The position numbers and the translations under genes are program-made. Shown piece by piece: positions 1-44,260 of a DNA stretch of 44,260 nt. The notes under the pieces were generated by a model. The model was given only the letters and a program-made list of their open reading frames with translations, ran no database searches and had not been told where the DNA came from. The stretch spans positions 1-44,260 of the forward strand of contig CACENJ010000007.1 of NCBI GenBank assembly GCA_902560855.1, given 5' to 3'. Every line of letters starts with the position of its first letter. Position 1 is the first letter of the stretch. The stretch is from an uncultured Pelagibacteraceae bacterium. Lineage in GTDB: Bacteria; Pseudomonadota; Alphaproteobacteria; Pelagibacterales; Pelagibacteraceae.

Positions 1-1
1 A

Positions 2-127
2 TTTGAATCTGACTTTAATGAAGTTTCAATTTTTTACAAAAATAAGAAATACGAAAAACTTCCAAAAATGGAAAAATCACTTTTGGCAGACAAAATTGTA
101 AAAAAAGTCATTTTAAACTTAAACTAA
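2..127 (+). CDS. coaBC: CoaBC C-terminal fragment (phosphopantothenoylcysteine decarboxylase/synthetase)
   Basis: A partial reading frame enters from the left edge and encodes 41 residues before TAA at 125-127. Its tail (FESDFNEVSIF, LPKMEKSLLADKI) resembles the C-terminus of the CoaB domain, in which a nucleotide/metal-binding subdomain ends with a short helix after a conserved LP-x-MSK stretch. The family makes 4-phosphopantetheine, a coenzyme A precursor, in the cytoplasm. Position supports the call: coaBC directly precedes dut in many proteobacteria, and the gap to the dut ATG here is 4 nt. Only the end is visible, so the decarboxylase half cannot be assessed. Confidence 0.7.
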   Translation, partial: FESDFNEVSIFYKNKKYEKLPKMEKSLLADKIVKKVILNLN

Positions 128-131
128 TTCA

Positions 132-569
132 ATGGTAAAAGTTTTAGTTAAAAAGCTTCATTCAAAAGTTCAGCTGCCATCATACAAAACTGAAGGCTCT
201 TCTGGTATGGATTTAATGGCTTTTTTAGAAAATCCAATTAATATTGCTCCCAATACCTCTGCTTTAATTCCAACCGGAATATCTATAGCTATTTCAAACG
301 ATGTTGAAATTCAGATAAGACCTCGTTCGGGGCTTGCAGCAAAATCAAATATTAGTGTTTTAAACACGCCAGGTACAATTGATAGTGATTACAGAGGAGA
401 AATAAAAGTAATTTTATTTAATCATGGTTTAAAAGAATTTATTGTAAACAATAATGACAGAATAGCTCAAATTATTTTAATGCCTGTTTTAAAAATAGAT
501 TTTGAAGAAGTAGATGATTTGCCAAAAACCGTAAGAGGTTCAGGTGGTTTTGGTTCCACTGGGAAATGA
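132..569 (+). CDS. dut: dUTP diphosphatase (dUTPase)
   Basis: A 145-residue trimeric-type dUTPase that hydrolyses dUTP to dUMP and pyrophosphate, keeping uracil out of DNA and feeding thymidylate synthesis. All five family motifs are present in order: SSGMDL (about 23-28), RPRSGLAAK (about 63-71), GTIDSDYRGEI (about 81-91, with the catalytic aspartate region), NDRIAQIIL (about 108-116) and the flexible C-terminal RGSGGFGSTG. Length is normal. The ATG follows the coaBC stop by 4 nt, and its TGA overlaps the next ATG as ATGA at 566-569, so the three genes look like one translationally coupled operon. Confidence 0.97.
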   Translation: MVKVLVKKLHSKVQLPSYKTEGSSGMDLMAFLENPINIAPNTSALIPTGISIAISNDVEIQIRPRSGLAAKSNISVLNTPGTIDSDYRGEIKVILFNHGLKEFIVNNNDRIAQIILMPVLKIDFEEVDDLPKTVRGSGGFGSTGK

Positions 570-1324
570 AAAATAATTTAAATAAAAGTCACATTGAAAG
601 ATATTCAAGACAAATTGTGCTTAAAAATGTTGGAGCTATTGGCCAAATAAAAATAAATAATTCAAAAGTTTTGATTGTTGGTGCTGGTGGATTAGGCTGT
701 CCTATAGCTGATTATTTAAGTAGAGCAGGCGTAGGAACTATCGGTATTGCTGATTTTGATAAAGTTAACCTATCAAATATTCATAGACAAAATTTATACG
801 ATTCAAAAGACATAGGCAAATATAAAGTTGATATTGTAAAAAAAAAAATCAAATTAATAAATCCTTTTACAAAAATAAAAACTTATAAAAAAAAAATTAA
901 TAATAAAAATCTAAATAATATAATTAAGAATTTTGATTTTATTGTTGACGGATCTGATAACTTTAAGACAAAATTTATACTTAACAAATATTCAATTAAA
1001 TATAAAAAAAATTTAATTGTTGGAGCTATTAGCAAGTTTGATGGACATGTTTTTACATTTGATTTTAAAGATAAAAAAACTCCATGTTTAAGATGCTTTT
1101 ATCAAACTGAACCATCTGATGAAATACTAAATTGTGAAACTGAAGGTGTTATGGGTCCTATTGCAGGAATAATTGGAAGTATTCAAGCAAATGAGATTAT
1201 AAAAAAAATTTTAAAAATTGGAAAAGGTCTTAGAAAAAATATTTTAATTATTGATTTACTTACCCTCAACTTTAGGAAAGCAACATTTAAAAAAAAGAAA
1301 AATTGTATATGCAAAAAATACTAA
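566..1324 (+). CDS. moeB: ThiF/MoeB/HesA-family adenylyltransferase
   Basis: A 252-residue E1-like enzyme of the ThiF/MoeB family, which adenylates the C-terminal glycine of a ubiquitin-like sulfur carrier (MoaD or ThiS). The Rossmann nucleotide loop GAGGLGCPIADYLSRAGVG sits near residue 36, followed by DFDKVNLSNIHRQ and the DGSDNF segment with the adenylation aspartate. A CLRC pair is present, but the C-terminal zinc half is CIC rather than the usual CxxC. The rhodanese domain of some homologues is absent. Whether the partner is MoaD or ThiS cannot be told from the sequence, so the symbol is provisional. Its ATG overlaps the dut stop, and its tail overlaps the next gene. Confidence 0.85.
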   Translation: MKNNLNKSHIERYSRQIVLKNVGAIGQIKINNSKVLIVGAGGLGCPIADYLSRAGVGTIGIADFDKVNLSNIHRQNLYDSKDIGKYKVDIVKKKIKLINPFTKIKTYKKKINNKNLNNIIKNFDFIVDGSDNFKTKFILNKYSIKYKKNLIVGAISKFDGHVFTFDFKDKKTPCLRCFYQTEPSDEILNCETEGVMGPIAGIIGSIQANEIIKKILKIGKGLRKNILIIDLLTLNFRKATFKKKKNCICKKY

Positions 1325-1755
1325 TTATAATTTCTATAACAATTTTTTTTTATACAGAATTATTTGCGAAAAATAATTATTTCTTAATGTTAAAAAATGA
1401 TAAAGTTAATGTTAGATATGGTCCTGATATCAACTCTCCAATTAAATATATTTACAAAAAAAAATTTTTACCTGTAAAAGTTATTGATAAAAAAGAAAAT
1501 TTTAGAAGAATAATTGATATAAAAAATAATAGTGGATGGATACATAGATCTCAATTAAGAAAAGGGAAATCATTTATTTTGCTTGAAGATCAATTTTTAT
1601 TTTCAAAACCAACAAAGTACTCAAAACCAATATTAAAAATTACAAAAGGACGCCTTTTGTTAATTAAAAAATGTAAAATTAAATGGTGTAAAGTTAAAAC
1701 AGAAAAATATATTGGATGGTTACAAGCGAATAATGTGTGGGGTAGTGCTAATTAA
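1309..1755 (+). CDS. Exported bacterial SH3-domain protein (SH3_4/DUF1058 type)
   Basis: A protein of 148 residues from ATG 1309, with an N-terminal hydrophobic signal peptide ending around ELFAK. The mature part has the conserved VNVRYGPDINSP segment and SGWIHRSQL, typical of the alphaproteobacterial SH3-like family found beside dut/coaBC genes. A second SH3-like half (GRLLLIKKCKIKWCKVK, then GWLQANNVWG) follows. The likely role is periplasmic peptidoglycan or protein binding; no catalytic residues are seen. An in-frame TTG at 1303 would add two residues, but ATG 1309 places the signal peptide better. The start overlaps the adenylyltransferase end by 16 nt. It converges with katG, with only 3 nt between stops. 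Confidence 0.82.
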   Translation: MQKILIIISITIFFYTELFAKNNYFLMLKNDKVNVRYGPDINSPIKYIYKKKFLPVKVIDKKENFRRIIDIKNNSGWIHRSQLRKGKSFILLEDQFLFSKPTKYSKPILKITKGRLLLIKKCKIKWCKVKTEKYIGWLQANNVWGSAN

Positions 1756-1758
1756 ATT

Positions 1759-3969
<2,211 letters not shown>

Positions 3970-4031
3970 TCATTGTAACAACCTTCCTTTAGGTACTAAT
4001 TTATAATTATAATAAAGTAGTGTCAATATAT

Positions 4032-4048
4032 ATTAGAATTATTCTAAT
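4032..4048 (-). promoter_or_regulatory. Irr box / iron control element (ICE) upstream of katG
   Basis: The sequence ATTAGAA-TTA-TTCTAAT is a perfect 7-bp inverted repeat with a 3-bp spacer. It matches the published alphaproteobacterial Irr box/ICE core TTAGAA-N3-TTCTAA. It sits about 63 bp upstream of the katG start and downstream of the irr stop, where a katG promoter would be expected. Because the adjacent upstream gene encodes Irr, the simplest inference is that Irr controls katG in response to iron or heme. Whether it represses or activates cannot be read from the DNA. Confidence 0.72.
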
Positions 4049-4085
4049 CTATTTTTTTAAATTTTGAAATTTTAAATGTTTAGGA

Positions 4086-4502
4086 TTAGTTATTATTCGC
4101 AATTTTGACTAAAACTTCCACTGATTTAATTTTTTTCCCTGGAATAATTTTTTTTATTTTTATTTTTCCAACGTCGTTATCATGTAAATCTATAAGCTCA
4201 TTAGTACTTTCGTTAAAAAAATGATGGTGGTTTGTAACATTTGTGTCAAAATAATTTTTATCGCTGTTTATTGAAATTTCTTTTAAATAACCTTTATTTT
4301 TAAAAGCGTGAATAGTATTATAGACTGTAGCTAGAGATATTCTTTCATTAAAACTATTTTTTAAAATATTATTTAATTTGTTAATTGTAAAATGAAAGGT
4401 GTCTTTTCGATCAAATAACAATTTACATATTGTTATTCTCTGCTTAGTTGGTCTTAAACCTGAAGTCCTTAATTTTTCAACAAATTGGTCGTTATTATTC
4501 AT
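4086..4502 (-). CDS. irr: Iron response regulator Irr (Fur family)
   Basis: A 138-residue Fur-family repressor/activator. The winged-helix half has LRPTKQRITICKLLF and SLATVYNTIHAFKNKGYLKEI. The dimerisation half has YFDTNVTNHHHFF, the HHH heme/metal-binding signature that distinguishes Irr from Fur and Mur. The N-terminal heme regulatory motif of Bradyrhizobium Irr is absent, as in most alphaproteobacteria. In known species Irr senses heme status and controls iron and heme genes through ICE sites. The gene diverges from fabA, a gene order (irr next to fabA-fabB-fabI) common in alphaproteobacteria. It lies directly upstream of katG. Confidence 0.88.
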   Translation of the reverse strand: MNNNDQFVEKLRTSGLRPTKQRITICKLLFDRKDTFHFTINKLNNILKNSFNERISLATVYNTIHAFKNKGYLKEISINSDKNYFDTNVTNHHHFFNESTNELIDLHDNDVGKIKIKKIIPGKKIKSVEVLVKIANNN

Positions 4503-4569
4503 TTTTTTGCCTAATTTATAACTATTCTAGACAAATTGTATATAATAATCATGCTATATAAAGTAATAA

Positions 4570-5085
4570 ATGCCTAAATTTATGAATAAAAAGTCATCTT
4601 ATAAATACGAAGAATTAATTGATTGTGGAAATGGTAAACTTTTTGGTCCAGGAAATGCAAAGTTACCTCTTCCACCCATGTTGATGTTTGACAGAATATC
4701 AGAAATTAGTGAAAATAAAGGAACATATAAAAAAGGATTAATTAAAGCCGAACTAGACATTAAAGAGAGCATGTGGTTTTTTGAGTGTCATTTTAAAGAA
4801 GATTCGGTTATGCCAGGTTGTTTAGGATTAGATGCAATGTGGCAACTAGTTGGTTTTTATTTAGGTTGGCTTGGAAATCCTGGAAAAGGTAGGGCATTAG
4901 GCGTTAATACTGTAAAGTTTACTGGAGAAGTATTAAAAAATGTTAAATTGGCTACTTACGAAATTGATATGAAAAGAATTTTGATAAAAGAAGGAACTAC
5001 AGTAGGTTTAGCAAATGGTATCCTTAAAGCTGATGGAAAAAAAATATATTCAGCCGAGAATTTAAAAGTAGGGTTATTTAAATAA
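4570..5085 (+). CDS. fabA: 3-hydroxydecanoyl-ACP dehydratase/isomerase FabA
   Basis: A 171-residue hot-dog-fold enzyme that dehydrates 3-hydroxyacyl-ACP and isomerises trans-2- to cis-3-decenoyl-ACP, the branch point for unsaturated fatty acids. The catalytic pair is visible: H74 in [14 protein letters not shown] and D88 in [13 protein letters not shown], with the same 14-residue spacing as in E. coli (H70/D84). Length is normal. ATG 4570 is used; a second ATG at 4582 is possible. The stop overlaps the fabB ATG by one base (TAATG), so translation is probably coupled. It diverges from irr across a 67-bp gap. Confidence 0.96.
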
Positions 5086-6296
5086 TGAAAAGAGTTGTTG
5101 TAACAGGTATCGGAATTGTTTCTTGTCTAGGAAATAATCAAGAAGAGGTTTATCAAGCTTTAATAAATTCAAAATCAGGAATCACATTTTCTGAAGAATA
5201 TAAAGAATATAATTTAAAAAGCAATATTCATGGGAAACCAAAAATTAAACTTGAAGATCATGTTGACAGAAAATTTATAAGATTTATGGGTCCAGGCTCC
5301 GCATATAATTATATTTCTATGTCTGAAGCTGTTAAAGATTCAGGATTAGAGGAAAAAGAGGTAAGTAATGTTTTAACAGGTATGATCATGGGTTCTGGTG
5401 GACCTTCAATTGAAAACGTTATTTTAGCTGCAGACAAAACAAGAGAAAAAAGTCCAAAAAAAATGGGACCATTTGTTGTTCCAAGAACTATGTCAAGTAC
5501 TGCATCAGCAACCCTAGCTGTTCCTTTTAAAATAAAAGGAGTAAACTATACTATCAGTTCAGCATGTGCTACTAGCGGACATTGTATTGGAAATGCCATG
5601 GAACTAATACAACTAGGAAAACAAAAAATAATTTTTGCTGGTGGTAGTGATGAAGTTCATTTTGCATTAACAGCTATGTTTGATGCAATGACAGCTTTAT
5701 CATCCAAATATAATGATACTCCAGAAAAAGCTTCTAGGCCTTATGATAAAACAAGAGATGGTTTTGTAATATCTGGAGGAGGAGGTGTTTTAGTTCTTGA
5801 AGAATATGATCATGCTAAAGCAAGGGGTGCAAAAATTTATGCAGAATTAACAGGTTATGGAGCTACTTCCGATGGTTATGATATGGTGGCACCTTCTGGA
5901 GAAGGTGCAGTTAGATGCATGCAATTGGCATTAAATACAAGCAAAAATAAAATCGACTACATAAATACGCATGGAACTTCAACACCAGTGGGGGATATCA
6001 CTGAACTAAAAGCTGTAGGAGAAGTATTTAAAGATTCAATTCCTAAAATAAGTTCTACAAAATCACTTTCTGGTCATTCTTTGGGGGCTACTTCTGCTCA
6101 TGAAGCTATCTATAGCTTAATCATGATGAAAAATAATTTTATTTCTGCTTCTGCAAATATAATGGATATGGATGATGAAGCAAAAAAATATCCTATAGTT
6201 ACAAAAGTTGAAAAAGATGTAAATTTAAATGCAATAATGTCTAATAGTTTTGGTTTTGGTGGGACTAATGCAACTTTAGTTTTTGAAAAGGTCTAA
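5085..6296 (+). CDS. fabB: 3-oxoacyl-ACP synthase I FabB
   Basis: A 403-residue ketoacyl-ACP synthase that elongates acyl-ACP with malonyl-ACP and is needed to extend the cis-unsaturated product of FabA. The Cys-His-His triad is present: C161 in [15 protein letters not shown]296 in [11 protein letters not shown] and H331 in [13 protein letters not shown], within two residues of E. coli numbering. The C-terminal [14 protein letters not shown] motif is intact. It is second in the fabA-fabB-fabI operon, overlapping fabA by 1 nt and followed by fabI after 3 nt. Confidence 0.96.
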
Positions 6297-6299
6297 TTT

Positions 6300-7085
6300 A
6301 TGGGCTTAATGAAGGGTAAAAAAGGATTGATAATGGGGGTGGCTAACGAAAGGTCTATTGCCTGGGGAATATCTCAAAAATTAGCAGAAGCTGAAGCGGA
6401 ATTAGCATTTACTTATCTTGGTGATGCGCTTAAGAAAAGAGTTATTCCTTTAGCAGAAAAATTAAATTCAAATATAACATTTAGCTGTGATGTGGAAAAA
6501 AAAGAAGAAGTAATAAAACTTTTTGAAGATATAAAATCAAAATGGGGTCAAATTGATTTTGTTGTTCATGCAGTTGCATTTTCAGATAAATCAGAATTAT
6601 CAGGAGAATATTTAAATACAACAAGAGAAAATTTTTTAAGAAGTATGTTAATTTCATGCTTTTCATTTACTGAAGTTGCAAAAGAAGCTTCTAAAATAAT
6701 GAATAAAGGTGGAAGTATGCTTACTTTAACTTATGAGTCTAATAAGGCTATTCCAAATTATAATGTAATGGGTGTTTGTAAATCTGCGCTAGAAGCAAGT
6801 GTTAAATACCTAGCAAGAGATCTGGGAACAAAAGGAATTAGAGTAAACGCAATTAGTGCAGGACCTATCAAAACTCTTGCGGCTTCTGCTATTGGAGATG
6901 CAAAATTTCTTTATAAGTGGAATGAGGACCATTCTTTTTTAAAAAGAAACGTAGATATTCATGATGTTGGAAATTCAGCTTTGTATTTATTAAGTGATCT
7001 TGGAGGTGGTGTTACTGGCGAAATTCACTATGTAGATGCTGGATATAATAAAGTAGGGATGCCTGATCCAAAAAACATAACTTAA
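6300..7085 (+). CDS. fabI: Enoyl-ACP reductase FabI
   Basis: A 261-residue short-chain dehydrogenase-like enoyl-ACP reductase that performs the last step of each fatty acid elongation cycle with NAD(P)H. The N-terminus has the FabI cofactor signature GLIMGVANERSIAWGI. The catalytic Tyr-x6-Lys is Y154/K161 in NYNVMGVCKSALE, and the second family tyrosine is Y145. NAISAGPIKTLAASAI marks the substrate loop. ATG 6300 is 3 nt after the fabB stop; an in-frame ATG at 6309 is also possible. It ends the fab operon and is followed by two very small ORFs. Confidence 0.96.
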   Translation: MGLMKGKKGLIMGVANERSIAWGISQKLAEAEAELAFTYLGDALKKRVIPLAEKLNSNITFSCDVEKKEEVIKLFEDIKSKWGQIDFVVHAVAFSDKSELSGEYLNTTRENFLRSMLISCFSFTEVAKEASKIMNKGGSMLTLTYESNKAIPNYNVMGVCKSALEASVKYLARDLGTKGIRVNAISAGPIKTLAASAIGDAKFLYKWNEDHSFLKRNVDIHDVGNSALYLLSDLGGGVTGEIHYVDAGYNKVGMPDPKNIT

Positions 7086-7089
7086 TTTT

Positions 7090-7203
7090 ATGTCTAAAAG
7101 ATATAGTGGTAAATCTTTTAAAGACTCAACTGTAATGAAAAAAGCAAAACTTTCCTTTAAGGAAAAGAGAAAACTAAAAAGAGAAAAAAAAAAGAGAAAG
7201 TAA
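7090..7203 (+). CDS. Small, highly basic hypothetical protein (37 aa)
   Basis: A short ORF begins at ATG 7090, 4 nt after the fabI stop, and ends at TAA 7201-7203. The product is 37 residues, about half of them lysine or arginine, with a C-terminal run KREKKKRK. There is no membrane segment. Such a composition is compatible with RNA or ribosome binding, but no family is recognised. Support for a real gene is tight operon spacing after fabI and a TAATG overlap with the next small ORF. In such AT-rich DNA, chance lysine-rich ORFs are a risk. Confidence 0.4.
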   Translation: MSKRYSGKSFKDSTVMKKAKLSFKEKRKLKREKKKRK

Positions 7204-7352
7204 TGTTGATATTAGTTTGGTTTGTAGTTTGTATTCTATTTTATTTCGTTCAATTGCTTTTGGGAAATTCAGGTCATGCACTTGAGATATTCGCTGTCTT
7301 AAGTGCAATAGCCATCTTCCTAATTAGTAAAATCAGACACAAAATTAAATAA
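7203..7352 (+). CDS. Small hypothetical membrane protein (49 aa)
   Basis: ATG at 7203 overlaps the TAA of the preceding small ORF by one base. The 49-residue product has two hydrophobic segments (about 1-20, LILVWFVVCILFYFVQLLL, and about 28-42, EIFAVLSAIAIFLI) separated by a short loop GNSGHA, and a basic tail KIRHKIK. This is a plausible two-pass inner-membrane miniprotein. No family is recognised. The translational coupling and the hydrophobic/basic layout argue that it is real; the function is unknown. It converges with pnp. Confidence 0.5.
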   Translation: MLILVWFVVCILFYFVQLLLGNSGHALEIFAVLSAIAIFLISKIRHKIK

Positions 7353-7376
7353 TCGTACTTAGATTCACTTTCATAT

Positions 7377-9449
7377 TTACGCAACAGCTTGTTTGATAGA
7401 TAGTTTAACTTTACCTCTATCAAAACCAATAACTTTGACTTTTACCTCGTCGCCTTCTTTGACAACATCAGTTACTTTAGCAACTCTTTTGTTAGCTAGT
7501 TCTGATATATGAACAAGACCATCTTGTTTTCCAAGAAAATTAACAAATGCTCCAAATTCCATAATCTTTATAACTTTTCCATTATATATTTTGTTCATTT
7601 CAGCTTTTGCAGTAAGATCTTTAATAATTTGAAGAGCTATGTTTCTAGATTCTTCGTCTGGTGCAGCTACTGTTACTACTCCTTCGTCATTTACATCTAC
7701 TTTTGCTCCTGATTTTTCTACTATTTCTCTAATTGTGGCTCCACCTTTTCCAATGACAGTCGCAATATCCTTTTTATCTACAGTTATTTTTTCCATTTTT
7801 GGAGTATGTTTAGAAACATCAGATCTAGACTTGTCTAAAGCCTTATTCATTTCACTTAATATGTGAATTCTGCCATCTTTAGCTTGTTTCAAAGCTTTTT
7901 CCATTATTTCAAATGTAATTCCTGTTATTTTTATATCCATTTGTAATGAAGTAATACCATCTTTTGTTCCGGCAACCTTAAAATCCATATCTCCTAAATG
8001 ATCTTCATCACCTAAAATATCTGAGAGAACACTAAAATCATTTCCTTCTTTAATTAAGCCCATCGCTATTCCAGCTACAGGAGTTTTCATCGGAACACCT
8101 GCGTCCATTAAAGACAGAGAAGTACCACATACTGTTGCCATAGATGATGAACCATTTGATTCTGTTATTTCAGAGACAATTCTAAAAGTATAAGGAAAGC
8201 TCTCTTTTGATGGTAATGAAGATTTTATTGCTCTCCAGGCTAATTTTCCATGTCCTATCTCTCTTCTGCCTGTTCCTATTCTCCCGGTTTCTCCAACCGA
8301 AAATGGAGGAAAATTATAGTGAAGCATAAATCTTTCTCTAACTAATCCATCTAATGTTTCAATTCTTTGTTCATCATCTGAAGTTCCAAGAGTTGTGGTA
8401 ACGATTGCTTGTGTTTCTCCTCTAGTAAAAAGTGCAGATCCATGTGTTCTAGGTAAAATGCCAACTTCACACATTATTGGCCTTACATCTGATAGGCCTC
8501 TTCCATCAATACGATTTTTATTTTTTAATATATTAGTTCTTACAATTCTTTTTTCTAAATTTTTTAGCTCATAATTAACATCAAGTTCTGAGATATTTTC
8601 ATCTTCTTCATATAATTTTTTTGCTTTTTCTGTTATTTTAGAAATTAGATCTGTTCTTTCTTTTTTATCTTTAATTGAAAAAGCTTTTTCTAGTTCTTTA
8701 GAAAATTCTTTTTCTAACTTTTTCTTAACTTCTGAAAGATCTTTTTTTTCAATTTCCCATGCAGGTTTTCTACAATCTTTTGCAAGTTCCTTTATTGCTT
8801 TAATTATTGGAATGAAATTTTCATGTCCAAATTTTACAGCATCTAGCATTTCTTTTTCAGTTAATCCATTGGCTTCTGATTCAACCATTAAAACTGCATC
8901 TTCGGTTCCAGCTACAACAAGGTCTAATTTAGATTTTTCTAATTCTGCTTTTGAAGGATTAAGAACATATTTTCCATCAATAAATCCAACTCTAGATGCA
9001 CCTACTGGTCCTAAAAATGGCATCCCAGAAATAGCAAGAGCTGCTGAAGAAGCTATGATTGACAAAACATCAGCTTCATTTTCTTTGTCATAAGAAATTA
9101 CGGTTGGTAACAATTGGACCTCATTCCTAAATTCATCAGGAAACAAAGGTCTAATAGGCCTGTCAATTAATCTTGAGATTAAAGTTTCGCTTTCTGTGGG
9201 TCTTGCTTCTCTTTTAAAATAACCACCGGGAATTTTTCCTGCAGCATAATATTTTTCCTGATAATTTACCGATAAAGGAAAGTAATCTATATCTGGATTA
9301 ACTTTTTTTGCACCAACAGCAGTTGCAATTACCACTGTTTCTCCACACTGAGCAATTATTGCTCCATCCGCCTGTCTTGCTATTTTACCAGTCTCCAAGG
9401 TTATTTTTTTTTGACCTACTTCTATTTCTTTTTTAAATATTTTAAACAT
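7377..9449 (-). CDS. pnp: Polyribonucleotide nucleotidyltransferase (PNPase)
   Basis: A 690-residue phosphorolytic 3-to-5 exoribonuclease, a core RNA-decay enzyme and degradosome component. The order is the family standard: first RNase PH domain, helical linker, second catalytic RNase PH domain ([38 protein letters not shown]), then a KH domain with the GKGG loop ([12 protein letters not shown], near 560) and an S1 domain ([14 protein letters not shown]). It is slightly shorter than the usual 700-710 residues. It is the last gene of the nusA-infB-rbfA-rpsO-pnp operon and begins directly after the rpsO stop. Confidence 0.97.
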
Positions 9450-9698
9450 TTATTTCCTTATATTTAGTTTGCTAATTACATTTTTATATGAATCTATTTT
9501 GTTTTTTTTTAAATAATTCAATAACTTTTTTCTTCTATTTACAGCCTTCAATAAACCAACAGAAGAATGTCTATCTTTTTTATTTTTGTTAATATGTTTA
9601 GACAAATTTTCAATTTTTTCTGTCAATAGACCTATTTGAACTTCAGAAGACCCTGTGTCTTTTTCATTTATTGCAAGTTCTTTTATTTTTTTATTCAT
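9450..9698 (-). CDS. rpsO: 30S ribosomal protein S15
   Basis: An 82-residue S15 that binds 16S rRNA early in 30S assembly. It carries the diagnostic DTGSSEVQIGLLTEKI segment, a KKDRHSSVGLLKAVNRRKKLLNYL stretch and a C-terminal basic tail. It is about seven residues shorter at the N-terminus than E. coli S15 (89 residues). An AGGA ribosome-binding site upstream of ATG 9698 supports this start. It sits immediately before pnp, the conserved rpsO-pnp order; truB, often found just upstream, is missing. Confidence 0.96.
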   Translation of the reverse strand: MNKKIKELAINEKDTGSSEVQIGLLTEKIENLSKHINKNKKDRHSSVGLLKAVNRRKKLLNYLKKNKIDSYKNVISKLNIRK

Positions 9699-9707
9699 TA
9701 TATTTTC

Positions 9708-10079
9708 CTATTTATTTGTTTGTTTTATTAATTTTTCAATTTTTTCTGCATATTCAAATGACTCATCTTTTGCAAAAAGAATTTTGGGCAAAAATTTTAT
9801 AGTTATTTTTTTTGACAAAACTTTTCTTATTAAAAAAGAAAATTCTTTTAATATGTTTACAGTTTCATCGGCATTTTCTCCTCCTAAAGGTAAAACAAAT
9901 GCTTTTGCTACCTTAAGATCTTGACTCATTTTTACTTCAGTTACTGTAATTCTATTTGTTTCTAAATTTGGCACTTTTGCTTCATTTCTTAAAAAAATCA
10001 TCCCTAAAGATTGCTTAATCATTTCACCAACTCGAAGTTGTCTTTGAGTAACTGGTTTTCCCATTCTATTTGATATCAT
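9708..10079 (-). CDS. rbfA: Ribosome-binding factor A
   Basis: A 123-residue KH-fold factor that binds the 30S subunit and helps 16S rRNA 5-prime end maturation. The N-terminus has the family pattern RQLRVGEMIKQSLGMI. The centre has ITVTEVKMSQDLKVAKAFV, matching the RbfA VTVTxVxxSxDLxxAxVYV core, and the C-terminus KLPKILF-like segment (KFLPKILFAKDESFEYAEKI) is present. The ATG overlaps the infB stop (ATGA, 10076-10079), indicating coupling. Confidence 0.95.
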   Translation of the reverse strand: MISNRMGKPVTQRQLRVGEMIKQSLGMIFLRNEAKVPNLETNRITVTEVKMSQDLKVAKAFVLPLGGENADETVNILKEFSFLIRKVLSKKITIKFLPKILFAKDESFEYAEKIEKLIKQTNK

Positions 10080-12307
10080 ATTGTTCTTTCAGTGGTTGTT
10101 GAATTAAATACCTCTATTATATCTTTTTTTTGATAATCATTAAAATCTCTAAGTGTTATTCCACATTCTAAACCTGCACTTACTTGTTTAGCTTGATTTT
10201 TTTCTCTAAAAATTGAACCAATTTTACCATTATAAACAATATTGCCGTCTCTTATTATCCTTGCATTAAAGTCATTCTTTATTTCTCCTTCTAATACTTT
10301 AGATCCCGCTACTTTGCCAACTTTAGAAACTTTAAATATTTCAAGTATTTCTGCTGTTCCAACAATTTTTTCTTCAACATCTGGTGATAACAAGCCAGAC
10401 ATTTTTTTCTTAACAAAATCTATTGCTTCATAGATAATGTTGTAAGATGAAATTGTAATTTTTTCTTGCTCAGCCTTTTTTTTTGCTTCTTTACTAGGTT
10501 TTACATTAAAAGCTAATACTACTGCATTAGAAGCTTTTGCTAAGGCAATATCTGTTTCAGTTACCATTCCTATATCGGCTAATATTATTTTTGGCTTAAC
10601 TTCTTCATGTTTAATTTGGTTAATTGCATTTTTTATTGCTTCTGATGATCCATGCACATCTGATTTTATAATAATATTTAATTCTTCTGAAATTTTATCT
10701 TTAAAAGCTGATTCTTGTGTGGCAAAAGTAAGTGGATTTTTTTGATTTTTTATTTCTTGAATTCTTACTTCACATAGCGATTTAGCTTCTTTTTCACTTT
10801 CCAAAACTAAAAAATCATCTCCTGATTTAGCAGCTCCATTAATACCAAGTATTTCTACTGGAGATGCTGGTAGAGCTTTATCAATATTATTACCATAATC
10901 ATTAATTAAAGCTCTTACTTTACCCCATTTAAAACCACTTACAAAATAGTCTCCTTTTTTAAGAGTTCCAGATGTTATTATTACATTTACAATTGGACCT
11001 CTTCCTATATCTATCTTGGATTCTAAAACAGTACCAGTTGCTTTTGTCTCAAAATCAGTTTTTAAATCTAATATTTCAGCTTGAAGAAATATTGATTCAA
11101 TTAATTTTTCCATATTTTTTTTTGTTTTGGTTGATATTTCTACCATTAAAACATCACCTGACAATTCTTCAGCAATCAATTCATGTTCTAAAAGTTGATT
11201 CTTAATTTTTTGTGGATCAGCTTCCGATAGATCGCATTTATTAATAGCTACTACTATAGGTACATTTGCAGCTTTAGCGTGTTTAATAGACTCGATTGTT
11301 TGTGGTTTTACACCATCGTCTGCTGCTACTACAAGAACCACAATGTCAGTTAATTTTGAACCTCTGGCTCTCATTTCAGTAAATGCAGCATGTCCAGGTG
11401 TATCTATAAAAGTAATCTTTTTAGAATTTCTTTCTATTTGATATGCTCCAATGTGTTGGGTAATTCCACCAAATTCTCCTGAGATAACATTTGTATTTCT
11501 TAGGGTGTCTAATAATGAAGTTTTTCCATGATCTACATGGCCCATAACAGTAACAATTGGAGGACGATTTGATAAATTTTCAGTTTTTGTTTCCTTAATT
11601 TTTTTTACAATCTCTTCTGCTTTTGCTTCTCTGATAGGGTTATGTCCAAATTCCTTAACTAAATATTCAGCAGTATCTGCAGCCAACGCCTGATTTATTG
11701 TTACAGTTACCCCCATGCTGAGCAGATGCTTAATAACATTACTAGATTGTTCTGCCATTCTATTGGCAAGTTCTCTTACAGTAATTGCCTCTGGTATATT
11801 TACATCTCTTTTTACTGGTTTAAAACTTTCTTTAAATTCTTTTTTATTTTGATCTCTATTTTCTTTTAACTTTGCTCTTCTTAATGAAGCTAAACTTCTT
11901 GTTTTAGTTTCTATTTCATCACTTAAAGCTCGAGATACTGTGAGCTTTAATTCTCTTTTTTTTGATCCTATTTTTCTTCTTGAGTCTTTGTTTTCTACAC
12001 CACCTTTAAGTCTTCTTGTTGCTCTTTGTTCAGCAAGCTTTCTTTTTTCATAATCATTTGCCGTTTGGAAAGATTGTTTAAATATTTTTTGTGGTTTTTT
12101 AGTTTTAAAATCTTCGTTTAAGCCAACACTTTGCTTAATTCTAGGCTTAAACCCTGAACTTTTTCTATTTGGATTATTATTTGAAAATCTACTAGTTTTT
12201 TTTTCTATAACTACTGAATTTTTATTTTTAAATTTTGCTAATTCGATATTATCTATCGATTTTTTTGGGTTTCCAGAAATAGTTAATTTTGTTTTTTTTC
12301 TTTCCAT
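10076..12307 (-). CDS. infB: Translation initiation factor IF-2
   Basis: A 743-residue translational GTPase that brings initiator tRNA to the 30S P site. After a lysine-rich, low-complexity N-terminus comes the IF2_N domain ([21 protein letters not shown]). The G domain follows: [12 protein letters not shown] (G1), DTPGHAAF (G3), NKCD (G4). The beta-barrel and C-terminal fMet-tRNA-binding domains end in [16 protein letters not shown]. It is clearly shorter than E. coli IF-2 (890 residues), mainly in the N-terminal linker, fitting genome streamlining. It lies 10 nt after nusA and overlaps rbfA. Confidence 0.97.
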
Positions 12308-12317
12308 ATTTCATTTC

Positions 12318-13871
12318 TCAATCTTTATAAATTTTATCTCTTGCAGACATTATTAATTCATCTGCTTCACTTTTTTGTAAAGCAAAATCTTCTAAATAAC
12401 CTTTGATTTTTACCCGTTCACCCTTAATTATATCATAAGTGCCTGTTAATTCATCTGATGATAAATCTGCAAAATCAGAAAGTTTTAAAATTTTTTGTTC
12501 TCCAAGAGTTACTAACATTCCAAGCGTAAGTCCTTTATGATTTATTAGTTGTTCTTCTAGTCCTAAATCTTTAATTTTGTTCGAAATTTCTTCTTGATCC
12601 TTTAAATAAAATTCGTTGGCCCTTTCAATTAATTCTTTGGCCGTATCTTCCTCAATACCTTCTATTTTTGACAAAGTTTCTGTATTGCTATCTTTTATAT
12701 CATCAATTGTAGAAAAACCTTCGGCAACAAGCAGTTGTCCCAATGTTTCATCTAATTCCAAATTTTTAACAAAGTTTTCTGTTTTTTCTTTAAACTCTAA
12801 TTGTCTTTTTTCTGAGTCTTCTTGATCAGTCATTATATTAATTTCATAGTTAATTAGTTTTGTAGCCAATCTTACATTCTGTCCTCTTCTACCAATTGCT
12901 TTACTTAAATTTTCTTCGCTTAAAATTACGTCGAGTTTTTTAGAATCATTATCTACATTTACTCTTTGTATTTCTGCTGGAGATAATGCGTTTGCAACTA
13001 ATATAGCTGGATCTTCTGACCAATTTACAATATCTATTTTTTCTCCTTGCAGTTCATTTACTACCGCTTGAACTCTACTACCTCTCATACCAACACATGC
13101 ACCTACTGGATCTAAAGAAGTATCTATTGCTTTAACACAAATTTTTGCTCTACTACCTGGGTCCCTTGAAGAAGATTTAATTTCTATTAATCCATCGTAA
13201 ATTTCTGGAACTTCTTGTATAAAAAGTTTTTCCATGAACTTAGGATGTGCTCTAGATAAAAATATTTGTTGTCCTCTTGTCTCTCTTCTAACATCATAAC
13301 AATATGCCTTTATTCTATCTCCAGTTTTAATATTCTCTCTTGGAATTAATTCATTTTTTTGAATAATTGCTTCGGCTTTCCCTAGATCTACAATTACATT
13401 ACCAAATTCTAGTCTCTTAATAATTCCACTTAGTATTGTATCCTTTTTATCAATAAAATCATTAAATTGTCTTTCTCTCTCTGCTTCTCTTACATTAAAA
13501 CTTATTACTTGTTTTGCAGTTTGTGCAGCAATTCTTCCAAAGTCAAAAGAAGGTAAAACTTGTAAAACTTCATCTCCAAGTTTTTTATCTTTATTTTCAT
13601 CTGTTAGATTTTGGGCATCTTTTAAACTTATTTCTGTATTAAGATTTTCAGGTTTTTCTACAATTGTTAACTGTCTAAAAATTTCAATATTTCCACTTTT
13701 TCTATCAATTTGAACTTTTATTTCGTTGTCTTGCCCAAATTTAGATTTGGCTGCTTTTGCTATACCAATTTCCATCGAATTTATTATTAATTCTTTATCA
13801 ATTGACTTTTCTAAAGCTACAGCTTCTGCAATTCTTAAAAGTTCTAGTTTATCTGCTCTTCTATTTAACAT
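12318..13871 (-). CDS. nusA: Transcription termination/antitermination factor NusA
   Basis: A 517-residue RNA-polymerase-binding factor that controls pausing, termination and antitermination. The order is N-terminal RNAP-binding domain (1-130), S1 domain (about 135-200), two KH domains (GACVGMRGSRVQAVVNEL; AIGRRGQNVRLATKLINYE) and C-terminal acidic helix-hairpin-helix repeats (LGQLLVAEGFSTIDDI, TLGMLVTLGEQKILKLSDFA). The start is ATG 13871 with GGAAG at 13881-13885. That Shine-Dalgarno directly follows the T-run of a terminator-like hairpin, so the leader may act as an attenuator. rimP, the usual upstream partner, is absent. Confidence 0.97.
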   Translation of the reverse strand: MLNRRADKLELLRIAEAVALEKSIDKELIINSMEIGIAKAAKSKFGQDNEIKVQIDRKSGNIEIFRQLTIVEKPENLNTEISLKDAQNLTDENKDKKLGDEVLQVLPSFDFGRIAAQTAKQVISFNVREAERERQFNDFIDKKDTILSGIIKRLEFGNVIVDLGKAEAIIQKNELIPRENIKTGDRIKAYCYDVRRETRGQQIFLSRAHPKFMEKLFIQEVPEIYDGLIEIKSSSRDPGSRAKICVKAIDTSLDPVGACVGMRGSRVQAVVNELQGEKIDIVNWSEDPAILVANALSPAEIQRVNVDNDSKKLDVILSEENLSKAIGRRGQNVRLATKLINYEINIMTDQEDSEKRQLEFKEKTENFVKNLELDETLGQLLVAEGFSTIDDIKDSNTETLSKIEGIEEDTAKELIERANEFYLKDQEEISNKIKDLGLEEQLINHKGLTLGMLVTLGEQKILKLSDFADLSSDELTGTYDIIKGERVKIKGYLEDFALQKSEADELIMSARDKIYKD

Positions 13872-13884
13872 ATTTCATTACTTC

Positions 13885-13912
13885 CAAAAAAAAATGGGCC
13901 GAAGCCCATTTT
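13885..13912 (-). terminator. Intrinsic terminator/attenuator between metK and nusA
   Basis: Read on the minus strand, a GC-rich stem ATGGGC-TTCG-GCCCAT (flanked by A/T pairs; arms 13904-13912 and 13891-13899) with a stable UUCG loop is followed by a run of nine T residues. It lies 58 nt after the metK stop and ends immediately before the nusA Shine-Dalgarno. It can terminate metK transcripts. Because no promoter fits between it and nusA, it must also be crossed by nusA transcripts, which makes it a probable attenuator. Confidence 0.8.
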
Positions 13913-13927
13913 GAAATTTCAACAATG
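13907..13927 (-). promoter_or_regulatory. Candidate antiterminator hairpin in the nusA leader
   Basis: On the minus strand the leader reads CATT-g-TTGA-AATT-TCAA-AATG, a hairpin of eight pairs with one bulged G. Its 3-prime arm (13907-13912) is the same stretch that starts the 5-prime arm of the terminator, so the two structures exclude each other. This is visible in the sequence; regulatory function is inferred. Confidence 0.45.
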
Positions 13928-13934
13928 TATGGCG

Positions 13935-13962
13935 AATATATTTACTTTTTTTTAATTTTCAA
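13935..13962 (-). promoter_or_regulatory. Candidate sigma-70 promoter for nusA operon
   Basis: On the minus strand TTGAAA (13962-13957) and TATATT (13940-13935) are separated by 16 bp, a good match to the housekeeping consensus. The predicted transcript would start near 13928, at the edge of the candidate antiterminator hairpin, and give a leader of about 57 nt before the nusA ATG. AT-rich DNA produces such matches by chance, so confidence is moderate. Confidence 0.5.
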
Positions 13963-13969
13963 CTTCTTA

Positions 13970-15127
13970 TTATTCAAAAAGTCCTTTTTTATCAGTTTTT
14001 TCCCAAGAAAATGAACCATCGGACTCTGGTTCTCTTCCAAAGTGACCGTAAGCGGCGGTTTTTGAGTATATTGGTCTATTTAAGCTCAACATTTCTCTAA
14101 TTCCTCTAGGACTTAAATCAAAATTTTCACTTATTATTTTTTCTACATGTTTATTTTTCTCCTCATCATTATCAAAAAGATCAACATATATTGATAGTGG
14201 TTTTGATACACCAATTGCGTAAGCAAGTTGAATTAAACACTTATCAGCAATTTTTGATGCAACAACATTTTTTGCTAAATATCTTGAAGCATACGCTGCA
14301 GATCTATCAACTTTTGTTGGATCTTTTCCAGAAAATGCTCCACCTCCATGAGGTGCTGCACCTCCATAAGTATCAACTATAATTTTTCTACCTGTTAAAC
14401 CACTATCGCCATCAGGCCCACCAATTACAAAGTTACCTGTTGGATTAATATAAATTTCAGTATCATCTAATCCATTAATCAAATTTTTTGGAATAGATTT
14501 TTCAATATAAGGTTTTACCAAGTCCCTGACTTGTGATTGATTTACATCTGCAGAATGTTGTGTTGATATAACAACAGATTTAACTGATGATGGTTTTCCA
14601 TCCTTATACTGGATTGTAATTTGACTTTTTGAATCTGGTTCAATATTTTTTAATTTTCCAGATTTTCTATCTTCCGCCATCAATCTTAAAATTTTATGCG
14701 AGTAATGTATTGGTGCTGGCATTAAAACATCAGTTTCATTGCAAGCATAGCCAAACATTATACCTTGATCGCCAGCTCCTTCATCTTTATTTCCAGTTGC
14801 ATCAACCCCCATTGCAATATCCGCTGATTGGGAATGTAAAAAAGCATCAATGCTAACATTTTTCCAATGAAAACCTTCTTGTTCATATCCAATATCTTTA
14901 ATGCAATCTCTAACCTTTAAAATTAATTCATCTTTTTTTATTTCGGGACCACGTGTTTCTCCTGCTAAAACAACTTTATTTGTCGTTGTTAATGTTTCGC
15001 AAGCTACTCTTGATTGTGGTTCTGAATTTAAATAAGTGTCAACCACCATATCGGAAATTCTGTCACAAACTTTGTCTGGATGTCCTTCTGAAACTGATTC
15101 ACTAGTAAATAAATAATCTTTCTTCAT
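13970..15127 (-). CDS. metK: S-adenosylmethionine synthetase
   Basis: A 385-residue enzyme that makes SAM from methionine and ATP. Signatures seen are [14 protein letters not shown] (methionine/ATP loop), [12 protein letters not shown], and the P-loop-like [21 protein letters not shown] followed by [18 protein letters not shown]. Length is normal for the family. Its ATG at 15127 overlaps the last base of the lnt stop codon, so it is the last gene of the phoH-ybeY-lnt-metK series. A terminator-like hairpin follows before nusA. Confidence 0.97.
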
Positions 15128-16677
15128 TATCTCTCCCTTTTTTTATAATTAAAAAAAATCAAACTAATATAAAACAAGATAAAATAAAAGAATATATTGT
15201 TTCCAAATTTTGAAAAAAAAGTCTTTTTTAAGCTTTTATAATTATTTATTTCCATTACTCCCTTATGAGTTGACTCTAACATATTAACAATTAGTCCATT
15301 ACCATCTATATATGCTGAAACTCCATTGTTAGAAGCACGAATTATATTTTTTCCTTCTTCAATTGCTCTAAAAATAGAATGAGAAAAATGTTGTTGAGGT
15401 CCTATAGAATTTCCAAACCAACCATCTTCGGAAATATTAATAATAAAATCAGTTTCATCTGATCTTAAATTAATTTTGCCAGAATATATTATTTCATAAC
15501 AAATTAAGGGAATAAAATTAAAATTTAAATCATCTAAAAATATCAAATTTCTTTTATTTCCTTTACTAAATGACTCATAGCCAAAACTAATTTTTCTTAG
15601 CCCAATGCTTTTAAAAAACTTTTCAAAAGGCAGAAATTCTCCAAAAGGAACTAGTTTAATTTTATTATATTCATTAATTAAATTTAATTTATTATCTAAA
15701 ACAACCATTGAATTGTATATTTTGTTTGAACTATCTATTATTTTTTCTGTGTTTATTCCCATAATAATTATATGTGATTGTGAAAATTTTTCAGAAAAAA
15801 TTTGTTTAAAATTTTTTAATTGATCAAAGTTAACTCCAGCCAAAGCTCCTTCTGGAAAAATAAAAATAGTTTTGTGTAAAATATTTGGATTGCTAAGTTC
15901 AATTAATTCTTTAATTATAATTTCTTCATTATTAGGCTCAAAAAATCTTTCAATAGAAATTTTTGGAGAAATTACTTTTAAATTAAAATCATTCAATTCT
16001 TTGTAAAAATTATTACTGTTTTTTATTTTTTGATAACCATAAAAATGATTTGATACCAAGATTAATAATAAAAAAATAAATGATATTAATTTAAATTTTA
16101 ACGTTTTTTTAAAAAAAATAACTAAAGGAAATAAAAAAATTGTTATTGATATTAAATTAAAAGAATAAGTTCCAATTAATGATAAAATTTGCAAAGAATT
16201 TAAATAGTTTGTCCAACTATACACAATTAAGTTCCAAGGAAACCCTCCAAGAAAAAATCCTCTAATAAATTCTATAGTAGCAAAAATTACTGAAAAAATT
16301 AATATTGATAAAAAATTTTTTTCCAATCTAAATTGTGATGCCAATAAAGTTGCTAAACCATAAAACAAACCTAAAAACGATGGAATTAATATTAAAGCAA
16401 TTGGAATAAACGGTTTAAAAATATCTTCAAATGTTAATGAATAAACTATCCAATAAATGTTTGAAAAAAAATATCCAATACCAAAACTCCATCCAATTAT
16501 AAAACTAAGCCAAATAGATTTTTTTTTTTTAATTTCTATCAAAAAAAATAATAACAAAGGAAAAGTTATAAAATTTATTACAATAAAGTTGTAAGGTGTA
16601 AGACTGAATGATGTTATGGCACCCAACAACAAAGGTACAAACCAGTAGTAAAGTTTTTGATTTATTTTTTTTATCAA
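15127..16677 (-). CDS. lnt: Apolipoprotein N-acyltransferase
   Basis: A 516-residue inner-membrane enzyme that N-acylates the lipid-modified cysteine of lipoproteins, the last maturation step. Six or so hydrophobic segments cover residues 10-210, followed by the periplasmic nitrilase-like domain. The catalytic triad is readable as E276 (FPEGALAG), K339 ([11 protein letters not shown]) and C393 (PLICYEIIY). One more membrane segment closes the protein. The start appears to be TTG at 16677, overlapping the ybeY TGA (TTGA), so initiation is probably coupled. The corC/hlyC gene that often lies between ybeY and lnt is absent. Confidence 0.94.
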
Positions 16678-17126
16678 TTTTTTTTGTAAAATTTATTTAA
16701 TATTAAATCTTCAAGTTTTTTCATTTTTTTAAAATCTTTATTTTTTTTATGATTATATCCTAACAAATGAAGATATCCGTGAATCCATAATTTATCAAAC
16801 TCCATAAAGAAATTTGATTTTTTTGATCTTTTTTTTAAAATTTCATAGCTAATTGCAATATCTCCTAAATATAAATTTTTTTTATTTTTAATCTTTTCGT
16901 TAAATGGAAATGAAAGAACATCAGTGGGTTTATTTTTGTTTCTAAATTTTTTATTCAATTCTTTCATTTTTTTATTATTTGTTAAAAAAACTGTATAATT
17001 TTTAGATTTATTTTTTAATAGCTTAAGCCTGTTCAATTTTAACAATTTTTTTCTAATATATTTTTCTGGATTTTTAAATTGTTTTTTCCAAAGTTTGTAA
17101 TCTAAAACAACGTCTATTCTAGTCAT
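16674..17126 (-). CDS. ybeY: Endoribonuclease YbeY
   Basis: A 150-residue zinc-dependent endoribonuclease involved in 16S rRNA 3-prime maturation and ribosome quality control. The zinc signature HGYLHLLGYNH is present near the C-terminus, with Asn in place of the usual Asp of GYDH while all three histidines are kept. PTDVLSFPF and YLGDIAIS are further family motifs. It overlaps the phoH end by 8 nt and the lnt start by 4 nt, in the conserved phoH-ybeY order. Confidence 0.94.
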   Translation of the reverse strand: MTRIDVVLDYKLWKKQFKNPEKYIRKKLLKLNRLKLLKNKSKNYTVFLTNNKKMKELNKKFRNKNKPTDVLSFPFNEKIKNKKNLYLGDIAISYEILKKRSKKSNFFMEFDKLWIHGYLHLLGYNHKKNKDFKKMKKLEDLILNKFYKKN

Positions 17127-18126
17127 TATTTTGATCTGAGTAAGCCTTAACTATTTTTGTAACTAGGGGATGTCTTACTACATCTGTGTGATCAAAATCT
17201 ATAACGGAAATCTCTTTTAAATGTCCCAACAGTTTTTTTGATTTATTTAATCCTGATAGACTTTTGTTTGGTAGGTCTATTTGTGATGGGTCACCATTAA
17301 TAACAATTTTAGAATTTTCACCAATTCTAGTTAAGAACATTTTTATTTGCATGTCGGTCGCGTTTTGTGCTTCATCTAAAATTGCAAATGAATTTTTTAA
17401 AGTTCTTCCTCTCATAAAAGCAATAGGTGCAATTTCTATATCACCAATCTCAATTCTTTTTTGAATTTTTTCATAATCCAAAAGATCATATAAAGAATCG
17501 TATAAAGGTCTAAGATACGGGTCTACTTTTTCTTTCATATCTCCGGGTAAAAAACCTAATCTTTCGCCAGCTTCGACTGCGGGTCTTGATAAAATTATTC
17601 TTTCAATTTTTTTTTCGAGTAACATTGTTAAAGCAACAGCCACGGCCAAGTAAGTTTTTCCAGTTCCCGCTGGGCCTGCTGAAATAATAATGTCGTTTTC
17701 TTTTAAAGCTCTAACATATTTTTTTTGTCTTTCAGATCTTGGAATAACTGATCTTTTTGGTGTCTTTATTATATATTCAACGTTTTTATTAGATTTATTG
17801 TTTTTTTCTTCAATCATAAATTTATTTATTGATGAAATTATATCTTTTTTTTCAATTGATCCATTATTAATAAATTGTTCTGCTAAAAATTGTATAGCAT
17901 TTTTAACAATTTCATTTTTTCCTGAATCACTTTTAATAAGTATAGAATTGCCTCTAAAATATATGCTTGTATTTGTAAGATTTTCTAACTCTTTAAGATT
18001 AGAATTAAATTCACCAACAACTCCCATCAATAAATCATTATTTTGAAATACAACGCTAATAGAATTGTTATCTGAATATACAAATTTTAGATTTGAAACT
18101 AGTTTTTTTGATTTTAAATTGCTCAA
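17119..18126 (-). CDS. phoH: PhoH-family ATPase
   Basis: A 335-residue PhoH-like P-loop ATPase related to the helicase superfamily 1 core. Walker A is GPAGTGKTYLAVA and Walker B is FAILDEAQNATDMQIKMFLTR. An N-terminal KH-like region precedes them. Its exact role is unsettled in the family; RNA metabolism is suggested by its constant linkage to ybeY and miaB. No ATG is available upstream because an in-frame stop lies at 18130-18132, so the start is TTG 18126, only 3 nt after the miaB stop. Confidence 0.93.
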   Translation of the reverse strand: MSNLKSKKLVSNLKFVYSDNNSISVVFQNNDLLMGVVGEFNSNLKELENLTNTSIYFRGNSILIKSDSGKNEIVKNAIQFLAEQFINNGSIEKKDIISSINKFMIEEKNNKSNKNVEYIIKTPKRSVIPRSERQKKYVRALKENDIIISAGPAGTGKTYLAVAVALTMLLEKKIERIILSRPAVEAGERLGFLPGDMKEKVDPYLRPLYDSLYDLLDYEKIQKRIEIGDIEIAPIAFMRGRTLKNSFAILDEAQNATDMQIKMFLTRIGENSKIVINGDPSQIDLPNKSLSGLNKSKKLLGHLKEISVIDFDHTDVVRHPLVTKIVKAYSDQNND

Positions 18127-18129
18127 TTT

Positions 18130-19470
18130 TTATGCTGCTCTAATATTTTTATTTAATTTTATTTCACCAAATAAGTTATTTTTGTTGGAACTTGTAATAA
18201 AAACTGAGACTACTTTTCCTTCAATTTCGTTTGGACCCTTAAATATTACAGGTGTCATATGTTCTGTTCTTCCAAAAAACTTAGTTTGATTACTCATTCT
18301 ATTTTCAACCAAAACATTTACATATTTATTTTCTTTAGTTTTATTTTTTAAGCTTTGGTTTCTAAAAAGCTCATTTTGAATTAATTTTAATCTCTCTTTT
18401 GCTATATTTGTATCAATTAAATCTAAATTAGAAGCTGTCGTACCTGGTCTTGGGCTGAATATAAAAGAATATGAATGTATGAAATTTATTTTTTTAATTA
18501 ATTGCATTGTGTATTCAAAATCTTTTTCTGTTTCACCTGGGTAAGCTATAATAAAATCACTTGAAAATTCAATTTTTGGATTTATTTTTTTTAATTTTTC
18601 ATATACAGAAAAATAATATTCAACTGTATGGTTTCTATTCATTAATTTTAAAATTTTATTAGATCCACTTTGAATTGGCAAATGAACAAATGAAACAAGT
18701 TTTTTGCTTTCTTTATAACAATTAATTAAATCTTCGGTCATATCTAATGGGTGAGATGTTGTGTATCTGATTCTCTTAAGTTCAGTAATATCTTCTAGTT
18801 TCATTATTATATCGGATAGTCTAAAAATTTTATTTTTTTCTTCGTACTGATAAGCATTAACATTTTGACCTAATAATGTTATTTCTTTCGAACCGTTTTG
18901 CACAAGTTGTTTAGCTTCCTTAATAATTTTAAAAAAGGATCTAGAATACTCTGGGCCCCTTGTGTAAGGCACAACGCAAAATTTACAAAATTTATCACAT
19001 CCTTCTTGGATAGTTAAAAATGAAGAAACTTTGCTATTATTATTTTTTATTTTATCAAAATATTCGAATTTTGATATAACATCAAAATCAGTTTCTTCTT
19101 TTTTTTCTTTCTTCTTTTTGTATTTAAAAATTAACTCATTAATTTTGTGATATGATTGTGGTCCTATTACAATATCAATATATGGTTCACGTTTTACCAT
19201 TTCATTATTTTCTGCTTGGGCTACACACCCTGCAACTATAACAATGGGTTTTTCTTTTAATTTAAAATTTTTTTTTACTCTTCCTATTTCGTGATAAACT
19301 TTTTCTTTTGCTTTATCTCTTATATGACAAGTATTTAAAATATAACAATTTGCTTCTTCACATATTTCTGTTTTTTTATAGCCAATTTTTGAAACGGATT
19401 CATAAATACGATTTGAATCATATTCATTCATTTGACAACCAAACGTTTTTATATAAACTTTTTTTGACAT
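18130..19470 (-). CDS. miaB: tRNA-2-methylthio-N6-dimethylallyladenosine synthase MiaB
   Basis: A radical-SAM methylthiotransferase that modifies i6A37 of tRNAs reading UNN codons. The N-terminal UPF0004 domain supplies three cluster cysteines (FGCQMNEYDS, NTCHIRDKA, VAGCVAQAE). The radical-SAM domain has CDKFCKFCVVPYTRG, with the CxxxCxxC motif, and a TRAM domain ends the protein. The frame is open to ATG 19497 (455 residues, 23-nt overlap with fur). ATG 19470 (446 residues) is chosen because family members begin right before KKVYIKTFGCQMN. Neither start has a clear Shine-Dalgarno. Confidence 0.95.
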   Translation of the reverse strand: MSKKVYIKTFGCQMNEYDSNRIYESVSKIGYKKTEICEEANCYILNTCHIRDKAKEKVYHEIGRVKKNFKLKEKPIVIVAGCVAQAENNEMVKREPYIDIVIGPQSYHKINELIFKYKKKKEKKEETDFDVISKFEYFDKIKNNNSKVSSFLTIQEGCDKFCKFCVVPYTRGPEYSRSFFKIIKEAKQLVQNGSKEITLLGQNVNAYQYEEKNKIFRLSDIIMKLEDITELKRIRYTTSHPLDMTEDLINCYKESKKLVSFVHLPIQSGSNKILKLMNRNHTVEYYFSVYEKLKKINPKIEFSSDFIIAYPGETEKDFEYTMQLIKKINFIHSYSFIFSPRPGTTASNLDLIDTNIAKERLKLIQNELFRNQSLKNKTKENKYVNVLVENRMSNQTKFFGRTEHMTPVIFKGPNEIEGKVVSVFITSSNKNNLFGEIKLNKNIRAA

Positions 19471-19474
19471 TAAG

Positions 19475-19885
19475 TTAGGATTTTTTTTTAACCCCATATA
19501 ATTCTAGTTTATGATCTACTAATTCATATCCATATTTTTCTGCAACTTTTTTTTGAAGTTTTTCAATTTCTTCATCTACAAATTCTATTATTTCCCCAGT
19601 TTTTACATCTATTAAATGATCATGATGACTTTCGTTAAGTTCTTCATATCTAGCTTTTCCACCTTTAAATTCATGTTTTGTTAATATGCCGGATTCTTCA
19701 AATAATTTCACAGTTCTATAAACTGTTGCAATGCTAATTTTTGAATCAATTTTAGATACTCTTTTGTAAAGTTCATCTACATCAGGATGGTCATCGGATT
19801 CTGACATAACTTTTGCTATGATTTTTCTTTGGTCAGTTAACTTAACCCCTTTATCTAAACATTTTTGTTCAATTGAAATTTTCAT
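19475..19885 (-). CDS. fur: Fur-family metal regulator (Fur/Mur)
   Basis: A 136-residue Fur-superfamily repressor. The DNA-binding half shows LTDQRKIIAKVM and SIATVYRTVKLFEESGILTKHEF. The metal-binding half shows ESHHDHLIDVKTGEIIEF, with the HHDH site, and the C-terminus ends YELVDHKLELYG. In alphaproteobacteria this locus between tsaB/rimI and miaB encodes Fur or the manganese regulator Mur; the two cannot be separated by sequence alone. It is a different protein from the Irr at 4086-4502, which carries HHH instead. It is 9 nt downstream of tsaB. Confidence 0.92.
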   Translation of the reverse strand: MKISIEQKCLDKGVKLTDQRKIIAKVMSESDDHPDVDELYKRVSKIDSKISIATVYRTVKLFEESGILTKHEFKGGKARYEELNESHHDHLIDVKTGEIIEFVDEEIEKLQKKVAEKYGYELVDHKLELYGVKKKS

Positions 19886-19894
19886 TATTACATT

Positions 19895-20272
19895 TTAACT
19901 TGAATAAACTGGATTAATCAAATTTTTTGTTAGCACACCTTTTTCATGTAAAATACCAATATTCTCGTATTTCATATCTTTTAAATCTTTAGAATTAAAT
20001 CCGTACAAATTTAGCTTATTTGTTATGGATAAAGCTTTAGCTATTGATATTGAAGTTCTTATTCCAGAAAATTTTCCAGGTCCTACATTTACGAATATAT
20101 TATTTATTTCTTCTAAATTTATACTATTTTCTTTAAAAAAATCGAAAAGTTCCTTAGATATTCTATCATTATTATTTTTACTAGCCTCAACAGATTTGTG
20201 GTAAGAATTATTGTTGAAATTAGAAAAAAAATTTATTTTATCTTGTGTTCCATCAATGACTAAAAAATTCAT
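19895..20272 (-). CDS. tsaB: Miniaturised TsaB (tRNA t6A biosynthesis)
   Basis: The N-terminal half matches TsaB/YeaZ, the partner of TsaD in threonylcarbamoyl-A37 synthesis: MNFLVIDGT at the start and the hallmark VNVGPGKFSGIRTSISIAKALS near residue 62. The protein is only 125 residues, against about 200-230 in most bacteria. It ends with NPVYSS, resembling the P-x-Y close of normal TsaB C-termini, so the second actin-like subdomain seems to be missing from the middle rather than cut off at the end. The first subdomain, which makes the TsaD contact, is kept. It is first in the fur-miaB-phoH run, and its start overlaps the divergent deacetylase gene. Confidence 0.8.
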   Translation of the reverse strand: MNFLVIDGTQDKINFFSNFNNNSYHKSVEASKNNNDRISKELFDFFKENSINLEEINNIFVNVGPGKFSGIRTSISIAKALSITNKLNLYGFNSKDLKDMKYENIGILHEKGVLTKNLINPVYSS

Positions 20273-21278
20273 TTATTTAATTATTTTTGTTTTGTCTTCA
20301 ACATTTTCATTTGCAGAAAATAACAGATATTTTAGTTTTGATAAGGGAATAGTATCTTTGATTTACCATAGATTTAATGAAACAAAGTACCCTTCAACCA
20401 ATATAGATATGGATATTTTTAAAAATCAAATTGATATGATAAAAAATAATAATTATACTTTTTTTAATCCAAAATATATTGATAGATCTTTTGAAGAACC
20501 CAGTGCAGAAAAAAAAATATTAATTACTATTGATGACGGCTTCACTTCTTTTTATGAAAATGCCTGGCCATACCTAAAGGAGGAAAGAATACCTTTTATT
20601 TTGTTCGTTTCAACTGAACCAGTTGGAAAATATGGATATATGAATTGGGATCAAATTAAAGAAATAGAAAAAGAAGATTTTGTTTTTATTGGAAATCATT
20701 CTCACTCACATGAATACTTAGTCAAATATCAATTTGATGATTTTAAAAAAGATATCGAAGAATCAATAGAAATATTTAACAAAAAGCTTGGTTATAATCC
20801 AATTTTTTTTTCATACCCTTTTGGTGAATATAGTCTAGAACAAAAAAATTTTATAAAACAAAAATTTAAATATGCGTTTGGACAACATTCGGGGGTTATG
20901 GATTTGACAAAAGACAAATTTGAATTACCAAGATTTCCTATTAATGAAAAGTACGGTGATCTAAAAAGATTTCGATCTTTGATTGATTTAATTCCTTTTC
21001 AATATAAAAAAATAATACCAGAAGATAAATTAATCAGTATAAACAATAACCCCCCAAAAATGATTGTTAGTTTTTTTCCAAATCAAAAAAATCTTAATAA
21101 TATAAATTGTTTTTCTAATGAAGGTAACGAATGGAAAAAAACTATAGTTGAGCTAAATGAAGAAAAACTTTCTATAAAATTTAATGAAAAATTTTTTCCT
21201 AGAAGAGGAAGAATAAATTGTTCTCTTAACGATAAAGAAGGATGGAGATGGTTTGGAGTTCAATTTACAATAGATTGA
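20256..21278 (+). CDS. Exported polysaccharide deacetylase (NodB fold)
   Basis: From ATG 20256 this is a 340-residue protein with a clear signal peptide (KKFIYLIIFVLSSTFSFA). The NodB/CE4 domain shows LITIDDGFTSF (metal-binding Asp pair), GNHSHSHEYL (the two-histidine motif) and FSYPFGEYS. A C-terminal beta-rich extension of about 100 residues is not recognised. It probably deacetylates peptidoglycan or an exported polysaccharide in the periplasm. An in-frame TTG at 20211 would extend it but destroys the signal peptide layout. Its first 17 nt overlap the tsaB start on the opposite strand. Confidence 0.85.
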   Translation: MTKKFIYLIIFVLSSTFSFAENNRYFSFDKGIVSLIYHRFNETKYPSTNIDMDIFKNQIDMIKNNNYTFFNPKYIDRSFEEPSAEKKILITIDDGFTSFYENAWPYLKEERIPFILFVSTEPVGKYGYMNWDQIKEIEKEDFVFIGNHSHSHEYLVKYQFDDFKKDIEESIEIFNKKLGYNPIFFSYPFGEYSLEQKNFIKQKFKYAFGQHSGVMDLTKDKFELPRFPINEKYGDLKRFRSLIDLIPFQYKKIIPEDKLISINNNPPKMIVSFFPNQKNLNNINCFSNEGNEWKKTIVELNEEKLSIKFNEKFFPRRGRINCSLNDKEGWRWFGVQFTID

Positions 21279-21281
21279 TTT

Positions 21282-22391
21282 TTATATAATTTTTTTAATT
21301 AATTCACTATTAGGTAATAATTTTGTGTCATCAAAGTCTTTTAATGAATTCTGTTCAATAATCTTTTTAAGTATTATTGTATATTCTTGACCTGTTGCTG
21401 CATATTCATCTAGATAATCTGCTAAAATTAAACTATCCAGTTTTTCGTCATTATCTCTAGCAATAGCTCTAAATTTTCTAAAATCTCTATAACTTGAATG
21501 TGTATTTAAATTTCTAAAATAAGCCCTTACAGATGCTTGCAAAATTTGAAATTTCATAACTTTATGAGATTTATTATCATCTATACCTTTTGGTTTAATT
21601 CCATCGCCAGAAAACGTCCATTGCCCAAACAAAGCATTTCCTTCTAAAGCAAATCTTGAAGTTCCCCAGCCAGTTTCTTTAGCAGCTTGAGCAATTGCTA
21701 ATGACGCTGGAATTTCATCCATTCTAATTTTTAAAGTTAAAAGATCTCCATTTTTCACACCGTATTGTTTAAATTTCATATTTAACCATTTTTTTTCTGA
21801 GCTAGAATTATTGCTTCTATTTAAAATAGCAAAAAGTTTTTTCCTATCTAATTTAATTTGACTGTTTTCTTCTAAGATCAATGGAAGAACTATTTGAATA
21901 AACAAGTTTTTTCTTTCCTTTGTATTTTCAATCATTTTCATTTCGTTAGGTAGAAGCTCTAAATTTACTGGTTTAACTATTTTATTTTTTCTGACATCTT
22001 TTAGATTATATTTTGTATCTTTAAATAATTGCTTAATTGTAGATGCACTTAACCTCACGGTAGAGCTTGGTATATCTTCATATTGAAATATATCCTCGAA
22101 AACCTGAAAACTATCTAATTCATCATCTTGTTCTAGATCAACTTCTTGCCCACTTAAAACTTTTTCTAAATTACTTTTAGAATTATTTTTTACTTCAATT
22201 GTTTCTACGAAAAAACTATTTTTTAACACAACTAACTTTGGTGTTAAAAAAAAAGACAAAATAATTATAAAGCTTGAAAGAGCTGTATAGTAAAAACTTT
22301 TTAAGCTATTAGATATACCTTTGAATTTTGGCATTTTTACCAATTTTAATTGGGGTATTTTAAAATTTGAAAGTTTTATTTTCTTTTTCAT
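21282..22391 (-). CDS. Bax-like membrane-anchored glucosaminidase
   Basis: A 369-residue protein from ATG 22391. One membrane anchor (about 35-55, ALSSFIIILSFFLTPKLVVL) precedes a long linker and a C-terminal glucosaminidase domain of the Bax/GH73 type. Signatures are SLAIAQAAKETGWGTSRFALEGNALFGQW, with the catalytic glutamate of AAKETGWG, then YRDFRKF and LADYLDEYAATGQEY. It should cleave N-acetylglucosaminyl bonds in peptidoglycan on the periplasmic side. A TTG at 22403 would overlap nfuA; ATG 22391 begins 1 nt after the nfuA stop and is preferred. Confidence 0.85.
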   Translation of the reverse strand: MKKKIKLSNFKIPQLKLVKMPKFKGISNSLKSFYYTALSSFIIILSFFLTPKLVVLKNSFFVETIEVKNNSKSNLEKVLSGQEVDLEQDDELDSFQVFEDIFQYEDIPSSTVRLSASTIKQLFKDTKYNLKDVRKNKIVKPVNLELLPNEMKMIENTKERKNLFIQIVLPLILEENSQIKLDRKKLFAILNRSNNSSSEKKWLNMKFKQYGVKNGDLLTLKIRMDEIPASLAIAQAAKETGWGTSRFALEGNALFGQWTFSGDGIKPKGIDDNKSHKVMKFQILQASVRAYFRNLNTHSSYRDFRKFRAIARDNDEKLDSLILADYLDEYAATGQEYTIILKKIIEQNSLKDFDDTKLLPNSELIKKII

Positions 22392-22392
22392 T

Positions 22393-22938
22393 TTATAAAG
22401 CAATTACCTCTTTTACTTCTGGTAAATAGTGACATAACATATTTTGTACACCTTGTTTTAAAGTCATAGTAGAGCTTGGACATCCTGAACAACTACCCTG
22501 CAATTTAACTTTAACAACTCCATCTTTAAAACCTTCAAATTTTATATCTCCTCCATCTTTTGCTACGGCTGGTCTAATTTTAGTATCTAAAATTTTTATG
22601 ATTTGTTTTTCTATTTCAACTAAATTTTTATCTAATTTATTTTCAGAAATATCTTTATCAATTACAAATTCTTTTCCTGATTTGTAGTATTCATTAATTA
22701 ATGAAATAACTATATGTTTTACATCTTCCCAATCAATTTCTTTTTGTTTATTAACTGAAATAAAATCAGATCCTAAAAAAATACTAGTGACACCGTTTAT
22801 AGAAAGAATGTTTCTTACTAAATCATTACTTGAAGTATTTTTATCAATAATTTCATAAGAGCCACTATTAGTTACAGTTTTCCCTGGCAAAAATTTTAGA
22901 GAATTTGGGTTCGGTGTTGTTTGAGTTTGAACAAACAT
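22393..22938 (-). CDS. nfuA: NfuA/NifU-like Fe-S scaffold protein
   Basis: A 181-residue iron-sulfur carrier. The N-terminal Nfu_N domain begins FVQTQTTPNPNSLKFLPG. The C-terminal NifU domain carries the cluster-ligating CxxC in KLQGSCSGCPSSTMTLKQG. Proteins of this two-domain form receive a 4Fe-4S cluster and hand it to targets such as MiaB or aconitase. It sits between trpS and the glucosaminidase gene, and a 52-bp AT-rich gap separates it from trpS. Confidence 0.93.
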   Translation of the reverse strand: MFVQTQTTPNPNSLKFLPGKTVTNSGSYEIIDKNTSSNDLVRNILSINGVTSIFLGSDFISVNKQKEIDWEDVKHIVISLINEYYKSGKEFVIDKDISENKLDKNLVEIEKQIIKILDTKIRPAVAKDGGDIKFEGFKDGVVKVKLQGSCSGCPSSTMTLKQGVQNMLCHYLPEVKEVIAL

Positions 22939-22990
22939 AATTAATATATAATATCTATTATATAAAATGAAAGTAGAAATTACAAAATAG

Positions 22991-23992
22991 CTAAAAACCG
23001 ACTAATTTTTTCATTTCATTGATTTTTTTCGTTGCTAGGTTGTCTGCTTTTTCAGCTCCTTTTTTAAGTATATTATCTAAATGTTTTTCATCTTTTAATA
23101 AATCTTTAATTTTCTTACCTATTGGTAATATTTTATCAATTAATAACTCTGACAAGTTTTCTTTGAATGAAGAAAAATTTTTACCTTCAAAATTAGATTT
23201 TACTTCATCTAAATTCTGATTAGATAAACTAGAATATATTCCTAATAAATTTAAAACTTCAGGTCTTTTTTCTAAATTATCTTTTTTACCTGGCATGGGC
23301 AAAGTGTCCGTTTTTGCTTTTTTAATTTTATTGATTATTAAATCTTTATCATCAGTTAAGTTAATTCTGCTAAAATCAGATGGATCTGATTTGCTCATTT
23401 TATTTAAACCATTTTTTAAACTCATTATTCTAGCAAACTCTTTTTGAATCAAAGGTTCTGGAACTTTTAAAAAATTTCTTGAATTAAAATCATTATTAAA
23501 TTTTTGTGCAATATCTCTGCATAACTCTAAATGTTGTTTTTGATCTTCTCCAACTGGAACATGAGTTGCATCGTAAAGCAAAATATCTGCGGCCATAAGA
23601 ACAGGATAAACATATAAACCAACGCTAGCTTTTTCTTTATCCTTACCTGCTTTTTCTTTAAATTGTGTCATTCTACTCAACCAACCCATTCTTGAAACAC
23701 AACCTAATATCCAAGCTCCTTCAGCATGAGAAGAAACGGCTGACTGATTAAATATAATACTTTTTTCTGGGTCTAAGCCACTAGCCAAAAAAGCTGCAGT
23801 AGTTTCTCTGGTATTTTGTTTTAAAGTTCTTGGATCTTGTTTAACTGTTATTGAATGAAGATCAACTACACAATAAATACATTGATTTTTTTTATCACTC
23901 TGCAGCTGAACAAAATTTTTTATTGCTCCTAAATAGTTACCCAAATGTAGATTGCCTGTTGGCTGAACACCTGAAAAGATTTTTTTATTCAT
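22991..23992 (-). CDS. trpS: Tryptophanyl-tRNA synthetase
   Basis: A 333-residue class I aminoacyl-tRNA synthetase for tryptophan. The HIGH-type motif is in [18 protein letters not shown] and the KMSKS motif in [10 protein letters not shown]. The Trp-specific [19 protein letters not shown] segment is present. Length is standard. It begins 2 nt after the murJ stop, so murJ-trpS look co-transcribed. Confidence 0.97.
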
Positions 23993-23994
23993 TA

Positions 23995-25527
23995 TTATTT
24001 ATACTTTAAATTAATATCACTCAATTTAAAAGCTTTAGTAAAAATTGAAACAATAACATAACATATTAAAGTTGCCAATATACTCAACAAAAGATAAATA
24101 AATTTTAAGTTCTCTGAATAAATTAATTTTTCACTTAATAAATTTAACAGAAAATAAAAAAATAAACCCATTATTAAAGAAGATATTAAGATTCTTGGAA
24201 ATCTATTTAAAAAAATCTCATTGAATACAAAAAAATCTTTTTTCCTAGAAAAGATATATAAAATAATTGCGTTAAACCATGATGAAATTGAAGTTGCAAT
24301 TGGTATAATTATAAATCCTAATTTTTTAAAAAATAAAATACTAATAAAAATATTTAATAAAACTGAAATTAAAGAAATATAAAAAGGAGTTTTTGTATCA
24401 TGTCTTGCAAAAAAAAAGCTTGAAAATACTTTAATTAATGAAAATGCTGGTAAACCAAGCGAAAAATAAAATAGAGCTATTGCTGAATTCTCAACACTTG
24501 TTTCAGAAAAAGATCCATATCCAAATAAAGCTGAAACAATCGGTTTGGATGCTATAAATAAAGCTACGGTGGCTGGTATGCTTAAAAATAAGCTTAGTTC
24601 TAAAGCTTTGTTTTGAATTAATAAAATTTCAGATTTGTTTTCTGTTTCAATTAATTTTGATAATTGTGGTAAGACAACCGTTCCAATTGCGATTCCAGCA
24701 ATAGCTAGATTAATTTGATAAATTCTATCAGCATAATATAAATATGAAACGGCGCTTGCTTGAAAAGATGCGATAATTGTTCCTATTAAAATATTAATCT
24801 GAGTTACTCCTGATGAAAAAATGCTTGGTAATAATTTTGAAAAAAAATTCTTTATTTTATAATCTATAGAAATTTTAAAAGAAAACTTGGGTAAATAAAA
24901 TTTCTTAACATAAAAATATAAATAAAAAAATTGAGTTATTCCAGCAACAGTTACTCCATAAGATAAATAATAAACAAGACTATCACCCAACAAATTTCCA
25001 TAAACTAAAACAGCTATTAAAAAAATGTTCAGAACAACTGGTGAAGCGGCCGCTACTGCAAATCTATTATGAGAATTTAAAATAGCTGAAAAAAAGGAAG
25101 ATAAACTTACAAAAAATAAAAATGGAAAGGTTATTCTTGTTAAGTTAATTGCTAAATCCATTTTATTTTCATTACCTGTAAATCCAGGGGCAATAAGAAA
25201 CAAAAATAAAGGCATGAATATTTCAATAACTAAAACAAGAAAAAACAAACTTATAATTAATAAACTAAATACATTAGTGGCAAATCTTTCTGATTGATCT
25301 TTTCCATTTGCTAATTCAGAAGCATAGCTTGGAACAAACGCAGCATTAAATGTTCCTTCTGCAAATAATCTTCTAAATGTATTAGGAATTCTAAAGGCAA
25401 CAAAAAATGCATCTGCTAAAGGCCCCGAACCAAGAAAAATTGCAATTAAAATATCTCTTATATAACCAAGGATTCTGCTAATTATTGTAAAAAAGCTAAA
25501 TGTCGTTGTTGACTTAAATAAATTCAT
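23995..25527 (-). CDS. murJ: Lipid II flippase MurJ
   Basis: A 510-residue polytopic membrane protein of the MOP superfamily that flips lipid II across the inner membrane for peptidoglycan synthesis. The N-terminus has the MurJ signature [50 protein letters not shown], with the essential arginines. About 14 hydrophobic segments follow. It diverges from maeB across a 50-bp gap and precedes trpS by 2 nt. Confidence 0.95.
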
Positions 25528-25577
25528 AAATCATATTAGTCTTAAAATCGCTTCAATTGTATACCTTATTACATTAA

Positions 25578-27869
25578 ATGAAAAAAACTAAAATAGATCA
25601 TTACACTGATAAAGAAGCATTAGACTTTCATAATTCTAATAAATCAGGAAAAATAGAAATTGTTTCATCAAAACCAATGACTACGAAGAGAGATTTGGCT
25701 CTCGCGTACTCTCCTGGTGTAGCTGCGCCAGTAAGAGAAATAGCAAAAAATCCTGAAGCTGCTTATGATTACACAACAAAAGGTAATTTGGTTGCTGTAA
25801 TAAGTAATGGTTCAGCAATTCTTGGTATGGGTAATTTAGGTGCTCTTGCATCGAAACCTGTAATGGAAGGTAAGGCCGTATTATTTAAACGTTTTGCTGA
25901 TATAGATGCAATTGATTTAGAAATAGATAGCTCAAATACAGAAGATATTATTAAAAGTATTATAAATTTTTCAAAAAGTTTTGGTGGAATTAATTTGGAA
26001 GACATTGCTGCGCCAGATTGTTTTATTATTGAAAAAAAATTAAAAGAAAAATTAGACATACCAGTGTTTCATGATGATCAGCACGGCACTGCAATTATAA
26101 CTACTGCGGCTCTTATAAATGCTTTGGATATATGTAAAAAATCAATAAAAAAAATTAAAGTAGTGATTAACGGTGCGGGAGCTTCGGCAATTGCGTGTTC
26201 GGATTTATTTATGAGTAGTGGAGTTCCAAAAAAAAATATTACTATGATTGATAGAAAAGGTGTTCTTTATAAAGGTAGAGATAACTTAAATCATTGGAAA
26301 TCTGCCCATGCTATAGAAACTAAAAATAGAACATTAGACCAGGCAATTAAGGGTGCTGACGTTTTTTTGGGTTTGTCAGCTAAAGGTATTCTTACTAAAA
26401 AAATGGTAAAGAGTATGACTAAAAACCCTATAATTTTTGCTTGTGCAAATCCTGATCCTGAAATTACTCCTGAAGAAGTTAGTGAAGTTAGAAAAGATGC
26501 TATAGTAGCAACGGGAAGGTCTGATTATCCAAATCAAGTAAACAATTTAATTGGATTCCCATATATATTTAGAGGTGCTCTTGATGTTAGAGCAAAAATT
26601 ATAAACGAAGAGATGAAAATTGCAGCTGCAAATGCAATTGCCGCCCTTGCAAGAGAAAATGTACCTGATGAAGTCGCGGCAGCAATGGGTGGTGGGGAAA
26701 GACCTAAATATGGTAAAGAATATATAATTCCATCAACATTTGATCCTAGATTAATAAGTGTTATTCCAGTTTCTGTAGCAAAAGCAGCTATAAAAAGTGG
26801 TGTAGCAAGAAAAAAGATAGAAGATTTTGAAAAATATAAAGAACAACTTAAACAAAGATTGGATCCATCAGTTACAATTCTTCAAGGTATTAATAATCAA
26901 ATAAAAAAAACTCAAAAAAAAGTTGTTTTTGCTGATGGTGAAGATGAAAATACTTTAAAAGCAGCAATAGCATTTCAAAATGGAGGATTAGGAATTCCTA
27001 TATTGATTGGTAAAAAAGAAAAAATAAAAGAAAGACTTAAAGAAATAGGACTAAGCGAAAATTTTAATATAGAGGTTAGCAATTCTACAGATAACAAAAA
27101 AAGAGAAAATTATACAAATTTTTTATTTAAAAAACTTCATAGAGAACAAGGTTTGCTAGAGAGAGATTGTGATAGAATGGTAAGAAATGACAGAGTAGTC
27201 TGGGGCTCTTGTATGGTTTCTTGTGGTGATGCTGATGCTATGGTTACCGGAAATAGCAGAAGATATTCTTCATCTCTAGAAAAAATTACAAAAGTTGTCT
27301 CTTCAAGACCAGGAGAAATAATGTTTGGATTAAATATGATTGTAAGTAAAGGAAAAACTGTTTTTATAGCTGACACAGCAGTTCATGAATATCCTACTTC
27401 GGAACAACTTTCGGAAATAGCTATATCTGCTGCAAGAGTTGTTAGATTGTTTGGTTTTAATCCTAAAGTTGCTTTTTTATCACATTCAACTTTTGGACAA
27501 CCAATAACCAGTAGAACAAAACATATAAAAGATGCTGTTGATATATTGCAAGATAAAAAAGTTGATTTTCAATTCGATGGGGATATGCAGCCTGACGTGG
27601 CATTGAATGAAGAATACAAAGAACTATATCCTTTTTCTGGAATTGTAGGTAATGCAAATATATTAATTATGCCAGGTCAACACAGTGCTGCAATCTCATT
27701 TAAAATGATGAAAACATTAGGAGGAGCAAAAGTTATTGGTCCACTATTAATAGGTTTAGGAGAGCCAATTGAAATTGCTCCACTAAGATCATCAACATCA
27801 GATATATTAAATTTAGCTTCTGTAGCTGCCTATTCTGCAGGAGTAATTGATTATAGTAAAAAAAATTAA
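25578..27869 (+). CDS. maeB: NADP-type malic enzyme with phosphotransacetylase-like domain (MaeB)
   Basis: A 763-residue two-domain protein. The N-terminal malic enzyme part converts malate to pyruvate and CO2; it shows SPGVAAPVREIAKNPEAAYDYTTKG, PVFHDDQHGTAI and the dinucleotide loop INGAGASAIACSDLF. From about residue 430 it continues into a phosphate acetyltransferase-like domain (VVFADGEDENTLKAA, GQHSAAISFKMMKTLGGA), which in MaeB proteins is regulatory, sensing acetyl-CoA, rather than catalytic. The stop overlaps the convergent BON lipoprotein gene by 4 nt. Confidence 0.95.
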   Translation: MKKTKIDHYTDKEALDFHNSNKSGKIEIVSSKPMTTKRDLALAYSPGVAAPVREIAKNPEAAYDYTTKGNLVAVISNGSAILGMGNLGALASKPVMEGKAVLFKRFADIDAIDLEIDSSNTEDIIKSIINFSKSFGGINLEDIAAPDCFIIEKKLKEKLDIPVFHDDQHGTAIITTAALINALDICKKSIKKIKVVINGAGASAIACSDLFMSSGVPKKNITMIDRKGVLYKGRDNLNHWKSAHAIETKNRTLDQAIKGADVFLGLSAKGILTKKMVKSMTKNPIIFACANPDPEITPEEVSEVRKDAIVATGRSDYPNQVNNLIGFPYIFRGALDVRAKIINEEMKIAAANAIAALARENVPDEVAAAMGGGERPKYGKEYIIPSTFDPRLISVIPVSVAKAAIKSGVARKKIEDFEKYKEQLKQRLDPSVTILQGINNQIKKTQKKVVFADGEDENTLKAAIAFQNGGLGIPILIGKKEKIKERLKEIGLSENFNIEVSNSTDNKKRENYTNFLFKKLHREQGLLERDCDRMVRNDRVVWGSCMVSCGDADAMVTGNSRRYSSSLEKITKVVSSRPGEIMFGLNMIVSKGKTVFIADTAVHEYPTSEQLSEIAISAARVVRLFGFNPKVAFLSHSTFGQPITSRTKHIKDAVDILQDKKVDFQFDGDMQPDVALNEEYKELYPFSGIVGNANILIMPGQHSAAISFKMMKTLGGAKVIGPLLIGLGEPIEIAPLRSSTSDILNLASVAAYSAGVIDYSKKN

Positions 27870-28459
27870 TCTTTTTGAATTCTTAAATCTTCAACAAGCA
27901 AAATACTAGCAATCACATCTTCTACATCTAAAATTTCTTTTGCTTCATTAATTACTTTTTTTCTCTCCTCTGATGTAAGAGCAATACCATAAATATATAT
28001 TCTCTTTTTATATGTATCAATTTGATAATTAGTTGCTTTTATTTCTTTATTAAAAATTATAGCAGTTCTTAATTGAGATGTTATTAATAAATCTTTTGCT
28101 GATTGTTTAAAATTAAATTCTTCTTTTATCCTAATATCATTTTTAACTGACCGAACTCCGTTGGTTTCCCACGCTAATTTCGTTATTTGTAATTTCTCTT
28201 CTGGATCATCAACTTTACCAGTAATAAATATTCTGCCATCTAAAACTTTTATTTTTAAAGATAACAAATAAGATTTTTCTTTTAAAGCTAATCTTGCTCC
28301 TAAATTTTTTTGCATTATTGAATCGTCTATTTGTGTTCCAACTGATCTTGGATCTAGAGCTACACTAACTCCTGTTCCAAATACACCTTGGGAAGCTGTT
28401 CCTACACAGCTACAAAGAAATAAAAAAATAATAATAATATTAATTGTTTTTGATTTCAT
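27866..28459 (-). CDS. BON-domain lipoprotein (DolP/OsmY-like)
   Basis: A 197-residue protein with a lipoprotein signal peptide; FLFLCSC is a usable lipobox with Cys at about 17. Two BON domains follow: LSLKIKVLDGRIFITGKVDDPEEK with the ETNGVRSVKNDIRI close, then NYQIDTYKKRIYIYGIALTSEERKKVINEA. The family attaches to the outer membrane or phospholipids and supports envelope integrity. The start overlaps the rsmI end by 20 nt; rsmI and the BON lipoprotein also occur together in other proteobacteria. Confidence 0.87.
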   Translation of the reverse strand: MKSKTINIIIIFLFLCSCVGTASQGVFGTGVSVALDPRSVGTQIDDSIMQKNLGARLALKEKSYLLSLKIKVLDGRIFITGKVDDPEEKLQITKLAWETNGVRSVKNDIRIKEEFNFKQSAKDLLITSQLRTAIIFNKEIKATNYQIDTYKKRIYIYGIALTSEERKKVINEAKEILDVEDVIASILLVEDLRIQKD

Positions 28460-29303
28460 TTTTTATACTTAAACAATAATTATAAATTTCCTTTTTGGAT
28501 ATTTTTCTTTTTTGAATCATTAAATTAACAATATCTTTTATACTTTTATTATTAATCATTTTTTTTATTTTATTTTTTTCTATTTCATTTAAAGCTATTA
28601 AATTATTATTATTCTCAGAAATTACTAATGTCAATTCACCCTTAGGAATTTTTTCAAAAGGTTTTAAATTATCAACATCTACTCTAATAAATTCTTCAAA
28701 AAACTTGGTCATTTCTCGACAAATTAAAATTTTTCGTCCTGAAAAAAATTTTTTAATATAATCTATTGAATCATTAATTTTATTTGGAGAAATAAAAAAA
28801 ACAATCGATCCATCCATATTCGATAAATTTTTTAAATTATTTAGTAAATCTTTTCTTTTATTGGGAAAGAAACCATAAAAAAAATACTTTTCTGAAAAAC
28901 CACTTACAGAAACTGCCGCAGAAACAGCTGACGGTCCTGGAATAGGATAAATATTAATTTTTTTTTTTATACATTCATTAATTAATATTCTTCCAGGATC
29001 TGAAATAGTTGGAGTTCCTGCGTCAGATATAATAGAGACAATTTTTTCAGAAATAAGTATTTTTAATATTTTATTTAAGTTTTTACTTTCATTAAATTTA
29101 TGATTCGAAATTAATTTCGATTTTATTTTATATTTGTCTAATAATTTTTTTGATGTCCTAGTATCTTCGCATAAGATATATTCTGATTTTTCTAATACTT
29201 CAATTGCCCTTAATGTTATGTCGCTTAAATTTCCAATCGGTGTAGAAACAATATATAGTCCAAAACTAAGTTTATTTTTTTCTTTATCTGGCAATGGAAT
29301 CAT
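28440..29303 (-). CDS. rsmI: 16S rRNA 2-O-ribose C1402 methyltransferase RsmI
   Basis: A 287-residue SAM-dependent methyltransferase of the tetrapyrrole-methylase fold that methylates C1402 of 16S rRNA. Motifs are LYIVSTPIGNLSDITLRAIEVL, CEDTRTSKKLL, IISDAGTPTISDPG and YPIPGPSAVSAAVSVSGF. Length is normal. It diverges from the LppC-like gene across 32 bp and overlaps the BON gene by 20 nt. Confidence 0.96.
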   Translation of the reverse strand: MIPLPDKEKNKLSFGLYIVSTPIGNLSDITLRAIEVLEKSEYILCEDTRTSKKLLDKYKIKSKLISNHKFNESKNLNKILKILISEKIVSIISDAGTPTISDPGRILINECIKKKINIYPIPGPSAVSAAVSVSGFSEKYFFYGFFPNKRKDLLNNLKNLSNMDGSIVFFISPNKINDSIDYIKKFFSGRKILICREMTKFFEEFIRVDVDNLKPFEKIPKGELTLVISENNNNLIALNEIEKNKIKKMINNKSIKDIVNLMIQKRKISKKEIYNYCLSIKNEIKNN

Positions 29304-29335
29304 GAACTTATAACCATTATAATATCATTATTAAA

Positions 29336-30487
29336 ATGAAAATATCACTTAAAATTATATTACTTTTAATTTTTACAAATCTTGTTTGGGTTCAAAATTT
29401 GCATGCAGAGCAAAAAATAAAAATTGGTTTATTAGTTCCATTATCTGGAAAACAAGGTGAAATTGGAAAATCTATTTTGCAATCAGTTAGACTGGCAATA
29501 AATAAAATTGATAATCCAAATATTGAAATAATACCTAAAAATACAAAAAATAACCCTGTAGAAACTTTATCTGCAGCAAAAGAACTTGGGCTAGAAGGGG
29601 TTAAAATTGTTATAGGACCAATATTTAATAATAACCTTATTTACTTAAATGAATTATCTGAAATGACTTTTATATCTTTAACAAATAAAAATGTGAGAAA
29701 TCCGAAAAATATTATTAGTGCTGGAATTAATGCAAATTCACAAATTAGAACAATAATGAAATTTAAAAAAATGAATGATATTAAAAAAAGTATTTTTTTA
29801 ATACCAAATTCAAGTTTTAAAGAAGAAGTTGAAAATGCAATTTCTCAGACAAAAATAAAATTAAAGCACGTGCATATTTATGAAACTAGTCCTATGGAAT
29901 TAACAAAGCAGATTGAAAAAATAACTATGTATCAAATAAGAAAACAAAATTTAATAGACGAAATTAAAAGACTAGAAGATTCAACTGAAGAAAATAAAGA
30001 ATGGAAAATAAAAAATTTAAAAAAAAAAGATACACTTGGTGGTATAAATTTTGATTCTGTGATTGTTTCTGATTTTGAAGAAGGTCTAAAGAGTGTTTTT
30101 ACTTCTCTGTTATATACAGATGTTTCTCCTAAAAGAGTATATTATATAACTTTAAATCAGTGGTTCGATGAATCTTTTTTAAAAGAAGAAAGTTTACAAC
30201 CATTATATTTTCCTTCAATAAATAAAGAAAATTACGATCAATTTATAATTGATTATAAAAAAATTTATAATGAAAGTCCTAATCAACTTTCTTTTTTAAG
30301 TTATGATTTAATTGGTTTGGTTTATTATCTTCTTTATAAAAATAATTTTGAAATAAATGAGAAAATTTTTTATAAAAAAAATCAATTTAAAGGAAAAGTC
30401 GGCATTTTTGAAATAAACAAAAATAAAATCAATCATATACTTAATTTCTATAAAGCAGAAAATAAAGAATTTAAAAAAATCTTTTAA
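29336..30487 (+). CDS. LppC/LpoA-like periplasmic-binding-fold protein
   Basis: A 383-residue exported protein. A signal peptide (IILLLIFTNLVWVQNLHA) leads into a type I periplasmic-binding-protein fold starting KIGLLVPLSGKQGEIGKSILQSVRLAI. The family (LppC/penicillin-binding protein activator) lies next to rsmI in many proteobacteria and is linked to peptidoglycan synthase activation. There is no lipobox cysteine here; the signal ends AEQK, so it is probably soluble rather than lipid-anchored, unlike E. coli LpoA. Its last 17 nt overlap the convergent rdgB gene. Confidence 0.83.
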   Translation: MKISLKIILLLIFTNLVWVQNLHAEQKIKIGLLVPLSGKQGEIGKSILQSVRLAINKIDNPNIEIIPKNTKNNPVETLSAAKELGLEGVKIVIGPIFNNNLIYLNELSEMTFISLTNKNVRNPKNIISAGINANSQIRTIMKFKKMNDIKKSIFLIPNSSFKEEVENAISQTKIKLKHVHIYETSPMELTKQIEKITMYQIRKQNLIDEIKRLEDSTEENKEWKIKNLKKKDTLGGINFDSVIVSDFEEGLKSVFTSLLYTDVSPKRVYYITLNQWFDESFLKEESLQPLYFPSINKENYDQFIIDYKKIYNESPNQLSFLSYDLIGLVYYLLYKNNFEINEKIFYKKNQFKGKVGIFEINKNKINHILNFYKAENKEFKKIF

Positions 30488-31073
30488 TTTTTTTGAAAGC
30501 CCTTGATCTATGATCAATTTTAAATTTCATTTTAGATGACATCTGCGCAAATGTAATCTTTTTTTTAAAAGGTATAAATATTGGATCATAACCAAAACCA
30601 TTTTTTCCCCTTTTTTTTGAAGAAATAAAACCTTCTATTTTTCCAATACTAACGAAGTTTTTTCCATTGGGCCAATAAATAGTTAGAGCACAAACAAATC
30701 TTGCTTTAATTTTTTTTCTTTTCCAATCCTTGTCTTTTTTGCTTAATTCTTTAAATACCTTTTTAATTGCAACATTAAAATTCTTTTTTTTTCCACCCCA
30801 TCTAGAAGAATGAATTCCAGGTTTCTTATCCAACATATCAATTTCCAAACCAGAATCATCTGCTAAACAAGCCATTTTTGCTTTTTTAGAAAAAAATTTT
30901 GCTTTAATTATAGAGTTATCTTTAAATGTTTTTCCTGTTTCTCTTGGGCTTTTAATTTTTAATTGCCTTGGAGAATAAATTTTAAGGTTATTAGGCAATA
31001 AATCCTTTATTTCTCTTAATTTTCCTGGATTATTTGTACCCACTATTAAATTAAAAAAAAATTTTTTTATCAT
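30471..31073 (-). CDS. rdgB: Non-canonical purine NTP pyrophosphatase RdgB/HAM1
   Basis: A 200-residue ITP/XTP pyrophosphatase that cleans the nucleotide pool. Family motifs are the N-terminal IVGTNNPGKLREIKDLL, CLADDSGLEIDML, SRWGG and the C-terminal GFGYDPIFIPFKKKITFAQM. The protein is lysine-rich, like its neighbours. It diverges from grpE; the upstream 36 bp must serve both promoters. Confidence 0.95.
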   Translation of the reverse strand: MIKKFFFNLIVGTNNPGKLREIKDLLPNNLKIYSPRQLKIKSPRETGKTFKDNSIIKAKFFSKKAKMACLADDSGLEIDMLDKKPGIHSSRWGGKKKNFNVAIKKVFKELSKKDKDWKRKKIKARFVCALTIYWPNGKNFVSIGKIEGFISSKKRGKNGFGYDPIFIPFKKKITFAQMSSKMKFKIDHRSRAFKKIKRFF

Positions 31074-31101
31074 CTAGAAATTACTAAATTTCTTACCATA
31101 T
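31074..31101 (+). promoter_or_regulatory. Candidate heat-shock (sigma-32) promoter of grpE
   Basis: CTAGAAA (31074-31080), a 13-bp spacer and TACCATAT (31094-31101) resemble the RpoH consensus CTTGAAA-N13-CCCCATNT with three mismatches. Transcription would start only 1-2 nt before the grpE ATG (31110), implying a nearly leaderless mRNA. The -35 abuts the divergent rdgB start codon. Confidence 0.4.
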
Positions 31102-31109
31102 AAGAAGAC

Positions 31110-31694
31110 ATGGAAAAAGAACAAAGAAGTAAATCTGAAGAAAAATCAGACGACAAAACAAAATTACCTGAAACTAACGAAAATGAAAATCAAATTAAGC
31201 CTGAGGATAAAATAAAGGACCTTGAGGATAAACTAGCAAGAACACTTGCCGAAATGGAAAATCAAAGAAGAAGATTTGAAAAAGAAAAAAATGATGCCTT
31301 TGAATATGGTGGGTTCTCTTTCGCAAGAGAGTCTCTGAACTTAATCGATAATCTAGAGAGAGTTAAACAATCTTTAGAAAACGATGAAGAAATAAAAAAT
31401 TCTGATGCTTTAAAAAAAACATTAGAACATCTTGATATAGTTAAAAAAGATTTAATTTCTATTTTAAAAAAAAATAATATTGATGAAATTCATGCCGTTG
31501 ACAAAAAATTAGATCCAAATTTACATCAAGCAATGATGGAAATAGAAGATATAAACAAAGAACCAGGAACAATTATTCAAGAAATCCAAAAAGGCTATAC
31601 GATGAAAGATAGACTTCTAAGACCATCCTTAGTTGCAGTTTCAAAAAAACCTGAAAAAAGCGAGGAAAAAAGCGAGGAAAAAGTAAATAAATAG
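31110..31694 (+). CDS. grpE: Nucleotide exchange factor GrpE
   Basis: A 194-residue DnaK nucleotide-exchange factor. A charged, disordered N-terminus leads into a long coiled coil (EDKLARTLAEMENQRRRFEKEKNDAFEYGG) and the C-terminal beta wing with LDPNLHQAMMEIED and GYTMKDRLLRPSLVAVSK. The extreme C-terminus carries a 12-nt tandem repeat encoding EKSE twice (31653-31676). It is the first gene of grpE-dnaK-dnaJ. Confidence 0.96.
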   Translation: MEKEQRSKSEEKSDDKTKLPETNENENQIKPEDKIKDLEDKLARTLAEMENQRRRFEKEKNDAFEYGGFSFARESLNLIDNLERVKQSLENDEEIKNSDALKKTLEHLDIVKKDLISILKKNNIDEIHAVDKKLDPNLHQAMMEIEDINKEPGTIIQEIQKGYTMKDRLLRPSLVAVSKKPEKSEEKSEEKVNK

Positions 31695-31706
31695 TGTTTG
31701 GTAGAA

Positions 31707-33682
<1,976 letters not shown>

Positions 33683-33712
33683 GACTAACAACCATTTGTC
33701 TATAAATTATTT

Positions 33713-34840
33713 ATGGCAAAAAGAGATTATTATGATGTCTTGGGTGTTAATAAAAATTCTACAGCAGATCAAATTAAAGCTGCTTATAGAAAACTAGCAG
33801 TTAAACATCATCCAGATAAAAATAAAGGAGATAAAACTTCAGAAGAAAAATTTAAAGAAGCTAGTGAAGCGTATCATGTTCTTTCAGATTCAGAAAGAAA
33901 ACAAAATTATGATAATTTTGGTCATGCAGCATTTGAAAATGGAGCTGGAGGAAGAGGAGGTTTTAGTAATTTTGACTTTTCAAGTTCCTTTTCTGACATT
34001 TTTGAAGATTTTTTTAGCGACTTTGGTGGTAGAGGTGGAAGAAGAAGTAGAAAAGCAAACTTTAGAGGTTCAGACCTAAGGTACGATTTATCAATAACAC
34101 TAGAAGAAGCTTATACTGGTAAAAAACAAGATATAAAATTTTCTACATCTGAAAAATGTAAGACTTGTAATGGAAATGGTTCTAAACCAGGACATGATCC
34201 TAGCTCATGTTCTATGTGTGGCGGTCATGGACAAGTAAGATCTAGTCAAGGCTTTTTTACAGTTCAACAAACTTGCCCCCAATGTTCTGGGACAGGAGAA
34301 GAAATAACAAATCCTTGTAATGATTGTGGAGGACAAGGTAAAAAACAAACATCAAAAAGACTATCTGTAACAATTCCAAAAGGTGTAGATGATGGCACTA
34401 GAATTAGACTAGCCGGTAAAGGAGAGGCGGGTACTAAAGGAGCAGGAAACGGTGACCTTTATCTTTTTATAAATGTATATTCGCATGATTTATTTAAAAG
34501 ATCTGATGAAAATTTATATTTTGAATGTCCTATATCAATAGCAGATTCCGCTCTTGGGACATCTATTGAAATACCAACAATTGATGGTGGAAAAGCAAAA
34601 ATTAAAATACCTTCGGGAACTCAGAACGGTAAACAATTTAGATTAAAGAGCAAAGGAATGCCATATATGAGAGGTAGTGGTAATGGTGATCTTTATATTA
34701 GATTAAATACTGAAGTTCCAGTTTCTCTAAATAGAGAACAAAAAGAATTACTTGAAAAATTTAGAGAAATTGAAAATGAAAAATCAAATCCAAGTATTAA
34801 AAAGTTCTTTCAAAAAGCAAAAAGTTTTTGGAAAAATTAA
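33713..34840 (+). CDS. dnaJ: Chaperone DnaJ
   Basis: A 375-residue class A Hsp40 that stimulates DnaK ATPase. The J domain has the HPD motif in VKHHPDKNKG, and a Gly/Phe-rich linker covers about 75-120. Four zinc repeats CKTCNGNG, CSMCGGHG, CPQCSGTG and CNDCGGQG follow, then the C-terminal substrate-binding domains (VTIPKGVDDGTRIRLAGKGE). It is 30 nt downstream of dnaK. The next small ORF starts directly at the base after its stop. Confidence 0.97.
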   Translation: MAKRDYYDVLGVNKNSTADQIKAAYRKLAVKHHPDKNKGDKTSEEKFKEASEAYHVLSDSERKQNYDNFGHAAFENGAGGRGGFSNFDFSSSFSDIFEDFFSDFGGRGGRRSRKANFRGSDLRYDLSITLEEAYTGKKQDIKFSTSEKCKTCNGNGSKPGHDPSSCSMCGGHGQVRSSQGFFTVQQTCPQCSGTGEEITNPCNDCGGQGKKQTSKRLSVTIPKGVDDGTRIRLAGKGEAGTKGAGNGDLYLFINVYSHDLFKRSDENLYFECPISIADSALGTSIEIPTIDGGKAKIKIPSGTQNGKQFRLKSKGMPYMRGSGNGDLYIRLNTEVPVSLNREQKELLEKFREIENEKSNPSIKKFFQKAKSFWKN

Positions 34841-35008
34841 ATGAACTGGGATCAAATTATTCCAGTAATTTCTTTGATTGCTGTTTTAATATTAGTGCTT
34901 CCAGCTTTTTTAAGAACTAATTCAAAATTAAAGCAGTTTTTAACAAATTTATCTATTTGGGCTATAATTGTTATTGCTGTTGTGGTAATTCTTTATCTTA
35001 TCTTATAA
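34841..35008 (+). CDS. Small two-pass membrane protein (55 aa)
   Basis: ATG 34841 directly follows the dnaJ stop, and TAA 35006-35008 directly precedes the dapB ATG, so the frame exactly fills the space between two well-defined genes. The 55 residues form two hydrophobic helices (about 6-23, IIPVISLIAVLILVLPAF, and 38-55, IWAIIVIAVVVILYLIL) with a short polar loop RTNSKLKQ between them. The exact packing supports a real gene. No family is recognised; the C-terminus ends inside the membrane segment. Confidence 0.62.
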   Translation: MNWDQIIPVISLIAVLILVLPAFLRTNSKLKQFLTNLSIWAIIVIAVVVILYLIL

Positions 35009-35785
35009 ATGAAAAAAATTAATTTAACTATTACCGGCTGTATGGGTAGAATGGGTCAACAACTTATTAAATCTGCTAAATCTTATAAAACTTTTAAAAT
35101 AGTATCTATTACAGAAAATAGACCTATTAAAAAAAAAATAAGTGGAATTAGACCTGATTTAAATAGTGAAAAAACATTTAAAAATTCAAATGTAATTATA
35201 GATTTTACTGTTCCTAAATGCACATTTGAAGTTTTAAAAATTGCTTCAAAATTAAAAAAAAGAGTAGTTATTGGTACAACTGGATTTTCAAAAAAAGAAG
35301 AAAATTTGATTAAAAAATACTCAAAAAAAATACCAATACTTAAGGCTGGAAATATGAGTTTGGGTATAAATTTGTTAATGTATTTAACTGAAATTGCTTC
35401 AAAATCACTTGGAAATAACTTTTTAAGTAAAGTTTTTGAAGTTCATCATAAACACAAAAAAGATTATCCTTCAGGTACAGCTTTGATGCTCGGTAAAGGC
35501 ATAGCATTTGGAAAAAATAAAGACTTTTATAAATTAATTGGTAAAAAATATTTGAATAAAAAATCTTTTCCTTATGGAAAAAAAATCAATTTTAATTCAA
35601 TTAGAAAAAGTGAAATAATTGGTAAACATGAGGTTACTTTCTCGAGTGGTAAAGAAGTAATTACACTAAATCATGAAGCATTTGATAGAGCTCTTTATTC
35701 AGAAGGAGCATTTACAGCAGCTAAATGGTTAATGAATAAAAAACCTGGCCTTTATTCGATGAGAGATCTTTTGAATTTTAAATGA
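35009..35785 (+). CDS. dapB: 4-hydroxy-tetrahydrodipicolinate reductase
   Basis: A 258-residue enzyme of the diaminopimelate/lysine pathway. The N-terminal dinucleotide loop is TGCMGRMGQQLI. The GTTGFS turn and the active-site signature FEVHHKHKKDYPSGTALMLG (His pair, Lys and SGT) are all present. It follows the small membrane ORF with no gap, and its TGA overlaps the nth ATG (ATGA at 35782-35785). Confidence 0.96.
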   Translation: MKKINLTITGCMGRMGQQLIKSAKSYKTFKIVSITENRPIKKKISGIRPDLNSEKTFKNSNVIIDFTVPKCTFEVLKIASKLKKRVVIGTTGFSKKEENLIKKYSKKIPILKAGNMSLGINLLMYLTEIASKSLGNNFLSKVFEVHHKHKKDYPSGTALMLGKGIAFGKNKDFYKLIGKKYLNKKSFPYGKKINFNSIRKSEIIGKHEVTFSSGKEVITLNHEAFDRALYSEGAFTAAKWLMNKKPGLYSMRDLLNFK

Positions 35786-36435
35786 ACGAAGTTCAAAGAT
35801 CTAAAACAATATTAAAAATCCTAAATAAAATTTATCCAAAAACTCCAATTCCTTTAAAACATATAGATAAATTTACTCTCTTAGTTTCTGTTTTGTTATC
35901 TGCTCAAACTACGGATGTTAATGTAAATAACGTAACAAAAAACATATACCCAAAATACAATAAACCAAAACATTTTGTAAAATTAGGAAGAAAAAAAATC
36001 GAAAAGCTAATTAAGAGTATAGGTATTTTTAGAGTGAAAGCTAAAAATATTTATTTACTTTCAAAACAAATAATCAAAAAACATGGAGGAAAAGTTCCAG
36101 AAAATTTTAATGAGCTCGAAAAACTTCCTGGTGTAGGTCATAAAACTGCAAGTGTAGTTATGTCGCAAGGATTTGGTCACGCTGCTTTTCCTGTTGATAC
36201 TCATATTCATAGATTGGCTCAAAGATGGGGATTAACTAACGGAAAAAATGTTATTCAAACTGAAAAAGATTTAAAACGATTATTTCCAAAGAAATTTTGG
36301 AACAAATTACATCTTCAAATAATTTATTATGGAAGAGAACATTGTAAGGCTAGAGATTGTTATGGTTTAACTTGTAAAATTTGTACTACTTGTTATCCTA
36401 ATCGAAAAATACCAGTTATAACAAAGAAAGCATAA
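35782..36435 (+). CDS. nth: Endonuclease III
   Basis: A 217-residue DNA glycosylase/AP lyase that removes oxidised pyrimidines. The helix-hairpin-helix LPGVGHKTASVV contains the catalytic Lys, and VDTHIHRLAQRWG contains the catalytic Asp. The C-terminal cysteine cluster reads CKARDCYGLTCKICTTC, five cysteines in a C-x4-C-x4-C-x2-C-x2-C pattern, instead of the usual C-x6-C-x2-C-x5-C iron-sulfur loop. A cluster is still likely, but the ligand set differs. It is coupled to dapB by ATGA and followed after 1 nt by the kinase gene. Confidence 0.94.
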   Translation: MNEVQRSKTILKILNKIYPKTPIPLKHIDKFTLLVSVLLSAQTTDVNVNNVTKNIYPKYNKPKHFVKLGRKKIEKLIKSIGIFRVKAKNIYLLSKQIIKKHGGKVPENFNELEKLPGVGHKTASVVMSQGFGHAAFPVDTHIHRLAQRWGLTNGKNVIQTEKDLKRLFPKKFWNKLHLQIIYYGREHCKARDCYGLTCKICTTCYPNRKIPVITKKA

Positions 36436-36436
36436 T

Positions 36437-37369
36437 ATGAAAATTTTAGGAATAGGCAATGCAATTGTTGATGTTATATGTAAAGTAGATGAAAATTTTT
36501 TAGAAAGTAATAAACTTACAAAAAGTACAATGAAGCTTGTTGATGAAGCTGAATTTAAAAAATTATTATTAAATCTTAAAATTGAAGAAACGGTTTCGGG
36601 AGGTTCCGTCGCAAATTCTATAGTAGGATTATCTCAGCTCGGAAATAAAGTTGGATTTATTGGAAAAGTTAGTGATGACGATTTAGGTAGTAAATATGAG
36701 GATGGTTTAAAAAAAGAGAATGTACAATATTTTTATTCAAAAAAAAAAGAAGAACTGCCAACTGGAACATGTTTAATATTAATAACACCAGATTCTGAAA
36801 GAACTATGTGTACATTTCTCGGAACTGCTGGAAAAATCAACGAAAATGATGTTGATATTAATGCTCTTAAAAATAGTGAAATTACTTTTTTAGAAGGGTA
36901 TTTGTGGGATGAGGGAGAACCAAAAAAAGCATTTGATAAAGCTATTAATAATGCAAACAAGGTTGCAATGTCATTATCAGATTTATTTTGTGTTGAAAGA
37001 CACAAACCACACTTTTTTGATTTAATAAAAAATAAATTAGATATTACTTTTGCGAATGAACAAGAGATAATGTCTTTAATAGAAGTAAAAAAATTTGAAG
37101 AAGTAATTGACTTCTCAAAACAATTAGGCAAATTAATTGTTATAACTAGGGGTAAAAATGGAGCTGTAGCAATTAATTCAGACAAAGTAGTAAACTGTGA
37201 TATAAAAAAAAACTTAAAAATTGTTGATTTAACAGGTGCTGGAGATCTTTTTGCTGCTGGATTTTTGCATGGTTATGTTAATAATAAAAGTTTAAAAGAG
37301 AATCTTGAAAAAGGTACTGAAATGTCTTCAAAAGTAATTCAAGTATTTGGTGCAAGAATTAAAAAATAA
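36437..37369 (+). CDS. PfkB-family kinase, adenosine-kinase type
   Basis: A 310-residue ribokinase-fold sugar/nucleoside kinase. The N-terminal GIGNAIVDVICKVDENF and GGSVANSIVGLSQLG are substrate-site segments. GTCLILITPDSERTMCTFLGTAG is characteristic of the adenosine kinase-like subfamily. The C-terminal signature LTGAGDLFAAGFLHGY carries the catalytic Asp and anion hole. The substrate (adenosine or another nucleoside) cannot be fixed from sequence. Confidence 0.88.
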   Translation: MKILGIGNAIVDVICKVDENFLESNKLTKSTMKLVDEAEFKKLLLNLKIEETVSGGSVANSIVGLSQLGNKVGFIGKVSDDDLGSKYEDGLKKENVQYFYSKKKEELPTGTCLILITPDSERTMCTFLGTAGKINENDVDINALKNSEITFLEGYLWDEGEPKKAFDKAINNANKVAMSLSDLFCVERHKPHFFDLIKNKLDITFANEQEIMSLIEVKKFEEVIDFSKQLGKLIVITRGKNGAVAINSDKVVNCDIKKNLKIVDLTGAGDLFAAGFLHGYVNNKSLKENLEKGTEMSSKVIQVFGARIKK

Positions 37370-37370
37370 T

Positions 37371-37976
37371 ATGTCTCAAATAGAAATCTTTGACTTGTTT
37401 CCAACTCCGGTATTTAAATATCACATAGAAGATCACAAAGAAATTAATTCTAAACTAACAAAATACATATACGAATTAAAAGATAAAAATCCAATAGGAA
37501 ACAATCATTCTAATGTGGGAGGTTGGCATTCACCAAATTTTGACATAATTAATCCAGGAGCACCTCAAGAATTTATATATAAATTCAAAGATTTTTTAAA
37601 ATCCATAGTAACGGACGAATTGGGTTGGAAGTATGTAAAAGATAAAGCAAGAATTGTAGCTATGTGGGCAATAATAAACAAAAAAAATTCATATAATATA
37701 AAACATAATCATCCTAACTGTTTTTTAAGCGCCGCATACTATGTTAAATCACCAAAAAATTCTGGAAATATTGAATTCTATGAACCAAACGAAGTAAAAA
37801 CAATGAGATACCCAGATGTAGAAAAATACACAAAATATTCTGGTGGAATCGTCAACATAGAACCAAAAGAAGGTGACCTTTTAATTTTTCCATCTTACTT
37901 ATATCACTCTGTTCAACCAAATAAATCAGATGACGAAAGAATTGTTATAAGTTTTAATGTAGAAATCTACAGATAA
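37371..37976 (+). CDS. Putative 2OG-Fe(II) oxygenase (TIGR02466 type)
   Basis: A 201-residue protein from ATG 37371, one base after the kinase stop; a TTG at 37347 would extend it backwards but overlaps. The N-terminus IFDLFPTPVFKYHI, the central IKHNHPNCFLSAAYYVKSP and the C-terminal LLIFPSYLYHSVQPN with DDERIVISFNV match the family of small 2-oxoglutarate oxygenases first noted in marine phages and bacteria. H-N-H, the later H and the R are candidate iron and 2OG ligands. The substrate is unknown. It converges with the ArfA-like gene, with 1 nt between stops. Confidence 0.78.
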   Translation: MSQIEIFDLFPTPVFKYHIEDHKEINSKLTKYIYELKDKNPIGNNHSNVGGWHSPNFDIINPGAPQEFIYKFKDFLKSIVTDELGWKYVKDKARIVAMWAIINKKNSYNIKHNHPNCFLSAAYYVKSPKNSGNIEFYEPNEVKTMRYPDVEKYTKYSGGIVNIEPKEGDLLIFPSYLYHSVQPNKSDDERIVISFNVEIYR

Positions 37977-37977
37977 A

Positions 37978-38085
37978 TTATTTTTTTTTTCTTTTAAAAC
38001 TTCCCTTTCCTTTTTTTGGCTTAACTATTCTAACTCTATATTTTAATGTTTTAAGTTCTTTGGCAATTACATTTCTTTTCTTCAT
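37978..38085 (-). CDS. arfA: ArfA-like alternative ribosome-rescue factor (35 aa)
   Basis: A 35-residue, very basic protein. Its residues align without gaps to the active core of ArfA: N-x-I-x-x-x-L, then YRVRIVKPKKGKGSFKRK, against FRQRVEKNKKGKGSYMRK in E. coli. ArfA recruits release factor 2 to ribosomes stalled on mRNAs lacking a stop codon, using its lysine-rich tail in the empty mRNA channel. E. coli ArfA is 72 residues and its active form about 55, so this would be a minimal version. The ATG overlaps the TGA of the OmpR-type gene (ATGA at 38082-38085), indicating coupled translation. The homology is motif-based. Confidence 0.68.
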   Translation of the reverse strand: MKKRNVIAKELKTLKYRVRIVKPKKGKGSFKRKKK

Positions 38086-38729
38086 TTAATCAAATAACCA
38101 TCATCTGTACTTAATATAAAATTTTCATCTTCAAAATTATCACTTATTTTTTTTCTTAATCTATAAATATGAGTTTCAACTGTATGAGTTTCAAGTTCAG
38201 ACGAATAACTCCAAACTTTATTTTGAAGTGTGTTAATTTTTTGAGGTTTTTCATTATCATTAAGAAAAAGTATAATTTCCATTTCTCTTTCTGTTAATTT
38301 TAAAATTTTAGTACCTCTTGAAATTATTTTTGAATTTAAATCTAAAAAATAATTTTTAACCTTTATTTTTGATTGAAAATTATATTTATATTTTATTAAC
38401 TGAATATTAATTTTTTCAATCAAATTATAAATGTCGATTGGATATTTTAATATATTATATTTATTATTTGTATCAACTTTGTTATTCTTCTGACTAAGAA
38501 AAAAAATATTTTTTTCATCAAGTCTAATTTCTTTTGTAAAAAAATCTTTATTATTTATTGTTGTAATTACAAAAAAACTTTTATTATTTTTTTTATTTTC
38601 ATTAAAGAATTTTAAAAAATTGCCAGTTCTATTATAATTTTCAATTTTAAAAGGAAGATTATCCTTAATTTCTTCAAAAATATTATATAATGTTGGTAGA
38701 TCAACAATGTTAATATTCTGTTTAGCCAT
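38082..38729 (-). CDS. OmpR-type winged-helix regulator with degenerate receiver
   Basis: A 215-residue protein. The C-terminal 80 residues form an OmpR/PhoB-type DNA-binding domain: LTEREMEIILFLNDNE, VWSYSSELETHTVETHIYRLRKKI and FILSTDDGYLIK. The N-terminal 125 residues have receiver-like length but lack a recognisable phospho-acceptor Asp and the flanking acidic pair, so phosphorylation control is unlikely. It diverges from the L,D-transpeptidase gene with only 13 nt between starts, and the pair occurs together in other alphaproteobacteria. A role in regulating that envelope enzyme is inferred. Its stop overlaps the ArfA-like start. Confidence 0.8.
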   Translation of the reverse strand: MAKQNINIVDLPTLYNIFEEIKDNLPFKIENYNRTGNFLKFFNENKKNNKSFFVITTINNKDFFTKEIRLDEKNIFFLSQKNNKVDTNNKYNILKYPIDIYNLIEKINIQLIKYKYNFQSKIKVKNYFLDLNSKIISRGTKILKLTEREMEIILFLNDNEKPQKINTLQNKVWSYSSELETHTVETHIYRLRKKISDNFEDENFILSTDDGYLIK

Positions 38730-38742
38730 TTAATTTGAACTT

Positions 38743-39231
38743 ATGATAATACAACTAAAAAATAAAGAAAAGTTGATTGTAGATAAGTTTAAGTTCAAAT
38801 GTTGTATTGGAAAAAATGGACTAAAGAAAGACAAAGTAGAGGGCGATAATTCGACTCCAAAAGGAATTTTTGCAATAGGCTCTTTGTATTATCGAAAAGA
38901 TCGAGTTAAAAAACCTATCACAAATTTAAAAATTAAAATTATTAAACCAAATATGGGATGGTGTAATGATCCAAAAAATAAACTTTATAATAAAGAAATT
39001 AAAATAAAAAAAAAAATAGGCTATGAAAAACTGTACCGTAAAGATAATAAATATGATTATCTAATAGTAATTAATTATAATATTAAAAAGACAATTCCTT
39101 ATAAAGGTAGTGCAATATTTATACATTTGACAAAAAATTATAAACTTACCAAAGGGTGTATTGCTATTAATAAAAAAGATTTTTTAATATTGTTAAAATT
39201 AATTAATAAAAAAACAAAAATAAAAATTTAA
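38743..39231 (+). CDS. L,D-transpeptidase (YkuD domain) family protein
   Basis: A 162-residue YkuD-domain protein. GDNSTPKGIFAIGSLYYR is the N-terminal domain motif, and AIFIHLTKNYKLTKGCIAIN has the catalytic His and Cys (H-x8-GC). Family members make 3-3 peptide crosslinks in peptidoglycan or attach lipoproteins. No signal peptide or membrane segment is visible at the N-terminus (MIIQLKNKEK), which is odd for a periplasmic enzyme. The last 4 nt overlap yggS on the other strand. Confidence 0.85.
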   Translation: MIIQLKNKEKLIVDKFKFKCCIGKNGLKKDKVEGDNSTPKGIFAIGSLYYRKDRVKKPITNLKIKIIKPNMGWCNDPKNKLYNKEIKIKKKIGYEKLYRKDNKYDYLIVINYNIKKTIPYKGSAIFIHLTKNYKLTKGCIAINKKDFLILLKLINKKTKIKI

Positions 39232-39896
39232 TATTTTCTTTCTCCAAAAATCTTTGAACCTATTCTTAAATATGTTGCTCTATAATTTATCGCTTCTAAA
39301 TAATCGTTAGACATACCCATGCTAATTTCTTTTAATTGTATTTTTTTAGCTAGTTCTTTCATTTTAGAAAAATAAATCGAAGGTTTTTTATTGTTAGGAG
39401 GTAAACACATTAGACCAATAATATTTAATCCAAGATCTTGCGTACATTTTACGTAAAAATTTTCAACTTCTTCTATTGTTATGCCATTTTTTTGATTTTC
39501 ATTATCAATATTAATTTGAATAAATAATTTTAATTTTTTATTTTTTTTAATTTGTTCATTTGAAATTTTTTCAGCCAATTTTAAACTGTCTAAAGAATGA
39601 ATATAATCAAACAAAGGTATAGCGTACTTTACCTTGTTTGTTTGAAGTTTCCCTACCATGTGCAATTTTATATTTTTAAAATCTTTTTTTATATCAGTCC
39701 ATTTTTTTACTGCTTCTTGGACCTTATTTTCGCCAAAATGAATATGACCATAATTAATTAATGGAAGAATATCGTTAATAGTAAAAGTTTTACTTACAGC
39801 AATGATATTTGGATTATAATTTTTTGAATCTAATTTTTTTGTTTTTGTTTTTAATTCGTTCTGTATTGATATAAAATTATTTACTACATTATGCAT
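39228..39896 (-). CDS. yggS: PLP homeostasis protein YggS/PROSC
   Basis: A 222-residue pyridoxal-phosphate-binding protein of the alanine racemase N-terminal fold. IIAVSKTFTINDIL carries the PLP lysine. HFGENKVQEAVKKW, KLHMVGKLQTNKVKYAIP, NGITIEEVENF and SMGMSNDYLEAI are all family motifs. It buffers PLP and has no known enzymatic activity. It starts within the same ATGCAT as the divergent ThiE-like gene. Confidence 0.94.
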   Translation of the reverse strand: MHNVVNNFISIQNELKTKTKKLDSKNYNPNIIAVSKTFTINDILPLINYGHIHFGENKVQEAVKKWTDIKKDFKNIKLHMVGKLQTNKVKYAIPLFDYIHSLDSLKLAEKISNEQIKKNKKLKLFIQINIDNENQKNGITIEEVENFYVKCTQDLGLNIIGLMCLPPNNKKPSIYFSKMKELAKKIQLKEISMGMSNDYLEAINYRATYLRIGSKIFGERKY

Positions 39897-40448
39897 AACA
39901 AATTACCAAAAATATATTGCTTTATTAGTGACTATGAAGAAAACTATATCAAAAGTTTACCAAAAAATACCGCAATTATTTACAGAAATTATACAAAAAT
40001 AATAAATAAAAATGAAATTATTAAAATTAAAAATTTATGTAAAAAAAATAAAAGAAAATTTTTTATATCTAATAATATTAGATTAGCTTCACAGCTTGAT
40101 TTGGATGGGGTTTATATTCCTTCGTTTAATAAAGAATTAAAGATTAATTGTTTCTCTAAAAAAAAAAAATTTGCGATTATAGGATCTGCACATAATATTT
40201 TAGAGATAAGACAAAAAGAATTTCAAAATGTAGATGGTATTTTCTTATCACCTGTTTTTATTACCAAAAAATCAAATAAATTCTTAGGTATTCACAATTT
40301 TAATAAACTAACAAAATATACTAAAAAAAAGATTATATGTCTTGGGGGATTAAAAAAAAAGAATTTAAATAAAATAAAATTATTAAATACTTACGGTATT
40401 TCATCAGTTTCTTTATTTAAGCAAAATATTAAGTATATTAAGTTTTAA
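39891..40448 (+). CDS. ThiE/TenI-like phosphate-binding TIM-barrel protein
   Basis: A 185-residue protein similar to thiamine-phosphate synthase/TenI. DLDGVYIPSF corresponds to the D-GVHLGQ strand, IGSAHNILEIRQKEFQNVDGIFLSPVFITKK to the G-S-H and P-x-F-T segment, and IICLGGLKKKNLNKIKLLNTYGISSVSLF to the glycine-rich phosphate site. The HLGQ motif and several phosphate-binding residues are altered, so true ThiE activity is doubtful. It is lysine-rich. It shares its start site with yggS on the opposite strand and is followed after 1 nt by the sulfotransferase gene. Confidence 0.72.
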   Translation: MHNKLPKIYCFISDYEENYIKSLPKNTAIIYRNYTKIINKNEIIKIKNLCKKNKRKFFISNNIRLASQLDLDGVYIPSFNKELKINCFSKKKKFAIIGSAHNILEIRQKEFQNVDGIFLSPVFITKKSNKFLGIHNFNKLTKYTKKKIICLGGLKKKNLNKIKLLNTYGISSVSLFKQNIKYIKF

Positions 40449-40449
40449 A

Positions 40450-42036
40450 ATGAAAAATCTTTCAAAATCTGATTATTTAAAATCAGAATATAGCAAAATT
40501 AATAAATTATTTTTATCTGGTAAATTTAATCTGGTAATAGAAAAAACAAAAAAAATTCTTAAAAAAAATTCCTCTCAAATACCTTTTTATAACTTGTTGG
40601 CTTTATCATATAGAGAATTAGGTAAAATATTTTTAGCTGAAAAAATATTAATTGATGCTTTAAAAATAAGTGAAAACGACCAAAGTGTTTTGGTTAATTT
40701 AGGATCAACATATAGAGTTTTAATAGAATTTGAAAAATCTGAAAAATTCTTAAACAAAGCACTTTCAATTAATCCTAATAATATCAATGCTTTGGTAAAT
40801 TATGGAAACTTAAAAAGGGATACAAATAATTATAATGAAGCTATTAATTTGTATGAAAAAGCTTACGACATGGATAATAAAAATCCTATCATAATAATAA
40901 ATTTAGCAGGAACTTATCAAATCGTTGGAAAATTCGAATTGTCAGAAAAATTATTAAAAAATTTATTAAAAGAAAATCAAAATAATGCACTTGCTCATAA
41001 AATGTTAAGTACTATAAAAAAATATGAAATCAACGATGAACATCAAAAAGAAATGATTTTAATTTTAAAAGATAAATCTTTGAAAGATTATGACCAGGCA
41101 ACTTTATCTTTTGCAATCTCAAAATCGTTTGAGGATCAAAAAAATTATGAAAAATCTTATGAATATTTTAAGAAAGCCAATGATATTCAAAAAAAAATAC
41201 ATAATAAATACTCCAGTAGCCAAGAAGTTTTGCTGTTTGACAAAATAAAAAAAATTTTTAACAAAACTAATTTTGAGAATTATCAAAATAATTTACATAA
41301 TAAAAATTTAATATTTATTGTTGGATTACCAAGATCGGGTACTACTTTAGCACATCAAATTTTAGCAGCACATTCAGAAATACATGGTGCAGGAGAAATA
41401 GTTATTTTAGACCAATTCATAAAAAGAAACATTGACAACAAGGATTTAACCTCGCTTTTCAAGAATTATAATAAAGAAAGAAATATAAAAGTAATAGAAA
41501 TTGCAAATAGCTATTTTTCAAAAATAAGCTATATAAAAACCGAAAAAAAAATAATTTTAGATAAAAATCCATTAAATTTTCAATGGTTAGGGTTTATTAA
41601 AATTTTATTTCCAAATTCTAAAATTATTCATTGTACAAGGAATCTTAAAGATACAGCGTTATCAATTTACAAAAATGCATTTGACATAAATTCGATTATT
41701 TGGAGCAATAACCAAGATGATCTAGTTAAATATATTGAGTTATACTTAGATTTGATGAAGTTTTGGAAAAATAAATTTCCAAACTTCATTTATAACTTAA
41801 ACTATGAAAAATTAATTAATGAAAAAGAAAAAGAAATTAAAAAAATTCTTAATTTTTGTGAATTAAATTGGGAAGATGATTGTATGAATTTTAATAAGAA
41901 AGACAATCCTATCAAAACTGTTAGCATTAATCAGGCAAGAAAACCTATTTATAATACATCTCTTAATACATATGCGAGATATAAAAAACTATCTGATATG
42001 TTTGCAAAAATAGAAGAAGTTGAAAGAAGTTGTTAA
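40450..42036 (+). CDS. TPR-repeat sulfotransferase family protein
   Basis: A 528-residue protein. Residues about 15-240 form tetratricopeptide repeats (SVLVNLGSTYRVLIEFEKSEKFLNKALSINPNNINALVNYGNL). The C-terminal half is a sulfotransferase domain with the PAPS 5-phosphosulfate loop LPRSGTTLAHQIL and the 3-phosphate segment IIHCTRNLKDTALSIYKNAF. The acceptor is unknown; TPR-sulfotransferases are frequent in SAR11 and other marine bacteria. A shared terminator follows. Confidence 0.87.
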   Translation: MKNLSKSDYLKSEYSKINKLFLSGKFNLVIEKTKKILKKNSSQIPFYNLLALSYRELGKIFLAEKILIDALKISENDQSVLVNLGSTYRVLIEFEKSEKFLNKALSINPNNINALVNYGNLKRDTNNYNEAINLYEKAYDMDNKNPIIIINLAGTYQIVGKFELSEKLLKNLLKENQNNALAHKMLSTIKKYEINDEHQKEMILILKDKSLKDYDQATLSFAISKSFEDQKNYEKSYEYFKKANDIQKKIHNKYSSSQEVLLFDKIKKIFNKTNFENYQNNLHNKNLIFIVGLPRSGTTLAHQILAAHSEIHGAGEIVILDQFIKRNIDNKDLTSLFKNYNKERNIKVIEIANSYFSKISYIKTEKKIILDKNPLNFQWLGFIKILFPNSKIIHCTRNLKDTALSIYKNAFDINSIIWSNNQDDLVKYIELYLDLMKFWKNKFPNFIYNLNYEKLINEKEKEIKKILNFCELNWEDDCMNFNKKDNPIKTVSINQARKPIYNTSLNTYARYKKLSDMFAKIEEVERSC

Positions 42037-42040
42037 AAAA

Positions 42041-42069
42041 AAAGGCCCCGTAAATATTACGAGGCCTTT
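42041..42069. terminator. Bidirectional terminator between sulfotransferase and porin genes
   Basis: A stem of AAAGGCC and GGCCTTT extended by CGTAA/TTACG closes a short loop. Read on the minus strand it ends in a run of nine T residues and so is a strong terminator for the porin mRNA. On the plus strand the tail TTTAATTTT is weaker. It fits the convergent gene arrangement. Confidence 0.88.
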
Positions 42070-42093
42070 AATTTTGTTTACTATTCTAATTAA

Positions 42094-43119
42094 TTAGAAT
42101 GCAAAAGTTACACCAACTTCAGTGTGTTCTGATTCATTGTTAACAGAATTAGATACATTGTCTCCAGTATTTCTGTGAACTTTGAAAGTCATTCCACCAG
42201 AAGTGTAAGATGCTGACCAACCTTCTGCTTCTTCGTCAGTAGTCTTAGCAGAATCATCATTTTCATGAGATTGGTATGAAATAGACATTTCATCATTTAC
42301 AGCGTAAAGAACACCCCATCTAGTTTGTTCATCATCGTTAGTAGTTCCAAAAGTATCAATGTTACTCATTTGGTAACCAACTGTTACAGGTCCGTAAACG
42401 TAAGTTGCGTAAACTGTTTGATGATCGTCAGTTTGGCTGCTGTCTCCAGCTGTACCAGTCTTAGCTTCACCAACACCAATACCAACTTCTAAGCCATCCA
42501 TTGGATCCAATTTAACGAAACCAGATACGTTAGAAGCACCAGCTCCAGCACCATCTAGTCCACCTTGTGCACTACCAGCTGTAGATTTTGGTGCATAACC
42601 AATACCAATTTCTATCATGTCGCTAACAGTTTTTGAGTAATGGAAACCTTGAGTTCCACCAGATACAGTACCTGATAGACCACCTGAACTTCCAGAACCA
42701 TCTACGTCGATACCATTTCCAACGTCTTCGTCAGCAGTTGGCATCATGTCTTTGATTTTTCCAATACCTCTAGCACCTGTGTCAGCTTCATAGTTCAATG
42801 AACCTAAGTCGCCCATATCAACAGTCATACCTAGACCAGTTGAAGAACCATCAGCCAAAGTTTGTGAAACAGAAACAGTCCAACCGTTATCCATTTCTCC
42901 AGAACCGCTAAAAGAAAGAGATTTATTTAATCCCCATCTGTTACCATCTTGTCCTACTTGAGTACCAGACGCAGCATCACCTGCGTTATCTTCCGCTCCA
43001 CTGTTTGCAGTGTAAGTTAAATTAGCAGTACCGCTAACTGTTACAGCTCCAGCAAATGCAGAAGTTGCTACCAAAGAACCAGCAAGAGCTGTTAATCCAG
43101 CTTTTTTCCAGTTTTTCAT
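42094..43119 (-). CDS. Major outer-membrane porin
   Basis: A 341-residue porin with a textbook signal peptide (WKKAGLTALAGSLVATSAFA, cleavage before GAVTVSG). The mature protein is Gly/Asp/Ser/Thr-rich with alternating beta strands, and ends in VGVTFAF, the aromatic C-terminal signal recognised by the BAM complex. A strong Shine-Dalgarno AGGAGA (43125-43130) precedes the ATG, unlike the weak sites of its neighbours. Base and codon use are visibly richer in G and C, the pattern of a very highly expressed gene. Its own promoter, leader hairpin and terminator mark it as a single-gene unit. The selectivity of the pore is unknown. Confidence 0.87.
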   Translation of the reverse strand: MKNWKKAGLTALAGSLVATSAFAGAVTVSGTANLTYTANSGAEDNAGDAASGTQVGQDGNRWGLNKSLSFSGSGEMDNGWTVSVSQTLADGSSTGLGMTVDMGDLGSLNYEADTGARGIGKIKDMMPTADEDVGNGIDVDGSGSSGGLSGTVSGGTQGFHYSKTVSDMIEIGIGYAPKSTAGSAQGGLDGAGAGASNVSGFVKLDPMDGLEVGIGVGEAKTGTAGDSSQTDDHQTVYATYVYGPVTVGYQMSNIDTFGTTNDDEQTRWGVLYAVNDEMSISYQSHENDDSAKTTDEEAEGWSASYTSGGMTFKVHRNTGDNVSNSVNNESEHTEVGVTFAF

Positions 43120-43161
43120 AGTTTTCTCCTATTTGTTTGTTATTAATTAATTAATAATTAA

Positions 43162-43188
43162 GTCTATAAATCTTTTTGATTTATAGAC
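43162..43188 (-). promoter_or_regulatory. Stem-loop in the porin 5-prime UTR
   Basis: GTCTATAAATC and GATTTATAGAC form a perfect 11-bp stem around TTTTT. It lies 43-69 nt upstream of the porin ATG and would be almost at the 5-prime end of the predicted transcript. There is no T-run after it on the minus strand, so it is not a terminator. By analogy with ompA it may stabilise the porin mRNA. Confidence 0.65.
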
Positions 43189-43199
43189 GTCGAAAAGCT

Positions 43200-43205
43200 A
43201 TCATA
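43200..43205 (-). promoter_or_regulatory. Candidate porin promoter -10 element
   Basis: On the minus strand TATGAT matches the -10 consensus at five of six positions and lies just upstream of the leader hairpin. A -35 is poor at the right spacing (TTTTTG, 17 bp away). It overlaps the palindrome at 43210-43234, suggesting an activator-dependent promoter. Confidence 0.45.
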
Positions 43206-43209
43206 ACTA

Positions 43210-43234
43210 GTGCATTTTATTGCAAAAAACGCAC
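43210..43234. promoter_or_regulatory. Palindromic candidate operator upstream of the porin
   Basis: A 25-bp imperfect palindrome: outer arms GTGC and GCAC, inner arms TTTT and AAAA, with a central TTGCA. Nine of twelve symmetrical pairs match. It covers the -35 region of the porin promoter, where a dimeric regulator could bind. The regulator is not identified. Confidence 0.5.
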
Positions 43235-43332
43235 TATAACTTGATATTTTTTGAAACTGTTGCATAAATACCACAAAAATATATCTTTTTTATGCCATTA
43301 GTTTTGTGATAATCAAACTTTAAAACAACTTT

Positions 43333-43938
43333 ATGAAATTCATCAATTTTAAAGCGAAAACTGTCTATTACCCATTTTACACTATTCTTTTATTAATTTT
43401 AATTTCTTTTTTTTTAATTTCATGTGGTCCTTTGAAACCAAAAAAGGTTGATTTAAGAAAAGTTCCTGGAAATCCAAAAGATAAAAGAGAGAAAAATATC
43501 CAAGAAGGAAGAGCCTTCAGAGTTATGGGTTTAACTGGAAAAAGAGGTTCAGGAAACTTTCAATTCGCATCATCAAATGAAATGTGGCGTGCTTCGCTAG
43601 ACTTATTAGATTTTACTCCTTTATCAAACGTTGATTATTCAGGAGGGGTTATAATTACTGACTGGTTTAGTGAAAGTTCTGATCAAGATCCAATTAAAAT
43701 TACTATTAGATTCTTATCAAATGAAATCCGAGCTGATGGACTTAAAGTTGTTATACATAAAAAAGTCTGTAAAGATAAAAAAAAAGAAGATTGTAAAGTA
43801 ATAAAAGATAATTCTACTCTTGGTCAAGAAATAAAGTTAGCAATTTTAAAAAAAGCTGCAATTATAGAGGATAGCGAAAGAGACAAGGATCCAGAATACT
43901 CTGAAACTGGAGCTGGGCGCCCAGATGGTAAAGACTAA
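43333..43938 (+). CDS. DUF3576-family lipoprotein
   Basis: A 201-residue protein with a hydrophobic N-terminus ending in the lipobox LISC (Cys about 31). Conserved DUF3576 features follow: GSGNFQFASSNEMWRASLDLLDFTPLSNVDYSGGVIITDWFS and IRFLSNEIRADGLKVVIHKK. This family precedes leuS in alphaproteobacteria, as it does here. The probable site is the outer-membrane inner leaflet; the function is unknown. The C-terminus is charged and probably disordered. It diverges from the porin across the 213-bp regulatory region. Confidence 0.88.
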   Translation: MKFINFKAKTVYYPFYTILLLILISFFLISCGPLKPKKVDLRKVPGNPKDKREKNIQEGRAFRVMGLTGKRGSGNFQFASSNEMWRASLDLLDFTPLSNVDYSGGVIITDWFSESSDQDPIKITIRFLSNEIRADGLKVVIHKKVCKDKKKEDCKVIKDNSTLGQEIKLAILKKAAIIEDSERDKDPEYSETGAGRPDGKD

Positions 43939-43968
43939 TTTAACAAAACCATAGGAAAATAAAATCCA

Positions 43969-43986
43969 AAAATACATAGGTATTTT
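43969..43986 (+). promoter_or_regulatory. Small hairpin in front of leuS
   Basis: AAAATAC and GTATTTT form a 7-bp stem around ATAG, ending 5 nt before the leuS ATG. It is AT-rich and weak. It could influence leuS translation or be chance in this composition. Confidence 0.25.
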
Positions 43987-43991
43987 AAAAA

Positions 43992-44135
43992 ATGGAAAGA
44001 TATAACTTTAAAATAGTTGAACAAAAATGGCAAACATTTTGGGATAAAAATAAAATTTTTAAAACAAAATTAGATAAAAATAAAAAAAAATTTTATTGTT
44101 TAGAAATGTTTCCTTATCCTTCAGGTAAAATTCAT
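43992..44135 (+). CDS. leuS: Leucyl-tRNA synthetase N-terminus, truncated at chimeric junction
   Basis: ATG 43992 opens a frame reading [22 protein letters not shown], then [15 protein letters not shown]. This is the LeuS N-terminus up to the class I HIGH region, where HMGHVRNY should follow. Instead, after codon 48 the frame reads nonsense and stops. Directly beyond lies an inverted internal leuS segment, so the break is a junction rather than a natural end. The position after DUF3576 is the expected one for leuS. Confidence 0.9.
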
Positions 44136-44260
44136 TTTCATTTAAGGGTTTTACTACTGTTTTAACTTTTAGTTTGTACTTATTTGCAAAATCTAAGTCT
44201 CTTTGGTCATGTGCTGGACATCCAAAAACTGCCCCAAAACCGTAGTCCATTAAAACAAAA
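44136..44260 (-). CDS. leuS: Inverted internal fragment of leuS (editing domain)
   Basis: On the minus strand the frame entering from the right edge reads [20 protein letters not shown] and on through [23 protein letters not shown]. This matches the LeuS CP1 editing domain (E. coli motif GTGAVMAVPGHDQRD). It should lie roughly 1 kb downstream of the start on the plus strand. No start codon is meaningful here; the apparent ATG at 44250 is an internal Met. Confidence 0.88.

Follow-up and report, generated by a model that had tools for sequence, protein, structure and literature searches.

A predicted rimP-leader-type attenuator placed directly before nusA in SAR11 bacteria

We consider it probable that the leader of nusA in SAR11 bacteria is an attenuator of the rimP-leader type without rimP, and that NusA most likely limits its own operon there. 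The leader was studied in a stretch of 44,260 nucleotides from an uncultured Pelagibacteraceae bacterium (contig CACENJ010000007.1 of assembly GCA_902560855.1), called here the window. On its minus strand, the interval from the metK stop (13970) to the nusA start (13871) holds a sigma-70-type promoter, followed by a hairpin and a run of nine T (Table 1). Promoter to U-run spans about 77 bp. Read on the minus strand, the hairpin is AAAATGGGC-TTCG-GCCCATTTT, and the first four T of the T9 can pair with AAAA. The initial annotation was right about the nine U and about a Shine-Dalgarno sequence directly behind them, since GGAAG (13885-13881) adjoins the T9; only the end of the U-run, placed at 13885, has to be corrected, to 13886.

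Table 1. The nusA leader and its neighbours in the window
Feature	Position	Strand	Remarks
-35 hexamer TTGAAA	13957..13962	-	Read in the sequence; comparison of relatives
-10 hexamer TATATT	13935..13940	-	16-nt spacer from the -35; comparison of relatives
Start-proximal box ACATTGTTGAA	13919..13929	-	Conserved in relatives; transcription would be expected to start near here
Hairpin 1 of the initial annotation	13907..13927	-	Weak fold; poorly supported as a switch
Predicted intrinsic terminator of rimP-leader type, AAAATGGGC-TTCG-GCCCA + T9	13886..13912	-	Sequence and comparison
5' arm AAAATGGGC of the terminator	13912-13904	-	
Loop TTCG of the terminator	13903-13900	-	
GCCCA of the terminator	13899-13895	-	
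T9 of the terminator	13894-13886	-	
Shine-Dalgarno-like GGAAG	13881..13885	-	Adjoins the U-run; read in the sequence
nusA, the putatively regulated gene	12318..13871	-	ATG at 13871; domains NusA_N, S1, KH_5, HHH_5
metK, upstream neighbour, outside the element	13970..15127	-	Stop TAA 13972-13970; product S-adenosylmethionine synthetase

Conservation of the promoter and the hairpin

Statistics drawn from the window by itself are weak. Promoter-like sites in 13 kb number 60, against 69.5 expected from shuffles, so that by itself the promoter match does not exceed chance; a scan of the window gave 7 terminator-like sites, with 3.3 expected (sd 2.1), and the whole-leader fold is not unusually stable (z -0.32). 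The case for the element therefore rests on comparison, and the comparison of sequences confirms it as real, well beyond chance.

NusA was matched in 130 of 151 genomes of the genus. Loci were taken from the best 30 (the window's own included) and from the best 80 named Pelagibacteraceae contigs, whose NusA is 85-89% identical and whose membership of the genus is not assured. The 111 locus records, several of them the same genome from two collections, gave 100 distinct nusA upstream sequences; where metK was not found (L034/L083 and L111), a fixed upstream stretch was used. In all 100, the stem pairs T-A, G-C, G-C, G-C and C-G (core TGGGC/GCCCA) are invariant, and the loop takes 23 forms. GCCCA is followed by exactly T9 in 98 and by T10 in 2. 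The best-scoring -35 starts with TTGA or TTGT in every sequence, the spacer is 16 nt long in 98, and TATATT is present in 99, where it sits 22-24 nt ahead of AAATGGGC. The distance from the T-run to the nusA ATG is 10-17 nt in 98 sequences, with a Shine-Dalgarno-like tetramer a few bases from the T-run in 72 of the 100.

Base frequencies follow the same layout. Over 72 rows, one for the window and 71 for named contigs, the mean frequency of the major base is 1.0 for GCCCA plus T9, 0.99 for the 5' arm, 0.998 for the -10 and 0.90 for the -35; it is 0.78 for the loop, 0.72 for the promoter spacer and 0.54 for the discriminator. Third positions of nusA codons 1-50 average 0.735 (80 loci), below the value for GCCCA plus T9. 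The start-proximal box, found as ACATT[AG]TTGA in 87 of the 100 relatives, averages 0.93 in the 72 rows as against 0.54 for the discriminator, and its conservation in close relatives is real. The box, as ACATTRTTGAA, is specific to a clade; most of the sampled g2/g3 loci (L118-L126) carry a AAGTTACCTGG-like sequence at that place.

Beyond the close relatives, 40 outer loci were chosen by hand from 11 further genera of family f1 and 3 genera of family f2, a subset of the NusA matches obtained in 104 genomes out of 118 and 137 out of 147. GGG...CCC and exactly T9 are common to all 40, and T9 precedes even f2 nusA genes just 52-57% identical to that of the window. The stem is mostly ATGGG...CCCAT in f1, as opposed to GTGGG...CCCAC (or CCCGC) in f2. 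The inner pair is C-G in 28/28 outer f1 loci and varied in f2, being C-G, T-A, A-T or T-G in 11 of 12. Between the families there are thus compensatory changes from A-T to G-C, which may be one event, and from C-G to T-A or A-T, and these support the hairpin. In three f1 loci (L131, L134, L135) the pair beside GGG/CCC is lost, and CCC with T9 is kept.

A search of the genomes of the order with the pattern TGGGCNNNNGCCCAT9 gave exactly one copy in each of the 88 genomes, out of 147, that have it, always on the nusA strand and 8-18 nt ahead of nusA (88/88); the reversed control pattern had no match in the order genomes (n=147). By design the pattern misses f2, which has the other stem, and it also misses the three g12 genomes and one of the two g5 genomes searched. 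In the sole g1 genome without it (G252), a contig end truncates nusA, and in G202 nusA was not found.

The terminator 3' of the porin gene at 42094-43119 of the window served as a control. This terminator (42035-42083; AAAGGCCTCG...CGGGGCCTTT followed by T9) is a strong one at -20.1 kcal/mol, compared with -12.3 kcal/mol for the nusA terminator of the window by the same folding method. Among genus relatives the porin stems vary, a GGCC-rich stem often recurring, with energies of -16.7 to -21.1 kcal/mol; the nusA hairpins average -11.5 kcal/mol, a figure for the hairpin alone, whereas 40 nt of sequence farther upstream enter into the porin values. The porin T-run is 8 long in 12 loci, 9 in 10, 10 in 3, 7 in 1 and 6 in 1, a count made on 27 of 30 loci (L262, L268 and L276, shorter and cut by contig ends, were left out). 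The porin is a fair but imperfect control, because its protein, 31-51% identical in the relatives' loci, is far more divergent than nusA. By this sequence comparison, the nusA terminator is weaker, yet far more fixed in sequence, than this ordinary porin terminator.

The initial annotation had given nusA a promoter of its own and, between the two, a terminator that cannot be bypassed. The near-constant -10 and spacer bear out the promoter, and the predicted terminator was present in all relatives and outer loci checked. The placement of conserved promoter, hairpin and U9 likewise agrees with its prediction of an attenuator of nusA. Covariation of the terminator stem within Pelagibacterales, which it had proposed as a check, is found in the compensatory changes between f1 and f2.

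Kinship with the rimP leader

The Rfam family RF01770 is the leader of the rimP-nusA operon and ends in a terminator. With this gammaproteobacterial model the window element scores 14.9 bits, below the gathering threshold of 47; unlike the members of RF01770, the SAR11 element falls outside that covariance model. At gathering level Rfam had no match to the window or to any of six related loci, and a permissive scan gave sub-gathering matches only, several of them on the opposite strand.

The resemblance lies instead in the general form. As described in excerpts of Naville and Gautheret (2010; PMC2965389), the rimP-leader, which the initial annotation does not mention, is a terminator before rimP-nusA-infB whose GGGc...gCCC stem is unusually conserved and is followed by a U-stretch. 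It has no visible antiterminator, lies 4-130 nt from the gene start and may include the ribosome-binding site. The same excerpts call it the most ubiquitous transcription attenuator, and mention RimP as a possible effector, with NusA as probably the best candidate (PMC2965389). The SAR11 element shares with that description the GGG...CCC stem (100/100 and 40/40 loci), the U-stretch straight after it (T9 in 98/100 and 40/40), a distance of 10-17 nt from the first gene of the operon, which is inside the range of 4-130 nt, and the want of a convincing antiterminator, the sole candidate being hairpin 1 at -1.5 kcal/mol. It differs from the described form in that the first gene is nusA, not rimP, and in that the U-run is fixed at nine. 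Judged by its sequence features, the SAR11 element is of the rimP-leader kind, compact and placed directly on nusA.

RimP (PF02576) was found in none of 58 Pelagibacterales genomes, of which 39 are at least 90% complete; PF02576 was found in 10 of 14 control genomes, and RimP, a 30S maturation factor, in 85 of the 96 genomes of a class-wide sample. A strict GGGC...GCCC motif followed by T lies no more than 300 nt ahead of the RimP domain at 36 of 84 class loci and is absent from that interval at 48 (L247, with one base, was dropped from the 85). The control counts are 3 on the reverse strand and 2 in the next 300 nt, the latter control being slightly smaller as some loci have fewer than 600 bases upstream. 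The simplest reading of these distributions is that Pelagibacterales lost rimP while keeping the leader on nusA.

Among rimP-less genomes of the class outside the order, nusA was found in 7 of 9. One of these, L187, from another family of the class, has GGTGGG...CCCGCC and T9 directly before nusA and is perhaps an independent case. L191 has a different hairpin, GGGG...CCCC with a short U-run, before nusA, and in L186, L188, L189, L190 and L192 no clear match before nusA was seen by eye. These five genomes, the 48 class loci without the strict motif and the low Rfam scores count against our reading.

No title or beginning of an abstract that we found names a SAR11 nusA leader, and an entry in the supplementary lists of Naville and Gautheret is possible. 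In a paper on SAR11 structured RNAs, the main text mentions neither nusA nor metK (PMC2704228).

Proposed control by NusA

The NusA protein pauses RNA polymerase and promotes termination at hairpins. In B. subtilis, Mondal in 2016 reportedly found autoregulation of NusA through termination in the leader. Terminators that depend on NusA typically have weak hairpins or broken U-tracts; the U9 of SAR11 is unbroken, which counts against NusA-dependent termination. By analogy with the published rimP-leaders and with B. subtilis, NusA is nevertheless the likely effector of the SAR11 leader. The RNA would start near 13928 and end largely near 13886, after about 43 nt. A large share of polymerases would stop at the hairpin, probably with partial efficiency, and those that read through would make the nusA-infB mRNA, whose ribosome-binding site starts right behind the U-run. 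Abundant NusA would most likely raise the stopping fraction, and NusA would in this way limit its own operon.

Precedents for such control come from several bacteria. In B. subtilis, NusA autoregulation by NusA-stimulated termination in the 5' leader is reported in part of a review (PMC12288461); intrinsic termination in a leader gates the operon there, as is predicted from sequence for SAR11. The B. subtilis leader is about 180 nt long and precedes ylxS/rimP, according to excerpts of PMC2965389, unlike the SAR11 leader of probably about 43 nt before nusA. In S. agalactiae, the leader transcript of gbs0413-0418 ends at a predicted intrinsic terminator, 31 nt downstream of where it begins, as given in excerpts of PMC4448216. 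This is likewise a very short leader before a nusA-infB operon, for which NusA feedback was proposed, although rimP is present there and the phylum is a different one (PMC4448216, same excerpts). In E. coli also NusA controls its own operon (PMC6511841, in part).

Alternative readings and significance

The initial annotation had seen two mutually exclusive hairpins in the leader, so that an 8-bp hairpin 1 (13927-13907) would act as antiterminator in a two-state switch. Hairpin 1 can be drawn in the window, where it uses AAAATG of the terminator arm, but it leaves GGC/GCC free, and its predicted folding energy is -1.5 kcal/mol as against -11.7 kcal/mol for the terminator. Seven of its eight pairs are formed in at least 94 of the 98-100 aligned sequences (744 of 798 cells over all pairs), as a switch would have it; the pairs persist, however, because the sequence is nearly fixed, and the apical pair is broken in 39 of the 100 relatives. 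Covariation, proposed as a check for this hairpin too, amounts to one double compensatory change among 100 sequences, and this falls in L111, where the region upstream is rearranged. A hairpin formed with that arm comes out as the most stable fold, at -1 kcal/mol or lower, in 38/100 relatives and 8/40 outer loci. With a weak fold, near-absent covariation and patchy occurrence, hairpin 1 was rejected as antiterminator, and a two-state switch is highly improbable. It is more improbable still that the hairpin is the 3' terminator of metK, with nusA downstream by chance. In the window it does lie between the two genes, but a conserved promoter separates it from metK, and it keeps its position before nusA in L111 and in sampled loci of g5, g7, g9, g12 and f2, where the metK-nusA gap is about 710-880 nt and is filled, in both loci tested (L148, L133), by a TrmB-type methyltransferase gene. 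In L111, a close relative, lnt precedes nusA, the hairpin is kept, and metK was not found in the 7.5 kb fetched. As the neighbouring gene changes and the hairpin remains before nusA, its identity as a metK terminator was rejected. In the sequences compared, the element travels with nusA rather than with metK. Insulation of metK from nusA, suggested in the initial annotation, is then incidental, since the hairpin stays on nusA where metK is distant or replaced by lnt.

Other readings concern what the terminator does. It could be a fixed attenuator without feedback, setting a constant readthrough ratio or insulating nusA from upstream transcription and sensing no factor. We regard this as unlikely, although neither a convincing antiterminator nor a second conserved structure was seen and a U9 with no break might suffice for termination even without NusA. 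The stem sequence is invariant, whereas porin terminators of the same genus vary, and the element is kept in both families, while some members of the class carry the motif ahead of rimP. A plain terminator explains the element poorly, because the stem is invariant in sequence itself, beyond stability. The terminated RNA of about 43 nt could also be a trans-acting small RNA, which is very improbable. The conserved start-proximal box and the U-rich 3' end would suit such an RNA, and part of PMC5391140 lists, among ProQ-associated RNAs of enterobacteria, one that comes from the rimP leader, but the 5' box is missing from most outer loci. A leader peptide was rejected as well: read from the ATG in the stem, with T9 giving Phe-Phe-Phe, it would have lengths of 2-24 codons, with 4 of 98 stopping after two codons; the ATG is absent in 2 of 100, and the sampled f2 stems carry no ATG at that place.

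Within the preferred reading, namely limitation of the operon by NusA, a more specific form is conceivable, and we hold it as a tentative one with a rather small chance of being correct. NusA, or the polymerase with NusA bound, would recognise the GGGC/GCCC stem by its sequence, U9, which is roughly as long as the RNA-DNA hybrid, would be a calibrated set-point, and NusA alone would suffice; the boxes ACATTRTTGAA and, in g2/g3, AAGTTACCTGG would be further contacts.

SAR11 bacteria rank with the most abundant cells of the ocean and have few known regulators. The leader is kept on nusA while RimP was not found in the 58 genomes of the order searched, which argues against RimP as a required effector; the loss of rimP in SAR11 thus points to NusA rather than RimP. 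From promoter to U-run, the leader would be a very small natural construct, of about 77 bp, for self-regulation by NusA. If NusA does read the stem by sequence, the SAR11 case would show that no effector other than NusA is needed.
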